Shown: positions 1 to 64,000 of the stretch, piece after piece | How the letters are laid out: every line of letters starts with the position of its first letter | Position numbering within the stretch: position 1 is the first letter of the stretch | Source of the DNA: a virus | Direction: 5' to 3' (one strand) | Virus record (IMG/VR): IMGVR_UViG_3300025695_000006 | Coordinates: 16,331-80,330 of that record | DNA length: 64,000 bases | Translations under genes and position numbers: made by a program | The notes under the pieces: model-generated | Told to the model about the DNA's origin: nothing | The model's input: only the letters and a program-made list of their open reading frames with translations | Databases searched by the model: none

Positions 1-3000
1 GTTCTGCTAGATAGTTCTATTGATTTAGGTAAGTAGTTCTCAAAATTGTATTGGTATGGTAAAGAAAATCTATCATCGTAACCAAACTCTTTAGATATAC
101 GATCCATATTCCTTTCGTACTCGACTTCGGTCCACGTATAATCATCAAAGTAATCTGATGATGAGTAACTATTTACTTGTTGTTTAAAGAAGTATAGCCC
201 GTTACCTAGTGATAAATAATCCTCTAATCTTAGTGTTGATCCGCTATTCCAATTTAGTTCAGCAGCTCTTTTGTATAGGTTATCCACTTCGTAGAATTTA
301 AGTTTTTCGGCACCAAAATAACCTAGCGTTTTGTATTCTGTGTAAGGGTCGTAACCAAATATTTCTTCTGACCCAGTGTTTAGTTCCTTTCCGTTTGGTA
401 TAACTTCATATAGCTGGTTTCTACCGTCTTTGGTTTTTCTTACATCATACCCGTATGTTGGTAGTGATAGACCAGCTATTATTACCCCCATTTTAGCAAC
501 TTTATCCTTTACATACTTATTATTCTCTTCTATGTGTTTTGTTAACATAGAGTAGTAATTATTAAACTCATTATTCAAGTAACTTCTAAACGCTATACGA
601 TGGCTATCATCTAGATCCGTATAGAAGTTATTAAAAGTATTTAATGATGGTTCCAAATTTTTGTCCCATATAGCTAAAGTATTTAACGCTATTTTTGTCT
701 TAAACTCTTTAGCGAAATTATCCATTATATCTTTATATATTTTATTGGATATCGTAGTTTCTTTAAAGTATATCCCTCCAGTTTCAGAATATGCATCTGA
801 CCTATTGTTTGTGTAACCATTAGTTAGGTTTCCTGGGTGGAATTTGGTGCTAGAACCGTTGTCACCTAATGCTTCAGAACTTTTTGCTGTAAAATTGTAA
901 GGTAAACCTAAACCATCACCCACCTTAAACATGTATTCTTGTGGGTGTAAATGTAGTTTCAACGCCTCGAATTTATAGACGCCCTTAAAGTAATTATCTT
1001 TTTGTTTGTTGAATAGGTTACCTAATTCAATATACCTTTTGCTCTTCGCTATATTGTTAAATATTTCAGCATAAGTAACCCCGTCATTTAAAGTATCACC
1101 ACTAACCCTATTAATTGAATCTGATGTACTATCTTCTTCTGAAGTACTTGAGCTATAAATAATAGAGTTAATTATATCCTCTTTATTTTCAGATATTTTT
1201 GATTGGTAATTTTTACCGTTTAACATATCTACTAATACTCTGTAAGGTTTACTTTCAGAGGAAATAGGTGATTCCTGTTTAAAATCAACTAAAGAGAAGC
1301 CATCTTCTTTTACGGTTAGTTCTGTCGCAGAGCCTAAAACTAGTGAATTAGTATATTCACCGAATGTTTGGTATAGCTCTGAGAATAGACCATCGTACTT
1401 TATCTCGTACCTTTGCATGTAGTTTCTACCGTACTCTTCTCTAAAAGAGAATTCACCGAAATTAGAGTGATCTATTTCAGTCCAATATTTAGTGTTTGTT
1501 GGGTCAGGATTACTTGGTTCGGTACTATCAACTATTTTTATGTTATTTCTAACGTAGTATTGACCTTGCCATATAACACAAGACTCTTCGTTATAAGAAG
1601 TTACTGAAGGGTCATATGCTTGAGCCCTAATTAAATCATTATAATATGTACCACCAGCTAATTTAGGTAGTAATCTTTTACTTATAACACCTATAGTACC
1701 TACTGGTATTTCTAAGTTTTCAGTAGATGGTGTTATTAATTCAGCTTTTTTAACTATAGGTATTAAATCTAAACTATTTTGAGCGAAGAAATCCTCCTCT
1801 AAATTAATTAAGTCTCTTTCTCTTTGGTCTGTGTTAGCGAATGTTCTTTCATCGTATACATCTGTATTGGCGTAATAGTTGAAAGATAGTGCTGTTTGTA
1901 ATTCATCAACATATCTCCTTAACCCTTGTCCACCTATGTATTTGAAATTAACGCTTACTTTGGCGATCATTGGTTGTACACCTATACCTTCTGGATTTAA
2001 GTCGAATACTAAAGGGTCGTAGCTTATGTTTAAATTGTTTAGTATTATTTTAGTATGGTAGAAATCACCTATTCTTAAGACACAGACTGGTGGTCTACCG
2101 AAACTAGTGTTTTTAGCGTCACAACTGTAGTTACCTTTAGGTTTTTGTATAGTTTCTCCTGGCCTCATACATTGTTGTAAGAACGTTAACCTAGCATTTA
2201 ACCCTTCTGGTGTCATAGAGTGAAATGCTGGTGTGAAGTATTTTAATTTTTGTTTTAAACTATCGTATACAATAGGCGCTTCTTCTGATAAGAATTCGAA
2301 ATAATCACATTCCGTTAATAGTTTACCTAATATTCTTTGAGCTATTTCTCTTTTAGTTACGTTAGTTTGTACATTTTTAGCCTCAGTAACCAGTGGTGGT
2401 TTTTCTTTTGAGGGTAGAGTTCTTTCTATTTTAATATTTCGTTTTCGTAACTCAGTACTGATACCCACTCTTCTACAAAAAGATGCTTGTGGTGATAAAT
2501 TACCACATATAAGGTCAGCTTCTGTAAGTGGTACCCTTATTTGTTTACCGTTAGCACCGTTTTTTATATTAAGTAAAGTACCAATAAATTGCTTATCTAT
2601 AGTTACACCTTCTACTTTAAACCCACCCTCTGTTATTTTGTCATAGTCATCATAGGTACCAACCATATAATAAGTGTCGTTAGAACCGTAAGCAACTTTG
2701 TAGTATGGTACGCCGTTGTATGTGCTTGGTTTACCGAAATTAGAGATAAATTCTTCACCTGTAAATACGTCTTCCGCGGTTAAACCTAAACCTGAATTAC
2801 TTGTGTCTAGGAAGAAAATTATTTCTTGTTTTGATACTAATTGGTTTGTGTCTTGCCTGTATATTATAACGTAGTTAGTACTTTCTATTTCGGTAAATAA
2901 ACTATCTACATTAGATTTGGTTATTTTCACCCCTTCGCTATTACTACATATTATTCTTTCGTTACTTAACACGTCTGTTATAAACCATTTTATTACAGAA

Positions 3001-6000
3001 ACGAATCTTCTAGAAGCTAATTTATCGTTATAATCCTTTATTTTAGTTATTGATTGACCTGGTGCTGAAGGTGATGCGTGAGCTACTACATTTATTTGCA
3101 TGTTATAATCTTTAACATTATCAAATGATTCTGCTGCTAGGTTAGAGTTTTCACTTTTTATCGACTCATATTGTTCTTGATAACCGTAAGATATCTTTCT
3201 GTATGTCTCTCTATCTTTTTCGAAAAAATATTTTGATCCTTCTATCGCTTTTAAACCTATAGTTTGGTCGTATCTAACCCAATTTTCTTCTTTTGCGATT
3301 ACTTGTGATCCACCCGCTTTAGCTCTTTCGTACCTATGATTTTGTTGGTAGATAGGGTCTGTAGTATCTTTCATTTTAGCTAAACCACTATACACTTCGA
3401 AATACTCGTCATAACCTTTAACCTCGAAAGTTTCCTCCTTATATTTTCTTAAAGGTATGTCATTTTCAAAGAAAAGGTTATATTTAGGTACTATAGGGGT
3501 TTCAACTTCTGTACCTTCTATGTCTACTGCGGTGCTTTGGAATGAACCACTACTTTCAACTGATTTCCTTATTTTATCATTAGGTAACCTAACGTCTAGG
3601 TCACTAATAACTTTCTTAAAGTATTCTATGTCAGAGTCTGTGAACACACCCCATATTCTGGCTAATTCAAATATATCGTACTCCAAACAACCAGCCCAAA
3701 AAGCTGCTAATAATTCGTCTACCTCTCCATCTGTTATAGAAGCAAATTCTTTTGATACTAATAGGTTTAGTATTGATGGGTGATCGACAACAATATCCCA
3801 TGATAACGTACCACTTCTTTCGGTGTTATTGTATGTATATATTGGTTCTGGTCTACCTAAGAACTGGTGTGATGTCCAGTTTGTATTAGTATCATCCGTA
3901 AAACGCATATTGTAAGGTGGGAACCACATTATTCTACCTCCGTTTGAACCTTTTTCGCATGGTGGTAAGTCTGTGAATGGTTGTGAGTCTCGCCAAGCTA
4001 AATTCTCTAAAGAAAACATGTATTTTCTGGCTCTCTTTTCCCCAAATCCTTCTACTACAGCATCACCTAATCCATCACCTAGTCTACCGTAACCTTCATT
4101 TACGTTTAGTGCTGAAGGGTGTATGTTTAGGTTACCATATCTATCCAGTACTGAATTCCTTTCTTTTCTATTCAATTCTTTCCATCTGATTAGGTCGGTT
4201 ACTTTTGAAAATGGTTTTGCTTTCGTCCATGTTCTACATAACTCAACTTCATCGTATAGTTTTTTATCAACCCTGTTACCAGCAGCGTCTAACCCTGGTA
4301 CTAAATAGTCGTAACCTATAACCTCTTCATTTTTATTGAGTCTAGGTGTCTTAAATGGTGATATAACACCACTACCTTTTGCCGAGAAATTATACCCGTC
4401 ATAAAACTTCGTTTTAGTTTGGTCTATGGATCTTGAAACAACGTTTACATCACTGTTGTTTAGTAGCTCTTGGGTTTTAGCCATTATAGAGGATCCTCTG
4501 AATTGTTTAAATTTTGATAAATTTTCGTTTTCTAAACTTTCATCCCAGTTAAAATCTTGACTACCCGCACCGCTAGATCCGCCATCAAAGAATCCACCTA
4601 GTGTAGGGTCCCAATATTTTTCTCTTGTTGTACCTCTCCATATAAAAGAGGTTTGTTTTGACCCGTATTTAGAGACGTCTTCAACGCCTGGTTCTGAATA
4701 AAAACCTACAGTACCATTTTTAGTTGTTATTTCTGTGGTTAATCTGGCCGCACTTGTTACTTGGTTACCGTTAGTGTCTGTAAGTAACTTAAAAATCTTT
4801 TCAGTAGCCGTACCCATATAGGTTTGGTCATTTGAGGGGTCGTAATCATTACTTTTTCTTAATCTGTTGTATGTTAGTTTACCGCTACCTACAGATAGTT
4901 CAGGTATGTAGTCTGGGCTGTACTTGTTTAAAGTTAGGTTAGAGAAAGTCATGAACCTTTGTCCTAAACCAGTACTCCTTAACCTTTCTTCATCTCTAGA
5001 GTCTAGTTTATTATCTGAATCATAATCGCTTTGTCCTGTCGGTAATAATAAAACTGAATCATCTGAGAAGAAAGCTGAAGCTAATCCCCCTAGACCACTA
5101 ACGTCTGAAACGAAACTAGCTAGTTTACCTAAACCACCTTTAAATGTTGTTATGTCGGAATTACCTCTTTCTAATATAGATGAAGGGTTTTTTAACGCTT
5201 CGGCTATTTTTAATGGGTTTGTTAACATTTCGTCGAATGTTACTAACCCTAATGCTTCGGCAGCTAATTTAGATGCTAATCTAGCTTCTAAATGGAATTT
5301 TAATTCAATAGCACCTATCTGTGCTAGTAATGTATCATTTTTTAAACCTGGTTCTGTTAATAGATTTGCGATATTTAGATCTTCTCCTAATAAAGCACTT
5401 AAAGGTGTTGATGCGGTTGGTGTATTTAAAAAATCACCTAATACTAATTCTGTTGGGTCCGCATTATTTAATTTGTCCTCCGTTAAATAAGGGTTTTGAG
5501 GTGTGTTTGGTGATTGATTTAAAATTAAGTCAGCTAATATATCGTACACAACCGTAGATTCTGGTTGATATAGGTTTTTAGCGTTAGCATTTATGTATTG
5601 TAGTTGTAAAGGGGTTAATTCGTTTTGGTTTTGTACTATGTAGTTGTTAACTATAGTGTCTGCACCTACAGGTATAGTACCTGGGTTGGATAATGTATAT
5701 GAATCAGTAGCATCGTTAGGGTCTTTAACCATATTTAAACCTAATAAACTTATTCTTAATGGAGCTGCGTCAGTTTGAACGTCTCCAGGGTTTAAGTTAG
5801 TGAATGTGTTAATGGTTGTGTTTGTACCTCTACCCGCTAAATACTGAGCTGTTAATGTAGCATTAGCTGTTAATGTACCTATACCAGTAGTTATATCTGT
5901 TGGGGTTGCCAAAGACATATTTAAGTTCATGGTTCTTGGGATTACAGCTTCTGTATCTACATCTCCAGGGTTTATTACATTAAAATCGTTAACTACTGTC

Positions 6001-7559
6001 GGTGTACCTCTACCAGCTAAATATTGTGCTGCAAATGTACCACTAAGGTTTAATACACCACTTGTTATATCTAAAGGTGTGTTTAAACTCTTATTTAAAT
6101 TTAATGTTCTAGGTGTTAACGCGTCTGTTAATACATTACCTGGGTTAGCGTTTAGGTAGTCATTAATTACGGTATCTAAACCTCTACCAGCTAAATATTG
6201 TGCTGCTAAAGAACCGCTTAAACTAGTAACGCCAGCCGTTATATCCAATGGAGTGTTTAATGTTCTATTGAAATTGGCTGTTCTTGGTGATAATGAGTCT
6301 GTAACCACATCACCAGGGTTTGTGTTTATATAGTCGTTTATAACACTAAATGCGCCTCTACCTGATAAGTACTGAGCCGCAAAAGCACCACTTAATGTCC
6401 CTACTCCGCTTGATATGTCCGATGGTGTGTTTAAGGCTCTGGCAAAGTTCATTGCTCTTGGAGTAACCGCATCGGTTAATACGTCACCAGGGTTTGTATT
6501 TGGTACCGTGTTTATAGGGGCGATAGTTCCTCTGCCAGCTAAATATTGTGCTGCTAAAGACCCACTTAACGTCCCTACCCCACTGGTTATATCTGATGGT
6601 GTATTTAATGTTTGTGCAAAATTTAATGTTCTAGGTGATATAGCGTCTGTTAAAACGTCTCCAGGATTATTAACTATAAAGTCATTTATAACACTAAACG
6701 AACCTCTTCCAGATAGATACTGAGAGGCTATAGCTGAAGTTGGTGATAAGTCGTTAACCCCAGCTGTTATATCTGATGGGGTGTTTAAGTTTCTAGCTAA
6801 ATCTAAATTTCTGGGTGATACCGCATCGGTTAATACATCACCAGGGTTTAAAACATTAAAGTCGTTTATAATACTAAATGAACCTCTTCCAGATAAATAT
6901 TGTGACGCTAATGTTGTATTTGGTGATAAATTATTTACACCAGAAGTTATATCCGATGGTGTGTTTAGGTTTTTAGCTAAATCTAAATTTCTAGGTGATA
7001 CTGCATCAGTTAATACATCCCCAGGGTTTACGACATTAAAATCATTTATGACGCTAAACGCACCTCTTCCAGATAGATATTGTGATGCTAATGTTGTATT
7101 TGGTGATAAATTATTTACACCAGAAGTTATATCCGATGGTGTGTTTAGGTTTTTACCTATGTCTGTAGTTCTAGGTGATACCGCATCGGTTAATACATCA
7201 CCAGGGTTTAAGTTAGTAAAATCATTTATAATCGTTAATTCACCTTTGCTATTTAACATATTAGCGGTGTACTGTTGGTTACTATTTAAATCATCTAAAC
7301 CAGTTGTTATATCATTAGGTGTATTAAGTGTCCTACTTAAGTTAGATTTTCTGGCGGATATACCGTCAGTGTCTACGTCACCTGGATTTAATACTTTATA
7401 ATCGTTTATAAGTGCATATTGACCTAAGGAGCTTAGGTATGCGTTAACCGTTACTGAATTTGTTAGGTTCGCTAAACCAGTTACAACATCAGGTGTTGAT
7501 TTTAAATTAAACTTTAGAATTTCATCTCTGAATTCTGCTGAAGTGTTTTTAAGACCCAT
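1..7559 (-). CDS. giant baseplate/tail structural protein, C-terminus beyond window
   Basis: One frame stays open from an ATG at 7559 to the left edge, so at least 2,519 residues are present and the stop lies outside. The first ~600 residues are about ten ~60-residue tandem repeats (core NTPSDITSGV, then QYLSGRG, then NPGDVLTDAVSPR). Around residue 1,470-1,520 is a segment resembling an OmpA-type peptidoglycan-binding domain (VAHASPS... then LASRRFVSVIKWF). Around residues 1,820-1,890 lies a tail-hub-like block (FGRPPVCVLRIGDFYHT, later ALSFNYYANTDVYD). A WFPPYN...GRPEPIYTY segment near residue 1,210-1,240 looks like baseplate proteins of other large myophages. The position directly after the tape-measure genes fits a baseplate or tail-tip role. 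Family assignment is by eye; a tail-fibre role is the alternative. TATAAATA lies only 4 nt before the ATG. Confidence 0.65.
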   Translation of the reverse strand, partial: MGLKNTSAEFRDEILKFNLKSTPDVVTGLANLTNSVTVNAYLSSLGQYALINDYKVLNPGDVDTDGISARKSNLSRTLNTPNDITTGLDDLNSNQQYTANMLNSKGELTIINDFTNLNPGDVLTDAVSPRTTDIGKNLNTPSDITSGVNNLSPNTTLASQYLSGRGAFSVINDFNVVNPGDVLTDAVSPRNLDLAKNLNTPSDITSGVNNLSPNTTLASQYLSGRGSFSIINDFNVLNPGDVLTDAVSPRNLDLARNLNTPSDITAGVNDLSPTSAIASQYLSGRGSFSVINDFIVNNPGDVLTDAISPRTLNFAQTLNTPSDITSGVGTLSGSLAAQYLAGRGTIAPINTVPNTNPGDVLTDAVTPRAMNFARALNTPSDISSGVGTLSGAFAAQYLSGRGAFSVINDYINTNPGDVVTDSLSPRTANFNRTLNTPLDITAGVTSLSGSLAAQYLAGRGLDTVINDYLNANPGNVLTDALTPRTLNLNKSLNTPLDITSGVLNLSGTFAAQYLAGRGTPTVVNDFNVINPGDVDTEAVIPRTMNLNMSLATPTDITTGIGTLTANATLTAQYLAGRGTNTTINTFTNLNPGDVQTDAAPLRISLLGLNMVKDPNDATDSYTLSNPGTIPVGADTIVNNYIVQNQNELTPLQLQYINANAKNLYQPESTVVYDILADLILNQSPNTPQNPYLTEDKLNNADPTELVLGDFLNTPTASTPLSALLGEDLNIANLLTEPGLKNDTLLAQIGAIELKFHLEARLASKLAAEALGLVTFDEMLTNPLKIAEALKNPSSILERGNSDITTFKGGLGKLASFVSDVSGLGGLASAFFSDDSVLLLPTGQSDYDSDNKLDSRDEERLRSTGLGQRFMTFSNLTLNKYSPDYIPELSVGSGKLTYNRLRKSNDYDPSNDQTYMGTATEKIFKLLTDTNGNQVTSAARLTTEITTKNGTVGFYSEPGVEDVSKYGSKQTSFIWRGTTREKYWDPTLGGFFDGGSSGAGSQDFNWDESLENENLSKFKQFRGSSIMAKTQELLNNSDVNVVSRSIDQTKTKFYDGYNFSAKGSGVISPFKTPRLNKNEEVIGYDYLVPGLDAAGNRVDKKLYDEVELCRTWTKAKPFSKVTDLIRWKELNRKERNSVLDRYGNLNIHPSALNVNEGYGRLGDGLGDAVVEGFGEKRARKYMFSLENLAWRDSQPFTDLPPCEKGSNGGRIMWFPPYNMRFTDDTNTNWTSHQFLGRPEPIYTYNNTERSGTLSWDIVVDHPSILNLLVSKEFASITDGEVDELLAAFWAGCLEYDIFELARIWGVFTDSDIEYFKKVISDLDVRLPNDKIRKSVESSGSFQSTAVDIEGTEVETPIVPKYNLFFENDIPLRKYKEETFEVKGYDEYFEVYSGLAKMKDTTDPIYQQNHRYERAKAGGSQVIAKEENWVRYDQTIGLKAIEGSKYFFEKDRETYRKISYGYQEQYESIKSENSNLAAESFDNVKDYNMQINVVAHASPSAPGQSITKIKDYNDKLASRRFVSVIKWFITDVLSNERIICSNSEGVKITKSNVDSLFTEIESTNYVIIYRQDTNQLVSKQEIIFFLDTSNSGLGLTAEDVFTGEEFISNFGKPSTYNGVPYYKVAYGSNDTYYMVGTYDDYDKITEGGFKVEGVTIDKQFIGTLLNIKNGANGKQIRVPLTEADLICGNLSPQASFCRRVGISTELRKRNIKIERTLPSKEKPPLVTEAKNVQTNVTKREIAQRILGKLLTECDYFEFLSEEAPIVYDSLKQKLKYFTPAFHSMTPEGLNARLTFLQQCMRPGETIQKPKGNYSCDAKNTSFGRPPVCVLRIGDFYHTKIILNNLNISYDPLVFDLNPEGIGVQPMIAKVSVNFKYIGGQGLRRYVDELQTALSFNYYANTDVYDERTFANTDQRERDLINLEEDFFAQNSLDLIPIVKKAELITPSTENLEIPVGTIGVISKRLLPKLAGGTYYNDLIRAQAYDPSVTSYNEESCVIWQGQYYVRNNIKIVDSTEPSNPDPTNTKYWTEIDHSNFGEFSFREEYGRNYMQRYEIKYDGLFSELYQTFGEYTNSLVLGSATELTVKEDGFSLVDFKQESPISSESKPYRVLVDMLNGKNYQSKISENKEDIINSIIYSSSTSEEDSTSDSINRVSGDTLNDGVTYAEIFNNIAKSKRYIELGNLFNKQKDNYFKGVYKFEALKLHLHPQEYMFKVGDGLGLPYNFTAKSSEALGDNGSSTKFHPGNLTNGYTNNRSDAYSETGGIYFKETTISNKIYKDIMDNFAKEFKTKIALNTLAIWDKNLEPSLNTFNNFYTDLDDSHRIAFRSYLNNEFNNYYSMLTKHIEENNKYVKDKVAKMGVIIAGLSLPTYGYDVRKTKDGRNQLYEVIPNGKELNTGSEEIFGYDPYTEYKTLGYFGAEKLKFYEVDNLYKRAAELNWNSGSTLRLEDYLSLGNGLYFFKQQVNSYSSSDYFDDYTWTEVEYERNMDRISKEFGYDDRFSLPYQYNFENYLPKSIELSSR
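5740..7500 (-). repeat. about ten tandem ~180-bp (60-aa) coding repeats
   Basis: The NPGDV motif recurs at about 7382, 7201, 7021, 6841, 6661, 6489, 6312, 6138, 5960 and 5788, a period close to 180 bp that keeps the reading frame. The units between about 6900 and 7160 are nearly identical at the DNA level, which implies recent duplication; units toward 5740 have diverged. Each unit reads roughly NTPSDIT-sGV-LS-QYLsGRG-INDf-NPGDVlTDAvsPR, suggesting a repeated small beta-rich module or stalk element. Confidence 0.85.
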
Positions 7560-7563
7560 ATCT

Positions 7564-7571
7564 TATTTATA
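7564..7571 (-). promoter_or_regulatory. TATAAATA box before giant tail gene
   Basis: The minus strand reads TATAAATA 4 nt before the ATG at 7559. This equals the classical T4 late -10 element, but the spacing would put transcription start at or inside the start codon, so its role here is unclear. All other boxes in this window read TATTTATA in the sense direction. Confidence 0.3.
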
Positions 7572-7599
7572 TCTTTAATTGTCTTTAATTCTAATAACT

Positions 7600-10365
7600 T
7601 TATATGTCGTTAATTGGTGCTACACCAAAATCAACTACATAATTAGCACTACCAAATTCGGTTTTGGCCATTGTAGCCTCTATATATTTACCGAACATTT
7701 GTGGATCAGCGTCATAAAGTTGTTTAGCTGTTATATTTTTAATTCCGTTTGGTGTATCATGTTCTATTGTACCTGATACGTTTACGGTCATTGTTGACGT
7801 ACTGTTATTATTAGATGAATAGGTGTTTCTTGCCGCCATTTCGTCTATAAAAGCTACCGCATCGCCTGGGGAACCTTTTATTAACCTACCGTTTGAGTAG
7901 ACCATAGCATCCTTTACGGGTTCTTCAGGTATGTGTCGGAGGTCCGATAAAGATTCTGCGTTATAACCCTCTTTCGTTCTAAGTTTATCTCTTAGTTCCA
8001 TCTCGTATGAGTTGTTATCTGCGTTAGTTGAAACAAGCCCTGTTATGGCATCGGTCATTTGTGCCCCAGATAATTGTAGTGATATCCTAGCTTGTCTTTG
8101 CCAATCTTCGGTATCCGCACCTACTAAATAACCTACCCCAGACATAAGACTGTAAGCTGTACCTTCGAGCATATTTAAAACCCCAGAAGCAGTTCTTGTA
8201 AAAAAATTATTACTGCTTTCAGATTGACTTAAGCTTTTTGCTGCCTGGTCCATTAGTTTGTTGGCCGATTCTCTACCACCAGCCATTGCTACAGTTCCCT
8301 TTACTACGTTACCGTCGGAATCTCTGAACGATTGACCTATTAATTGTTGACCAGCGCTGTTTAGGGAATCACCAACTAAAGGTAGGTCTTTTAATGAGGT
8401 AAATATGTTTCCGAAGATGTATTGTACGTATGGTAGTATCGTGTTAGCCATGAACTTAATCATACTTTGCATCACATTTTGTATTTTTGTGAAGAACGGA
8501 CCTTCTCCATCCATCATTTTTTTTGAGCTGTCTAAGAATTCATTAAAATCATTTAGGAAGAAATTTAAACCTGTGGATAAAACACCTCCTGGTGCAAAAG
8601 CTGAATCTATAAAGGGTATCATCTGGTCAGATATTGCTGAACCTAAATCCTCTATCTTCTTTAAAGTACCTTCGTCTTCTAAGAATCTAGTTAAATTTGT
8701 GAATAATGGTGTTAATCCTATGGCGAATCTATCTAAAACAATAGCAAACCTTTGACTTAAATTTAATCTTTCTTGGGCGGCATTTTCGTTTGCTCTTCTA
8801 GCTGATAATATATTTTGTAATTGATCTTCGTTAGTTATACTGCTAACTAATTTACTAACACCGTTAGGCATTTTTATTTCATATTTCCCACCCTTGTTCA
8901 TTGTTATTAGGTTGGATAATGATTGTTTATCATCTTCACTAAAATTTATTAGTGAACCAGATGATTCACTTAAACTCATTAATTTGTCAGATGTTTTAGC
9001 CTGTTCTATAACAGCATTAGCTATTTGATCAAAATTTTGACCTAGAGCTTCAGCCTGCTCTTTTAATATCTGACGTTGGGCTGGTGGTATGATGAATTGA
9101 TTGTTTTTGTTCTTAACAGCTAAGTTTCTTGCACTATCTATTAATTTTTCAGCCATACCATCGGCATTGTTCATTGAGTCGTACATTAACGAGGCTGGGT
9201 CTCCAAATTGTTGGGCCATCTCACCACCTAATACTTGTATTTTTGCAGCCGCCTCAACAGCCTTTTCTGGACTGAAGAATGCGTCTTTAAACGATTTAAT
9301 TGATTCGGCTAGATTAAACCTTAAAGATTGTGATTTTGCTGCTAATTTAGTTAAATCCTCAACACTTCTACCAAAAGCACTACCAGTTAGATTTTTAACT
9401 ACGTCTGTAGTTGTTTTTAATAACTTAGTTTGGTTTATATTAAACTTAGCTGCTACATTCCTGCCTTTATCAGCCGTTTTCATTGTAGTTTTCATTGAAT
9501 AACCTAAGTTATCAAATTCACTAACCATTTCAGTAACACCTTTAACACCTAAGCCAGTACTGTACCCTAGTTTAACTATGTCTTCTATCTCACTATTACT
9601 AAATAAACGATTTTTACCAGTGTTATTACTGAACTCGTTTATGATGTTTGCTATGTCCTCTATTTTACCTCCGTAACCAGCTATATCGTTGTATAGTTGG
9701 GGCATGTTATTCATTAAACCCCTATACTCTTTGTTGGTTAACCCTATATCAGCAGAGAGGCCTCCAACGGCTGACTGCATGTTTAAGAACATTTTCCAGG
9801 CTTTCTCTATAGGGAATATGGTTTTAAATATAGCGGTACCTATTGATAGCGCCATTTTAAATATACCACTTAATGGACTTAATAGGTTTCCAGCTATATT
9901 ACCTATATTACTAACACCAGCCATAACACCACCTAGTTTACTACTAGCTTTCTTGGCCATTTTGTAATTAACGTCAGCTATTTCTTTTTCTACTTTAGCT
10001 TGTTTAATTTTATTAGATAGGTGTATTTTCTGTTCTTTAGATAGTTCTTTAGATAACTTTTTTTCAATATCACCCATTCTTTTGATGGCTTTATCTTGTT
10101 TAGCTAGATCTTTCTTAACCTTTTTTAGATTATTAGCATCATCTATTTTACCTTTAGCCCATCTTTTAATATTTTTACCTATAGTTTCAGATTTTAAATC
10201 CCATTTAAACGATTCCTCTTTTTTAGAAATAATAGCTTCATGCATGTTTAACATGCGGTTCATTTGCTCTTCTTGTTTAGCTCCGTCTATTATACCCTCT
10301 TTCCTAGCCTCGTTTAGAGCCTTTGAAGCGTTGAGTATGTCTTTCATGAAATCACCTTGTGCCAT
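7600..10365 (-). CDS. tape-measure-like protein, second paralogue
   Basis: 921 residues. A long, Lys/Glu-rich, predicted coiled-coil N-terminal third (about 30-140) precedes a hydrophobic stretch (about 145-195). A central domain (about 200-480) follows, then a Gly/Ser-rich C-terminal part with further hydrophobic helices (about 600-680, 730-760). This architecture is usual for tail tape measures, which set tail length and pass through the tail tube into the host envelope. The protein is clearly homologous to its upstream neighbour: both begin MAQGD, and the central domains share NRLF, LG-GVKG/LGAEG, NLGYS, LGG and IEQ-K-DKL blocks. It follows that gene by 62 nt, with a TATTTATA box in between. 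Tape measure is inferred from architecture and position; a baseplate hub/lysozyme-like role is not excluded. Confidence 0.65.
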   Translation of the reverse strand: MAQGDFMKDILNASKALNEARKEGIIDGAKQEEQMNRMLNMHEAIISKKEESFKWDLKSETIGKNIKRWAKGKIDDANNLKKVKKDLAKQDKAIKRMGDIEKKLSKELSKEQKIHLSNKIKQAKVEKEIADVNYKMAKKASSKLGGVMAGVSNIGNIAGNLLSPLSGIFKMALSIGTAIFKTIFPIEKAWKMFLNMQSAVGGLSADIGLTNKEYRGLMNNMPQLYNDIAGYGGKIEDIANIINEFSNNTGKNRLFSNSEIEDIVKLGYSTGLGVKGVTEMVSEFDNLGYSMKTTMKTADKGRNVAAKFNINQTKLLKTTTDVVKNLTGSAFGRSVEDLTKLAAKSQSLRFNLAESIKSFKDAFFSPEKAVEAAAKIQVLGGEMAQQFGDPASLMYDSMNNADGMAEKLIDSARNLAVKNKNNQFIIPPAQRQILKEQAEALGQNFDQIANAVIEQAKTSDKLMSLSESSGSLINFSEDDKQSLSNLITMNKGGKYEIKMPNGVSKLVSSITNEDQLQNILSARRANENAAQERLNLSQRFAIVLDRFAIGLTPLFTNLTRFLEDEGTLKKIEDLGSAISDQMIPFIDSAFAPGGVLSTGLNFFLNDFNEFLDSSKKMMDGEGPFFTKIQNVMQSMIKFMANTILPYVQYIFGNIFTSLKDLPLVGDSLNSAGQQLIGQSFRDSDGNVVKGTVAMAGGRESANKLMDQAAKSLSQSESSNNFFTRTASGVLNMLEGTAYSLMSGVGYLVGADTEDWQRQARISLQLSGAQMTDAITGLVSTNADNNSYEMELRDKLRTKEGYNAESLSDLRHIPEEPVKDAMVYSNGRLIKGSPGDAVAFIDEMAARNTYSSNNNSTSTMTVNVSGTIEHDTPNGIKNITAKQLYDADPQMFGKYIEATMAKTEFGSANYVVDFGVAPINDI

Positions 10366-10393
10366 ATATTAAATTTAGTGTATATCTCTTAAG

Positions 10394-10401
10394 TATAAAT
10401 A
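10394..10401 (-). promoter_or_regulatory. TATTTATA box, putative late promoter
   Basis: Minus strand reads GTATTTATAC, 28 nt before the ATG of the second tape-measure-like gene. It matches the recurring box found upstream of virion genes in this window. Confidence 0.5.
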
Positions 10402-10427
10402 CAAAAGAAATTGTTTTATAGTTATCA

Positions 10428-13136
10428 TTAACTTAAATTATTTATCATTTGTTGTAGTACCATTTTAGATGACATAATAACGGTGTCATCAACGGTTTTA
10501 CTGTCTACTGACAAGTTATTATATTTATTTAGTATCCTACCACTTAATACTATATTAACTTTTCTGTGTCCGCTAGCATTAAATCCGTTAGACAAACTGT
10601 TAATATAGTTTAGTGCGTCACCTTTTTTACCTTTATAGGCAGAGCCGTCTGGTCTAATGACAAGATCTTGGGCTGTTTCTACCGAATAATCCTTCTGCGA
10701 ATCTATACCAGCATTTACTGCGTCTAGAGCCATACTCCCTGCTGTACCTGCTCCTGGTAATGTGGATAATACACCAGAAGCTAAAGCCATACCTGCTTGA
10801 CCAAAGTTACCCTCTATAGCATAACTAAAGGTATCCCAAAGGCCTATAGCAAGACCTACTAATGGTATTCTTTTAGCTATATTTTTAGCACCCGTTTTTG
10901 CTAATGATTTACTAATTTTTTTACCAGAAGCTCTAACCCCTGCTCCGACCGCGTTAGATGTCAAGTCTGCCTCACCATATAATTCGTTGTGTTTTTCTAT
11001 AGTTTTTTTAAGTGTTTCTAAATTGTTTTCATAAAACTTGGTACCTTTTGATTTTTCTAGACCTTTTTTTTGTAGCTCTACACCACCCTTCATTAAACTT
11101 CTACTTTTAACCGCACCTTTCGTACCTTTCTCTATACCTATACCTAATTTCTGTATGGCTATACCTGAGTAATACTCTAAGGGTCCTACTAGGTATTTAA
11201 TTAAATTATCGGTTATAATATCTTTACTATCTATTAATATTTTTGAAAACCCTTTATCTGGGTCTTGCCATACCATGATTAAATCAGTTATGATAGAATT
11301 AAAAGTTTTTAGTATATCTCTTACCGTTGAACCGAGTTCGTTAGAAAAACCATCGTTAATGAATTTAATCATTTCTGATGATATAGCTTTAACTGTTTTG
11401 TCTAGGTTATTTATAGTATCGTTTTCTGTGAAGTGTCTGTTTAACGCAACGAATATTTTGGAGAACCCTATCATAAACCTATCCGATGCTATACCTATCC
11501 TTTCCGATAAGTTTTTCCTCATTAAGGCCGATTCTTTGTTTACCCTGTCCTGGTTTATGGTTTTTAATATACTTACATTACTAGGTATTTCTGATAATTT
11601 TTTTGTCATTCCGTTAGATAATCTCATACTGTAAGATCCGTCCTCGTTTAAAGTCATTAGATTTTTAAGTAATTCAGCTTTGTCTTCACCTATATTAAGT
11701 TCTAATATACCTCTATTCTCTAGAGCTTTTAGTTTATCTAGGTCCTTACCTTGTTCTATCGCAACATTAAATAATTCTTCTGAGTCGTGTCCTAATATAC
11801 TAGCCATATTTCTTATGATCTCACGATCTTCTGGAGCTATATCGAAACCGTTTTTACCTTTAAACGCTTTACCTTTTAATGATTCTATAAGGTCTGCGGT
11901 TAATTGTTCTGGTTCTAATATACTTTTAGCCATTAAAGTAAAGGGGTGCCCAAAATAAAACCCGAATTTACCACCTAGTAGTCTAGCTTTAGCTGCTATA
12001 TCTACAGCTATTTCTGGGTTTCTAAACGCATCAGCAAAATTTTTAACCGAATTACCCACGTCTAACCTCATTTTTTCGGCTTTTAATACTAAGCTGGTCA
12101 TTCCTTTAAGTCCTATACTTATACCAAAACCAGTTAACGCTACTGTTGTTTTATCTATACTTTTTAATACCTTTGATTGGTTTAGGTTTAAGCTCATAGC
12201 TTTACCTCTAACGTATTTAGTAAAATCTAAAGTTTCATCTAATGAATAACCTAAGTTGTTAAAATTACCAACTAGTTCAGCAGCACCTTCTGCACCTAGT
12301 GACGTACCTAAACCTAGTTCTAATATACTTTCGTACTCTTTACCAGTAAATAACCTATTTCTGTTAGTTACGTCACTAAATTTAGTAAAAACTTTACCTA
12401 TATCTTCCAGGCTACCACCAACATTTAAAACGTTTAGCATGATTGAAGGTAGGTCTTCTAACATTTTTTTTGACTCGGAGGCTATTAACCCAGAATCAGC
12501 AGCTATATTACCAGATAAACTTTGTATCTTTAAGAAAAAATTATAAGCTCCTTTAATAAGATTAAGTCTAGCCATACCTAATTTCTTAAGTATATCCTTA
12601 GTAACACCAAATATAGCTTTTGCGGCACCTACTATTGCTTCACCTGCCACCATAGCTATAATAACTAGTGGGTGACCTCCTTTTAATGATTTACCTATAC
12701 CACCAGCAGATTTAGCTGTCTCTTTAGCTATTTTTTCATCAACCTCGTTAAGTTCTTTTGTAGTCTCTAGCTCAGTCCTTCTTTTTTTTAATAATTTAGC
12801 TAAATCTTTATCACCTTTTTTATTAGCTTCTTTTTCTTCTTCTCTGTAATCGCTTATTTTTTTAGTTAACTCGGATTGCTCTTTTTTGTACCTATTTTTT
12901 TTCTCACGTTCTTTTGATAAATTTTTATAAACCTTTTTAAAGTATTTAAGTAAAGTCTCCTCTTTTAAGTCAAGTTTGTAATATTCTTTCCTTCTGTTAA
13001 CTGAATCTATAGCATCATCCAACGAATCTTTTAAAAAGTTGTTTCTAGTGTAATTACTTATACTACCTTTTTTATTTAGTTCGTTTATTCTCTCTTGAGC
13101 TTTTACAAAAGCTGATGTTATATCTCCTTGAGCCAT
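10428..13136 (-). CDS. tape-measure-like protein, first paralogue
   Basis: 902 residues. A charged, coiled-coil-rich N-terminus (about 45-140, dense in Lys/Glu) is followed by hydrophobic segments (about 155-190). A central domain (about 205-480) is shared with the gene downstream, and Gly/Ala-rich hydrophobic helices lie near the C-terminus (about 755-820). It starts MAQGD like its paralogue and lies 8 nt after the unknown gene at 13145-13813, so the two are probably co-transcribed. The order gp26/gp51-like chaperones, one small gene, then tape measure matches contractile and siphophage tail operons. The function is inferred from architecture and order. Having two full-length homologues is unusual for a tape measure. 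Confidence 0.65.
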   Translation of the reverse strand: MAQGDITSAFVKAQERINELNKKGSISNYTRNNFLKDSLDDAIDSVNRRKEYYKLDLKEETLLKYFKKVYKNLSKEREKKNRYKKEQSELTKKISDYREEEKEANKKGDKDLAKLLKKRRTELETTKELNEVDEKIAKETAKSAGGIGKSLKGGHPLVIIAMVAGEAIVGAAKAIFGVTKDILKKLGMARLNLIKGAYNFFLKIQSLSGNIAADSGLIASESKKMLEDLPSIMLNVLNVGGSLEDIGKVFTKFSDVTNRNRLFTGKEYESILELGLGTSLGAEGAAELVGNFNNLGYSLDETLDFTKYVRGKAMSLNLNQSKVLKSIDKTTVALTGFGISIGLKGMTSLVLKAEKMRLDVGNSVKNFADAFRNPEIAVDIAAKARLLGGKFGFYFGHPFTLMAKSILEPEQLTADLIESLKGKAFKGKNGFDIAPEDREIIRNMASILGHDSEELFNVAIEQGKDLDKLKALENRGILELNIGEDKAELLKNLMTLNEDGSYSMRLSNGMTKKLSEIPSNVSILKTINQDRVNKESALMRKNLSERIGIASDRFMIGFSKIFVALNRHFTENDTINNLDKTVKAISSEMIKFINDGFSNELGSTVRDILKTFNSIITDLIMVWQDPDKGFSKILIDSKDIITDNLIKYLVGPLEYYSGIAIQKLGIGIEKGTKGAVKSRSLMKGGVELQKKGLEKSKGTKFYENNLETLKKTIEKHNELYGEADLTSNAVGAGVRASGKKISKSLAKTGAKNIAKRIPLVGLAIGLWDTFSYAIEGNFGQAGMALASGVLSTLPGAGTAGSMALDAVNAGIDSQKDYSVETAQDLVIRPDGSAYKGKKGDALNYINSLSNGFNASGHRKVNIVLSGRILNKYNNLSVDSKTVDDTVIMSSKMVLQQMINNLS

Positions 13137-13144
13137 TTAATTAA

Positions 13145-13813
13145 TTAATTAAAATTAAATATTAGTTTTTTACCCGATACATCTGGTTTTACAGAAAACT
13201 GTATCGCATCAATCAAGGCTTTTAAATTATCCCCTTTAGCGATTAGTTTGTAGAACGTGTCTAGTGATACGCCGTCTAAGAAACTATATGTTATACTCTT
13301 AACTTTTTTAGTATCTCTTTCCACTATAGCTTCAATACTTTTGTTAGTAGATACTATTTTAGCGTACTTTTCATCTTTGAAACTATCATCAATATTAACT
13401 TCTAATCTAAACCTATTACTTAGTAGTGGTTTAAGGTTCGTTAATTTATCTGATTGATTTTTTTTAAGGTAATCGTAATTAGAACCAAGGTCTACACCTA
13501 TCTTAGGTATTTTAACACTTTTTATAACACCTTCTTTTTGTAGATAAAATAGTAAAGAGAATACTATAGTAGTTAATTTATTTAATTCAACTAAATCATC
13601 ATTATCTAAAAAATATCGATACTGATAATGATGCCCTAAATAATTCTTCATAGCGTCATCCGTATTTTTATTAGCTCTAGACGCCATGGCTGAAGATACT
13701 TCTGCGTCAGCATTAGATAAGAAATCATCGAAATTCTTTGGTTTATCATTAGATTCGTTTAATTCTTTCAGTATTAAACTAACTTGCGATTCCGTTAAAA
13801 TATATTTCTTCAT
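13145..13813 (-). CDS. unknown tail-operon protein
   Basis: 222 residues, not recognised. It opens MKKYILTESQVSLILKEL, a short amphipathic start of a kind often seen on proteins of environmental T4-like phages. No transmembrane segment or catalytic motif is visible; the rest is Lys/Asp-rich mixed alpha/beta. It sits between the gp51-like gene (behind a terminator) and the first tape-measure-like gene (8 nt away), and has its own TATTTATA box 12 nt before the ATG. It therefore probably heads the tape-measure transcript. A tail assembly or baseplate accessory role is possible from position only. Confidence 0.6.
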   Translation of the reverse strand: MKKYILTESQVSLILKELNESNDKPKNFDDFLSNADAEVSSAMASRANKNTDDAMKNYLGHHYQYRYFLDNDDLVELNKLTTIVFSLLFYLQKEGVIKSVKIPKIGVDLGSNYDYLKKNQSDKLTNLKPLLSNRFRLEVNIDDSFKDEKYAKIVSTNKSIEAIVERDTKKVKSITYSFLDGVSLDTFYKLIAKGDNLKALIDAIQFSVKPDVSGKKLIFNFN

Positions 13814-13825
13814 AATTCTTTTATT

Positions 13826-13833
13826 TATAAATA
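13826..13833 (-). promoter_or_regulatory. TATTTATA box, putative late promoter
   Basis: Minus strand reads GGTATTTATAAATAAAAG, 12 nt before the ATG at 13813 and directly after the terminator of the preceding gene. A new transcription unit therefore plausibly starts here. The sequence contains both TATTTATA and TATAAATA. Confidence 0.5.
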
Positions 13834-13843
13834 CCTTTAAAAC

Positions 13844-13873
13844 AAAAAACCCACGATTAAGTGGGTTTTTTTT
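13844..13873 (-). terminator. rho-independent terminator after gp51-like gene
   Basis: Nine-pair stem (AAAACCCAC / GTGGGTTTT) with loop GATTAA. Reading on the minus strand, it follows the stop codon of the gp51-like frame and is followed by a T-rich tract. Both strands carry T-runs, so it may act in both directions. Confidence 0.8.
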
Positions 13874-14121
13874 TAATTTCTTTTAGATTTAGATTTTTGT
13901 ATCTCTCTTTCTCTAGATTCTTTAATTTTGTCGTTCTCTTCCATTAGTATTTCAATAAACTTTCTTCTCTCGAATACTGGCATAGTAATAACGTCACGGT
14001 ATGTAAAATTCCCGTGTTTAACTAACACATAGGATTCGTACATCATTTGAGATCTATAATCAAACGTAAGGCCAAAGAAATTTGGATGTAATGGGAAGTT
14101 CACCAAAAAAAAACTCTCCAC
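13873..14121 (-). CDS. gp51-like hub assembly protein / frameshift extension of gp26-like
   Basis: An 82-residue frame overlapping the 3' end of the gp26-like gene by 62 nt. It can be opened by a GTG at 14121, but that has no visible ribosome site; an ATG-ATG pair lies about 26 codons in. The T9 run (14105-14113) is inside the overlap, so ribosomes slipping +1 or -2 from the gp26-like frame would append this sequence. The C-terminal part is helical and charged (FDYRSQMMYESYVL, later MPVFERRKFIEILMEEN), which resembles the second part of tail assembly chaperones. In T4, genes 26 and 51 are adjacent and act in hub assembly. Separate translation versus frameshift fusion cannot be settled from the sequence. 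Confidence 0.6.
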   Translation of the reverse strand: MESFFLVNFPLHPNFFGLTFDYRSQMMYESYVLVKHGNFTYRDVITMPVFERRKFIEILMEENDKIKESREREIQKSKSKRN

Positions 14122-14818
14122 TTGGAGCTTGTATATTAATCGTTAAGTCTAGCCCAGGTTCGTTGTCGTTTAGGTACTTTCTGAATTTCGAGGAATCCAT
14201 TGGAGACATAGCGTCTACGAATTGAACAATAGCTGCTTTATCCCTAATCCCATCAACTTCTGTTATTTGATTTTGTAATCTAAGTGTCATTACTTGTGAT
14301 ATAGCGCTTGAACCTAGTTTCTTACTTCTAATCTGATCGTCTTTAATCAACTTCTCATCTTCATAAGCAGTTAGGAATTTAAATTTTACGGTTTTACCAG
14401 ATTTTGGTAGTAAGAAAGAACACTCGCCGTTATCATCAGGAGTTAAATCAACTTCTTTTATAGGAAACTGACTAATATCAATATCCTCTACAAAAGTCTC
14501 ATCTGTTTTAGGGTCTGTTAATTCTACTGGGTATATCTCACCATAACCAGTAGACCTAAGGAAGAAAATAATAGCGTTTCTATCTCCAGGTAATAAATCC
14601 CCAGCCTTAATGTCTTTGTCTAAGATTTTTTTCTCTAATAATACATCTAACACTTTACCGCTCTGTAATAAGTTTGGTGATGTTAATATGTTTTCGTCTG
14701 AAGCTGTCATGTAAGCAACTTTAACGGTGTCTTTCTTGTTTTTGTAAAACAACCCTTTTGAAGGTAATGTAATTACATCATGTGCTGGTTCAAAGTATAC
14801 TTGTTCCGAATTTTCCAT
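14060..14818 (-). CDS. 26: baseplate hub assembly protein, gp26-like
   Basis: 252 residues with the look of the T4 base-plate protein family (PF12322, gp26): an N-terminal ITLPSKGLFY motif, a central YEDEKLIKD, the block FVDAMSPMDSSKFRKYL, and the terminal GELPITSKFLWPYV. T4 gp26 is 208 residues, so this is slightly longer. In T4 it acts as a hub assembly chaperone in the cytoplasm during tail assembly. The gene lies upstream of the tape-measure block and overlaps the gp51-like frame. Its last codons before the overlap are three Phe codons forming a T9 slippery run. Confidence 0.75.
   Translation of the reverse strand: MENSEQVYFEPAHDVITLPSKGLFYKNKKDTVKVAYMTASDENILTSPNLLQSGKVLDVLLEKKILDKDIKAGDLLPGDRNAIIFFLRSTGYGEIYPVELTDPKTDETFVEDIDISQFPIKEVDLTPDDNGECSFLLPKSGKTVKFKFLTAYEDEKLIKDDQIRSKKLGSSAISQVMTLRLQNQITEVDGIRDKAAIVQFVDAMSPMDSSKFRKYLNDNEPGLDLTINIQAPSGEFFFGELPITSKFLWPYV
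14105..14113 (-). promoter_or_regulatory. T9 run, candidate programmed frameshift site
   Basis: On the minus strand the gp26-like frame reads GGA GAG TTT TTT TTT GGT. Slipping +1 or -2 here enters the gp51-like frame, which is open for a further ~78 codons. Tail assembly chaperones just upstream of tape measures are classic sites of programmed slippage: usually -1, and -2 in phage Mu. Confidence 0.5.
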
Positions 14819-14850
14819 AATTTTATTTAAATGTGTTTTATTAATGTTTT

Positions 14851-14858
14851 TATAAATA
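14851..14858 (-). promoter_or_regulatory. TATTTATA box between gp26-like and Vsr-like genes
   Basis: Minus strand reads AGTATTTATAAA, 32 nt before the gp26-like ATG. The plus strand reads TATAAATA, 52 nt before the Vsr-like ATG. Either gene could use it; the minus-strand reading matches the consensus seen elsewhere. Confidence 0.45.
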
Positions 14859-14910
14859 CTGTATATTTTTTTTTCTTAAAATACTAGTATTTACTTAAAA
14901 GTAACACTAT

Positions 14911-15324
14911 ATGGCTAAAAAGAAAGTTAAAAAGAAAAATAAAATGAGGTCTGTTAGAAAAAAAATGAATGGTACTTCTAAACTAGAGACTTCTTTTGCT
15001 GAAATATTGGAATCTTTAGACATAAAATTTAAACAACATTATATGTTTAAGGATAGGGAATTTGATTTTTTACTTACGGACCATAATATTATAGTTGAAA
15101 CTCACGGTTGTTTCTACCATTGTTGTAAAGCACATAACCCAGAGGCTAAATATAGTTTTCAGAGGTCTAATTTAAAAAACGATAAACACAAGGTTAAGCT
15201 AGTCAAGTTTGATCACAACTATACTTTACTGGTTGTTTGGGAACATGAAATGAGTGAGAATAAGTTGTTAGTTGAGCGGGTTAATAAATTTATTACCAAA
15301 CACAGTAAGTTACTAAACGATTGA
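14911..15324 (+). CDS. Vsr-like endonuclease
   Basis: 137 residues with the very-short-patch-repair endonuclease pattern. A basic N-terminus is followed by a TSKLETSFAEIL helix carrying a conserved Glu, then REFDFLLTDHNIIVETHGCFYH. The latter aligns with the Asp-containing strand and the HGCFWH motif of Vsr. NLKNDKHKVK and LLVVWEHE follow. Vsr enzymes nick at T:G mismatches; stand-alone phage relatives are also known as homing-type nucleases. It is the only plus-strand gene in the tail block, sits between gp26-like and gp19, and is probably an inserted selfish or repair nuclease. Length and motifs are complete, so it may be active. Its substrate cannot be read from sequence. Confidence 0.75.
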   Translation: MAKKKVKKKNKMRSVRKKMNGTSKLETSFAEILESLDIKFKQHYMFKDREFDFLLTDHNIIVETHGCFYHCCKAHNPEAKYSFQRSNLKNDKHKVKLVKFDHNYTLLVVWEHEMSENKLLVERVNKFITKHSKLLND

Positions 15325-15328
15325 GAAT

Positions 15329-15362
15329 AAAAAAAAGGGGATATGATATACACACCCCCCTT
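15329..15362 (-). terminator. terminator after tail tube gene
   Basis: On the minus strand, AAGGGG and CCCCTT pair around an AT-rich interior and are followed by a run of eight T. It lies 25 nt after the gp19 stop and immediately beyond the convergent Vsr-like stop. Confidence 0.7.
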
Positions 15363-15386
15363 ATATTAATGATAATAGTTTTTTTA

Positions 15387-15875
15387 TTAGTAAACTAATA
15401 TACAACGATCCATTCTTAATGTTGCAGATATATCTGCGATCTCATCGTCGCTATATTCTAGAGAACCGAAATCAACGTTAGTTAAGAAAGTTCCTTGAAG
15501 AATCCATTTCTCAACAACAACACCAGTTGGGTCTAACATTTCTAATTCTATATCTTTTTTATAACCTGCGGCATAACCCATACGTCCTGTTACAGATTCA
15601 GCGTGTAAACGAACCCACTCCATCAATGCTTGAGCAGCTGAAGGTCCAATAGGGTCTTTAAATGTAACATCAATAGACTCCCAGTTAAATCTACCAGCAA
15701 CATATGTTGATGTATTTAAAAAAGGTATTTCTACTTCGTTTATTGTAACCTTTGGTCTAGATGTAGAGATCACAAACCACTCGTTAATACCTAGTGAACT
15801 TGGAAATCTTAAAATAAATCTGTTCTTCTTCTTTGGTTCGTAAGGAACAGGCATTTTCATTAATAAGTTAGCCAT
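15387..15875 (-). CDS. 19: tail tube protein gp19
   Basis: 162 residues, matching T4 gp19 (163 residues) in length and pattern. A Lys/Arg-rich N-terminus leads to NRFILRFPSSLG; then PKVTINEVEIPFLNTSTYVA, FNWESIDVTFKDPIG, and a C-terminal strand series ending ATLRMDRCILVY. It forms the inner tube of the contractile tail, polymerising around the tape measure. It is a single-gene transcript with its own TATTTATA box and terminator, as expected for a protein made in very high amount. It lies next to the tail sheath gene across a 433-nt non-coding region. Confidence 0.9.
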   Translation of the reverse strand: MANLLMKMPVPYEPKKKNRFILRFPSSLGINEWFVISTSRPKVTINEVEIPFLNTSTYVAGRFNWESIDVTFKDPIGPSAAQALMEWVRLHAESVTGRMGYAAGYKKDIELEMLDPTGVVVEKWILQGTFLTNVDFGSLEYSDDEIADISATLRMDRCILVY

Positions 15876-15908
15876 ATTTTATATATTTAGTTTTTAATTA
15901 TTCTTTCT

Positions 15909-15916
15909 TATAAATA
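15909..15916 (-). promoter_or_regulatory. TATTTATA box of tail tube gene
   Basis: Minus strand reads GGGTATTTATAAG, 33 nt before the gp19 ATG. A second copy lies at 16017-16024. Confidence 0.55.
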
Positions 15917-16081
15917 CCCTCACTTTTACCTTTGTACACCTTATTTTAAAAAAAAGTTAATATAATTAACTATATTTGTAAAAGTGTAACGATATAGTGA
16001 TCGCGTACTGTTTTATTATAAATAGTCTAAAGACCATTTTTATCAAAATAATGGTTAAATAAAAAATAATTCACCAATAAC

Positions 16082-16112
16082 TTGACTTTTTGGTTTGAGA
16101 TCCTTATTTTTG
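16082..16112 (+). promoter_or_regulatory. Bacteroidetes-type promoter-like site in the gp18/gp19 gap
   Basis: TTG at 16082-16084, a 20-nt spacer and TATTTTTG at 16105-16112 match the Bacteroidetes sigma consensus TTG-N19/20-TAnnTTTG. It faces into the AT repeats and the antisense of gp18, with no plus-strand protein gene ahead, so a non-coding transcript is possible. Confidence 0.35.
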
Positions 16113-16139
16113 ATAAGGCTATTATCCCAACCCCCATTA

Positions 16140-16260
16140 TAATTAATATATATATAGTACATATTATAATAATATAATAATATAATAATATAATAATATA
16201 TTGTACTATAATAATATATATAATATATGTACTATAATAATATATGTACTATAATAATAC
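16140..16260. repeat. AT-only microsatellite and TGTACTATAATAATA iterons
   Basis: A TAATAA-type microsatellite (about 16166-16200) is followed by three direct copies of TGTACTATAATAATA starting near 16202, 16228 and 16245. The reverse-oriented AGTACATATTATAATAAT lies at about 16157. The array sits between head-to-tail minus-strand genes and upstream of no coding start. Confidence 0.75.
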
Positions 16261-16292
16261 AAAAAAAAGAAGGGTAACTTAATACCCTTCTT
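16261..16292 (-). terminator. terminator after tail sheath gene
   Basis: Ten-pair perfect stem AAGAAGGGTA / TACCCTTCTT with a six-base loop. On the minus strand it is followed by eight T, 17 nt downstream of the gp18 stop. Confidence 0.9.
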
Positions 16293-16308
16293 AATACATT
16301 ATTTATTT

Positions 16309-19300
16309 TTAGATGTTATCAAAAGATACGTTCTGAGGAGTAACTGTGAACTCAAGCTCTATGAACTCTAACGTTGGTGTGGGTTTGATAAATATCTTAC
16401 CTCTCAACGTATTTCTATCTCCATCTTCAATATCCATTTCAACTGAAACTCTAAAGTCTGTTAAACCTCTTTCTTTTCTTATGTTATCCAATATAGGGTT
16501 AACTAATGATAAGAATTGATTTCTAACCGTAGTATCATTCGGATCAAATAATAATCTTTTAGATACACTCATTATTAATCTTCTAGCTTGTAATAACAAT
16601 CTTCTAATGTTAAGTCTATCAAGAGCACTTGATTTAATCTGTAAGTTTCTGTTACCCCAGATAACAACTCCAACGTCTGAATATGTTGCTAATGGGTTAA
16701 TTCTACCTGGGTAAAGTACATCTCTAGACTCTTGATCTAGCGCTATACGAGCTCTATTACATTTAACCAGACCTCTGTTATAACCAGCTGTCGCAAACCA
16801 TGGGAAAGAAACGTTATCAGTGTAAGCTAAATTCCTAACTACTTCAGCGGTAGGTGGTATAAATAAATTAGCGTTATTAGTCGTGTCGTTAATTTGAATC
16901 CATGGGTAATATAGAGCAGTGTAACTAGAATCTATTTCAGTACCTTCAAGTTCATCAACAATATCCTCAGCGTAATACCAGTTTTCTGAATCAGAAGGGT
17001 TACTGTTATTCAATAACTTTATATCTGGTAAAGTAGGTAAGTAGATAGTGTCTAATCTTTTCTCTTCAACAATCTCGATAGCATCTCTTACCAAATCAGT
17101 GTTATTCAACACATCAATACCAGGGGTAGTTAATATGTTTATAGCTATTTCCTCAGGATTCTGCATACTTCTCAATCCGTATAGAGTAGAGTAGTAATCA
17201 GAAGTACCAAACAATTCAGCGTACTCCACATTTGTGAATGTATCGAAAGAACTATTAACGAAACCAGTTCTACCTATTTTATAATCATCTGTATTAGTTC
17301 TATTAACTCTATAAGCATCCCAACCATCAAAACCACCTGAAAATAAACAAGTGAATTTTCTAGTTCTCATACTGTTATAAGGGTGGGTTGTAGTACCATC
17401 AACGATAGTAGCATCGTTAAAAGTCCCAACACCTACAGCAAATACCTCTTCATTTGTCATAGAGTCAATAATAGCCGAAGCGTTAGTATCCATATGGAAA
17501 CCTTTAGTTTTTGTTATATAATCATCACCAGTATTGTAAGCGTTATCACCTAAAATACTTTTCTTACCTTTGAATAGTAATAAATCTTTATCATAACCAA
17601 ATTGACTAGAAAAGCCTAGGTAGTGTTTACGAACAACATCTCCAGAAGAAATTGTAGCGTTATCAAAAGGTGGGTCAAAAACAACATCACCAGGTGAATA
17701 ATACTCTAACTTGTAAGGTACTTCAGGTACAGAAAGAGAACCTAAGTCATCAACTCTAAATTCATAACCTTCGAAACCAGAAGCAACACCATCGCTAGGT
17801 GCGTTATCTGCCATTTCTAAAATAACATAACTACTCTTTAAAGGGTATTTATTATCGATAGTACCTATTTTTCTACCTATGTAATTATCTAAAGACTCGT
17901 CCATTGTACAATCAACAAATTTCTCTAGAATAACAGGAGACTTATCACTATCATTAAAAGATCTAATATATAAATCGAAAGTTCTTTTAGATAGATCTAC
18001 ATTAGCGATAGATAATTTTATTTCATAATTAGCGTTAGTACCGTCAGATATAGAAATTAATCTAAACATTCTTTGTGGTAAACCACCTCGTAATTCAGAT
18101 ACAATAAAAGGTGTTACTGGAGATTGAAATTGGAATTTATAATGATCCCAGCTATTCTCAGAAACTAACTCAGTGTGTAAACCTTTTATCTTACCGTTTA
18201 ATCTACCCATTTTTAAAGAGTTATCATAAACTTCTTCAACAAATATCATAGCGTCACCATCATCAGGTGTAGAACCGATAACCTTCTTAATGTAATTCGC
18301 TTTAGTTTGATCTAAAGATACAGTATAAGAAAAATCGCTACCAGTAGGGTTACCCGTAGTACCAGTTAACTCGAAAGACAAGAAAGGGTTATTAACCATA
18401 TCGTCCTGAGCATTCATACTTAAAGTAGCTGCGTTATATTTAAGTACATCAGAAACATACCCACCTCTACTTCTAATAGTAGCTACAGTTTTATTATGAC
18501 CTTCATTATAAGGTGAAGCACTTAAAACAGTTGTATATAATTCTAATTCACCAGCTATAGTAGTAATACCACTAGGTGTGAAACTATGACAAAATAAACC
18601 AAAACTAGTACCCACATATTCCTCGTTAGAAGAATTATAAACTAATTCGTTATTAAGTATATACGAATCTCTATCACTTACAGGTACAGACGAAGGTAAT
18701 TCGTAAGCATCTATATAAGTAGGTATTACACCATTAACAGTATTAGCATCATTATCTATATCTGTCTCTAATTGAGAGGTTAATAACCCCCAATACATAG
18801 AGTGTTTTTTATCATAAAAACGTGCGTTCTGATAACCACCTATTGTAGTGAAATAACTTTCAAAAGTGGTGGTGAATTCAGTCGCATCAACACCAACAAT
18901 ATCAGATATGTAAGTTAATAAATCTGTATTACCTGAAACACTAGTCGTATAAAAAGAGTTAGTAGCGGTATCAAATTCAAAAGCAATTGATTGTTTAGTG
19001 ACACCAGTAGTTGACAAAGTTGATTCATCAACAGCCCCCATAGTCTTAATACTCCATGCCATACCAGCCTCGTACCCAGACAAACCTAACACTCTAGTTA
19101 CATACAATTGGTTTGATTGAGTTAAATACTGTTTAGCAATATAAGGTAACTCATATTTAACTATTTGTGTGTTTTTAAATTTTTGTGGGTCAGTTCCCCC
19201 AAAAGTTGTTTGAAACTCGTCAAAGTTTCTAATAAACATCGGTTGGAACGCAGGTCCCTTCAACGTTTCACCTACACTACCTAGTGTAGTAACACCAACA

Positions 19301-19371
19301 GTTTCTGTTGTGAAGGATAAGTCTTTTTCGGTTGTGTAAACACCTGGAGATGCATATACTTTATTTGCCAT
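16309..19371 (-). CDS. 18: tail sheath protein gp18, enlarged
   Basis: 1,020 residues against 659 in T4. The N-terminus (YASPGVYTTEKDLSFTT, then FIRNFDEFQTTFGG) and the C-terminal domain (from about 780: NPEEIAINILTTPGI, PWFATAGYNRG, and the terminal LRGKIFIKPTPTLEFIELEF) are typical contractile sheath. Sheath subunits wrap the tail tube and contract to drive it through the envelope. The extra ~350 residues lie in the middle and probably form surface-exposed domains, since the sheath core folds from its two ends. A TATTTATC box lies 38 nt before the ATG and a strong terminator follows, so it is a single-gene transcript. Confidence 0.9.
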   Translation of the reverse strand: MANKVYASPGVYTTEKDLSFTTETVGVTTLGSVGETLKGPAFQPMFIRNFDEFQTTFGGTDPQKFKNTQIVKYELPYIAKQYLTQSNQLYVTRVLGLSGYEAGMAWSIKTMGAVDESTLSTTGVTKQSIAFEFDTATNSFYTTSVSGNTDLLTYISDIVGVDATEFTTTFESYFTTIGGYQNARFYDKKHSMYWGLLTSQLETDIDNDANTVNGVIPTYIDAYELPSSVPVSDRDSYILNNELVYNSSNEEYVGTSFGLFCHSFTPSGITTIAGELELYTTVLSASPYNEGHNKTVATIRSRGGYVSDVLKYNAATLSMNAQDDMVNNPFLSFELTGTTGNPTGSDFSYTVSLDQTKANYIKKVIGSTPDDGDAMIFVEEVYDNSLKMGRLNGKIKGLHTELVSENSWDHYKFQFQSPVTPFIVSELRGGLPQRMFRLISISDGTNANYEIKLSIANVDLSKRTFDLYIRSFNDSDKSPVILEKFVDCTMDESLDNYIGRKIGTIDNKYPLKSSYVILEMADNAPSDGVASGFEGYEFRVDDLGSLSVPEVPYKLEYYSPGDVVFDPPFDNATISSGDVVRKHYLGFSSQFGYDKDLLLFKGKKSILGDNAYNTGDDYITKTKGFHMDTNASAIIDSMTNEEVFAVGVGTFNDATIVDGTTTHPYNSMRTRKFTCLFSGGFDGWDAYRVNRTNTDDYKIGRTGFVNSSFDTFTNVEYAELFGTSDYYSTLYGLRSMQNPEEIAINILTTPGIDVLNNTDLVRDAIEIVEEKRLDTIYLPTLPDIKLLNNSNPSDSENWYYAEDIVDELEGTEIDSSYTALYYPWIQINDTTNNANLFIPPTAEVVRNLAYTDNVSFPWFATAGYNRGLVKCNRARIALDQESRDVLYPGRINPLATYSDVGVVIWGNRNLQIKSSALDRLNIRRLLLQARRLIMSVSKRLLFDPNDTTVRNQFLSLVNPILDNIRKERGLTDFRVSVEMDIEDGDRNTLRGKIFIKPTPTLEFIELEFTVTPQNVSFDNI

Positions 19372-19408
19372 ATCTTATAAATTTATTAATCTTTTAATTT
19401 TACTTATT

Positions 19409-19416
19409 GATAAATA
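19409..19416 (-). promoter_or_regulatory. TATTTATC box of tail sheath gene
   Basis: Minus strand reads AATATTTATCAAT, one mismatch from TATTTATA, 37 nt before the gp18 ATG. Confidence 0.4.
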
Positions 19417-19475
19417 TTAAACTTTTTATCAAAAAACCAGAAACTTTCAGCATTTCATAAAAAGTTACTTTATTT

Positions 19476-20243
19476 TTAATTATTTTCTGTTATAGTTATT
19501 GTCCTACTTACTGAAGGAGTTACAATGAAATCTTCTGGATCCAATATGAAACCCTGTAAGTTAAAAGTGTATAATTGAACATAAAATCTTTTATTATTTA
19601 AATCAGTTACTTGACTCTCATCTGATGTATCTTCCAACACAATTGGTATATAATGACCATTAACAGCGGTATAAGCCTGTCTACTTTGAAAATTCTTTAA
19701 AACTATAGCGTTAAACTTATTCAGTTCCTGTTGTCTATATGAGAATATCCTCACAGAATAATTTATATCTACAGGTATAGGTTGAGGTATTTGATACACA
19801 TCAACACCCCTATTATTACCATCCCATGTAGGAACCTCAGCGTAAGTGTAATGTCTACCAGTAGGTATATTATATCTCATAGAAGGGTTGGTACCATACT
19901 TTGTATCAGGACTTCTAACTATATTAATAAAAGGTATTTTAGTGTTTTTATATTCATCAGAAAACTTCCAAGTCTGAGAAAATTCATTCCAAGCCTGTAT
20001 ACCCATCATAAAAACTGGAGTTTTTTCTCCATTAAGTGTTAATGACAATTCATTATTAACGAATTCCTTAAAACCCCTATCTAAATCAATATGTAAAACA
20101 CCTTTAGGTAAATAAGTATCCTTATCAACAATCATATCCTTCATATTCTCAGCCGCACCACTCTGCATAGAGTAAGGGTAAGTAATATTAGAACGATCTC
20201 TCGTTATGTTTATTTTCTTTTTAAAAGAACCAGGTAAAGCCAT
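19476..20243 (-). CDS. probable tail completion / sheath-terminator protein, gp15-like
   Basis: 255 residues; T4 gp15 has 272. A central strand-rich domain contains VDINYSVRIFSYRQQELNKF. The segment FYVQLYTFNLQGFILDPEDF corresponds in style to the gp15 end, where a beta-strand is followed by GW-yPP. gp15 caps the sheath and joins the tail to the neck. The gene follows the neck-like gene at 20246 by 2 nt and precedes the sheath, which suits a tail-completion protein. Similarity is by eye and weak; gp3-type tail terminator or gp14 are alternatives. Confidence 0.45.
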   Translation of the reverse strand: MALPGSFKKKINITRDRSNITYPYSMQSGAAENMKDMIVDKDTYLPKGVLHIDLDRGFKEFVNNELSLTLNGEKTPVFMMGIQAWNEFSQTWKFSDEYKNTKIPFINIVRSPDTKYGTNPSMRYNIPTGRHYTYAEVPTWDGNNRGVDVYQIPQPIPVDINYSVRIFSYRQQELNKFNAIVLKNFQSRQAYTAVNGHYIPIVLEDTSDESQVTDLNNKRFYVQLYTFNLQGFILDPEDFIVTPSVSRTITITENN

Positions 20244-20245
20244 AA

Positions 20246-20767
20246 TTACAATCCATTAAAAACGTTAGGGTCAACGCTAGTACATTTTATTCTTCTGAAG
20301 TAACCCTTATAACCGAAATGAGAACTAGGGTTATCACTAGTGATTTTACCATCATCAAACACGGTAAAATACTTAAAATTATCTTCATAATCCGAGTAAC
20401 CAACCATATCACCATACGATATATCAATACCCTTCTCCTCCAATTGTTTCTTTAAAAGAGTGAACTCTAAATTACCGTAATCTTGATACCTCATATTACC
20501 ATCTGGTAAATAAGATTTATTTTCACTAGTAGATAAATTAAGTATAACCTTCAGTTCAACAGGAGCCTTAAATCTAATATCAGAAGCATTACCTTCCTGA
20601 TAAACATCATCAACCTGAGTATTAACCCTATCTATCCTAAATAAAACAACGGTAAAATTCATATCTCCCTCAATGAGTTCTGTCGCCATGTCTAATTCTA
20701 ATCTGAAGTCTTCTTCGTCATAAAATTTATTTAATCTAGTATTAGGTATCCTAGTCTTTCTATTCAT
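20246..20767 (-). CDS. probable neck/head-completion protein, gp14-like
   Basis: 173 residues, no firm match. It contains VELKVILNLSTSENK, a GDMVGYSDYEDNFKYFTVFDD block, and the terminal YFRRIKCTSVDPNVFNGL, compatible with the small beta-rich neck proteins of T4-like phages. It is first in a two-gene unit with the gp15-like gene and has a TATTTATA box 22 nt before its ATG. gp13 lies about 3 kb away on the opposite strand. The call rests mainly on gene order. Confidence 0.35.
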   Translation of the reverse strand: MNRKTRIPNTRLNKFYDEEDFRLELDMATELIEGDMNFTVVLFRIDRVNTQVDDVYQEGNASDIRFKAPVELKVILNLSTSENKSYLPDGNMRYQDYGNLEFTLLKKQLEEKGIDISYGDMVGYSDYEDNFKYFTVFDDGKITSDNPSSHFGYKGYFRRIKCTSVDPNVFNGL

Positions 20768-20789
20768 ATTAATATAGTTATCTATTACA

Positions 20790-20797
20790 TATAAATA
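20790..20797 (-). promoter_or_regulatory. TATTTATA box of neck gene pair
   Basis: Minus strand reads ACTATTTATATG, 22 nt before the ATG at 20767. Confidence 0.5.
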
Positions 20798-20883
20798 GTT
20801 TCATTTATTAATGAATTGACTTTTATTTTAACAAGTCCTATTATTAATAAAGAATAAAGGTTTGAAATACATGTATTCATATA

Positions 20884-22662
20884 ATGAAACTACCGATAGA
20901 AAAAAGAGCTTTAGATATACTAAAAGTTTATGAAGGGCTTAATGACCACATACTTAAAATAAAAAATGATTATAATAAAACTAAGGGATTTGTACCAACA
21001 AAGGCTCAAAGTAATTATATAATTAGGAATGGTAATGTAAACCCTGTAATCGTAAACAAGTTATTTACTTTAAACCCATCTTGTAGAACTTTTATATCCG
21101 AACAACTAATGTTAGACTTCATACCAGAAGAAGTGTTCGTCAGTAAATTATTATCAAGAAAAAATGATATGTTACATATAAACGGTTGTTTTGAAGAGGG
21201 ATGTGACAAATATTTCAATTTTTATTTATCTAAATCATGCTTAAAATCCAATAAAGAAGAACCAGAGATAGACATAACAAAATACTCTAGACCACCAAAA
21301 CCGCATCAAGTTACCGCTATAAAGAAGTTATTAAGTAACGACAAGTTTATATTAGCTGACGAAATGGGTCTGGGTAAAACAACCTCTGCTATCATATCAG
21401 CTGTTGAGGCTGGGTATGAAAAAATACTAATCGTATGTCCCGCTTCTCTTAAATTAAATTGGGAGGTGGAGATATCTAATTATGATTCGGTGGAAAATAT
21501 AAGTGTTGTTAATGGCAATAACTTTAATGCTAAGAAATGGACTATAGTTAATTACGACATACTCAAAAATTTTCATCACCTACCCAAAAGAGGTGTCAAC
21601 ACTGAAGACTTACCAGTATCACCAATAGACTATAATGAGTTTGATTTAGTTATTGCTGATGAAGCTCATTACCTAAAGAACTCTAATTCAAATAGAACTA
21701 AAATATTTAATGACTTCGCTATGAAGATACCCGTTAGATGGTTATTAACAGGGACACCTATAACCAATAAACCTATCGACTTCTATAATTTGTTATTCCT
21801 ATGCGAATCACCAGTAGCGGACAGTTGGGTTGGTTATGTAAAAAGGTATTGTGCTGGTAGACAATTTAACAGAAAAGGTACCAACAAAAAATACTGGGTA
21901 TGTTCTGGAGCCTCAAACCTGGAAGAATTAAACGAATTTTCATCTGATGTTATATTGAGAAGAACAAAGGATGAATCTATAGATCTACCACAAAAAACTG
22001 TAAAACCAGTATATCTACCAATAGAAATGTCTAAAAACTATAACACCTATATTAAAGAATACGAGGAGTGGCAAGAAGAAATGATAACCAATGGTGAAAA
22101 ACCAAAAGTAACAGACCACTTAACCCAATTAGTAAAAGTTAGACAATTGTTATCCTCAGATAAAATTGGAACGACTATTAATATGGCTGAAGAGATGATA
22201 GATAACGGTCATAAAGTTATTATATTCAGTTGTTTTACAAACACTATAAAAGAATTAGAATCCCATTTTGGTAACAAATGTGTCACTATTGACGGTTCGG
22301 TATCCTCTATAAGAAGACAACACGCAGTTGAAAGTTTTCAAAACAACGATAAAATAAAAGTCTTCATAGGGAATATAGTTGCTGCTGGAGTTGGATTAAC
22401 ATTAACCGAAGGTAGTGTTGTAATATTCAATGATTTGGATTGGACGCCAGCAAATCACATGCAAGCTGAAGATAGAGCACACAGAATAGGACAAGAAAAT
22501 AAGGTACATATAATATACCCCCTAGTTAAAGACACGTTAGATCTTATAATGTATAAAACACTACAATCAAAAATGGAGATTATAAGTACTATAATGGGTG
22601 ATGACCCAAAAGAAGACCATATCTCTATGACTAAAGAGGTTATAAATACCCTATCTCTTTAA
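20884..22662 (+). CDS. SNF2-family DNA helicase/translocase
   Basis: 592 residues with a full set of superfamily 2 motifs: I DEMGLGKT (about 159-166), Ia VCPASLKLNWE, II ADEAH (about 257-261), III LTGTPITNKP, a C-terminal RecA domain with VIIFSCFTNT, and VI QAEDRAHRIGQ. The DEMGLGKT plus AHRIGQ pairing marks SNF2/SMARCAL1-like DNA translocases, which remodel or anneal branched DNA. In a T4-like phage it could replace UvsW in recombination or fork restart. A possible weak promoter (TTG at 20816, TATTATTA at 20839) precedes it. Its stop overlaps that of the convergent GP88-like gene. Confidence 0.9.
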   Translation: MKLPIEKRALDILKVYEGLNDHILKIKNDYNKTKGFVPTKAQSNYIIRNGNVNPVIVNKLFTLNPSCRTFISEQLMLDFIPEEVFVSKLLSRKNDMLHINGCFEEGCDKYFNFYLSKSCLKSNKEEPEIDITKYSRPPKPHQVTAIKKLLSNDKFILADEMGLGKTTSAIISAVEAGYEKILIVCPASLKLNWEVEISNYDSVENISVVNGNNFNAKKWTIVNYDILKNFHHLPKRGVNTEDLPVSPIDYNEFDLVIADEAHYLKNSNSNRTKIFNDFAMKIPVRWLLTGTPITNKPIDFYNLLFLCESPVADSWVGYVKRYCAGRQFNRKGTNKKYWVCSGASNLEELNEFSSDVILRRTKDESIDLPQKTVKPVYLPIEMSKNYNTYIKEYEEWQEEMITNGEKPKVTDHLTQLVKVRQLLSSDKIGTTINMAEEMIDNGHKVIIFSCFTNTIKELESHFGNKCVTIDGSVSSIRRQHAVESFQNNDKIKVFIGNIVAAGVGLTLTEGSVVIFNDLDWTPANHMQAEDRAHRIGQENKVHIIYPLVKDTLDLIMYKTLQSKMEIISTIMGDDPKEDHISMTKEVINTLSL

Positions 22663-23828
22663 TGTTCACATAAAAAGCTAATCTTAACATCTCTTCTTTG
22701 AGCACCCACATCACTATCACCAGTAGGTAATACAATAACATTATACTTTAATGGCTCCTCCTGAGTAGAAGGTAATTCACTAGTGTAAACTAATGACTCA
22801 TAAGGTACATTGTACTTTGAAACAATTAATTTCTTAAGATTCTCTTCACCACCCTCATTAAAGGTAGGTTTACCATTTTCATCTTTAACAAAGTGCGGCC
22901 CCTTTTTAACGAAAATATCTTTAAATAGTTCTTTAGGTACTATCTTAGAAACTTTAACAGAGTCAGTATCCACTTTTTCCGTTTCTCTTTTGTTAGCGTC
23001 ATCTGAAAAGTTCATGATAAAGTTATCATCAGATATATTTGCTATATCCCCCATTTTAGTATAGGCGTAAGATTCGATATTAAAGCCACTACTAATTAAT
23101 TGATTAGTAACACTCCTAGCGATATCATAATATTTTTTAGAGAAAAAATCACCAGCGTCATTCCACCTGATTATTAATTTAATATCTTCCCCTAGTTTTC
23201 TAGACTCTCTTTTAATCTTATAAGCTAAAGGGTCTAATTCATCCATAATTATATTCTCATACTCTTCTGGATCGTTTAATAGTAGGTTTAATCTTTGGGT
23301 ATACTTTAAGTTCTTACCATCATTCATTATATAAAACCCCTTACGAGCATAACAGTTAACAGCACAAGCACCCGCACCAGGACAAGTATTTATAGTATAA
23401 AATTTATTATTATCCTTATCATATAATATACTCCTCAAAGCAGGTAAACCAGTATTAACGGTATATTGTAGCGCACCCTTATCACCTTTTTCCATTTTAG
23501 GATTCCTATCGAAAATTAGTTTAGGTTTAGAAGTGATTTCTCTAATAAAATGCTCCACATCAATATCACCGTCTTTAAGCGGTATATTACCCCTACTAAT
23601 TATAGGTTCGTTAGCGCTTATCTTACCCCTATCTTTAGATTTAGAGTTAAGTCTATCTAATTGACCGTTTAGCATATTAACCACATCTTCTGGAGCCATA
23701 CAGGTTTTCTTAACATCTGAAAACTCTTTATCCCAATCAACCTCGTTAATGCTATTATGTTCTTTTAATCTATAATTAGACAACTCTTTTAATCTAACTA
23801 AAGACTCTCTTATATTTTTCTTACCCAT
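22659..23828 (-). CDS. GP88-like protein with Cys cluster
   Basis: 389 residues. A cysteine cluster CPGAGACAVNCYARKGFY (about residues 148-165) is followed by a RWNDAGDFFSKKYYD motif (about 223-237). Together these resemble the mycobacteriophage gene product 88 family (PF17338), whose function is unknown. The Cys spacing suggests metal or Fe-S binding. The N-terminal ~100 residues look like a less conserved extension. It is the only minus-strand gene between 20.8 and 64 kb and converges on the helicase with overlapping stop codons. A late insertion of an accessory gene is plausible. Confidence 0.55.
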   Translation of the reverse strand: MGKKNIRESLVRLKELSNYRLKEHNSINEVDWDKEFSDVKKTCMAPEDVVNMLNGQLDRLNSKSKDRGKISANEPIISRGNIPLKDGDIDVEHFIREITSKPKLIFDRNPKMEKGDKGALQYTVNTGLPALRSILYDKDNNKFYTINTCPGAGACAVNCYARKGFYIMNDGKNLKYTQRLNLLLNDPEEYENIIMDELDPLAYKIKRESRKLGEDIKLIIRWNDAGDFFSKKYYDIARSVTNQLISSGFNIESYAYTKMGDIANISDDNFIMNFSDDANKRETEKVDTDSVKVSKIVPKELFKDIFVKKGPHFVKDENGKPTFNEGGEENLKKLIVSKYNVPYESLVYTSELPSTQEEPLKYNVIVLPTGDSDVGAQRRDVKISFLCEH

Positions 23829-23888
23829 TCTTTTAAATTATTATATAGTTACACAACTAATATGATGACGTTTTTAGCTATATTAAAC

Positions 23889-23903
23889 TATTTATTATAA
23901 ATA
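23889..23903 (+). promoter_or_regulatory. TATTTATTATAAATA, putative late promoter of gp13 unit
   Basis: TATTTATT at 23889-23896 overlaps TATAAATA at 23896-23903, 8 nt before the gp13-like ATG. Confidence 0.5.
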
Positions 23904-23911
23904 CATACAAA

Positions 23912-25003
23912 ATGAGAATAAATCCAGCTGAGAAAGAGAAGATATACAAACAAGCTAAACATAGACTTGGTGCACCGATCAGAAAAATACAACTAGAGGA
24001 TGAACAATTAGATTCGTTACTTGAATTAGCTACAGAAGATTACGTTGAGTTTATACACAACTGGTTAATAGAACACCAGTGGCCCAGTCTAGTCGGTTTA
24101 AACGTTAATGAAGCGGACTTAACCAGAGCATTTCTATACAGAACACACGATTTAGTAACACAATACACCTACTCATACTCCAAAATAGTTGGTCTAGGTG
24201 CTGGTGAAGGGGGTTATGTCATGAAAAGAGATTTCTTTGAATTAGTAAAGGGTCAACAAATGTATGAAATACCAGCTAACAGAGAAATCAATGAAGTGCT
24301 TTGGTTTACACCAGCCTCTTTAGATCAATCGGTTATAGATCCATTCTTAGGTGTATGGAATAATGCATTTGGTGCTGAATATATGGGATTAGGTAGTTAT
24401 TATATATTACCAGCGTCCGATATGATGCTGAGACAAAATGATAGGAATTTAAAGAATAGAATGATCCGAGGGGAGATGATATATAAAATAACCAACGCAC
24501 CAGACGGTAAGAAGTACGTTCACTTAATGAACACTCCTGGCGGTCGTTTTGATTATAGAGGATCAATGATGGACGCAGGTAAATGTTGGTATTGGTATTA
24601 TGATATTAATCCAGAAATTAAAGAGGATTGTTTAACAAAAAACAAAGATATCATTAAATCGCCAATGGATGTACCTTTGGATAACGTTGCTTTTGATGAT
24701 TTAAACGACCCAGCAAAAATATGGATAAGAAGATATTTCACTGCACTTTGTAAAGAAACTCTGGGTAGGGTTAGAGGTACCTTTGGTGGTAAAATACCAA
24801 TTCCAGATGCTGCTATGGAGATGGAATACCAATCACTTTTATCAGAAGGTAAAGACGAAGTATTAACACTTAAAAAGGAATTGGAAGATAGAATGGTTAG
24901 ATTCAACCCTGTTGAAATGTTGAAGAGAATGTCAACTGAAGCTGAAGAGATTAATAAAGCCTTAAAATATAGAGCTTTCCCAACGCCAATAAAAATAATA
25001 TAA
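23912..25003 (+). CDS. 13: neck protein gp13-like
   Basis: 363 residues (T4 gp13: 309). The N-terminus has the head-completion pattern KHRLGAPIRKIQLEDEQLD. The C-terminal half has IWIRRYFTALCKETLGRVRG followed by GKIPIPDAAMEMEYQSLLSEG, typical of the gp13 neck family in marine T4-like phages. gp13 joins the neck ring to the portal after DNA packaging. It starts the plus-strand structural unit and its stop overlaps the next gene's ATG. It is separated by inversion from the gp14/gp15-like genes. Confidence 0.75.
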   Translation: MRINPAEKEKIYKQAKHRLGAPIRKIQLEDEQLDSLLELATEDYVEFIHNWLIEHQWPSLVGLNVNEADLTRAFLYRTHDLVTQYTYSYSKIVGLGAGEGGYVMKRDFFELVKGQQMYEIPANREINEVLWFTPASLDQSVIDPFLGVWNNAFGAEYMGLGSYYILPASDMMLRQNDRNLKNRMIRGEMIYKITNAPDGKKYVHLMNTPGGRFDYRGSMMDAGKCWYWYYDINPEIKEDCLTKNKDIIKSPMDVPLDNVAFDDLNDPAKIWIRRYFTALCKETLGRVRGTFGGKIPIPDAAMEMEYQSLLSEGKDEVLTLKKELEDRMVRFNPVEMLKRMSTEAEEINKALKYRAFPTPIKII

Positions 25004-26526
25004 TGAGGTATAACGAATCGTATAAGAATGATTATTTCGATCTAACGTTAAGTAATGACTCTCGTGATTTCTATCGAGATTATAGTGATTGTGATTTAAT
25101 TAATATTGACATAACTAAAAACTTATGCTCAATTAAAAACTCATATACGGGTGAAGACGTTGTTTTAGAGAATATAACGCTAACGGGTTACGACAATCAA
25201 TTCTTAGCAGAAAAAGAAGATCTTATAGGAGACAATATAATACAAAACACTAAAAACGGTGTTCAAATTATTTCAAACCCTAAATTAAGTTATGTAATAG
25301 AGAGTGGTGATACATTTTGCTTTCATCAAGTATCTGGTTACACGGGTACGTATAGTTATGATATAGAATACGATAAACTAGATAAAGGTCAATATTACGA
25401 CCAACTAAAGGGAGGTTTCTACCAAGGTTTTTACAAAATAGTTAATCAACCAGTAGAATGGTTCCCCACAAGAGCCAGATTAGGGTGGACCTCAAACAAA
25501 GTTATACACTTTCCTTTATATGAGCAAAGTACAGGGTCGACAAAAAACATTTTAAACGACAATTACTCGGGTAATACTGGTTTTATATTCTATATGGGTA
25601 CTAGAGCAGAAAATAAATTCTCTGACTTAACTCAGATCGAAATAGAAAAATTAGAATCTGGCTACTCAATATCACCCAAAACAGGTGAAAATATATATAC
25701 GTACAATGATTTAGTAACATTAGATGGGGTTAATAAATACGACGGTTATTATAACTACTATCAAGGTTCTATGTACACAGGAAGAAACTATACTGATGAA
25801 TCCAAGAAACTAGTGTATCACCAAGAATACAAAGATTTATATTATAATTCCATAGGTGTTAGAATCACACCAGATGGTAAAATAGGTTACAGAACCATAT
25901 ATCCAACAGACGTTTGTTATAGTGGAGAAACACAAGATGTATCTGGTATAACCAGCAATTCATTCGTAGAGGAAGAAGATAACCCATGTTCAAACCATAC
26001 TGTTAGCAGAATAATAACTAAGTATTTTACTATAGAAGAGTGTTACACAAAAAAACCATTAATTGATGTTAATGAAGAAAAGTATCTACATATTAGCGCC
26101 GTTTTCGAGAGAGACTTCCCTTATGGAGAAGGGTGTGAACTTAAATACGGTGACTATAAAAAAGGTGTCTTATCTATTTACATAAATGGTTTCCTAGTCT
26201 TAAGAAATAAAGAATTTATTGAGATAATTACACACGATTTAGACGAAAAAGCTGATCTACAAGAGACCGTACCATACAACATATCTTTTGGTGGGGGTAC
26301 TCAAAACCTAGTTGAAGCAACATATTTAGACAATACTAAGGAAATAAACACAGTTTTAGACAAATTTTTTACTGGTACTTTTCTAGGTGGTATTAAAGAT
26401 TTTCAAATGTTATGTACCCCACTATACACCATGGAAATAAAAGAAATTGTATCTAATATTAAAGATAAATACGATTTAAAGACAATAAATGGTGGGAGAA
26501 AGATATTTATAAATAAATTATTCTAA
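25003..26526 (+). CDS. unknown virion protein downstream of gp13
   Basis: 507 residues, not recognised. Rich in Tyr, Asn, Gly and beta-strand patterns, with several Cys, as in surface or fibre-like virion proteins. A block YYDQLKGGFYQGFYKI leads to EWFPTRARLGWT; a later NISFGGGTQNLVEAT segment near a concanavalin-like strand pattern could be lectin-like. ATG overlaps the gp13 stop (ATGA-type junction), and it also overlaps the following gene by one base, so the three genes are translationally coupled. A neck or whisker-type structural role is inferred from this coupling. Confidence 0.5.
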   Translation: MRYNESYKNDYFDLTLSNDSRDFYRDYSDCDLINIDITKNLCSIKNSYTGEDVVLENITLTGYDNQFLAEKEDLIGDNIIQNTKNGVQIISNPKLSYVIESGDTFCFHQVSGYTGTYSYDIEYDKLDKGQYYDQLKGGFYQGFYKIVNQPVEWFPTRARLGWTSNKVIHFPLYEQSTGSTKNILNDNYSGNTGFIFYMGTRAENKFSDLTQIEIEKLESGYSISPKTGENIYTYNDLVTLDGVNKYDGYYNYYQGSMYTGRNYTDESKKLVYHQEYKDLYYNSIGVRITPDGKIGYRTIYPTDVCYSGETQDVSGITSNSFVEEEDNPCSNHTVSRIITKYFTIEECYTKKPLIDVNEEKYLHISAVFERDFPYGEGCELKYGDYKKGVLSIYINGFLVLRNKEFIEIITHDLDEKADLQETVPYNISFGGGTQNLVEATYLDNTKEINTVLDKFFTGTFLGGIKDFQMLCTPLYTMEIKEIVSNIKDKYDLKTINGGRKIFINKLF

Positions 26527-26927
26527 TGATATTCAGTATAAGACAAAACTCAACGCTACCCGTATTAAAAATGAAAGTTTTAAAAGATGGTAGAAACGAC
26601 TTCAGACACTTTGAAGAACTTCTAGAGAATTCTGTTGCTACTTTCGCCATGAAAGATGAAGAGAATGGTGTTTATAAAGTAGCCAACAAAGAAGCTAAAA
26701 TAGTTTTAGAAAAACCATGCGAAGAAACTTCAGAAAAAAATTATATTGTCACTTACCAGTTTTCATCTGAGGATACTAATAAACCAGGTATATTTTTAGG
26801 TGAGTTTAAAATCACATTATTCGATTTAACCGACCCAACTAAAGTATACGGAGAGTTGATAACCCCAATACAAGAACAATTATATATACACATACTGGAT
26901 TCTTTTGTTAAAACAGATATCGTATAA
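26526..26927 (+). CDS. unknown, faint BppU N-domain-like protein
   Basis: 133 residues. The pattern FSIRQNSTLPVLKMKVLKDG, then ATFAMKDEENGVYKVANKEA, and then FLGEFKITLFD resembles the small Ig-like N-terminal domain of siphophage upper baseplate proteins (BppU_N). Here it stands alone. The frame overlaps the previous gene by one base, so it belongs to the gp13 unit and is probably a virion component. The resemblance is by eye. Confidence 0.4.
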   Translation: MIFSIRQNSTLPVLKMKVLKDGRNDFRHFEELLENSVATFAMKDEENGVYKVANKEAKIVLEKPCEETSEKNYIVTYQFSSEDTNKPGIFLGEFKITLFDLTDPTKVYGELITPIQEQLYIHILDSFVKTDIV

Positions 26928-27009
26928 TAGTACCATACTCTATATTAGTGAATCAAGGTTTTAAACCACGTGTATTTAATCAATATTAGAAAAAAGAATG
27001 TAATCTTTT

Positions 27010-27039
27010 TTGTTTATCATGTAAATTTATCTATATTTG
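27010..27039 (+). promoter_or_regulatory. Bacteroidetes-type promoter of DNA polymerase
   Basis: TTG (27010-27012), 19-nt spacer, TATATTTG (27032-27039): a full match to the Bacteroidetes consensus TTG-N19-TAnnTTTG. It lies 24 nt before the polymerase ATG, which suggests transcription by host RNA polymerase with the housekeeping sigma early or mid infection. Confidence 0.75.
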
Positions 27040-27063
27040 TCCTAAATTAAAATAAAATTAACG

Positions 27064-30000
27064 ATGGCTGGATACAAGATACCTTTAGATCAAATAGAAA
27101 AGTTTTTAAATGGACATGATGATGAGAAGTATATTGTTAATATAGAATACGACAAAGAAACAAATCTTATTCACAAAATAAAACAGCATCCAGAAAAAGG
27201 CCTCTATACCGAAAAGGAGCCTCTACTCGCTTTTATGTGGATTAAAAACCTTAACAAAGTTAAGGAATTAATAAACTTCTACGGTAATAGCGATGCTAGG
27301 ATAAGATCTGCTAGAGAAAAATTCGGTATAGAAATAAAATCGTTAGAACACAGTAATCACCCTAAATTAATTGAAGGTTATAGGTATTTACTAACCTGTA
27401 CTCAGGGACACCAAAGAATGTTACAGTTCTTTAAAGAAGGTGGTTTATATGTTTATGATAAAAGAAATGATATAAGATCTAATTTCTTAATGATATCACC
27501 AGTAGAACAATATTTAATACATACTGGTAAACGACTTTTTAAGGGTTTCGATGAATATTCTGAAATACACAAACTAGTATTCGATTTAGAAACAACTGGT
27601 TTAGACCCTAGTTATAGTAGGATATTTATGATTGGTATGTACACAAATAAAGGTGTGGAAGAAATAATACCAATCGAAGACAATGACGAGTCAGAAAGAC
27701 AAGGTATCATAAAATTCTTTGATAAAATAAACGAAATAAAACCAGCTATTATAGCGGGATACAATAGTGCTAACTTTGACTGGCCATTTTTCTTTAAAAG
27801 ATGTGAAATACTAGGGTTAGATATAGAAAAAATAGCAATCACCCTTAAGAAAGGTGAGTTAATCAATAATAGATCAGGAATGCTTAAACTAGGTAGTGAA
27901 GTCGAACATTTCGAACAAACTAATATGTTTGGTTATAGTATTATAGACATTATACACTCAGCCAGAAGAGCTCAAGCTATCGATTCCAGTATGAAGTCAG
28001 CAGGTCTTAAATACGTTTGTAAATACAATAAAATAAATAAGAAAAATCGTGTTTATATCACTGGTGATAAAATAGGTGATACGTGGTATTCAAAAGATAC
28101 TTTTTATTTTAATGACAGGAACGGTACCTACAACAAAGCTAAAGGTTCCATAGATTTTATCGATAACATAACAAGAGAGTACGTACAATCAAACCCAGAA
28201 GAGATATTTGTTTATAGTGAGAATGAGTCTTTAGAAGGTTTTGGTGAACAATCTAAAGAGATGCGTGGCGAAAGCAACGCAATACCTATCCTTACTAAGA
28301 AAAAACCAGGTAATACCGATGATTCATTCTTTAACGACCTAGAATTAGAGGATAATAAAGTTAAAATAAATAAGGGTATCAAGGAGATAATCAGATTTAT
28401 TGATGAGGGTAAGAAAGTTAATTTCCCTAAAAGTGGTATAGGTACAGATTCTTCTCAACTACAATTAAGAGCACCTAATACCTACAACTTTTTAATACAA
28501 ACGCTAAAAGCGTTGCGTTCTTACATAGAAACAATAAAACCTGTTGATGGTAAATATATTGTTGAGAGATATCTTATTGATGATTTATGGGAAACCATGG
28601 AAGTAGATGAGGTTTACAACCAGTCTTCATTTTTATTAGCTAAGCTAGTACCAACAACTTACCAAAGAGTATCCACAATGGGTACCGCTGGGTTATGGAA
28701 GCTTTTAATGATGACCTATTCCTTCGAGAATGGTTTAGCCGTACCAACCCCAGAAGAGAGACGTAGTTTTACTGGTGGGTTATCTAGACTTTTTAAGGTC
28801 GGTTATTCTGAAGAATTAAGGAAAATGGATTACGACTCATTATACCCAGCCATACAATTAGCTCACGATATATTCCCTAGTTCTGATGTTAATGGGGCTA
28901 TGAAATCCATGTTAAAATACTTTCACACAGAGAGGTTTAAAGCTAAAAACCTAGCCAGTAAGTATAAAAAAGAGGGTAACTATCAATTAGCGGATAAATA
29001 CAAAAGAAAACAACTACCACTTAAGATATTTATAAACTCAATGTTCGGTGCCCTGGGTGCTCCTCTAGCCTTTCAATGGGCTGAGATAGATGTTAGTGAG
29101 CAAATAACATGTACAGCTAGGCAATACCTTAGATTATTAGTTAAATTCTTTATAAAGAAAGGTTACGACCCTTCAGTATTAGATACCGATGGTGTAAACT
29201 TCACAGCGCCAGAGAGTGGTGAAGATTTTATTTATATAGGTAAAGGTTTAAGTAACAGCGTTGAAAAAGGCAGAGAGTACACTGGTGTAGACGCTACGGT
29301 TGCGGAATTCAACGACTTATATATGCGTAAAGAAATGGGGTTGAGTTTAGATGGGGTATGGCCATCAACTATAAACCTATCTAGAAAAAATTATGCTCTC
29401 CTAGAATATGATGGTAGTATTAGTTTAACTGGTAACAGTATTAAATCCAAAAAACTACCTATGTATATAGAAGAATTCCTTAAAAAAGGGATTAAAATGT
29501 TGTTAGAGAATAAGGGTTATGAATTTGTTAGTTATTATCATGAATATGCTGAAAAGATATATAACAAAGAAATACCATTAGCTATGATAGCAACTAAATC
29601 AAGAGTTAAGAAGAGTATTGAGGATTATAAAAATAGAGGCACTGATAAAAATGGTAGAGACCTACCTAAACAGGCTCATATGGAATTAGCGGTTATAAAT
29701 AACTTAGATGTTAACTTAGGTGATACAATATATTATGTAAATAATGGTAAGGTAAAGTCTCACGGTGATTCGCAATATAATAAAGAAGGTGAAATGTATG
29801 CTTCTTTAGTACCTATGGATATAATAGAAAACAAACCTAATGAGATAGGTGAATATAACGTACCTAAATATCTAGACGCTTTTAACAAGAAAATAAAACC
29901 ATTATTAGTTTCGTACTCTTTAAATGTTAGGGGTGATATATTGATAAATAAACCAGAAGACAAGAAAATGTTCCTAAGGTCGGAATTAAAATTGTTGAAT

Positions 30001-30165
30001 AATCAACCTAACGATATAGGTGACCAAGATACCTTATTAGAGTTTTACACCCCATCACCAACAGAAAAAGAGTTCTGGAATAAACTATCATATGAACCTG
30101 ATTTTTGGTTTAATGATGATATAATATTTAAAATACCTGGTTTCGAAGAAGAAATTCCAGTGTGA
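27064..30165 (+). CDS. 43: DNA polymerase, family B (gp43-like)
   Basis: 1,033 residues, longer than T4 gp43 (898). The proofreading exonuclease has Exo I FDLETTGLD (about 173) and Exo II AGYNSANFDWP (about 236-246). The polymerase domain has motif A DYDSLYPAIQ (about 588), motif B KIFINSMFGALG (about 654) and motif C DTDGV (about 705). Motif C has Gly where nearly all family B enzymes have Ser (DTDS); both catalytic Asp are kept. It replicates the phage genome. The gene has its own host-type promoter rather than a TATTTATA box, consistent with early/middle expression. Confidence 0.95.
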   Translation: MAGYKIPLDQIEKFLNGHDDEKYIVNIEYDKETNLIHKIKQHPEKGLYTEKEPLLAFMWIKNLNKVKELINFYGNSDARIRSAREKFGIEIKSLEHSNHPKLIEGYRYLLTCTQGHQRMLQFFKEGGLYVYDKRNDIRSNFLMISPVEQYLIHTGKRLFKGFDEYSEIHKLVFDLETTGLDPSYSRIFMIGMYTNKGVEEIIPIEDNDESERQGIIKFFDKINEIKPAIIAGYNSANFDWPFFFKRCEILGLDIEKIAITLKKGELINNRSGMLKLGSEVEHFEQTNMFGYSIIDIIHSARRAQAIDSSMKSAGLKYVCKYNKINKKNRVYITGDKIGDTWYSKDTFYFNDRNGTYNKAKGSIDFIDNITREYVQSNPEEIFVYSENESLEGFGEQSKEMRGESNAIPILTKKKPGNTDDSFFNDLELEDNKVKINKGIKEIIRFIDEGKKVNFPKSGIGTDSSQLQLRAPNTYNFLIQTLKALRSYIETIKPVDGKYIVERYLIDDLWETMEVDEVYNQSSFLLAKLVPTTYQRVSTMGTAGLWKLLMMTYSFENGLAVPTPEERRSFTGGLSRLFKVGYSEELRKMDYDSLYPAIQLAHDIFPSSDVNGAMKSMLKYFHTERFKAKNLASKYKKEGNYQLADKYKRKQLPLKIFINSMFGALGAPLAFQWAEIDVSEQITCTARQYLRLLVKFFIKKGYDPSVLDTDGVNFTAPESGEDFIYIGKGLSNSVEKGREYTGVDATVAEFNDLYMRKEMGLSLDGVWPSTINLSRKNYALLEYDGSISLTGNSIKSKKLPMYIEEFLKKGIKMLLENKGYEFVSYYHEYAEKIYNKEIPLAMIATKSRVKKSIEDYKNRGTDKNGRDLPKQAHMELAVINNLDVNLGDTIYYVNNGKVKSHGDSQYNKEGEMYASLVPMDIIENKPNEIGEYNVPKYLDAFNKKIKPLLVSYSLNVRGDILINKPEDKKMFLRSELKLLNNQPNDIGDQDTLLEFYTPSPTEKEFWNKLSYEPDFWFNDDIIFKIPGFEEEIPV

Positions 30166-30209
30166 TATGAATATTACTAAACTCAAAGATATTTATAATA
30201 AAATATTCT

Positions 30210-30776
30210 ATGGAAAATAATAAAAACATCAAAGAGTTTATTGACGATGAAGGTAATATCATAAGTGGTGATCTAAAACATGTCGATTACAAGAACACGT
30301 CACATGACACTACTGACGCTTCGGTATTAAAAACTAGACAACCTTTTTTATTCCAAAACTACAGGAGATACTACGGAGAATCAACACTACCGTTCAACGA
30401 AGAAGCAGATAAACTAAAAGACTCACCAGAAAAGTTTTATGAATTCCTATATAAAAAGGGTTTAGAGAACACTTTTGAAGATTACTTCCTAGAAATAAAG
30501 GATAAAAAAGATGTTAAACCAGCCAACCCAGAGGAACTAACTAAAACTACTTCTAAAGAAAAGGCGTTTAAAATGTTAGAAGATTTATTATCTAGAGGTA
30601 AAGACAGTAGCATAATAAACAAAGTAGTACCTACCACCATAGAAGAAATAAGAGGTAAAGAAAGCCTAATTTTAGGTAAATTAGATAGACTTATTGAATT
30701 CTTTAATAAAAATATGGATGAATCCGAAAAAAAGGTTTTACTAGACTACTTTAAGAAATCTTTAGATAATGAGTGA
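30210..30776 (+). CDS. unknown acidic/basic small protein
   Basis: 188 residues, not recognised. Hydrophilic, with predicted helices in the second half (EKAFKMLEDLLSRGKD, then a C-terminal ESLILGKLDRLIEFFNKN coiled segment). It overlaps the next gene by 8 nt, indicating an operon following DNA polymerase. No enzyme motif is visible. Confidence 0.6.
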   Translation: MENNKNIKEFIDDEGNIISGDLKHVDYKNTSHDTTDASVLKTRQPFLFQNYRRYYGESTLPFNEEADKLKDSPEKFYEFLYKKGLENTFEDYFLEIKDKKDVKPANPEELTKTTSKEKAFKMLEDLLSRGKDSSIINKVVPTTIEEIRGKESLILGKLDRLIEFFNKNMDESEKKVLLDYFKKSLDNE

Positions 30777-31266
30777 GTTATTTGAGAACATAAACGAAGA
30801 AAATTCTATATTAAAGAGTAAATCCTATGACTTACCAGAAGAGTTAATTGATTTATTAAAAAGTGCGATTAAAAAACACTCTGAACATAAGACAGTAAAG
30901 GGTTATAAAAGAGCCAACCATTTAATAAAAAACACTAACCAACCCTTTGTTAACTTAGTTATGATAAAACATTACTTTGATACGCTAGATAAAGACAACT
31001 TAAACCCAATAGAATACGAGTTAAATGGTGGTGATGCTATGAATAAATGGGTTCAGGGTTTAATAAAAAGTGAAAGAGAAAGGGTTAAGAGTCAAAAAGT
31101 CGCAAAAACTAATGCTGGTATGAGTCAACAATTTAGACAAGATGATAAAGATAATGACTTCGACACTAGTATAGGTGATAGAGTTATGGATGTACCAGAC
31201 CTAATGACGAATAGTGCTTTATTAGAGGATATAGATAAAATAAAAAAATTAATAAATAAAATTTAA
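30769..31266 (+). CDS. unknown helical protein
   Basis: 165 residues, mostly helical and charged, with a central NHLIKNTNQPFVNLVMIKHYFD segment. Not recognised. It overlaps the upstream gene by 8 nt and is 5 nt from the next gene. The chain of four tightly packed small genes is a common arrangement for phage accessory or virion-internal proteins. Confidence 0.55.
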   Translation: MSELFENINEENSILKSKSYDLPEELIDLLKSAIKKHSEHKTVKGYKRANHLIKNTNQPFVNLVMIKHYFDTLDKDNLNPIEYELNGGDAMNKWVQGLIKSERERVKSQKVAKTNAGMSQQFRQDDKDNDFDTSIGDRVMDVPDLMTNSALLEDIDKIKKLINKI

Positions 31267-31271
31267 AGATT

Positions 31272-31553
31272 ATGGCTAACAATATTTTAAAAGTACCTGC
31301 TTCACAACAACTTAGACAGGTAGCTAGCGATGAAAGAGAAGGTAAATTAATACCAACTAACGAATATAAACCAGATTCATTCGAGTATGGGGCTACAAAC
31401 CCTAATGCTGTAAGTGACGGTGACAGTAAAGGAAAAGGTGATTTAGGGAAAGGTACTATCGGTAACGACACTGATGTAGCTGAAAGATCTAAATTATTAG
31501 CTGTTAATAACTACAAGAATACTAATACATATCCAGACGAATCTGTACTTTAA
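31272..31553 (+). CDS. unknown small Gly/Lys/Asp-rich protein
   Basis: 93 residues, low complexity in the middle (GDSKGKGDLGKG) and probably disordered. No match. It lies in the same operon, between the helical unknown and the WYL-like gene. Confidence 0.5.
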   Translation: MANNILKVPASQQLRQVASDEREGKLIPTNEYKPDSFEYGATNPNAVSDGDSKGKGDLGKGTIGNDTDVAERSKLLAVNNYKNTNTYPDESVL

Positions 31554-31565
31554 TTTTATAATATT

Positions 31566-32114
31566 ATGCTTATAATTGAAAATATCGGTGATGATAAGTT
31601 AGATGTTATTAGATACGCAATTGAAAATAAATACGAGGTTTCGTTCTGGTACAGAGGTGTTAAAGTTAGTGACCCTGACAATAAAAAGTACACTAAACAA
31701 AACTATAGACGCGTACAACCAGTAGCACTAGGTAAAAGTAAGGGTACTGGTAAATGGATGCTTAGGGCCTACCAAACTACAGGTGTGACTAACACAGAAA
31801 ACCAAAAATGGAAAACTTTCATTGTTGATGAAATTAAAGATAATACGATTAAAGTGATGTATGATAACACGGGTAAGAATCTAAAAACTTTCGAACCTAA
31901 AAGCGATTACAAAACGGATGGATCAGACAAAAAGATGGCTAATGATAAGTCTATAAATTATTTAGATGTTAATAAACCAGCTGGACCTAAAGATCCCAAT
32001 TATAAAGAACCAGAAATGGTAAATAAAAATGAAGAAGGAGAAAATGTCGATTTAACTATTAATGAATCTTACAGCTCTGGTTTTCTAAAATGGATATATA
32101 GTACATATGAATAG
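31566..32114 (+). CDS. WYL-domain-like protein
   Basis: 182 residues. Residues about 10-95 fit the WYL pattern: VIRYAIENKYEVSFWYRG, then RRVQPVALG, KWMLRAYQTTG and KTFIVDEI. WYL domains sense nucleic-acid or other ligands and occur in regulators of phage and defence systems. There is no HTH, so it is a stand-alone WYL-like domain with a disordered, Lys-rich tail from about 100 onward. It overlaps the next gene by 8 nt. A nucleic-acid-linked regulatory role is possible, but this is inferred from the domain only. Confidence 0.5.
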   Translation: MLIIENIGDDKLDVIRYAIENKYEVSFWYRGVKVSDPDNKKYTKQNYRRVQPVALGKSKGTGKWMLRAYQTTGVTNTENQKWKTFIVDEIKDNTIKVMYDNTGKNLKTFEPKSDYKTDGSDKKMANDKSINYLDVNKPAGPKDPNYKEPEMVNKNEEGENVDLTINESYSSGFLKWIYSTYE

Positions 32115-32703
32115 TGAAGAAAAAGCGAATAAATTAGCTCAAGGTATAGCTAACGCAAGAAAAGTAATGCAGAAAGTAGAAGGTGGTATCTCTAATAGCA
32201 ACCAAAACACAAATAATGGTATTAGCACATCATACCCACCACAACCTAACTATAATGAAAGGGAACCAGAGTACATATCTGAGGCTGAAATGAAAGCAAG
32301 GGTAGCGTCTAAGAACACTGGACCTAAAAAGACTATGAAAAACCTAGAGTCATCTAAAATGCCTAAAGAAATATTAGAATCTTTCTTAAACAACCCTATT
32401 AACGACCCAACAGTACCAGTTGGTTTAGACAACGTTGTAAGTAAGGTTAACGAGACTCAAAACAGTTACAATAACGTATATCAATCAACAGGACCCGAAA
32501 TAACTAAAGAGGTTGTAGTAGAATCTAAAGCTCCAGTTATGGACACTAATTTGATAGAATATATCATAAAAAAAACTGTTGAAGAAACGATAGACAAGAT
32601 GAGTAAAAATACGTCTATTGATGAGACTATACAAATAAAAATAGGTGAAAAGACTTTTGGTGGTAAATTAATGTCATTAAAAGAGAATAATAAAAATAAA
32701 TAA
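32107..32703 (+). CDS. unknown, mostly disordered protein
   Basis: 198 residues. Asn/Gln/Pro/Ser-rich N-terminal half, predicted disordered; the C-terminal ~55 residues form a helix plus strand unit (LIEYIIKKTVEETIDKM, then IQIKIGEKTFGGKLMSL) that looks like a compact conserved domain. No family recognised. Last gene before the holin-like frame. Confidence 0.5.
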   Translation: MNSEEKANKLAQGIANARKVMQKVEGGISNSNQNTNNGISTSYPPQPNYNEREPEYISEAEMKARVASKNTGPKKTMKNLESSKMPKEILESFLNNPINDPTVPVGLDNVVSKVNETQNSYNNVYQSTGPEITKEVVVESKAPVMDTNLIEYIIKKTVEETIDKMSKNTSIDETIQIKIGEKTFGGKLMSLKENNKNK

Positions 32704-32716
32704 ATAAATAAAAATT

Positions 32717-32896
32717 ATGAACAAAGAACAATTAATGGGAATTATTAGACACGTACTAACATTTGTTGGTGGTATTGTTGTCGCAAAAGGGTTTGCTGAC
32801 GAAGCTCTTGTATTAGAATTAATCGGTGGTGGTACAACACTAATAGGTGGTATATGGTCAATCTTAGATAAAATCAAGGATACTAAAAAAGTATGA
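32717..32896 (+). CDS. holin-like small membrane protein
   Basis: 59 residues: MNKEQLMGIIRHVLTFVGGI, then VVAKGFADEALVLELIGGGT, then TLIGGIWSILDKI and a Lys-rich tail. Two hydrophobic segments (about 8-24 and 33-50) around a short loop and a positively charged C-terminus are the hallmarks of small class II-type phage holins. Holins permeabilise the inner membrane to release the lysin at the end of infection. No endolysin was recognised nearby, so the lysis role rests on topology alone. Confidence 0.6.
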   Translation: MNKEQLMGIIRHVLTFVGGIVVAKGFADEALVLELIGGGTTLIGGIWSILDKIKDTKKV

Positions 32897-32897
32897 T

Positions 32898-33089
32898 ATG
32901 TCTGTAATAAAATTTTGTAAAAACAAATGTTGTCCAGTAATAGAGGTGAAAGAATCCACGATAGTACTTGGCGATAAAGAAGGTCCAGAAGGTATAACCA
33001 CATGGACTAAATCACAGTTTTCTGATTTTGTTGAGGCGGCCAAGTCGGGTAAGTTCGACGATATAACCACCAACAAACAAGAAAGTTAA
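32898..33089 (+). CDS. small Cys-containing protein, faint DUF397-like
   Basis: 63 residues with Cys-X3-CC near the N-terminus (FCKNKCCP) and a WTKSQFSDFVEAAKSGKFDD end. The spacing of the Trp-Thr-Lys and Phe-X2-Ala-Lys-X-Gly-Lys-Phe pieces recalls DUF397 of actinobacteria. This is only a resemblance by eye. The ATG begins one base after the holin-like stop, so the two are coupled and it could modulate lysis. Confidence 0.45.
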   Translation: MSVIKFCKNKCCPVIEVKESTIVLGDKEGPEGITTWTKSQFSDFVEAAKSGKFDDITTNKQES

Positions 33090-33095
33090 AAACTC

Positions 33096-33133
33096 AAAAA
33101 CCCAATTAAATGCAATATATTAATTGGGTTTTT
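33096..33133 (+). terminator. terminator after the small-gene operon
   Basis: Thirteen-pair stem AAAAACCCAATTA / TAATTGGGTTTTT around a 12-nt AT-rich loop; the T-run is part of the 3' arm. It ends the polymerase-to-small-gene unit and separates it from the lipoprotein gene. Confidence 0.75.
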
Positions 33134-33152
33134 AATTAAATTCACTATATTG
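33124..33152 (+). promoter_or_regulatory. possible host-type promoter of lipoprotein gene
   Basis: TTG (33124-33126), 19-nt spacer, TATATTG (33146-33152): close to the Bacteroidetes consensus but lacking the third T before G. It overlaps the terminator stem and lies 18 nt before the lipoprotein ATG. Confidence 0.45.
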
Positions 33153-33169
33153 CAATAAATCTACTAACT

Positions 33170-33940
33170 ATGAAACAAATAATCTTAAGCCTGTTAATCA
33201 CAACAGCACTATTCGCTTGTCGAAAAACATCACCAATGGAAGAATCAGAAAACACATTGGAAGTAACAGAAGCAAACATGGCTGTTATCGGAAAGAGAAC
33301 TGCAACTTGGTGCGGGCCTTGTGGAAGTTGGGGGTTTCCTCAATTTGAAACATTGAAAGAAACTTACAAAGGAAAAGCCCTATTTATGGCTTGGAAAGAC
33401 GCCTTTACAACTACCGAAGGTTCAACTTTGTTTGATGAAGTAGGACCAACTTTTAACTTAGGGGGTTCAGTACCAACATTTTTTTACAATTTTATTCCAA
33501 ACGCTGATGATTCAGTGATTACGAAGCACGTTGAATCTGATTACGTTGTTGCTAGCGCTAATTACGACATGGAAGTATCAGGTCAAAATGTGTTGTTAAA
33601 AACCACAACAAAGTTTTTTGCTAATGTGGAAGGTGTGTACTATATAGCCCCATACATGATAGTTGACAACATCGTTGGTTACCAAAATGGGCATGTTGAC
33701 GGGAACAACACAGTTCATCACAACTATGTTGCTAGAGTCGCAAAACCAACAACGGTTAGTTCAGTAGAAAACTTTGGGTACCAATTAACAACAAATGGTG
33801 CTGAAAGAGGCCACACAATTAACCTAGACTTTACAGTAAAAAAAGATGTTTCCTGGAAAACAAAAGATATTTCTTTCGGATTAGTGATCTACAAACAAGA
33901 ACCTTGGGGGTTACAATTTGTCAACGCATTCACTAAATAA
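33170..33940 (+). CDS. Omp28-like thioredoxin-fold lipoprotein
   Basis: 256 residues. A lipoprotein signal peptide with lipobox LFAC places the acylated Cys at residue 17. A thioredoxin-like segment (TATWCGPCGSWGFPQF, about 44-59) carries a CGPC redox pair. A C-terminal beta-rich half resembles Omp28 (PF11551), a Bacteroidetes outer-membrane lipoprotein. It would sit in the periplasm or outer membrane. It is flanked by a terminator and its own promoter-like site, and codon use looks less AT-extreme than that of its neighbours (more GGG, GTG and GCC). It is therefore probably host-derived. A role in altering the host surface or excluding other phages is inference. Confidence 0.7.
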   Translation: MKQIILSLLITTALFACRKTSPMEESENTLEVTEANMAVIGKRTATWCGPCGSWGFPQFETLKETYKGKALFMAWKDAFTTTEGSTLFDEVGPTFNLGGSVPTFFYNFIPNADDSVITKHVESDYVVASANYDMEVSGQNVLLKTTTKFFANVEGVYYIAPYMIVDNIVGYQNGHVDGNNTVHHNYVARVAKPTTVSSVENFGYQLTTNGAERGHTINLDFTVKKDVSWKTKDISFGLVIYKQEPWGLQFVNAFTK

Positions 33941-33970
33941 CTTTAATTAATAAAGGTAAATTTTTATTAT

Positions 33971-34717
33971 ATGAATAAGATTAGAATTCTAGTTATAGGT
34001 GAGAGTTGCACTGACGAGTTTATTTATTGTAAATCGGATAGATTATCACCAGAAGCCCCAGTACCAGTTTTAAACCCAATAAAAACTGTTAAAAATAGAG
34101 GTATGTCTGGTAACACAACAACAAATTTAAAGTCTATATTACCAAACTCTCAGATTACTTCAGTGATACAAACTGAAAATATAACTAAAACACGTTATAT
34201 CGAGAATAAATCTAACCATATGTTCTTAAGGGTAGATAAAGGTGAGGACAGTTTAACACCTATAGAATGGACTAACGATATCATAGAATCTATAAAACAG
34301 GCTGATATAGTCGTTGTAAGTGATTACAACAAAGGTTTTTTAAAGGATTCTGATGTAAAAAGAATAGGAGAGTTAAGTGAGTTATCTATATTAGATTCTA
34401 AGCGTAAATTAAATAATGATATTATAAATAGTTATACGTTTATAAAATTGAATGAATCAGAATATGGTAACAATAAACATTTAACACATAACGGTATTAT
34501 AGTAACACTAGGATCTAAAGGTGCTAGACATGGTAGTAAATTATACCCATCACTAAACCCTCAAGAAACCATAGACGTAAGCGGTGCTGGTGATACTTTT
34601 ACCGCTTCATTCATAACTACCTACTATATAACCTCAGATATTTCAGAAGCTATAATAAAAGCTAATGAAAACGCTTCCAACGTCGTAAGTAGAAGAGGGG
34701 TAGTAACACCCAAATAA
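33971..34717 (+). CDS. PfkB-family sugar kinase (HldE/RfaE domain-like)
   Basis: 248 residues. N-terminal ILVIGESCTDEFIYC then RLSPEAPVPVL matches the first domain of heptose-7-phosphate kinases. The anion-hole/catalytic signature DVSGAGDTFTASF is intact at about 197-209. Ribokinase-like enzymes phosphorylate sugars; HldE-type ones make D-glycero-manno-heptose-1,7-bisphosphate. The usual GGA-N substrate loop is here GMSGNTTTNL, so the substrate may differ. It opens the sugar-gene cluster. The length is shorter than HldE (which is bifunctional), with no cytidylyltransferase domain. Confidence 0.75.
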   Translation: MNKIRILVIGESCTDEFIYCKSDRLSPEAPVPVLNPIKTVKNRGMSGNTTTNLKSILPNSQITSVIQTENITKTRYIENKSNHMFLRVDKGEDSLTPIEWTNDIIESIKQADIVVVSDYNKGFLKDSDVKRIGELSELSILDSKRKLNNDIINSYTFIKLNESEYGNNKHLTHNGIIVTLGSKGARHGSKLYPSLNPQETIDVSGAGDTFTASFITTYYITSDISEAIIKANENASNVVSRRGVVTPK

Positions 34718-34779
34718 ATAAACAGATTTACTTTAATTTATGCATTAAATTTACTATTATTACACAAATAATAAATTTA

Positions 34780-36003
34780 ATGAGTAAGATAAACATACTA
34801 GTTAACCCTAATGATAGGTCTGGATCTGGTAAATACAGGTGTATAGACCCACACGTAACCCTACAAAATAACCACAGTGAAGAATATTTTGTAGAGATAA
34901 ACCAAAATATAGATTTTAACGACACTAACTACCTAAAAAAGTTTAATATATTCTTTTTTAATAGGGTACCTGGGGGTAATTACCAACAAGCCGAAGAGAT
35001 TTTCGCTAAGATAAAATCTTTAGGTGGTAAAATAGTTCTTGATTTAGATGACTACTGGAGATTGGATAAATCTCACGGTATGTATTTACAGGCTAAAGAA
35101 GGTGGATACAGTAGAACTATTATCAATCTAGTTAAAAGTGCTGATATGGTAACTGTTACAACAGAAATACTAAGAGATGAAGTATTTAAGTACAACAAAA
35201 ACTGTTTCGTATTACCAAACGCGATTAACCCAAAAGAACAACAATTTACACCAAAACCTACAGAATCTGATAGATTAAGGTTCGGTTGGCTTGGCGGGTC
35301 TTCCCATATTAAAGATATCGAATTAATTAAAGATATAGCTCAGACCACAGCAAAACGAAAAGATGAAATACAATTTGTTTTATGCGGTTTCGATAAAAGA
35401 GGTAAGGTTAAAATGTTCAACCCAGAAACTAAAAAGTGGATGGAAAGAGATATGCAACCACTAGAAACTACATGGTTCATGTATGAGGTGTTTATAACTA
35501 ACAATTTTAGATTATTAGAGGGTGATACCGAGTATCTAAGTCATCTAATGAAGTTTGACCCAGAAGTTAAATTTGATGACTTAAACAAACCATACAGAAG
35601 GATATGGACAAAAAATATTAATAACTATGCTACAGGTTATAACGAGTTCGATGTAGCATTAGCACCTTTGTTAGATAACGAATTTAATAAATACAAGTCT
35701 CAGTTAAAAGTTATTGAGGCTGGTTTCCACAAAAAACCTATCATTGCACAAAACTACGGTCCGTATACAATAGATTTAATATCAGCGGTAAACAAAGGTG
35801 GTACTATTAACAGTGATGGTAACTCTTTATTAGTGGAAACTAGTAAAAACCATAAACAATGGGGTAAACACGTTAAAATGTTAATGGATAACCCAAATAT
35901 GGTAACGGACTTAGGTGAAAAGTTATACGAAACAGTTAAAGATCGTTACGATATAAATAACGTAACAAAATATAGAGACGAATTATACAAATCATTAGTT
36001 TAG
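34780..36003 (+). CDS. glycosyltransferase, GT-B fold (GT4-like)
   Basis: 407 residues. GT-B layout with an N-terminal Rossmann half containing IVLDLDDYWRL and the nucleotide-sugar half from about 160: RFGWLGGSSHIKDIELI, FDVALAPLLDNEFNKYKSQLK, IEAGFHKKPIIAQNYG. The DLDDYW and GWLGG/ALAP patterns match phage and bacterial family 1/4 glycosyltransferases. It ends one base before the dUTPase ATG. Acceptor unknown; virion protein, DNA or surface glycan are all possible. Confidence 0.75.
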   Translation: MSKINILVNPNDRSGSGKYRCIDPHVTLQNNHSEEYFVEINQNIDFNDTNYLKKFNIFFFNRVPGGNYQQAEEIFAKIKSLGGKIVLDLDDYWRLDKSHGMYLQAKEGGYSRTIINLVKSADMVTVTTEILRDEVFKYNKNCFVLPNAINPKEQQFTPKPTESDRLRFGWLGGSSHIKDIELIKDIAQTTAKRKDEIQFVLCGFDKRGKVKMFNPETKKWMERDMQPLETTWFMYEVFITNNFRLLEGDTEYLSHLMKFDPEVKFDDLNKPYRRIWTKNINNYATGYNEFDVALAPLLDNEFNKYKSQLKVIEAGFHKKPIIAQNYGPYTIDLISAVNKGGTINSDGNSLLVETSKNHKQWGKHVKMLMDNPNMVTDLGEKLYETVKDRYDINNVTKYRDELYKSLV

Positions 36004-36004
36004 A

Positions 36005-36589
36005 ATGGAAAATCATTTAGATAATATAAACATAAACGAACTTCTTAGTGAGGATGTTAAGAAAGACTTAGAAAGTGTGTTAGGTCAAACACAAGATTTA
36101 ATGGGTGACTGGGATTACGACCAAGAAACCATGAGTATAAAATTAAAAGTATCATTTATAAATAAATCTGACAACCCTGACCCATCATACGAAAAACACG
36201 GCGACAGTGGTTTTGATATTAGAGCCAATATAGATGAACCGATCGAACTAAAACCAGGTAATAGAACATTAATAAAAACTGGTTTATATTTTCAGATACC
36301 GTTAGGTTATGAATTACAGGTTAGGTCTAGAAGTGGTTTAGCCCTTAAAAACGGTGTGATGGTATTAAATAGTCCTGGTACAGTAGACTCTGGTTACAGA
36401 GGCGAAGTAGGGGTTATACTTTATAATACAGATAATTCAGAATCATTTGCCGTAAATAATGGTGATAGAATAGCCCAAGGAGTTATAGCCGCCGTACAAA
36501 CAATGGATAGGACTAAACTTATAAAAAAAGATAAACTATCTTCATCAGAAAGAGGTGAAGGCGGGTTTGGTTCAACAGGAGTTAAATAA
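36005..36589 (+). CDS. dut: dUTPase
   Basis: 194 residues with all five trimeric dUTPase motifs: 1 HGDSGFDIRA, 2 RSRSGLALKNG, 3 GTVDSGYRGEVGVIL, 4 NGDRIAQGVI, 5 RGEGGFGSTG. It hydrolyses dUTP to dUMP to keep uracil out of DNA and feed thymidylate synthesis. An N-terminal extension of ~50 residues precedes the core, which is longer than the ~145-residue norm. It is embedded in the sugar cluster. Confidence 0.93.
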   Translation: MENHLDNININELLSEDVKKDLESVLGQTQDLMGDWDYDQETMSIKLKVSFINKSDNPDPSYEKHGDSGFDIRANIDEPIELKPGNRTLIKTGLYFQIPLGYELQVRSRSGLALKNGVMVLNSPGTVDSGYRGEVGVILYNTDNSESFAVNNGDRIAQGVIAAVQTMDRTKLIKKDKLSSSERGEGGFGSTGVK

Positions 36590-36593
36590 TGTT

Positions 36594-36896
36594 ATGGAAG
36601 AATTTAAAGAACAAATAAAGGCTTACAAAACTATCACACCAGATGTACTAGATAGAGTCGAGTACAAAACAGTTTGGTCTGGTAAAAGGATAGAGGTCGG
36701 AGATAAAGTATTGTACGCATTTGTTTATCCACCAGGATCGGACGAGTATAAGTTAGCCACTTTCCTCCAAAGAGAGCTAAATGAGGTTAGTTTAAAATTT
36801 AGTTTCATACAGATGTTTAATGGGATCATACCTGTATTAAAATTTAAAGACGATGATACGGTACGAGAATTAATAGAAGAAAAAGATGAAGACTAA
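36594..36896 (+). CDS. unknown small protein after dUTPase
   Basis: 100 residues from an ATG at 36594, 4 nt after the dUTPase stop. A GTG at 36555 would extend it 13 codons into dUTPase, which is less likely. Mixed alpha/beta with KTVWSGKRIEVGDKVLYAFVYPP in the centre; not recognised. It overlaps the following glycosyltransferase gene by 11 nt, so it is in the operon. Confidence 0.5.
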   Translation: MEEFKEQIKAYKTITPDVLDRVEYKTVWSGKRIEVGDKVLYAFVYPPGSDEYKLATFLQRELNEVSLKFSFIQMFNGIIPVLKFKDDDTVRELIEEKDED

Positions 36897-38325
36897 CATT
36901 AAGATCAGTGTCGTTTTCTCAACCAGAGCTATAGACGATTCATTTGTTGAACACGTAAAAAAAACATGTCTACATAAAGGTGTTGAAGTATTACCGTACC
37001 TAAATAACGGAGAATACTCATTAACTGAAATATACAACAAAGGGTTAAAAGAAGCGTCTAGTGATATAGTGGTTTTTTGTCATGATGATATAATTTTTGA
37101 AACAAAAAATTGGGGTAATAAGTTAATAAAACATTTTGATAAAAATGAAGAATATTCCATACTAGGTGTTGCTGGCACGAATCACATGATCAGTGGTATG
37201 TGGTGGGAGATAAGGAACGCTATGCACGGAACCGTTAAACACACCGACGGTAATAAAGTATGGGAGAATAAATTCTCTAAAAGTTACGGTAATGAACTAA
37301 AAGAGATGGTTGTTCTGGATGGTTTATTTTTAGCGGTAGATAGGACTAGGTTAATAAGTAAATTCGATGAATCGTATAAAGGGTTCCATTTCTATGACAT
37401 ATCATTTTGTTTTGATAATCATATAAATGGGGCTAAAATAGGTTTAATGTCTAATATTAAATTGATACATAAATCGGTTGGTGGTACTAACAAACAATGG
37501 GAGGAGAATAAATTAATCTTTGAGACCAGAAATTCTAAAAACATACCAATAAACCTAAATAAAAACACCTCACATATAGTATTCGATAAATCATTACCAA
37601 AAGTAGACTTACACGTACTATGTTGGAACGAAGAAAAGATAATCCCTTCATTTTTAAAACACTACGAAAACTGGGTTGATAGAATCATAGTTTACGATAA
37701 CAAATCTAATGACAATAGTGTTAAGATATTAACTGAACACCCTAAAGTAACTATCATTAGTTACGATACTGGTGGTGAAATACGCGACGATGCCTACCTA
37801 CAGATAAAAAATAATTTATGGAAAAATTCGATAGGTAGAGCGGACATTGTAATAGTTTGTGATATGGACGAGTTTCTATATACCGAAAACATAGGAACTT
37901 TAATACGAAACTTTAACGATAGTAGTGCTACTATAATAAAACCAGTGGGTTATGATATGATAATAGAGGATTTCGACATCACTAAAAGTGTTGATTTATT
38001 AAGTGACGTTAAATACGGTATAAGACACAATCATTTTGACAAACTATGTATGTTCAAGCCAAGTGAGATAAAGGAGATTAATTATAATTTCGGCTGTCAT
38101 GTCGCTAACCCCTCTGGTAATGTAAAGTATTTCGATGGTGATGTTAAACTATTACATTATAAAAAAATAGGGTTAAAATACTTTCTAGATAAAATGGGTA
38201 GTTACCATAAAAGGTTAAGTAAGTTTAACAGGGATAGATCCCTGGGTTACCAATACGATTTCGATAGAGAGAAACATATCACAGACTTCACTAAAGATTC
38301 TCATAAAAGTAAAAAAGTTATATGA
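36886..38325 (+). CDS. bidomain GT2-type glycosyltransferase
   Basis: 479 residues, two glycosyltransferase-A-like halves. Residues about 1-220 resemble the Glyco_tranf_2_5 type: ISVVFSTRAIDD, IVVFCHDDIIFE as DxD-like, and GLFLAVDRTRL. Residues about 240-479 resemble GT2_4: DLHVLCWNEEKIIPSFLKHY, then WVDRIIVYDNKSNDNSV, and VIVCDMDEFLY as DxD-like. Bidomain enzymes of this kind can add two different sugars or a sugar plus a branch. It overlaps both neighbours by a few bases. Confidence 0.75.
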   Translation: MKTNIKISVVFSTRAIDDSFVEHVKKTCLHKGVEVLPYLNNGEYSLTEIYNKGLKEASSDIVVFCHDDIIFETKNWGNKLIKHFDKNEEYSILGVAGTNHMISGMWWEIRNAMHGTVKHTDGNKVWENKFSKSYGNELKEMVVLDGLFLAVDRTRLISKFDESYKGFHFYDISFCFDNHINGAKIGLMSNIKLIHKSVGGTNKQWEENKLIFETRNSKNIPINLNKNTSHIVFDKSLPKVDLHVLCWNEEKIIPSFLKHYENWVDRIIVYDNKSNDNSVKILTEHPKVTIISYDTGGEIRDDAYLQIKNNLWKNSIGRADIVIVCDMDEFLYTENIGTLIRNFNDSSATIIKPVGYDMIIEDFDITKSVDLLSDVKYGIRHNHFDKLCMFKPSEIKEINYNFGCHVANPSGNVKYFDGDVKLLHYKKIGLKYFLDKMGSYHKRLSKFNRDRSLGYQYDFDREKHITDFTKDSHKSKKVI

Positions 38326-38855
38326 AAGAAGTTTTATTGATAGGTAATGGTCCGTCTTGTTTAGATAAAGAATTGGGTGAACTAATAGACTCTCATGAAA
38401 CAGTTATTAGGTTCAATGACTTCGAGACAAAAGGTTACGAAAAACACGTTGGTACCAAAACAGACGTATGGGTCAAGACTAAAATGTCATCTAAACATAT
38501 AACCAAAAACTTCAAAAGTAAATTCTACGTTTACCCAAACATCATAAGATGTACCGAAGAAGAGAAGAAGATTTTAGTTAATGATGGGTTTAATGTGATC
38601 CCTGTAAAATTCTACAACAAGGTAAATAAATTGTTAGACGCTGGTAACCTATGGGCCACTACTGGATTAGTGATGATATACTATTTTATAGAAAAAGGTT
38701 ATAATGTCAAAATACATGGTTTTGATTTCTTTGAGAATGGAGTTCATTACTATAAAGACGATAATAAAATGATAGGTCATAGACCAGACTTAGAAAAGGC
38801 TTTGGTCAACAATCTCATTAATAAAGGTGAAGTTAAATTATTATATAATGGATAA
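38322..38855 (+). CDS. GT29 sialyltransferase-like protein, short
   Basis: 177 residues: VLLIGNGPSCLDKELGELID, then VIRFNDFETKGYEKHVGTKTDVW, then ATTGLVMIYYFIEKGYNVKIHGFDFFENG. These are the L-, S- and III-type motifs of the GT29 fold (PF00777), the family of animal-type sialyltransferases that move sialic acid from CMP-sialate to glycans. Directly followed by a CMP-sialate synthetase-like gene, with a 4-nt overlap upstream. A CMP-nonulosonate transferase role is therefore favoured. Confidence 0.75.
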   Translation: MKEVLLIGNGPSCLDKELGELIDSHETVIRFNDFETKGYEKHVGTKTDVWVKTKMSSKHITKNFKSKFYVYPNIIRCTEEEKKILVNDGFNVIPVKFYNKVNKLLDAGNLWATTGLVMIYYFIEKGYNVKIHGFDFFENGVHYYKDDNKMIGHRPDLEKALVNNLINKGEVKLLYNG

Positions 38856-39498
38856 ACTTAAAATATTAATACCAGCCAGAAGAAACTCAAAAGGCTTACC
38901 TTTTAAAAATAGGTTACTTTTTAACGAAACAGTTGATAGTATACCTAAAAAATACCACAAATACATAATTGTATCAACAGATGATGAAGTATTGATCGAA
39001 AAATGTGAATTAATGGGTTTAAAAGTTTCTATTAGACCAGATGAGTTAGCCATTGACACAACCAGCACAAAAGAAGTCATTGAATACCTAGTTAAAAACG
39101 GTGATTTAAATTACGACGATGTGGTTATAATGCTATACCTAACTTACCCAGAAAGAACTTTTAAAGAGGTTAAAAATGTCTATAAATTATTTTTAGATAA
39201 TAAAGAAAAAAGTTTGTTGTGTAAAAAGGATTTTAAAGGTGTACACCCATATTTATATATGTTAAACGCAGGTAACAACAAAGGTAGACAGTTAGTTAAA
39301 CATAATCTATACAGGAGACAAGACTACCCAGAAATATTTGAAATATCTCATTACATATCTATATTTAAGGTTAGTGAATTAGGTAAACTAAACAATAATT
39401 TATATAATGATGATACATATTTCTTTAAAATATACGATGTTATAGACGTTGACACTAAAAAAGATTTTGATGGGTTACTTCGCAAAGAAAAAAAATAA
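38848..39498 (+). CDS. neuA: CMP-nonulosonate (sialic acid) synthetase-like, NeuA-type
   Basis: 216 residues from the ATG at 38848; a GTG at 38827 would add 7 codons. Cytidylyltransferase pattern (PF02348): N-terminal ILIPARRNSKGLPFKN (the NeuA IPARGGSKGI-type loop), IIVSTDDEVLI, then RPDELAIDTTSTKEVIEYL, then LYLTYPERTF where NeuA has a QPTSPLR-like segment. It activates sialic/nonulosonic acid with CTP. It lies between two GT29-like genes, 2.4 kb before NeuB. Substrate could be Neu5Ac, KDN, legionaminic, pseudaminic or Kdo. Confidence 0.75.
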   Translation: MDKLKILIPARRNSKGLPFKNRLLFNETVDSIPKKYHKYIIVSTDDEVLIEKCELMGLKVSIRPDELAIDTTSTKEVIEYLVKNGDLNYDDVVIMLYLTYPERTFKEVKNVYKLFLDNKEKSLLCKKDFKGVHPYLYMLNAGNNKGRQLVKHNLYRRQDYPEIFEISHYISIFKVSELGKLNNNLYNDDTYFFKIYDVIDVDTKKDFDGLLRKEKK

Positions 39499-40453
39499 GG
39501 GTAAATCAATAGTTACTAAGAGTAACCAGAAACAAAGAATTAAAATTAATTCTCAGGTCGATGAGGTCTTAGAAAACGTGGTTGAAATAGTAACAGCTAA
39601 CAACCCTAAAAAAGGTCTTAAAGTGAATAAAACTAAAAATGTTGACTTAAAGAAAGGGGTTGTAAAAACAGAACAAAAAAATGTTGACTTAAAGAAAGGG
39701 GTTGTAAAAACAGAACAAAAAAATGTTTCTGAACCTACACTCACCACTATTAAAGGAACTAAAACAAAAAACAATGATAAGTCTAATCAAGAATTATATG
39801 ACGAAACCATTGACAGATTATTAAACCAATTTTTAAAAAAACGCTCTTTATTATCTTTAGATAATTTAAAGAGGATGATAAAAAATAAGACTATAATATT
39901 AGTTGCTAACTCATCAGACTTACTTAAAAAAGAAAATGGTGATATTATTGACTCTAATGATATTGTCGTAAGATTCAACTCATTTAAATTAAACGAAGTA
40001 TATACTGGGTCTAAAACTACAATACATGTTAGCGTATACCTACAAGACGAAAATCTAGATAAATACGTACCTATAAGATTTATCATATCAAATAACCTCA
40101 CTAACTGGATCAATAAGGTTAAAGGTTTAAACAAGGTTCATCAGGGGTTAATACTTAAGTATAACCACCATAATGATCATAATAGTATGAAAACAGACGA
40201 ACAACCAAGCACTAGCGGGTATACCATGCTAAAGTTATTATTACACCTAGGTGGGTTTAAAAAGATAGACCTAATAGGATTTAACTTCTATGACGGTGGT
40301 GAAAATAGTTTATTAAGGACAGATAAAGGTTTAGAGTACGAGATATCTAAAGTACATAATTATAAGAAAGAGAAATTAGAAATAATGAGTATGGCTTTTG
40401 AGTATGATAAAAAAAATAATATAATAACTTTTTATGATAGTAACACATACTAA
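39470..40453 (+). CDS. second GT29 sialyltransferase-like protein, with internal repeat
   Basis: 327 residues from the ATG at 39470, which overlaps NeuA by 29 nt; an upstream TTG at 39449 is less likely. N-terminal ~110 residues are Lys-rich, probably disordered, and carry an exact 14-residue tandem repeat (NVDLKKGVVKTEQK twice). The catalytic part from about 135 has TIILVANSSDLLKKENGDII, IVVRFNSFKLNEVYTGSKTT, STSGYTMLKLLLHLGG and IDLIGFNFYDGG. This parallels the short GT29-like protein upstream. It overlaps the next gene by 20 nt. Confidence 0.7.
   Translation: MGYFAKKKNKGKSIVTKSNQKQRIKINSQVDEVLENVVEIVTANNPKKGLKVNKTKNVDLKKGVVKTEQKNVDLKKGVVKTEQKNVSEPTLTTIKGTKTKNNDKSNQELYDETIDRLLNQFLKKRSLLSLDNLKRMIKNKTIILVANSSDLLKKENGDIIDSNDIVVRFNSFKLNEVYTGSKTTIHVSVYLQDENLDKYVPIRFIISNNLTNWINKVKGLNKVHQGLILKYNHHNDHNSMKTDEQPSTSGYTMLKLLLHLGGFKKIDLIGFNFYDGGENSLLRTDKGLEYEISKVHNYKKEKLEIMSMAFEYDKKNNIITFYDSNTY
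39638..39721 (+). repeat. 42-bp exact tandem duplication in GT29-like gene
   Basis: Two back-to-back identical 42-nt copies (39638-39679, 39680-39721) encoding NVDLKKGVVKTEQK, followed by a partial third start. The frame is kept, so the duplication adds 14 residues to the disordered N-terminus. Confidence 0.85.
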
Positions 40454-41285
40454 ACACACCAACATAGCCGAGGCACCAGAAGCTATAAGTGAGGTTATAA
40501 ACAAATATACCGAACATAAATCATATGTTGTTGGTTATTCTTACCCAGGTAAATTAATTATACCTAATTCAGATATAGTACACCAACACAACAAGAAGTT
40601 CTATACTACCAAGAAAAGTATTATACAATACCACAGTGAACCTTTTAGAGTTGAATTAAATGTTGATATACCAAAACTAGTAATAGCCCAATATCATGCC
40701 ACCTTACCCGAATATAGACATTGTAGAGTGGTAAGAAACCCAGTAGATTTATTTGATGTTAAATACATCCCCAAATATCAAAACAAAGTAATTAGAATAG
40801 GATATTCACCATCTTCAACAACACCCTCGTCTAAATGGGCTGATAAGGGTTACAAAGAAACTATACCAATCCTAAATAAAATAAAAAAAATATATAAAGA
40901 TAAAGTGGAGATAGAGGTGATTACTGGGGTGCCACTAGAAGAATGTCTCAAAAGAAAATCTGAGTGTAATATATTTATAGATGAAGTTAAGACCGATTCG
41001 TATCACAGATCAGGCCTCGAATCAATGGCCATGGGTATAACAACCATATGTTCTGTTAGTAAGGAAGTAGAAGAAGTTTTACTAAGGTCGTCAAACGCTA
41101 AAACAAACCCTTTTATTAACACGTATCACCAAAACTTAGAAATAGAATTAATTAATTTAATAGAATCTGGTTTAAATAAAATAATTGATAAAGGTTACGA
41201 AAGTAGATTATGGATGGAGAACCATTGGGACCCAGAAACTATCGCAAATGAATACATTAAAATATACGAAAAATGGCTAGATTAA
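40434..41285 (+). CDS. glycosyltransferase, GT-B fold
   Basis: 283 residues. GT4-like C-terminal half with RIGYSPSSTTPSSKWADKGY (phosphate-binding start), VEIEVITGVPLEECL, and GLESMAMGITTICS, where Glu of the EX7E-like motif binds the nucleotide sugar. N-terminal half is short (about 115 residues), giving a compact enzyme. It overlaps both neighbours (20 nt upstream, 13 nt downstream), indicating one tight operon. Confidence 0.7.
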   Translation: MIVTHTKHTNIAEAPEAISEVINKYTEHKSYVVGYSYPGKLIIPNSDIVHQHNKKFYTTKKSIIQYHSEPFRVELNVDIPKLVIAQYHATLPEYRHCRVVRNPVDLFDVKYIPKYQNKVIRIGYSPSSTTPSSKWADKGYKETIPILNKIKKIYKDKVEIEVITGVPLEECLKRKSECNIFIDEVKTDSYHRSGLESMAMGITTICSVSKEVEEVLLRSSNAKTNPFINTYHQNLEIELINLIESGLNKIIDKGYESRLWMENHWDPETIANEYIKIYEKWLD

Positions 41286-41908
41286 ACATGGAAACAATGA
41301 AAGATGTACTAAATGAAAATTTGGATATATCAAAAATAAAATTAATTTATGACGTAGGGTGTTTAAACGGAGTTGACAGCTTCCTTCTATCAGAATTATT
41401 TGACGCTAAAGTTATAGGGTTCGAAGGTTTACCCAACAATTACAAAAAATTCCTACTAGGTAAAGATACCGAAAAAGTTAGTTTTGAAAATTTCGTAATA
41501 AGAGATTACGATGGGGTAACACATTTTTACGAAAAAGAACAAAATGGTATACATAGTATTTTTGAACAAAATTTATCAAAAACTAAAGAACGGTTAGTTG
41601 AGTTAAAATGTAAAAGGATGGACACGTACATAACAGAAAAATCCTTAGATATACCCGACCTCGTTAAAATAGATGTTGAAGGAGCTACATTAGAAGCCTT
41701 AAAAAGTTTTGGTGGTATTTTAGAGGATATAAAAATACTACAAATTGAAACTGAGGAGGTTGAATATTTCACAGGACAAACTTTAGAACCTAAAGTTATG
41801 GAATACCTTTACAGTAAAGGATTTTTTCCTATATTTAAATCAACAGCAATTAACGTCAAACAGAATGACTATATTATGTTAAATAAAAAATATTATAAAC
41901 AAAAGTAA
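41273..41908 (+). CDS. FkbM-family methyltransferase
   Basis: 211 residues. Class I SAM-binding start IKLIYDVGCLNGVDSFLLSE, VIGFEGLPNNYKKF, and the FkbM signature KIDVEGATLEALKSFGG (about 138-154), then ILQIETE. FkbM enzymes O-methylate sugars or other small molecules. In a glycan locus it probably caps or modifies the sugar chain. It is followed 3 nt later by NeuB. Confidence 0.8.
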   Translation: MARLNMETMKDVLNENLDISKIKLIYDVGCLNGVDSFLLSELFDAKVIGFEGLPNNYKKFLLGKDTEKVSFENFVIRDYDGVTHFYEKEQNGIHSIFEQNLSKTKERLVELKCKRMDTYITEKSLDIPDLVKIDVEGATLEALKSFGGILEDIKILQIETEEVEYFTGQTLEPKVMEYLYSKGFFPIFKSTAINVKQNDYIMLNKKYYKQK

Positions 41909-41911
41909 ATT

Positions 41912-42751
41912 ATGAATAGTAAGACAAAGATTATAGGTGAAATAGGTATCAACCATAACGGGGATATAGCTATAGCAAAACAATTAATATTAGTAGCTAA
42001 AGCTGCTGGTTGTGATTATGTTAAGTTTCAAAAAAGAAACCCAGACATATGTGTTCCAGAGGAACAGAAAGGTAAGATGAGACAAACTCCTTGGGGTGAG
42101 ATAACTTACTTAGAATATAAATGGAAAACTGAGTTCGGTGAAGCTGAGTACGATGAAATAGATAGGTTTTGTAAAGAGATTGGTATTAACTGGTTCGCAT
42201 CCGTTTGGGATAAAACATCTGTAGATTTTATGATGAAGTACGAAAGTGACCTAGGAGTAGCTATGAAAATACCATCGGCGTTGATAACCGATATTGAATT
42301 ATGTGAGTATGCTAGAGAAAAGGCCGATTACTTAATGATATCAACAGGTATGAGTAATGAAGATGAGGTTACTTTATGTATAGATGCGTGTAACCCAGAC
42401 GTTATAATGCACACAAACTCAACATATCCATGTCCAGTAAACGAATTAAATTTAAATTACATAACATGGTTAAAAAACCACTACGCTGAAAAAGAAATAG
42501 GTTATAGCGGACATGAGTACGGGCTAGTAACCACTTTCGCTGCTATACCAATGGGCGTAAAATGGGTAGAACGCCACATAACACTAGACAGGGGTATGTG
42601 GGGATCCGATCATTCAGCTTCAATTGAACCATCTGGTTTATTTAAATTAGTTAAAGGTATTAGAGATATAGAAGAATCATTATCAATACCAGAAGGTCCT
42701 AGAGAATTATTTGGTGGTGAACTATCTAAAATGAAGAGTTTAAGGAAATAA
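41912..42751 (+). CDS. neuB: sialic/nonulosonic acid synthase, NeuB-type, no SAF domain
   Basis: 279 residues covering the TIM-barrel part of NeuB almost end to end: GEIGINHNGDIAIAKQLI, DYVKFQKRNPDI, QTPWGEITYLEYKWK, WFASVWDKTSVDF, MISTGMSNEDEV, EIGYSGHEYGLVTTFAA, then ERHITLDRGMWGSDHSAS. It condenses PEP with ManNAc, mannose-6-phosphate or a related sugar. Classical NeuB is ~340-350 residues with a C-terminal antifreeze-like (SAF) domain; that domain is missing, although catalytic-barrel motifs are intact. In classical NeuB the SAF domain contributes substrate-binding residues, so altered substrate or oligomer form is possible. Confidence 0.9.
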   Translation: MNSKTKIIGEIGINHNGDIAIAKQLILVAKAAGCDYVKFQKRNPDICVPEEQKGKMRQTPWGEITYLEYKWKTEFGEAEYDEIDRFCKEIGINWFASVWDKTSVDFMMKYESDLGVAMKIPSALITDIELCEYAREKADYLMISTGMSNEDEVTLCIDACNPDVIMHTNSTYPCPVNELNLNYITWLKNHYAEKEIGYSGHEYGLVTTFAAIPMGVKWVERHITLDRGMWGSDHSASIEPSGLFKLVKGIRDIEESLSIPEGPRELFGGELSKMKSLRK

Positions 42752-42762
42752 AATTAATTTAT

Positions 42763-43053
42763 ATGTTAATATATGTTGATATAGATAATACTATATTTAA
42801 AACAGGGAGTACCGACTATACAACCAGTACCCCAATGATGGACAGAATCAAAAAGATAAATAAATTATACGACGAAGGGAACACTATTGTTTATTGGACG
42901 GCAAGGGGTTCCGTAACAGGTATAGATCATTCGGAACTAACCAAGAAGCAATTTAAGGAATGGGGAGTCAAACACCATGAATTGAAATTCGGCAAACCTC
43001 CTTACGATATTTTTATCGACGATAAGAATATAAACAGTGAAGATTACTTTTAA
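42763..43053 (+). CDS. small HAD-family phosphatase
   Basis: 96 residues, capless HAD. Motif I is YVDIDNTIF (nucleophile Asp and acid Asp), motif II is YWTARG, motif III Lys is in LKFGKPP, and motif IV is DIFIDDKN. Short for the family but all four motifs are present. It sits 11 nt after NeuB. In Bacteroides thetaiotaomicron a NeuB-like KDN-9-phosphate synthase works with a HAD phosphatase; by analogy this protein could dephosphorylate the NeuB product. That is inference. Confidence 0.75.
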   Translation: MLIYVDIDNTIFKTGSTDYTTSTPMMDRIKKINKLYDEGNTIVYWTARGSVTGIDHSELTKKQFKEWGVKHHELKFGKPPYDIFIDDKNINSEDYF

Positions 43054-43067
43054 TACAAAACATACAT

Positions 43068-43805
43068 ATGGCTAGAAAAGCTAGAAAAAAATTATCATAC
43101 GAAGAACAGCAGGATATCCTAGAATCAATGAGTAATGATCATCAAGGGAACGATTTTTTAAAAAGAATTAAGGTTGATATAAAGTGTAAAACGGTTAACC
43201 AGAAAAAACTAGTTAAAGAAATAAAGGATAAAGAGATGGTTATATGCTCTGGATTACCAGGTACAGGTAAAACTTACTTGTCCTGTGCAGTCGCACTAGA
43301 TTTAATAAAAAATGATGGCAGATATCGAAAAATAGTTATAGTTAAGTCGGTTACAACATTAAAAGATGAAGAGATAGGCTTTTTAAAAGGTACTATGAAA
43401 GAAAAGATGGAACCTTTTATGTACTCTTTTATGCATAACTTCGAAAAGATAGTCGGTAAATATAATACTCAAACCCTTAGAGAAGCGGGTATGATAGAAG
43501 AAATGCCTATAGCGTACATGAGGGGTATAAATATAGATAACTCCATAGTAATCATAGACGAGGCTCAAAATATCTCTATAGATAACATAAGAACCATAAT
43601 GACAAGATTGGGTGAGAACTCTAAAATGATATTTTTAGGTGATGAGAATCAAGTAGACATGAAGAGAAAGGGTCAGAGTTCCTTACACTTTATAATCGAA
43701 AAGTTTTCTGATTTTGAAGAGGTGGGTACTGTCGTACTTACTGACAGTGACGTAGTCAGAAACCCGTTGATTAAAAAAATAGAACAAATATTTAGAGAAA
43801 AATAG
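43068..43805 (+). CDS. phoH: PhoH-like ATPase
   Basis: 245 residues. Walker A CSGLPGTGKTYLS (about 60-72), KSVTTLKDEEIGFLKGTMKEKMEPFM, Walker B VIIDEAQNISIDNIRTIMTRLG and GDENQVDMKRKGQSSL, all characteristic of PhoH. PhoH-like proteins are ATPases with probable RNA-helicase-like roles and are very common in T4-like marine phages. It lies directly after the HAD gene. Confidence 0.9.
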   Translation: MARKARKKLSYEEQQDILESMSNDHQGNDFLKRIKVDIKCKTVNQKKLVKEIKDKEMVICSGLPGTGKTYLSCAVALDLIKNDGRYRKIVIVKSVTTLKDEEIGFLKGTMKEKMEPFMYSFMHNFEKIVGKYNTQTLREAGMIEEMPIAYMRGINIDNSIVIIDEAQNISIDNIRTIMTRLGENSKMIFLGDENQVDMKRKGQSSLHFIIEKFSDFEEVGTVVLTDSDVVRNPLIKKIEQIFREK

Positions 43806-43858
43806 ATGTAGACTTTATTTTATACCAATTATCTACTAATTTTAATAAAAAATAGAAC

Positions 43859-44497
43859 ATGATAATTGGTATAACAATAAACAATATTTTACGTGACCAC
43901 GTATCAAAATTGAAAGACCTTTACGAATTTGAGTTTGAGAAAGAGGTAGAGGGTCCTATAAACCCATTTAAGTTATCAGAACATTTCCCTGATATTGATC
44001 CTGTTATTGAATCACCAGAATTTAAGGATGATGGTAAAGAGATTGAATTCCCTGAAAACGCTAAAGATAACGGGTTTAATTTAGATAAATTCATGTATGA
44101 CGAAGCTTCTTTTGAAATATTCGGCAGAACTGATGAAACGGAACAAGGTATCATTAAAAATATATCAGATTTCTCCAATAAAAACAGGATCAAAATAGTA
44201 TTACTTAATAACGAAAGTCAGAGGTCAAAAGCGGCGACGCTTTTCTTCCTAAGTAAGAATTATTACAATCTAGAACAAGTTATTTTCCCTAAAAAATGGA
44301 AAGACTTCTGGACGCACTGTGACGTAATCGTTACAGACAATCCCAAGCTACTAAAATCTAAACCAAAAGGTAAAATATCGATAAAACATATAAACGATTT
44401 TAATATTGACATTAAATCCGATTATGCTATAATTAACACAAAGGAATTATTTAAACTCCTAAGAAAATTAAAAAAAGAAAATAATGGAAAAAGGTAA
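43859..44497 (+). CDS. unknown; possible degenerate HAD-like protein
   Basis: 212 residues, not firmly recognised. Starts MIIGITINNILRDH, and has KIVLLNNESQRSKAATLFFL and WTHCDVIVTDNPKLLKSKP at places where NT5C/HAD proteins keep motifs II-IV, but the catalytic DxD is absent. It may be an inactive HAD-like scaffold. It overlaps the next gene by 14 nt. Confidence 0.45.
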   Translation: MIIGITINNILRDHVSKLKDLYEFEFEKEVEGPINPFKLSEHFPDIDPVIESPEFKDDGKEIEFPENAKDNGFNLDKFMYDEASFEIFGRTDETEQGIIKNISDFSNKNRIKIVLLNNESQRSKAATLFFLSKNYYNLEQVIFPKKWKDFWTHCDVIVTDNPKLLKSKPKGKISIKHINDFNIDIKSDYAIINTKELFKLLRKLKKENNGKR

Positions 44498-45563
44498 AGA
44501 ATTGGTTAGTAACCTAGAATCTGCTATAGCTAAGATTCAAAATAAAGAACATAAAATAATATTTATGGTACCAGACACTAAAGGTAACGGTAAATCAAGT
44601 GTTATTCACCTGTACGACCAAGCATTAGCTTTAAAAAACGCTGGGTATAATGTAGCAATGTTACACGAAAAAAACGACTTTATAAAAGTGGGTAGTTGGT
44701 TATCAACAGAATGTGACGAGATAGAACACATGTCTATTGAAGATAATAACTTAGTTGTAGGTCCTTCAGACTTTATAGTAGTACCAGAAGTGTACGGAAG
44801 CGTTTTTGAGCAGATAGTTAACATGCCTATGGAGAAAATAATCTATGTACAATCTTACGATTATATGTTAGAGGCATTCTCACCTGGTAAATCTTGGCTT
44901 GATTCTGGTGCCGAAGAATGTATAACAACATCAAACACTCTCAAGGATATGATTGAAGGTACTGTACCAGTAAAAGACGTACAATTCATAGAACCTAAAA
45001 TAGGTGGTAGCTTCAAACCTAGCGAAAAACCACAAAAACCTATTATTGCGATACATTGTCGTGAAGCCAGAAAAGCAGCTAAATTGATAAAGGCTTTTTA
45101 CATGAAATATCCTATCTATAGATTCGTTTCATTTAAAGATATGCACACAATGAATCACGACGATTTCGCTTCAAACTTAAAAGAATGTGCTGTATCAGTC
45201 TGGATAGACGATGACTCGTCATTCGGTAGATTCCCAGTAGAATCAATCAAATCTAACGTACCCGTTATAGGTAAAGTACCTAATATTATCCCAGAATGGA
45301 TGACTGACGATAACGGTGTATGGATGTACGATGAGAACCAAATACCTGAAATATTATCTAGTTTTATAAAAAATTGGTTAGACGACACGCTACCTGATAA
45401 CTTAACTAATGTTAAGGAAACTATTAAGGACAGGTACTCGGAAGATAATTTCGAAAAAAATACTGTAGAGGTATTTGAACACTTATTCGATAAGAAAGTG
45501 AGTAAATTAGAAAAAATAAAAGAGAATATTAAAGAAACATTACAAGAAGATGAGCAAAAGTAA
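44484..45563 (+). CDS. glycosyltransferase-like protein, GT-B fold
   Basis: 359 residues: KIIFMVPDTKGNGKSSVIHL, then LKNAGYNVAMLHE, IIYVQSYDYMLEAF, then VSVWIDDDSSFGRFPVESIKSNVPVIGKVP, a GT4-like donor half with an EsIksNvPVIG sugar-nucleotide motif. C-terminal ~40 residues are a charged helix. It overlaps neighbours by 14 nt at each side. Acceptor unknown; grouped with the sugar cluster though separated by PhoH and one unknown. Confidence 0.65.
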   Translation: MEKGKELVSNLESAIAKIQNKEHKIIFMVPDTKGNGKSSVIHLYDQALALKNAGYNVAMLHEKNDFIKVGSWLSTECDEIEHMSIEDNNLVVGPSDFIVVPEVYGSVFEQIVNMPMEKIIYVQSYDYMLEAFSPGKSWLDSGAEECITTSNTLKDMIEGTVPVKDVQFIEPKIGGSFKPSEKPQKPIIAIHCREARKAAKLIKAFYMKYPIYRFVSFKDMHTMNHDDFASNLKECAVSVWIDDDSSFGRFPVESIKSNVPVIGKVPNIIPEWMTDDNGVWMYDENQIPEILSSFIKNWLDDTLPDNLTNVKETIKDRYSEDNFEKNTVEVFEHLFDKKVSKLEKIKENIKETLQEDEQK

Positions 45564-46383
45564 TTTAACAATTATAGTACCAGTACATTCAGTAGAAGAT
45601 GCGGGTAAACATAAGTTTGATGATATGTTCGATATAGCACTATCATCCATTAACATAAATGAAACTAAACCAGAAAAGGTACTAGTAGTCATATGTGATT
45701 GTTCCGATGTCAAAGAAAAGGTAGAATCAGTAGATTTTGGTAAATACGATGGACTAGACATAGAAGTTATAGTTAACACTGGTGAAACTGATTACCAAAG
45801 TCAGATAAACTTCGCTGCTAAAGAGGTTAACACTGAATTTATGAGTGTCCTAGAGTTTGATGATGAATTATCTAAAACTTGGTTTAAAAACGTTAACGAC
45901 CACATAGAGTCTTACCCTGAAGTAGATTTATTCTTACCCATCGTAAATGATGTTGACCAAGAAGGTAATTTCATTGGGTTATCGAACGAAGCTGTATGGG
46001 CGTACAACTTTACTGAAACAGTTGGTAATATTGATCTAGAAGTACTACTTGAATACCCTAACATCAGTTTATGTGGTATGGTTATAAAAACTGAAGTGTT
46101 TAATAATATAGGTGGTTTAAAACAAATTAAACTAACATTTAATTATGAATTCCTATTAAGATTCCATAGTAATGGTCATAAATCAATGGTCATCCCTAAG
46201 ATAGCTTACAAACACGTAAACATGAGAGATAACTCTTTATTCTGGTTGTACAAAAATAGTGAAGCCTTAGAATATAAGATCGAACCAAATGAGGGTTTAT
46301 TCTGGATGGAAACTGCTAAGAAAGAGTATTTGTTTAATGATGATAGAAATATAAAATATGAGGATGTAGAAACAGTTGATTAA
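45550..46383 (+). CDS. GT2-like glycosyltransferase
   Basis: 277 residues: LTIIVPVHSVEDAGKHKFDD, YQSQINFAAKEVNTEFMSVL followed by EFDDEL (the DxD-like metal site), CGMVIKTEVFNNIGGLKQIK and YEFLLRFHSNGHK. Typical GT-A family 2 layout and length. It ends by overlapping the sigma-factor ATG, which ties the sugar cluster to the late regulator gene. Confidence 0.75.
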   Translation: MSKSNLTIIVPVHSVEDAGKHKFDDMFDIALSSININETKPEKVLVVICDCSDVKEKVESVDFGKYDGLDIEVIVNTGETDYQSQINFAAKEVNTEFMSVLEFDDELSKTWFKNVNDHIESYPEVDLFLPIVNDVDQEGNFIGLSNEAVWAYNFTETVGNIDLEVLLEYPNISLCGMVIKTEVFNNIGGLKQIKLTFNYEFLLRFHSNGHKSMVIPKIAYKHVNMRDNSLFWLYKNSEALEYKIEPNEGLFWMETAKKEYLFNDDRNIKYEDVETVD

Positions 46384-47096
46384 TGGGTAGGAAGAAAAAA
46401 AATAAAACCTACTATGGTCCAGAGCAAGAAGAAGCTGTTGTTAGGTTTTTAGAAGCTGAGTCTGACTACGAACGCCAAAAAATCTATAGGGAAGAATTAA
46501 GAGCCCCTATAGATAAGTTAATAGAAAACATAATAAGAACGTATAGACTTTACAGACCATCTTATGAGTTCGAAGATCTACATTCTGATACATTATCGTT
46601 TCTAATAACTAAATTCGACAAATTCAAACCAGAAAAAGGTAAAAAATCGTACTCGTATTTCGGTACTATATGTAAAAATTATCTCTTTGGTGAAATGGTC
46701 AAGGAGCACAAAAGGAATACATCATTAGTAGATATTGATAAAAGTCAGAGTGATGTATTAAAAAGAGATGGGTACACTTACTATATAGACACTGAAGATA
46801 TAGACTTTACACTTTTCTTAGAAAATTTAGCTATAAGTGTTAGAGAAGATTTGAAGAATGATAACCTATCCGACAATGAGTTTAAGGTTGGTTACGCACT
46901 AGCCAAAATATTAGAAGAGTGGAGGGAATTATTCTCAGATGTAAGCGATGGTAAAAATTCAACTAAATTCAACAAAAACTTAATTCTACTTTACATAAGA
47001 AATATGACAGGTTTAAACACTAAAGAAATAAGGAATAGTATGAAAAGGTTTAAATCATTATATAAAATGTTTAAGAACGATTATCTAGATGACTGA
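46383..47096 (+). CDS. 55: late transcription sigma factor, gp55-like
   Basis: 237 residues. Sigma region 2-like part (about 35-110): LIENIIRTYRLYRPSYEFED, LHSDTLSFLITKFDKFKPEK, SYSYFGTICKNYLFGEM, and a helical C-terminal region. The pattern YEFEDLHSD...KFDKFKPEKG...SYFGTIC is characteristic of the T4 gp55 family, which directs RNA polymerase to late promoters. gp55 in T4 has 185 residues, so this one carries extra C-terminal sequence. It probably acts on the TATTTATA boxes upstream of virion genes, an inference from co-occurrence. Confidence 0.8.
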   Translation: MGRKKKNKTYYGPEQEEAVVRFLEAESDYERQKIYREELRAPIDKLIENIIRTYRLYRPSYEFEDLHSDTLSFLITKFDKFKPEKGKKSYSYFGTICKNYLFGEMVKEHKRNTSLVDIDKSQSDVLKRDGYTYYIDTEDIDFTLFLENLAISVREDLKNDNLSDNEFKVGYALAKILEEWRELFSDVSDGKNSTKFNKNLILLYIRNMTGLNTKEIRNSMKRFKSLYKMFKNDYLDD

Positions 47097-47104
47097 TATT
47101 TATT
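47097..47104 (+). promoter_or_regulatory. TATTTATT box, putative late promoter
   Basis: GATATTTATTATAAAAT, 16 nt before the ATG at 47121 and directly after the sigma-factor stop. One base from TATTTATA. Confidence 0.45.
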
Positions 47105-47120
47105 ATAAAATAATATTATT

Positions 47121-47501
47121 ATGGCAATAAAGAAAAAAAAGGTAGAAGTTACTGAAGAAAGCATGAGGGAACTAATGCAAGAAACTTATAATGAGATAGT
47201 TGACGAAAGAAGCAGGGCGTTATCTGCATATAAAAAGTTTAGTAAAGACATACAAGAAAATTCAGATATAGCTTTAGTTGGTAAAATAACTAACGATTTA
47301 CTTAAAATAATTGACTCTTCGATAGAAAAAAAGATTAGGTTAATTAAAATACAAGGTGATATACTGTATAAATCTGGTAAACCAATTGAAGGTGCTGGTT
47401 CAAATATGACTATAACTGAAGATGATCGAAAGTGGGCCGAAGAATTCCTTAAAAACCAATCTAAGGATAACTCAAACGGAAACGAAAAAAAATATGAATA
47501 G
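47121..47501 (+). CDS. unknown helical protein before baseplate genes
   Basis: 126 residues, almost all helical and highly charged. No domain recognised; small terminase (gp16) or hub accessory are conceivable by size and position but nothing in the sequence decides. It ends 2 nt before the next gene, sharing a transcript with the baseplate proteins. Confidence 0.55.
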   Translation: MAIKKKKVEVTEESMRELMQETYNEIVDERSRALSAYKKFSKDIQENSDIALVGKITNDLLKIIDSSIEKKIRLIKIQGDILYKSGKPIEGAGSNMTITEDDRKWAEEFLKNQSKDNSNGNEKKYE

Positions 47502-47503
47502 GT

Positions 47504-49411
47504 ATGAGTTCACAAAGCGAAATATTTTCAAGATATAGATCATTAACTACATCAAATACACAGAAAGGGTTTATTACTGACTCACAAAAGAAAATCAATA
47601 AATTAGAGTTTATTGATTTTTTGGTTGAATTAGTTAAGTCAACTAGAGGTCAAAAAGAGTTTAAAAGTTTAATATTAAAAGGTAGTTTATCTGAACTAAA
47701 GAAGTTTGATTCGATAAATAAAGTTATAAAAGATTCTTTTATAGCTAAATTTGGTTGCGACGAAAACTTAATAATACCAGAAAAATACACAACTTTATCA
47801 GTTACTGGTATAGAAATGTCTAAATCTGAGATAGACGGCTATGGTTTATTAAATATAGATCCAGATAGTCGTACAGGTAAACTAATGTACGAAGGTAATG
47901 ACGTAAAAAGGCATGTGAATTACTTCTTTAACAAGGCTCAAAACGCTACAAAATCATCTCCGCTAGTTTTAGAAAAAGAAGGTAAAGTTTTATTTACCTT
48001 ACACGCTAAAGATAGTTCAACATATGTATTCCAATTCGGACCATCATATTCAAAAAAATTATTCAGTGATTTTTTGGACGATTATATTGATATAGTAATA
48101 CCAGTATTTAACTTCCCTAACTTCATGGCTATACTAACCGACACATTAACAGGTGCGTTATCAATAAAAGGTCAATTGAGTAAAACAATAGTGCTTAAAC
48201 AAAGTGGATTAACCAAAGGTTTGAAAAAAATGTTTGGGTTTTGTAATGAAGATGAGGACACTACCAAGCCAGATTCAACAAACAAAAGTTTCTTAAATGA
48301 CGAGTACAGTGCTAACCAAGCACAAAAAAACGGTGAAGGTAGTGGTGTCACGGATTCAAACGCGGACTTTGATAACGTATTTAATTTTAACAACAAAGAG
48401 TTAGATGAGATAGAAGATATATCAGAATTAAGATCTAAAGGGTTCTTAAGGTTCTCATCATGTGGTAATCTAGACGTAACTATAAACCCAGATGATATAC
48501 TTAATTCTATAGAAGAATTATTCGCCAATAGTCAACCAAACAAATTATTGTTTCCTGGTGACAACCCTAACGAAATAGTTAGCCCAGAAAATAGTGGTAT
48601 AATAGATAATTCTAAACTAATACCTAACCTAGATGAAGCCGCAAGTATTTTAGATAAAAGTTTAAATAACGGTATAAATAAAGTTGTTAACGAAGGTGAA
48701 ACTTCCGCAGTAATAAACCTACCTAACATAAATGCCGAAGTTCAGTTAGGTATACTTAAAGCCATACCTTACTCAATCATGCAGATGGTCGTTACACCCA
48801 AAGTTATGGTAATACCAAAACTATTTCTAGTATTAAAGGGTGACGATCAGAAAAAAACACCTGAAAGTTCTGTCGATTTTATAAAACCAGTTATACAGAA
48901 AATAGGTAACTCAGTCACAGACTTATTAGTACAAAATATATTTAATCTAATTAAAAAGGATTTAATAGGTTTAGCTAAGAAAATAAGTGCTGATTTCTTA
49001 AAACAAAGAGGTTTAGATTACGCAGCGTCATTAGGTAGTTTATTATCTTTATTAAAAGCTTTAAAGGGTTTTAAGATAAAAGGCTGTCAATCTATAATAG
49101 AACAAATATTAAGGTTACTAAAATTATTAAATGTGGTACCAATGCCACCAATACCACCACCACTAGTATTACTAGGTGGAGGACTTAAACCAGGGTTAAA
49201 TCAAGTATCAATGCTTAATGATTTAAAGGCTAATTTAAGTGAAAAGGGTATAGAAACCGCCGCAACATTCCCAGATGGGACACCAAATCACCTAATGATA
49301 GCTTTAGAAGAGACAGTAAAATTAATGGTGAGTAATATAAAAACAAACGCTAAAGTAGAGGTAACGACAGTAGGTGCTGGGTTAACTACAGGGTTTGGCC
49401 AAATACAATAG
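47504..49411 (+). CDS. probable baseplate/hub structural protein
   Basis: 635 residues, not recognised. N-terminal domain (about 1-240) mixed alpha/beta; a Ser/Asn/Asp-rich linker (about 255-300); a hydrophobic helical region (about 455-540) and a Pro-rich PMPPIPPPLVLLGGG stretch near 550. Co-transcribed with a gp5/VgrG-like spike protein downstream, so a hub or wedge role is likely. Confidence 0.5.
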   Translation: MSSQSEIFSRYRSLTTSNTQKGFITDSQKKINKLEFIDFLVELVKSTRGQKEFKSLILKGSLSELKKFDSINKVIKDSFIAKFGCDENLIIPEKYTTLSVTGIEMSKSEIDGYGLLNIDPDSRTGKLMYEGNDVKRHVNYFFNKAQNATKSSPLVLEKEGKVLFTLHAKDSSTYVFQFGPSYSKKLFSDFLDDYIDIVIPVFNFPNFMAILTDTLTGALSIKGQLSKTIVLKQSGLTKGLKKMFGFCNEDEDTTKPDSTNKSFLNDEYSANQAQKNGEGSGVTDSNADFDNVFNFNNKELDEIEDISELRSKGFLRFSSCGNLDVTINPDDILNSIEELFANSQPNKLLFPGDNPNEIVSPENSGIIDNSKLIPNLDEAASILDKSLNNGINKVVNEGETSAVINLPNINAEVQLGILKAIPYSIMQMVVTPKVMVIPKLFLVLKGDDQKKTPESSVDFIKPVIQKIGNSVTDLLVQNIFNLIKKDLIGLAKKISADFLKQRGLDYAASLGSLLSLLKALKGFKIKGCQSIIEQILRLLKLLNVVPMPPIPPPLVLLGGGLKPGLNQVSMLNDLKANLSEKGIETAATFPDGTPNHLMIALEETVKLMVSNIKTNAKVEVTTVGAGLTTGFGQIQ

Positions 49412-49413
49412 AT

Positions 49414-49620
49414 ATGAATAACCCTAAATTAAAAGAGATATTCGATAATGTTGATAAGAAATCTAATAAAGATTTAGCCACAACATTAATAGCACTTAAA
49501 AACGATTTTGATGGTGTTAAAGACACCCTTATAAGGTTAACGACTACACTAGAAGAGCTTGAGTCTACACACAGTAAAGTCCTCAACGAATTGCAGAACA
49601 GATTAAAAATTAAAGGATAA
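49414..49620 (+). CDS. small coiled-coil protein
   Basis: 68 residues, one long amphipathic helix (heptad-like Leu/Ile/Val spacing from about 20 to 65). Ends with a stop overlapping the ATG of the spike gene (TAATG). Probably an assembly or connector component of the baseplate hub. Confidence 0.5.
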   Translation: MNNPKLKEIFDNVDKKSNKDLATTLIALKNDFDGVKDTLIRLTTTLEELESTHSKVLNELQNRLKIKG

Positions 49621-51272
49621 TGAATACTGATTACACATTAGGTATATGTATAGATAATAATGACCCAAATAACTACGGTAGGATTAGGGTTGTTAATTAT
49701 AATGCGTATAAAAATTACTTATCCGTTAACGGTATAAAAGAATACGTTGACTCAAATAGTGATAACAACACAAAGTACACTATATGGTCCGATGGTGTTG
49801 ATACTAATAATCTACCAGATGAAGACGTAGCAGAACCATTTTTACCACATAATTTAAATGTGATACCTTTAGTTGGTCAGGTGGTTAGACTTATAACTGA
49901 TTCTGATAACAAAAAATTATACGTTGGACCAATAACTAGTACACCCACTGATTTAAAAACCATCTATAGAGACAGATTAACTGAGAATAGATCAGAAGTA
50001 CCAAGCAATATAGCTAATAGAGTTTCGGATACCAACATATCAGGTTTCAATAATGAGCAGATAAGTTTAGGTGGTAATAGAGCTTTAATTAGATTAGATC
50101 ATATTAATAATAAGACTAAAAAAACACAATACCCTATATTCCAAATATCTAAATTAAATAAAAGTTTAGATTATAAAGAGGTTACTAAAACAGTAACTAA
50201 AGTTAAAGATGTGTTTTTAGATTATATGATAGAATTAGAGTTTAATTACTCTAAGAAAAACTCTTTAACTGATAAAAATATACAATGTGTTATATCGATA
50301 TACAACACTATAAATACGATCGTTGATAATGATAATAAAAAGGGTTTAACTAAAAATAAGTATAATAAGCATGCTAACTACTTATCAGGTAATTCGCGAA
50401 ATCAATACACGGTAAGACACGTACTAGACTTCAATGAGGTTGAGGCGATGGATAAAACCATCGAAGAAATATTATCAGCTTACAAAACTAAAAAAATAAA
50501 ATACTTTAACCCAGACACACCAAACAACAATCAGTTAATTGAAGCTAACGGTAATATAAGGTTAATAAACAAAATTAGCGCAATGCCTAATAATGGTGGT
50601 GGGGTGAATAGTACGCTAGACATCGTCACCGATTTAAATAACGCTGTCATTAGAATATCACCATTAGCCACAGATCTATATTCGAAACCGAGTTCACAAT
50701 TACAAAAAGAGTTGTTAATACCTAACACACAACCATCGGATACGTTGTCACTTGACTACGTTAGGTTTAGTGAGTTTAATAATTTTATACGTAAAATAAG
50801 GAAGTATGGTGAAGGTAGATTCACTGGTACCCAAAACCTACAACCACCACAAACTACCACTATTAAATCGGTGGAAGAGGAAGTAATTGACAAAAGTGTA
50901 ACGACACAAGTAATGTACGCAGATAAATTCTTATTGTTAAGTAGTCTAAATTCACCAAACTATTTAGATAGTAGTGATAAAGGTATGAATAATGATACTG
51001 TATCTAAGTTTCTATCTGGTATATCAAACGATGGTTCTAGGGACTATAATACTTACGGATGGGTCAGAGGAGAAAAAATGTTAGAGCTAATAAATAGGTT
51101 AATTAGTATAGTATTAACACACGGTCATTCAATTGGTCAGGTAGAAGATTCTATTAACGTTGACGCCAGAAAATTACTATCAAATTTAACTAGTGAACTG
51201 AATCAAGAGATAAACGGAAATAAATTAAATCAACCAACTAAGATAATTAATCATAACTTACGTATAAACTAA
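49620..51272 (+). CDS. baseplate spike/hub protein with gp5/VgrG-like OB domain
   Basis: 550 residues. The N-terminus YTLGICIDNNDPNNYGRIRV followed by PFLPHNLNVIPLVGQVVRLI and LYVGPI matches the OB-fold of phage base V / gp5 / VgrG spike proteins, which cap the tail tube and pierce the envelope. No lysozyme domain is visible. The remaining ~430 residues are unfamiliar, with SLLSSLNSPN and EKMLELINRLISIVLTHGHSIGQ near the end, the latter also seen in spike C-terminal domains. Confidence 0.7.
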   Translation: MNTDYTLGICIDNNDPNNYGRIRVVNYNAYKNYLSVNGIKEYVDSNSDNNTKYTIWSDGVDTNNLPDEDVAEPFLPHNLNVIPLVGQVVRLITDSDNKKLYVGPITSTPTDLKTIYRDRLTENRSEVPSNIANRVSDTNISGFNNEQISLGGNRALIRLDHINNKTKKTQYPIFQISKLNKSLDYKEVTKTVTKVKDVFLDYMIELEFNYSKKNSLTDKNIQCVISIYNTINTIVDNDNKKGLTKNKYNKHANYLSGNSRNQYTVRHVLDFNEVEAMDKTIEEILSAYKTKKIKYFNPDTPNNNQLIEANGNIRLINKISAMPNNGGGVNSTLDIVTDLNNAVIRISPLATDLYSKPSSQLQKELLIPNTQPSDTLSLDYVRFSEFNNFIRKIRKYGEGRFTGTQNLQPPQTTTIKSVEEEVIDKSVTTQVMYADKFLLLSSLNSPNYLDSSDKGMNNDTVSKFLSGISNDGSRDYNTYGWVRGEKMLELINRLISIVLTHGHSIGQVEDSINVDARKLLSNLTSELNQEINGNKLNQPTKIINHNLRIN

Positions 51273-51274
51273 AA

Positions 51275-51282
51275 TATTTATA
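51275..51282 (+). promoter_or_regulatory. TATTTATA box 3 nt before structural gene
   Basis: AATATTTATAACC directly precedes ATG at 51286 with a 3-nt gap. Matches the recurrent box, but the spacing leaves no room for a leader, so it may serve another role or mark an alternative start. Confidence 0.4.
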
Positions 51283-51285
51283 ACC

Positions 51286-52827
51286 ATGGGGATCTACAGA
51301 ACATACTTCGATAAAAACAACACAGTCGTTAAAGACAGTAATATAAATACTGGTAGGAACCAAGTATCCGAACTATATTTCGGTGGGGAAACTAGTAGAT
51401 TCTTATTCTACTGTTCTTTTGACGAGATAAAATCTATGATTAACGATAAAATCATAAACCCAGAGATGGGTGTTACACATACATTAAAAATAAAGAATAC
51501 GTCCAGCTTCGATATAAAAGACTTTCTAGGGGTTAATAACAACCTAATGTTAGGGGAAAGCTATAGACCAAACTCTATAGACTTAGAATTACACCCCGTA
51601 AACGAATTCTGGGACGAAGGAACAGGGTACGACTTCATAGAATCATTGAATAATTTCGAACAAAATAGAGATTTTATACAAGAACCGTCAAATTGGTTTA
51701 ACAGAACCACTGTTAATAAGTTCGATACACCAGGTGTTATAAGTGTTAACAGCACACCAATAACGACATTACATTTAGACAAAGGTAATGAGGATATAGT
51801 TATGGATATAACGCAATTTGTTAATGATTATATTAAAACTGGAATAACTACTGGAATAACCACTGGAATAACCACTGGAGTAACTACTGGAATAACCACT
51901 GGAGTAACTACTGGAATAACCACTGGGATAACCACTGGGATAACCACTGGAGTAACCACTGGGATAACCACTGGAATAACTACTGGGATAACCACTGGAA
52001 TAACTACTGGTGCAACATATGCAGGTTTTTGTTTAAAATACAGTAATGCCATAGAAAATATACCAAAAGAACCCGATAATAAAACATATGCTATAGGTTT
52101 GTTTACCAGGCACACACAAACATTCTTCGAACCATTCATAGAAACCAGATATGATGACCATATAGATGACGACAGAAATAACTTTTATTTAGGTAAAAAC
52201 AATAAATTATTTTTCACATCAGTAATTGGTGGTAAATTAGAGAATCTAGATAAGATACCAAAATGTACAGTAGAAGGTGAAGAGTTAGAAGTAAAACAAA
52301 AAACAAAAGGTGTTTATTATGTGGAACTTTATGCTAACGAAAATACATTAACTAGTTATACCGAATATAATGACATATGGAGTGGTATAACTTACCTAGG
52401 TATAGATAGACCAGACGTAAAACTTAGGTTCGTACCTATAGACGCCGACAAATATTACACATTCAATACGGATACGTTGGATGACACAAGGTATGGTGTA
52501 TCGGTTAGTGGGATAAAAAGAGAAGAAAAAGTACGACAAGGAGAAAAAAGGAAGGTAAACGTATTATTAAGAAAACCTTATACGGTTTCCGAATATGAAT
52601 CTAGTAATAGCGTATACTATAGAATGTACACCAAACAAGGACCAGCGGTTATACCAATAACAGAATGGGAAAAAGTTAATAGGAATTTAAATAATAATTA
52701 CTTTACTATCGATACTACATGGATGGTACCACAGGACTATTTTATTGATATTAAGGTTGAAACAAATGGTGAGACCACCATATACGAAAATGAGTTAGAG
52801 TTTCAAATAACAAATAAATTAATTTAA
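51286..52827 (+). CDS. virion structural protein with TGIT minisatellite
   Basis: 513 residues. An N-terminal domain (about 1-180) carries WDEGTGYDFIESLNNFEQN and a WFNRTTVNKFDTPGVISVN block. This resembles capsule- or fibre-associated virion proteins of large Bacteroidetes phages. Next come 14 perfect-length TGIT/TGVT tetrapeptide repeats (about 185-240), then a C-terminal part with beta-strand/Ig-like pattern ending in NGETTIYENELEFQI. It sits in the baseplate/spike operon. A fibre or adhesin role is inferred. Confidence 0.55.
   Translation: MGIYRTYFDKNNTVVKDSNINTGRNQVSELYFGGETSRFLFYCSFDEIKSMINDKIINPEMGVTHTLKIKNTSSFDIKDFLGVNNNLMLGESYRPNSIDLELHPVNEFWDEGTGYDFIESLNNFEQNRDFIQEPSNWFNRTTVNKFDTPGVISVNSTPITTLHLDKGNEDIVMDITQFVNDYIKTGITTGITTGITTGVTTGITTGVTTGITTGITTGITTGVTTGITTGITTGITTGITTGATYAGFCLKYSNAIENIPKEPDNKTYAIGLFTRHTQTFFEPFIETRYDDHIDDDRNNFYLGKNNKLFFTSVIGGKLENLDKIPKCTVEGEELEVKQKTKGVYYVELYANENTLTSYTEYNDIWSGITYLGIDRPDVKLRFVPIDADKYYTFNTDTLDDTRYGVSVSGIKREEKVRQGEKRKVNVLLRKPYTVSEYESSNSVYYRMYTKQGPAVIPITEWEKVNRNLNNNYFTIDTTWMVPQDYFIDIKVETNGETTIYENELEFQITNKLI
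51838..52005 (+). repeat. 12-bp minisatellite, 14 copies, coding TGIT
   Basis: Fourteen in-frame copies of ACTGGAATAACC-type 12-mers (synonymous changes ACT/ACC and GGA/GGG; Ile codon sometimes GTA for Val) give TGIT/TGVT. Total length is exactly 168 bp. Copy number can change without shifting the frame. Confidence 0.95.
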
Positions 52828-53232
52828 ATGTATTTAATATATATAAACCCTTTAAACAAAGATTTCAAAGGACAGAACACTTATGAGTTCATATTCTCTA
52901 AAAGAACTGACAATGTTGAATATGGAGAGGATTGGGATGTTGAACCAGCATCTAGTGGATCACCAACACCACCCAATATAGAACAGGTGGACGAAGTTGG
53001 GGTACTTAGGTCATTAGATATTGAATTGACATTGAATATCGATTCAGACAACTTCTCTATGTACGATTGTGTTGAGGGTATAATAGCCCTAGCATGGGAA
53101 ACAGAGTCTCCAGAAGTAGAAGACAGATTAGTCTTTAAGTATGGTGAGGATGCTGATAGCGTTAAGAGTAAAATTTATAGTAGAGATAAAGAATTAAAAA
53201 TAATTAACAAAGAACAAATACATAAAATATAA
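52828..53232 (+). CDS. unknown conserved-looking small protein
   Basis: 134 residues, acidic; begins MYLIYINPLNKDFKGQNTYE and has EDWDVEPASSGSPTPPN and RSLDIELTLNIDSDNFSMYDCVEGIIALAWE. No family recognised. It starts immediately after the previous stop (AATTTAAATG) and ends by sharing a base with the next ATG. A T4 gp33-like co-activator was considered on position near gp55 but the motifs do not support it. Confidence 0.5.
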   Translation: MYLIYINPLNKDFKGQNTYEFIFSKRTDNVEYGEDWDVEPASSGSPTPPNIEQVDEVGVLRSLDIELTLNIDSDNFSMYDCVEGIIALAWETESPEVEDRLVFKYGEDADSVKSKIYSRDKELKIINKEQIHKI

Positions 53233-54035
53233 TGGAAGACGAGACAATAAAAAACATTGTAAATAATCCCGATAAAGCGATAGAATCGTTAAAAGATGCG
53301 GAAAATGCTATTAAAAGTTTAGTTGATGCTAATAATACTGCTAAAACTGAAATAAATACCCAAAATGAATCTGAGGGTATAGAAGAATCTAATTCTGATG
53401 AAGGGTTCAAAGAAATTATTGATAACTTATTGGAAAGGTTGAGTGGTGGTTATAGATACTACGATATATCATCGGACCAAAAAAATAGAAGTGAAATGGT
53501 TCCATCTGAAAGGTACCACATAACAGACCTAGAGGGTGATAGAATAGCTGATAACTTATCTGATGAAGGAGTTATTGATTATGTTAAGGATTTAATAAAA
53601 CATGATGGTGAGGAATCTAGTGAACATAAAACCATCTCAACCATAGATGACGCTAAATCAGAAATGGAGTTACATAAACTGGGTAAAGTGATTAACGTAA
53701 AAGATACAAAACAACTAGATTTATTCCCTAAAAAAGACGATAAAATTGAAGATTCAGGGTACTCTAAAGTTATATCCAAGATGACCGATACTGAAGTTAA
53801 AGACATTATTATTGGTATGGGATCTAATGGGTGGGTACTTAAAAAAGCTATTAGTGCTATAGAAAGTGGTGATGATAAAAAGGCTTACATAGTATTAAGA
53901 CATCTATTAGATATGAGAAAGGGTGTTAATGAAGAAAATTTGGATAGTAAAGAAATATTAAGTAATATTGTAGAATCTAATGAGATTAGATTAACTAAGT
54001 CTGATATACTAACCTTCATAAAAGAAAGGAAATAG
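53232..54035 (+). CDS. unknown, largely disordered protein
   Basis: 267 residues, Asp/Glu/Lys/Ser-rich. Two short structured parts: SGGYRYYDISSDQKNRSEMV (about 72-92) and the helical DTEVKDIIIGMGSNGWVLKKA (about 185-205). It ends with an ATG-proximal tail of the next tiny frame. Not recognised. Confidence 0.5.
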   Translation: MEDETIKNIVNNPDKAIESLKDAENAIKSLVDANNTAKTEINTQNESEGIEESNSDEGFKEIIDNLLERLSGGYRYYDISSDQKNRSEMVPSERYHITDLEGDRIADNLSDEGVIDYVKDLIKHDGEESSEHKTISTIDDAKSEMELHKLGKVINVKDTKQLDLFPKKDDKIEDSGYSKVISKMTDTEVKDIIIGMGSNGWVLKKAISAIESGDDKKAYIVLRHLLDMRKGVNEENLDSKEILSNIVESNEIRLTKSDILTFIKERK

Positions 54036-54036
54036 A

Positions 54037-54153
54037 ATGAAATACAACGAAGAAAAAATAGCTCCAGTTATCACACCAGTGATAACACCATTAAAAGATC
54101 CGTCTAAAATAGTTATCCCTAAACCAGATGAAAAGGGTAAACCTAAAGCTTAA
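54037..54153 (+). CDS. 38-residue Pro/Lys-rich peptide
   Basis: A short frame, ATG 54037 to TAA 54153, reading MKYNEEKIAPVITPVITP and a KPDEKGKPKA tail. It starts one base after the previous stop and precedes a terminator, so it is probably the last gene of the baseplate unit. A coding call for a peptide this short is tentative. Confidence 0.4.
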   Translation: MKYNEEKIAPVITPVITPLKDPSKIVIPKPDEKGKPKA

Positions 54154-54156
54154 AAA

Positions 54157-54187
54157 TTGGTTATATCCAATAATTTACCTATATTTG
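54157..54187 (+). promoter_or_regulatory. Bacteroidetes-type promoter of the 54218 gene
   Basis: TTG (54157-54159), 20-nt spacer, TATATTTG (54180-54187). The -7 element is exact. The predicted start would fall inside the terminator hairpin at 54187-54208, so promoter and terminator overlap. Confidence 0.65.
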
Positions 54188-54217
54188 TCTCATTATTAAT
54201 AATGAGACATTTTTTTT
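54187..54217 (+). terminator. terminator before the 54218 gene
   Basis: Perfect inverted repeat GTCTCATTATTAATAATGAGAC (54187-54208) followed by a T8 run. The T-run ends in the ATG of the next gene. Confidence 0.8.
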
Positions 54218-55363
54218 ATGATAAAATCAGAGTTAGATAAGAGGGTTAAAGAATTGGGTTACCCCAATTTGATAACTAGTGATATTTTAAATAAATTATC
54301 CTCAAGGAACCATCCTTTAGGTAGAATGCCTTATTATAAAAAAACCCCAAACTCAACCATCTGTAGAGAAGAAGAGATCGCTATAGAGAGATATACCGAA
54401 CTAATAGATTCATATTGTAATACATTTAAAGTTGAGGCTAAAAGTATTGTAAAACCAACAGTTTTTATGAACGCTATGATCTCAAATGCAGCGGCCATAA
54501 ATAAAGAATCAGCCAACAGACCCGCTTTATGTAATTTAGCTGAAAAGATAATAAGAGAAGAGTGGTTTTTAGGTGAGGATGAGGTTATTTTTGATTTAGA
54601 GTTTGTTGAACAAGGAAATATAGAGCTACCCAAAGAGATGAACATGGATTCAACTCTAGATGACGAGTCTAAAAAAGAAATAGAGTCGGAGATACCCAAT
54701 GAAATAGTGAAAAGGAGGACTATAAATGCTCTCGCTCAAGGGGCCTCTTTAAAAGGGCATTATATATTCCACCTATATCAAGAAGAGATAAATAACATAA
54801 TACCTGATGTTACTAACTTATACCAAAAAGCTTTGATAGCTAATGATTTGATTTATTATCTAGTTGATGATGATGATTTTAAGGGTAGTATAGAAGCAAA
54901 TAATAATAACAATGCTGGGTATGTTGACCTTGACTTTGATGGTGAAATACCTAAAATTATAGTCAAAGCTATTAATTTACCGATCATGATACATGAGATG
55001 ATAAAGGGTGTTATTTCCTTACTCTCTGTAGCTGGGTTACCTAAGAATAAATCCAAGGAACTAATCGAGTATACTGACACTATAACTAGTGAGCTTTGGG
55101 ATATAAGGTTATTCCCTTTAATTTGGGGTAATCTTAATACTTTATTTGACGAAAGTGATTACGACCTTAAAAAATTAGTTTTGCTTGAGTTATTTAAAAA
55201 AAGTGCTGATGATTTTATTAATTTCATGAATAAATTAGAGAATGAACCAGATATGGCCAAGAAATATATCGAAATGATTATTAAAGATAAGAGGCTTGAG
55301 ATCATGGAGTTCGAATTTAACAATTCCATGGATGATATAGACCTTAGCGATTTAGGGTTATAA
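54218..55363 (+). CDS. unknown protein between baseplate and terminase genes
   Basis: 381 residues, not recognised. Acidic and helical; a Asp/Glu-rich central part (about 125-165) and NNNNN run near 225. Contains KSIVKPTVFMNAMISNAAA and INLPIMIHEMIKGVISLLSV. Unlike the surrounding late genes it has a host-type promoter and its start codon directly abuts the terminator hairpin. It may be an early/middle gene stranded within the late block. Confidence 0.55.
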   Translation: MIKSELDKRVKELGYPNLITSDILNKLSSRNHPLGRMPYYKKTPNSTICREEEIAIERYTELIDSYCNTFKVEAKSIVKPTVFMNAMISNAAAINKESANRPALCNLAEKIIREEWFLGEDEVIFDLEFVEQGNIELPKEMNMDSTLDDESKKEIESEIPNEIVKRRTINALAQGASLKGHYIFHLYQEEINNIIPDVTNLYQKALIANDLIYYLVDDDDFKGSIEANNNNNAGYVDLDFDGEIPKIIVKAINLPIMIHEMIKGVISLLSVAGLPKNKSKELIEYTDTITSELWDIRLFPLIWGNLNTLFDESDYDLKKLVLLELFKKSADDFINFMNKLENEPDMAKKYIEMIIKDKRLEIMEFEFNNSMDDIDLSDLGL

Positions 55364-55368
55364 TAAAC

Positions 55369-55376
55369 TATTTATA
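55369..55376 (+). promoter_or_regulatory. TATTTATA box before large terminase
   Basis: ACTATTTATATAT, 3 nt before the terminase ATG at 55380. Same tight spacing as at 51275. Confidence 0.4.
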
Positions 55377-55379
55377 TAT

Positions 55380-57173
55380 ATGAGAAAAGAGATAACTGAC
55401 AAGAGGGAATTACTACTTGAATACACTAAATGTTCAGGTGACCCCGTGTATGTTATAGAAAGTTATTTCGAAACCTTCGATAAAACTAGAGAGGGTTACG
55501 TACCATTTGAATTATTTGATGGTCAAAAAAAATTAGTATCAAATTACAAAGAACACAGGTTTAATCTAGTATTAAAATACAGACAAGCTGGTATATCGAC
55601 TGTAACAGCCGCATACTCAGCGGTATTAACCGCTTTCGCTAGTCCAGATAGACCAGAAAAAGTATTGATATTAGCCAATAAACAAGAAACGGCTATAGAG
55701 TTCCAGAACAAAATAATTAATTTTATAAAACAACTACCTAATTGGGTAAATGTGGGGTTCGAAAAATCTTCTCAAAAACACGTCAGGTTATCTAATGGTT
55801 CTGAAATAAAAGCCGTAGCAACATCACAAGATGCACTGCGTGGATACACACCTACAGTACTATTAATTGATGAAGCCGCCTTCGTTGAAGGTGGACAAGA
55901 GTTATGGACAGCATGTTTAGCCTCAATAGGTACAGGTGGTAAAGCGGTACTAATATCAACACCTAACGGACTAGATCCTATATACTACGCATCATACGAA
56001 GGTGCCATTAAGGGTGATAACAGTTTCTGTGTAACCCATTTAAAATGGTGGAGAGACCCAAGATTTAATAAGGACTTAAAATTAGTAGAAACTAAAGATG
56101 TTGTCGATTGGTTCCAAAAACCAGATAAAGAAAAAACCGAAAAAGTTATAAGTGATGCAATAAACCTAAAAGTTAAAGAAATAGCAAAGCTTATAGAAGA
56201 TGGTTATAAACCATACTCTTCTTGGTACGAAAACATGTGTAGAGACATGAACTTTAATAAGCGTATGATAAACCAAGAGTTAGAGTGTGCGTTTATTGGT
56301 TCAGGTGACAACGTTATTGAAGGTGATGTAATAAGGAAACAAGAACAAGAAAACGTAAAGAACCCAGTCATTAAAGATAAGGCTTGGGATAGTAATATGT
56401 GGATATGGGAGTTACCACAAAAAGGGCATAGGTATATACTAGCATTAGACGTATCCAGAGGAGACTCTGAGGATGCTACTGGTATGACTATTATTGACTA
56501 TGACACATTCGAACAAGTAGCTGAGTACCATGGTAAAGTACCACCAGACATAGCAGCACAATTAGTTGACAAGTACGGTAGGATGTATGATGCGTTATCG
56601 ACGTTTGATATAACTGGAGGTATGGGTGTAGCTACTACACAAAAACTAAAAGAGCTTAATTACCCTAAAAAATTACTACATTACGATAAAGATGGTGATA
56701 ATAGCATGTATCATATGTTAGATGATAACGCTATACCTGGTATAAACTTTGCCTCTAGAAACAGAAGGAGTCAAATAGTTGCTGCTTTAGAAGAAGCGGT
56801 AGCTAGAGGTGGTTTTAAGATTAGAAGTGAAAGATTAACCGCCGAATTAAAGAAATTTGTCTACAAAAACGGTAAACCTAATCACATGAAGGGTGCTCAC
56901 GATGATTTGATTATGGCGTTAGGTATGGCTTTATTCGTAGCCAACACAGCCTTTAAAAGATTACAAGAATCAGAAAACATGACCAAAGCCATGTTAAGTA
57001 GCTGGAAAGTAAGAACTAATGAAACAAAATCTGAATCAAACTATTTATCAGGTAGTATTAGCAGTAAACCAAATTATGAGAACTCAACTAAAAGTAAGGG
57101 TAGTAGCTTAAATCAAACCATTAACAATACCCAAGAGTACGGTTGGTTATTCGGTTCTAATAGGAAAAAATAA
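55380..57173 (+). CDS. 17: large terminase, gp17
   Basis: 597 residues (T4 gp17: 610). ATPase: Walker A-like KYRQAGISTVTAA (about 64-76), Walker B TVLLIDEAAF (about 160-170), coupling STPNG. RNase H-like nuclease: ALDVSRGDSEDATGM (about 354-368), ITGGMG and AHDDLIMALGMAL near 505-517, providing the catalytic Asp. It powers DNA packaging into proheads and cuts the concatemer. No obvious small terminase lies beside it. Confidence 0.93.
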   Translation: MRKEITDKRELLLEYTKCSGDPVYVIESYFETFDKTREGYVPFELFDGQKKLVSNYKEHRFNLVLKYRQAGISTVTAAYSAVLTAFASPDRPEKVLILANKQETAIEFQNKIINFIKQLPNWVNVGFEKSSQKHVRLSNGSEIKAVATSQDALRGYTPTVLLIDEAAFVEGGQELWTACLASIGTGGKAVLISTPNGLDPIYYASYEGAIKGDNSFCVTHLKWWRDPRFNKDLKLVETKDVVDWFQKPDKEKTEKVISDAINLKVKEIAKLIEDGYKPYSSWYENMCRDMNFNKRMINQELECAFIGSGDNVIEGDVIRKQEQENVKNPVIKDKAWDSNMWIWELPQKGHRYILALDVSRGDSEDATGMTIIDYDTFEQVAEYHGKVPPDIAAQLVDKYGRMYDALSTFDITGGMGVATTQKLKELNYPKKLLHYDKDGDNSMYHMLDDNAIPGINFASRNRRSQIVAALEEAVARGGFKIRSERLTAELKKFVYKNGKPNHMKGAHDDLIMALGMALFVANTAFKRLQESENMTKAMLSSWKVRTNETKSESNYLSGSISSKPNYENSTKSKGSSLNQTINNTQEYGWLFGSNRKK

Positions 57174-57199
57174 ATAAAACAAAAAAAAACAAAAAACAA

Positions 57200-57439
57200 A
57201 TGGGAAATATATTAATTAAACAAGGTAGGTCATCAGGACCTGGATCATCATCCATAGCAAGGACAAACATTAAAAAAAGTGATCCTATAAGCGGTGCTGC
57301 ATTAGAAGGTAATTTAAACTCGATAAAGTGTTCACCAGAATCAGATGGTACAACAACTTTCGTACAAGAAAAAGTTTGGTCATCCGATATAGGTAATTAC
57401 AAATTCCCTCCATTCGTTGACTGCGAATATGTAGATTAA
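57200..57439 (+). CDS. unknown small Gly/Ser-rich protein
   Basis: 79 residues: MGNILIKQGRSSGPGSSSIA, later PISGAALEGNLNSIKCSP and PPFVDCEYVD. Low-complexity start, two Cys. It lies between terminase and portal, 11 nt before the portal ATG. Possibly a head-completion or connector accessory protein; not recognised. Confidence 0.5.
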   Translation: MGNILIKQGRSSGPGSSSIARTNIKKSDPISGAALEGNLNSIKCSPESDGTTTFVQEKVWSSDIGNYKFPPFVDCEYVD

Positions 57440-57450
57440 AAAAAAAGAAT

Positions 57451-59250
57451 ATGGCAAAGAATTTAACGATATTTCAAAGATTAAACAAGGTACTGGGCAA
57501 CGAGGTTGACGGTCCTAAGTACGTTATAGACCCTAACTCGTTCAACGGATTAGAAGGTGATGCGCTAGATCAAAAGAAATTAGAAGCTCAACAAACAGTA
57601 TTTTTACAAAATCAGTGGAAAAAGATAGATAACGAACTTTATCAAAAAGCTGTTTATTATGAACCAACTAGAATAGCATCGTATTATGATTACGAAGCCA
57701 TGGAATACACCCCAGAAATTTCGGTTGCGTTGGATATTTTTGCTGAAGAAGCTACCACACCAAATGAAAACGGTAGGGTATTAAGTATATACTCTGATAG
57801 TTCTAGAATAAAGAAAGAATTGGAGCGTTTATTTATGAACGTGTTGGATATAGATGCTAACCTAACACCATGGACTAGAAACTTATGTAAGTACGGCGAT
57901 AACTTCATATACAATAAAGTGGTACCTGGACAAGGTATCGTTGGAGTTACTCAGTTACCTAACATTGAAATGACTAGGTCTGAGCCTGGATTCGCCAAAG
58001 TTAATAGTTTAGATAGTCAACAGAAAGAAGTTAACACCGCATTCCATTGGAAAGATAAAAACATTGAATTTAATTCATTTGAAGTATCACACTTTAGGTT
58101 ATTAGGTGATGACAGGAGGTTACCTTACGGTACGTCTATGTTAGAAAAAGTTAGACGTATATGGAAACAGTTATTACTTTCAGAGGATGCTATGTTAGTC
58201 TACCGTGTTACTAGGGCACCAGAAAGACGTGTGTACAAAGTATTTGTGGGTAATATGGATGATAAAGATGTTGACGCTTATGTTGATAAAATAGCTAACA
58301 ACTTTAAAAGGACTAATATGGTTGACAACGACAACGGTAACCAAGATACTAGGTACAATGCGTTAGCCGTAGATCAAGATTACTTCATACCAGTCAGAGA
58401 CCCAGGTCTAGCTATGCCAATAGAAACACTACCTGGTGCGCAAAACCTATCAGAAATAGCTGATATAGAATATATACAGAAAAAGATGTTAGCGGCACTT
58501 AGAGTACCTAAGGCCTTCATAGGGTTTGAAGAAACATTGGGTGACGGTAAAAACTTAGCTATATTAGATGTACGTTTCGCTAGAGCAGTCCATAGGATAC
58601 AAAAAGCTCTTATACAAGAACTAAATAAAATAGCTATAATACACCTACACTCAAAAGGGTACGAGGATGATCTAGAGAATTTTACTCTAAGCCTAACTAG
58701 TCCATCAACACAAGCAGAAATGCTTAAAATACAAAACTGGAAAGAGAAAGTTATGTTATATCGTGACTCTGTTTCTGATGCTGGTAATGGTTTTAGTGCT
58801 ATGTCAATGACTTATGCTAAAAAAGAGATTTTAAACATGAGTGATGATGAGATTAAACTAGATATACAAAGACAAGCAATAGAAAAAGCAGGTGGGGAAG
58901 AAATTAAATCCTTAGGTGAGACCATAAAACAAACTGGTGTGTTTAGAGATATATACAAACTATACAAAATAGACCCAGATAGTATGATGGTAGGTGATGA
59001 CTCAGATAACCCTGCGAGTACAGACTCAGGTTCAGGTACAGATTTTAATTCCGAACCCTCTGATGATGCTGGTTTTGACCTAGGTGGTGATGAGGCGAGT
59101 GATGACTTAGGGACAGATTTCACAGCACCTTTAGAAGTACCAGGTGAAGAACCCTTAGCCGAAATAAGTAACAAAAAAATAGAAAATAAGAACAGGATGA
59201 TTAACGAATCTATCAGAAAGACGATAGATGATATTAATAACTTATTATAA
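57451..59250 (+). CDS. 20: portal protein, gp20
   Basis: 599 residues (T4 gp20: 524). Characteristic N-terminal part EYTPEISVALDIFAEEATTP, TPWTRNLCKYGDNFIYN, then EVSHFRLLGDDRRLPYGTSM, RIWKQLLLSEDAMLVYRVTRAPERRVYKV, and the core KAFIGFEETLGDGKNLAILDVRFAR. It forms the dodecameric DNA gate at one capsid vertex. The C-terminal ~80 residues are Asp/Ser-rich and disordered, an addition relative to T4. Confidence 0.9.
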   Translation: MAKNLTIFQRLNKVLGNEVDGPKYVIDPNSFNGLEGDALDQKKLEAQQTVFLQNQWKKIDNELYQKAVYYEPTRIASYYDYEAMEYTPEISVALDIFAEEATTPNENGRVLSIYSDSSRIKKELERLFMNVLDIDANLTPWTRNLCKYGDNFIYNKVVPGQGIVGVTQLPNIEMTRSEPGFAKVNSLDSQQKEVNTAFHWKDKNIEFNSFEVSHFRLLGDDRRLPYGTSMLEKVRRIWKQLLLSEDAMLVYRVTRAPERRVYKVFVGNMDDKDVDAYVDKIANNFKRTNMVDNDNGNQDTRYNALAVDQDYFIPVRDPGLAMPIETLPGAQNLSEIADIEYIQKKMLAALRVPKAFIGFEETLGDGKNLAILDVRFARAVHRIQKALIQELNKIAIIHLHSKGYEDDLENFTLSLTSPSTQAEMLKIQNWKEKVMLYRDSVSDAGNGFSAMSMTYAKKEILNMSDDEIKLDIQRQAIEKAGGEEIKSLGETIKQTGVFRDIYKLYKIDPDSMMVGDDSDNPASTDSGSGTDFNSEPSDDAGFDLGGDEASDDLGTDFTAPLEVPGEEPLAEISNKKIENKNRMINESIRKTIDDINNLL

Positions 59251-59257
59251 TAACGAC

Positions 59258-59265
59258 TATTTATA
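59258..59265 (+). promoter_or_regulatory. TATTTATA box, putative late promoter
   Basis: GACTATTTATATAAA, 15 nt before the ATG at 59281. Confidence 0.45.
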
Positions 59266-59280
59266 TAAAAATTAAATAAA

Positions 59281-59994
59281 ATGTTTGGAAAATTAAAAGA
59301 AAGTGTACTATCAAGCCTAGAGAGTACTATGAATAATAAAGGCGAAAAAGATTTTAAATCAGAATTTGCTGAATATATTAAGGTTTTAAAAGAAGATAAT
59401 GTATTAAGAGAGTTTAATGAAACTTATAACTTATTAAATGATCTAAAGTTTGATGATGAGTTAATGGCTTTAGCATTTGTTGACGAATCAATAAAGCGTT
59501 TAAAAGAGATCGATGGGACGTCTACAGATAAATTAAGTAAACTTACCGAAGAAACTATCGATATAAGTGGTACGATTAACCATAGTATAGACGAACTAGT
59601 CTTCAATAAAAATCTAAGTATTGTCGATAAAGTTGAGCACAAAACGAAGTTGGTTAGAAATGTGATAAAAAACAGCGTTAATGGTGAAGAGTTAAACGAA
59701 TCTATAGACTCTATAACATCAAGGTTAAATAACAAGGTCTCTCAGTTAAATGAGGAACAAGTTAAAGCGTTAAATATTTTTGCCGATAATGATGAATCAA
59801 AAATAAACGAGTATTACGCGACGCTTATCAATGAAGTTTCTGCTCTAGTTAACAAAACTGTTAACGAGTCAAATGATATAATTATCGTAAAAAAATTGTT
59901 AAGTGTTAATACTAGATTAAACGAGATGTCTAATAATAAACCTACACTTGAGGCTATAGACGACATATTAGATTTAAAGAAAACCTTCATTTAA
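59281..59994 (+). CDS. unknown, possible prohead core protein
   Basis: 237 residues, all-helical and strongly acidic, with heptad-like repeats (DELVFNKNLSIVDKVEHKT, SITSRLNNKVSQLNEEQV). Position between portal and protease is that of T4 core proteins gp67/gp68, which are small, charged and cleaved by gp21. No sequence match is claimed. Confidence 0.5.
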   Translation: MFGKLKESVLSSLESTMNNKGEKDFKSEFAEYIKVLKEDNVLREFNETYNLLNDLKFDDELMALAFVDESIKRLKEIDGTSTDKLSKLTEETIDISGTINHSIDELVFNKNLSIVDKVEHKTKLVRNVIKNSVNGEELNESIDSITSRLNNKVSQLNEEQVKALNIFADNDESKINEYYATLINEVSALVNKTVNESNDIIIVKKLLSVNTRLNEMSNNKPTLEAIDDILDLKKTFI

Positions 59995-60000
59995 TTAGGG

Positions 60001-60253
60001 TTTGCATTAAGTTGTATCAGATACTAATTAAACTTATTGAAAATAAAAAAGCCAGAGGTAGCGAACTTCTGGCTTTTTTTGTTACCGAAACGGTAACGGT
60101 CCTAAAACACCGCCTAAAGCGGAATATCATATACTAATCTTTAAAATTTAAAATCTACACCTATAAATAGGTGATTTATTTGGTTAATCACTTTTATTTC
60201 ACTATTATTATATAGTAACAACAATAAACTTTTGATTAAAATGGTTAGAAAGA
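60001..60253. other. 253-nt non-coding region packed with hairpins
   Basis: After the terminator come three perfect short inverted repeats: GTTACCG-AAA-CGGTAAC (60081-60097), CCGC-CTAAA-GCGG (60110-60122), and CACCTATAAATAGGTG (60158-60173), which encloses TATAAATA. GTGATT...AATCAC (60171-60191) follows. No gene is seen. Possible RNA element or regulator binding region before the 60254 gene. Confidence 0.55.
60046..60080 (+). terminator. terminator after 59281 gene
   Basis: Stem AAAAAGCCAGA / TCTGGCTTTTT around a short loop, followed by the T7 tract. Confidence 0.85.
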
Positions 60254-60706
60254 ATGCAAAGCAAATTTGGGAAAGAAAAAAAATTATTCACAAACGAAAA
60301 ATTTAGAGTTAAATACGGTACTATAGACGCCGTAAAATTAAACGCGATATACATAAATATCGATTCATGGGTAAAACCTGGTGAAATAGATAACTACGAA
60401 TCTTACATAAGATTTATACGTAAAGGAGTTATCTTAAAAATAAAAGAAGATTTAAATACCGAAGTGTTATCTAAAAACATAATAGTTGATTTAGATCTTA
60501 GAGCCTCAGGTATGAGTAAGGGTAAAAAAAGTTTCATGTCAATCGAAATAACTATATACCCAATAATAAAAACAGAATTTAATTCTGACATCATAAAACA
60601 AAATGTTAGTGCTATAGTTAGCAACGCCATAGAGTCATTAGAACTTAATGAATTAACATTTTATTCCAAAAAGAAAGAAAGTAAGGTACTGGAAAACACT
60701 CTATAA
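60254..60706 (+). CDS. unknown head-block protein
   Basis: 150 residues from ATG 60254: a basic N-terminus and a strand-rich middle (VILKIKEDLNTEVLSKNIIV, FMSIEITIYPIIKTEF). Not recognised. A second start at 60241 in another frame reads MVRKNAKQIWERKK up to a homopolymer A8 at about 60286, after which the 60254 frame continues. If that run has a one-base error, the true N-terminus would be this more natural-looking one. No terminase small subunit or protease motif. Confidence 0.5.
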   Translation: MQSKFGKEKKLFTNEKFRVKYGTIDAVKLNAIYINIDSWVKPGEIDNYESYIRFIRKGVILKIKEDLNTEVLSKNIIVDLDLRASGMSKGKKSFMSIEITIYPIIKTEFNSDIIKQNVSAIVSNAIESLELNELTFYSKKKESKVLENTL

Positions 60707-60785
60707 ATTAACAAAAAAGATAGGGTGTGAGTGAAGGTATGTACACATCATACAGTTTAGAAAAGTATTTGCACCATTTCTCTTA

Positions 60786-60793
60786 TATTTATA
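60786..60793 (+). promoter_or_regulatory. TATTTATA box within inverted repeat, before protease
   Basis: ATTTATA-AGA-TATAAAT (60787-60803) is a perfect inverted repeat containing the box, 19 nt before the protease ATG at 60813. Confidence 0.5.
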
Positions 60794-60812
60794 AGATATA
60801 AATCCTATAGAA

Positions 60813-61532
60813 ATGAGTTTAAAAATTTTAAAAGAAAACGAAGAAGGTTTCGGTATACTAGTAGAAGGAGATGCTGGTTACGTATCAGATGGAATACACG
60901 GAGATATAATCAATGAAGAAGCCAATAGAGGTGAATTAGATTTAACCCAACCAATATACTACTATGCAACCTTACAAAAATACGGTACGGAAAACAGAAA
61001 CGGTAGGGTATACCCAGAAGCTATATTAAAGAGAGAGGTTGAGAAGTATAGAGAGGTTATAAAAAGGAATTCTAGTTTTCACGAACTAGATCACCCACAA
61101 GAATCTGTTATATCATTAAAAGGTGGTTCACCACACAGGATAGTCGATATGTTCTGGAGAGATAATGTTTTAATTGGTAAATTAGAGATATTAGTATCTG
61201 AAGGTTTTAGAAAAAGTGGTATCATTTCGTGCAACGGAGACTTAACAGCCATGTACCTTTCTTACGGTATGACTTTAGGTATATCATCTAGAGGTGTAGG
61301 TAGTCTGAAAAAGGTTAATGGTAAAAACGTTGTCCAAGACGATTTCGAATTAATTTGCTGGGATGTAGTATCCTCACCATCAACACCAGGTTCATATCTA
61401 TACAAAGACCAAAACGAATTTAAAAAATACGACGAAGTGTTAGACGATGATTCTAGTATTAGTGAAAACAAAACCGAAGTAGATAAAGAAAACTCGTTCA
61501 TAAATAATTTGAACAAATTTTTAGGAATGTAA
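60813..61532 (+). CDS. 21: prohead core protease, gp21
   Basis: 239 residues (T4 gp21: 212). Serine protease of the S77/U9 herpesvirus-like fold: TENRNGRVYPEAIL, His motif FHELDHPQ (about 89-96), Ser motif GISSRGVGSL (about 154-163), then DFELICWDVVSSPSTPGSYL. It cleaves scaffold and core proteins during capsid maturation. A disordered C-terminal tail of ~40 residues is added. Confidence 0.92.
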   Translation: MSLKILKENEEGFGILVEGDAGYVSDGIHGDIINEEANRGELDLTQPIYYYATLQKYGTENRNGRVYPEAILKREVEKYREVIKRNSSFHELDHPQESVISLKGGSPHRIVDMFWRDNVLIGKLEILVSEGFRKSGIISCNGDLTAMYLSYGMTLGISSRGVGSLKKVNGKNVVQDDFELICWDVVSSPSTPGSYLYKDQNEFKKYDEVLDDDSSISENKTEVDKENSFINNLNKFLGM

Positions 61533-61583
61533 CTTTATTTTGTGATAATATATCTTATCATTACGATATAAAAAAACATTAAG

Positions 61584-61823
61584 ATGAAAACATATTATTG
61601 GTACACAGTAACTATTCAGTTAATCGTTGAGGACGAACAAACTGGTAAAATTAAAAAAGTTAAAGAAAATTATCTAGCTAAAGCTATTTCAGTTACAGAC
61701 GCTGAAGCCACAGTCATTAAAGATCTAGAAGGTTACTCGGGAGAGTATAGGATATTAAAAATTGACGAATCTAGGTTAGTGAAGGTTATCATACCAGAGG
61801 GTGTTGAAGTAAACGCCCAGTAA
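61584..61823 (+). CDS. DUF4494-like small protein
   Basis: 79 residues: WYTVTIQLIVEDEQTGKIKK, then ENYLAKAISVTDAEATVIKDLEGYSGEYRILKIDES. This matches the DUF4494 (PF14902) layout, a small family largely restricted to Bacteroidetes and their phages, of unknown function. Found here between protease and scaffold. It supports the host assignment. Confidence 0.7.
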   Translation: MKTYYWYTVTIQLIVEDEQTGKIKKVKENYLAKAISVTDAEATVIKDLEGYSGEYRILKIDESRLVKVIIPEGVEVNAQ

Positions 61824-61840
61824 CAAGGTATTAAAATAAG

Positions 61841-61872
61841 TAAACCCGCCGTTGATAAAATGGTGGGTTTTT
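61841..61872 (+). terminator. terminator between DUF4494-like gene and scaffold
   Basis: Stem AAACCCGCC / GGTGGGTTT (one G-T pair) with an ~11-nt loop, then eight T. A longer reading of the scaffold frame from 61860 would start inside this hairpin and is rejected. Confidence 0.85.
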
Positions 61873-61926
61873 TTTGTAAAAATACACCACTTATATACGT
61901 TTTGTGTTTTTTACGATTTTTTATAG

Positions 61927-61934
61927 TATTTATA
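61927..61934 (+). promoter_or_regulatory. TATTTATA box of scaffold-capsid unit
   Basis: AGTATTTATAACTAAG, 42 nt before the scaffold ATG at 61977 and 54 nt after the terminator. Confidence 0.55.
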
Positions 61935-61976
61935 ACTAAGATAATACATCATAAGAATATTCAATTATTTAAAGAT

Positions 61977-63224
61977 ATGAGCAAAACAAATATTTTAGAG
62001 GAAACTCTTGCAGAAATTCAGGAACTTAGAAAAGCTGTTTCTGAAAATGCTAATCACGCATTAAAGAGTACACTCAAAGAAGAGTTAGAAGAAATTGTTA
62101 AAAATAACTTAGAAGAAGTTATTGTTAGCGAAGAATTATCAGATGACATGCCAGGTTCTGATTTACCTGGTGATTTAGATAAAGCTGAAGAAGAAGAGGT
62201 CTTAGCGATCGAACCAGAAGATGAAGAATCTGAAGAGGAAAAACCAGAAGGTGAAGAACCAGAAGGTGAAGAATCTGAAGAAGAAGAGTCTGAAGAAGTG
62301 ATCGACCTAACTGATGAATCTGACGAAGATGTTATTAAACACTTCGAACTGATGAATCCAGCTGATGAAATCGAGATCATCCAAACACCTGAAGGTGGTG
62401 TTCAAATAAACATTAACCCAGAAGAAGGTGCTGAAGAAGAGAGTGAAGAAGCTCTAGAAACTTCAGAAGAAGAACCTACTAATGATACGGTTATGTTTGA
62501 ACCAGAAGAGTTAGAGGAATCTAACGAAGTTTCTGAAGAACCTGAAGTTAATATGGAAGAAGAAAAAATCGAAGAAGAAGAACCTGTACACGAAATCGAA
62601 ATTTCTGAGGAGGACATTGCTAGTTTGGCTGAAATCAATTCTAACGAAGAGGAAGAAAAAACTCATGAAGAAGAAGTTGTGGCTGAAGAAGAAGTGGCTG
62701 AAGAAGAAATAGTAGAAAAAGAGGTCATGGTTGATACTAAAGAACAAGAGTTACGCGAAAGCTTGGTTATTATGAGAAAAAAATACCAAGAAGTTGTGTC
62801 TGAAAATAATAAAAAGACTGAGGAATTGGTTGGATTTAAAAATTTAACGGAAGAATTTAAAGGTTCTGAAGCTGAATACAAATCTGCCATCAAAAACCTT
62901 AAGTCGCAGTTACAAGAAGTTGCTTTGTTTTCATCAAACTTAACTTACGCAATCAAACTTATTACTGAGAACTCTACAACTAAGGACGAGAAGTTAGAAA
63001 TCTTAAACAGATTTGATAACGCCGAAAACTTAAATGAATCTAGAGAGATCTTTAATAGTATGCAAAGTCAGTTCAGTTCTAACAAAATAGCAACTAAACA
63101 AATGGTAGAAGAAAAAATTATGGAGACTCCTAAGTCTAGCGGTTCATCAAAACTAAACGAATCAACAGCTTATCAGAACCCACAATTATCAAGAATTCTT
63201 GATATCATTGGTAAAATTAAATAA
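61977..63224 (+). CDS. 22: prohead scaffold core protein, gp22
   Basis: 415 residues from the ATG at 61977 (T4 gp22: 269). Coiled-coil N-terminus (MSKTNILEETLAEIQELRKA), a long extremely Glu-rich acidic middle (about 60-260), and a helical C-terminal domain with KEQELRESLVIMRKKYQEVV and LTYAIKLITENSTTKDEKLEIL. The last part matches gp22 of T4-like phages. It fills the prohead, is digested by gp21 and leaves. The acid-rich middle is longer than usual. Directly precedes the capsid gene. Confidence 0.85.
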   Translation: MSKTNILEETLAEIQELRKAVSENANHALKSTLKEELEEIVKNNLEEVIVSEELSDDMPGSDLPGDLDKAEEEEVLAIEPEDEESEEEKPEGEEPEGEESEEEESEEVIDLTDESDEDVIKHFELMNPADEIEIIQTPEGGVQININPEEGAEEESEEALETSEEEPTNDTVMFEPEELEESNEVSEEPEVNMEEEKIEEEEPVHEIEISEEDIASLAEINSNEEEEKTHEEEVVAEEEVAEEEIVEKEVMVDTKEQELRESLVIMRKKYQEVVSENNKKTEELVGFKNLTEEFKGSEAEYKSAIKNLKSQLQEVALFSSNLTYAIKLITENSTTKDEKLEILNRFDNAENLNESREIFNSMQSQFSSNKIATKQMVEEKIMETPKSSGSSKLNESTAYQNPQLSRILDIIGKIK

Positions 63225-63249
63225 AATTAAAACTTAAAAAAAAACTAAA

Positions 63250-64000
63250 ATGGGAGCATTTATTAGAATCAGGAAAAGTTGGTAACGTAAACCTTAATCA
63301 CTTAAAAGAGGTACGTACTGACGTAATTAACAGATGGGACGGACTTGGACTATTAGAAGGTCTAGGAGGTCACAAAAAAGAGAATATAGCACAATTATTC
63401 GAAAACCAAGCATCTTACATGCTTAATGAATCAGTTGCATTAGGTAACGAAGGTTCTTTCGAAACAGTGGTATTTCCAATCGTGAGAAGAGTATTCTCAA
63501 AATTATTAGCTAACGAAATCGTTTCGGTACAAGCATTGAACTTACCAATTGGTAAATTGTTTTACTTTATTCCTAAATTGGAGAACTCTGCATTTTTGGG
63601 TGCTTCTGCTGGTATCAATCCAGAAGGAACTAACGTTAGTCCTAACCTATACGACTCTTTCTACGGAGAAGATGGTCTTTATGACGAATCTAAAGGTAAA
63701 GAAATAGCGTTATCAGGAACAGCTACAACTGCAAACTTGTTTGCGTTTGACTCAGCTGCTGATAGTGGGTATGTAACTAAAGCAGGAACTGATATTGCAG
63801 TTGAATCAACAGAAATTATCAAAGTGAACTTTAGTTCATCGATAACTAACTGGGAAAACGCTGACGAAGTATTGTCTACATTGGCAATAACATCAGCTAC
63901 TTCAGGTGCTGATTTCGATTTCTATTTACCAGCACAAAAGTATGGTAGAGCAGTAATGGAAGCTAATGGTGATGTTTATGTTGCTGTTGTTAACAATAGT
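63250..64000 (+). CDS. 23: major capsid protein gp23, partial; apparent frameshift at start
   Basis: The long frame (codons from 63251 to the window end) reads EHLLESGKVGNVNLNHLKEV, then WDGLGLLEGLGGHKKENIAQLFENQASYML and GSFETVVFPIVRRVFSKLLANEIVSVQAL. This is the T4 gp23 N-arm and the start of its HK97-fold core; the C-terminus lies outside. The natural ATG at 63250 is in a different frame: as written it gives MGAFIRIRKSW and stops. Deleting one G of the GGG at 63252-63254 gives MEHLLESGKVG, the expected start. No ATG/GTG/TTG in frame exists until ATG at about 63419. Sequencing/assembly indel is the simplest explanation. Confidence 0.85.

Follow-up and report, generated by a model that had tools for sequence, protein, structure and literature searches.

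A conserved site for putative +1 frameshifting between gp26-like and gp51-like reading frames in distant relatives of phage T4

Background

Two T4 proteins, gp26 and gp51, are counted among the hub assembly chaperones (PMC3004832). According to a 2016 review, frameshifting in the tail genes of the G-T kind is widely conserved with T4 excepted, and the frameshifts described in chaperone genes include a -2 shift in phage Mu and a +1 shift in haloarchaeal HSTV-2 (PMC5009743). The sequence CUU_U is known as a +1 slip sequence (PMC10274946). For the TAC of Vandenendeviridae and Andersonviridae a -1 frameshift at GTTTTT has been described, as have -1 poly-T signals (PMC12846349).

The locus described here resembles several of these systems in part. 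As in lambda G/GT and P2 E/E', a short form and a frameshift-extended long form would be encoded between the genes for tail tube and tape measure, but those genes shift by -1 and the putative shift here is +1 on UUU-Y; the likeness noted is one of arrangement. Mu and HSTV-2 likewise reach a +1-equivalent frame in a tail chaperone gene, although the gene family is, as far as known, a different one. The TAC genes of Vandenendeviridae and Andersonviridae share a T-rich slip site at the 3' end of TAC-N and differ in their direction, -1. Outside phage tails, prfB has a +1 shift at CUU-UGA-C. T4-like tail assembly chaperone genes are the subject of Vladimirov et al. 2022, the title of which reportedly puts forward, for T4-like phages, a mechanism different from frameshifting. 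No report of a +1 site in the gp26/gp51 family was found in the literature searched, which took in few subscription papers. Frameshifting of tail chaperones is already known, and it is the conserved +1 site that looks new.

Results

The window is a stretch of 64,000 nucleotides, part of an 80,330-base IMG/VR virus record. The gene order on its minus strand is tail sheath, tail tube (15387-15875; phrog_4542, E=5.8e-28), a small ORF on the plus strand, ORF1 (14060-14818, 252 aa), ORF2 (13873-14121, 82 aa counted from a GTG), a 222-aa ORF and two tape-measure-like ORFs (10428-13136 and 7600-10365). ORF2 is in the +1 (= -2) frame relative to ORF1. An earlier note on this DNA had placed a run of nine T in the gp26-like frame at 14105-14113 and given the overlap of the two frames as 62 nt, and both are confirmed. 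The two overlapping frames are placed after the tail tube gene and before the tape measure genes, with one 222-aa ORF intervening in the window, and the same order is found in isolates with an annotated TMP. Directly 3' of ORF2 there is a hairpin resembling a bidirectional intrinsic terminator (13840-13874; CCCAC..GTGGG between A- and T-tracts), recognized by reading the sequence; close relatives have a similar hairpin and T-tract at this place.

The first tape-measure-like ORF was assigned by position and length, a weak match to a tape-measure phrog and its paralogy to the second. The two ORFs stand in tandem (7600-13136, minus strand) and encode 902 and 921 aa that are 32% identical over the first ~600 aa, with C-terminal parts that are mostly unrelated to each other. 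At 733-812 the first has further matches to peptidase/endolysin-containing phrogs. The small ORF on the opposite strand between the tail tube and gp26-like genes (14911-15324, plus strand, 137 aa) is Vsr-like by eye.

ORF1 belongs to the gp26 family and would be the short, TAC-N-like form. It matches PF12322 (T4_baseplate) with E=8.7e-9 and 35.8 bits, above the curated cut-off of 24.5, phrog_150 (baseplate hub) with E=2.4e-11 and, profile against profile, T4 gp26 with E=1.3e-6. The T4 proteins gp51 and gp26 are themselves paralogues (profile E=4.8e-21 over gp51 5-202), encoded by separate genes on opposite strands, whereas the window has one gene with a putative +1 shift. The part of the second frame that would extend ORF1 (13873-14079, minus strand, 68 aa plus stop) diverges in a coding-like manner and resembles the C-terminal domain that gp51 has in addition. 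It was aligned by hhalign with T4 gp51 residues 210-251 at E=9.5e-5, with a probability of just 59%. The family phrog_634 ('baseplate hub assembly catalyst'), which covers T4 gp51 147-246, matches 4 of 18 extensions (best 6.6e-7), and DUF6760 (PF20546) gives weak matches to 8 of the 18 (best E 4.4e-5); the T4 gp26 profile gave no match to the extension. Because the extension matches the extra C-terminus of gp51 and not gp26, the predicted fusion would be the counterpart of gp51 and the unshifted product that of gp26. The gp51 layout, a gp26-like domain followed by an extra C-terminal domain, is found in one polypeptide here only if the shift occurs, and no separate full-length gp51 gene was found in the 80-kb record, which is possibly incomplete and holds a single PF12322 match. 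Judged from these similarities, one frameshifted gene appears to do here what T4 does with two.

The 314-aa fusion was modelled with CTTT read as F at the junction. The predicted structure has a mean pLDDT of 93.0 and a pTM of 0.87, and residues 252-313 are predicted to be mainly helical and to follow directly on the gp26-like domain; a confident fold model is no demonstration that the fusion is made. Comparison with solved structures gave no match by sequence and none by fold (best E 0.29), and a chaperone role thus finds no support in a known fold. The predicted viral proteins matched are of the gp26 type.

Relatives were collected by a protein-based scan, which gave 43 IMG/VR loci, by an alignment-based scan, which gave 80 more loci at 33-52% identity, from the isolates of a phage collection, and by a scan of bacterial and archaeal genomes, which gave 14 MAG contigs. 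ORF2 is again in the +1 frame in every group member in which ORF1 can be read to its end. This +1-frame group comprises 114 distinct loci (101 and 13 added later) in 22 clusters below 50% identity, and the arrangement is found in 13 loci from bacterial and archaeal MAGs and in the isolates SP-15, LIS04, GXN1, BRock, pSt2308, RM378, Mel-JY01 and immuto. A homopolymer does adjoin the frame change, as would be expected had a sequencing or assembly indel split one gene in two, but an identical frame relation in more than 100 independent assemblies and isolates refutes this explanation, the probability of which is negligible.

Common to all is that ORF1 ends in F-[F/L]-[W/R/Y..]-P. The window spells this AAA TTT CTT TGG CCT, 25 nt downstream of the T run, and the proposed slip site is TTT CTT TGG CCT (14069-14080, minus strand). 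Other spellings include TTT TTT TGG CCT, TTC TTT TGG CCT, TTT TTT TAC CCT and TTT TTT CGT CC. Each of the 114 distinct loci with the motif has UUU in frame and U or C as the next base; two Streptomyces phages, outside the 114, lack the motif and have CTG TTT CGC instead. The ratio TTT:TTC is 171:6 at the site versus 677:258 elsewhere in ORF1 in the unthinned 101-locus set. Since the loci are related to one another, they were thinned by identity before testing. Below 50% identity UUU-Y is found in 22 of 22 loci and the ratio is 38:2 at the site versus 150:57 elsewhere (p=0.001); below 60% identity 46 loci remain (p=1.7e-8). Where the second position is Leu, 24 of 25 loci use CTT, whereas at other places Leu is most often encoded by TTA.

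Synonymous identity among 85 distant loci is near background at most codons upstream, and the rise begins exactly at the first Phe, with 0.87 (expected 0.60) at this codon, 1.0 (0.59) at the second Phe and 0.70 versus an expected 0.33 at the Pro of the motif. Such a pattern would fit dual coding starting at FF and equally selection on a slip site, and the conservation of the site owes part to dual coding.

After a +1 shift at this site the P-site tRNA-Phe on UUU can pair with UUU or UUC. The window offers CUU followed by U as an alternative, with Leu CUU re-pairing on UUU as in prfB; its CUU-UGG-C resembles the CUU-UGA-C of that gene but has no stop codon in the A site, and most relatives use UUU-U. 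A -2 shift at the FF site was rejected for the TTTCTT version, as P-site re-pairing fails by mismatch. Transcriptional slippage was rejected as a general mechanism, the site variants TTTCTTTGG, TTCTTTCGT and TTTCTATTC being without a long homopolymer.

We conclude that the two frames very probably make up one tail assembly chaperone gene, with a +1 programmed frameshift at UUU-CUU-U (14080-14074) near the end of ORF1. The support consists of the frame relation, the conserved site, many relatives in which the second frame has no start codon, the extension's homology to the additional gp51 domain, and the gene order. From these comparisons we infer slippage itself, its efficiency, the P-site codon that slips and the chaperone role.

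The T run (A9 on the plus strand) was the slip site put forward in the earlier note, in which slippage by +1 or -2 would fuse the two proteins. Runs of nine A/T are not rare in the AT-rich window, which has six in 64 kb. TTT TTT TTT is nevertheless exact in all 16 distinct close sequences, the window included, that reach the site (~80-89% amino acid identity), and the final ~22 codons of ORF1, the run included, are the most synonymously conserved stretch in the whole ORF1 alignment of the clade. The run is therefore beyond chance within the clade. Outside the clade it is absent in every relative checked, though the two-frame arrangement is the same and UUU-Y persists, and as a family-wide slip site it was rejected. 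A frameshift joining the two frames, in the +1 direction that the note had allowed, has strong comparative support; what the comparison does not support is the run as the place where it happens. The note had also named relatives with a disrupted run and an independent, well-initiated second gene as what would speak against it; relatives without the run exist, but their second gene is not of that kind.

Slippage at the run itself is improbable, whether by ribosomes (-2 or +1) or by RNA polymerase aided by the CUCC-NAGU-GGAG hairpin before it. The run is invariant in the 16 sequences within strongly conserved synonymous surroundings, it permits perfect -2 re-pairing, and the +1 frame is open between it and the FF site. 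But the arrangement is shared by relatives without the run, a shift there would replace the conserved GELPITSKF strand by the unrelated peptide LVNF[P/L/R/Q]L.., and one +1-frame codon between the run and the FF site varies radically (P/L/R/Q). Around the run ribosomes may read the ORF1 frame as well as the +1 frame, and conservation alone therefore cannot pinpoint the slip.

Clade-specific synonymous conservation is also seen at 14060-14140 (minus strand), in codons ~231-246, which include the run and a CUCC-NAGU-GGRG mini-hairpin before it. This extra constraint upstream of the FF site is unexplained by a shift at that site; it may reflect another entry point into the frame, a region for initiation or a signal that promotes shifting. 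RNA structure around the run and the FF site is not more stable than that of shuffled sequences (z = -0.74), and the sequences there are too invariant for a covariation test.

Independent initiation of ORF2 is the other explanation that concerns the clade. The GTG at 14119-14121, which the earlier note took as the only early start, is the first possible one, and its leader is not AT-rich, unlike the leaders of other genes. It is followed after the T run by TTG (14104-14106) and GTG (14101-14103) in the same frame and by ATG-ATG (14041-14046), the first ATG codons of ORF2, which are kept in the close clade. The missing ribosome site, also used as an argument in the note, is uninformative because a Shine-Dalgarno-like 4-mer precedes just 1 of 48 long ORFs in the whole window. 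The near-absence of such sites, together with A-rich leaders, suggests a Bacteroidota-like host.

Expression from the GTG at 14121, from the TTG or GTG after the run, or by reinitiation at the ATG-ATG at 14046 is unlikely. The candidate starts are kept in the clade, where a conserved AGT preserves the first GTG, weak starts stay plausible in a phage without Shine-Dalgarno sites, and Vibrio relatives carry an ATG overlapping the stop. The coding signal, however, reaches upstream of ATG-ATG. Over the 15 nt that separate the ORF1 stop from ATG-ATG, divergence in the window's clade is 0.195, 0.118 and 0.468 at +1-frame positions 1, 2 and 3, compared with 0.082, 0.052 and 0.397 in the body of ORF2, and translation therefore appears to enter the frame earlier. 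There is, moreover, no ATG, GTG or TTG between the last +1-frame stop and the conserved MP motif in 22 of 85 distant loci (start-less second ORFs make up 25 of 89 after thinning at 80%), and in the locus L066 the whole second ORF is without any of the three. With no start codon before the domain, expression of these second ORFs is hardly possible without a shift. Independent initiation would also leave UUU-Y conserved where it is unneeded.

With a T directly ahead of the two Phe codons, the site would become a -1 heptamer (X XXY YYZ) of the kind found in P2. Such a T is found in 5 of 101 loci of the +1 group and, after thinning below 50% identity, in 1 of 22 versus 44 of 154 third bases (p=0.017). 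The window does not combine T TTT TTN with a -1 extension, its extension being in the +1 frame. A second group, with the extension in the -1 frame, includes Serratia BF-like and Munch jumbo phages, PA5oct, XacN1 and Vibrio T4-like phages. Its site is T TTT TTC or T TTT TTT in 18 of 18 listed loci with a T-run, most of them close relatives of each other (L139 and L162 represent a single phage). Loci with a -1-frame extension behind T TTT TTC are L130, L131, L138-L141 and L162-L173. The PA5oct extension has no start codon, and most other members have an ATG near or after the stop. Judging by these sequences, one pair of Phe codons appears to be used for +1 and -1 shifts alike.

Discussion

With a +1 shift at the FF site, most ribosomes would stop at the ORF1 stop and yield the short gp26-like form. 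A fraction would slip at UUU-CUU-UGG-C (14080-14069), some five codons ahead of this stop, enter the gp51-like frame and complete the 314-aa fusion (...ITSKF-FGLT...). The analogy of lambda G/GT suggests a coat of the short form around the tape measure protein and recruitment of tail tube subunits by the long form; both would leave before the tail is completed.

The balance tilts slightly towards frameshifting at the FF hinge as the ancestral way for the gp26/gp51 family to make both forms, with a gene duplication in place of the shift in T4. A large clade may then shift +1 on UUU-Y, and at these Phe codons the jumbo and Vibrio T4-like phages may shift -1 on U UUU UUC, the two groups differing in the base before FF and in the frame of the extension. 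If true, this would account for T4 as the named exception to conserved tail-gene frameshifting.

The comparison points to the use of a +1 shift by many distant T4-like relatives, at a short, easily mutated site. Sites for +1 and -1 shifts at one homologous position are a natural set for studying what sets the slip direction. The comparison also identifies a small ORF before the tape measure gene that is unannotated or truncated in many genomes. Among five loci (L141, L130, L048, L135 and L137), the gp51-like frame is unannotated in PA5oct, GXN1, pSt2308 and LIS04, and in Vibrio phage D479 it is annotated merely as a 30-aa fragment.
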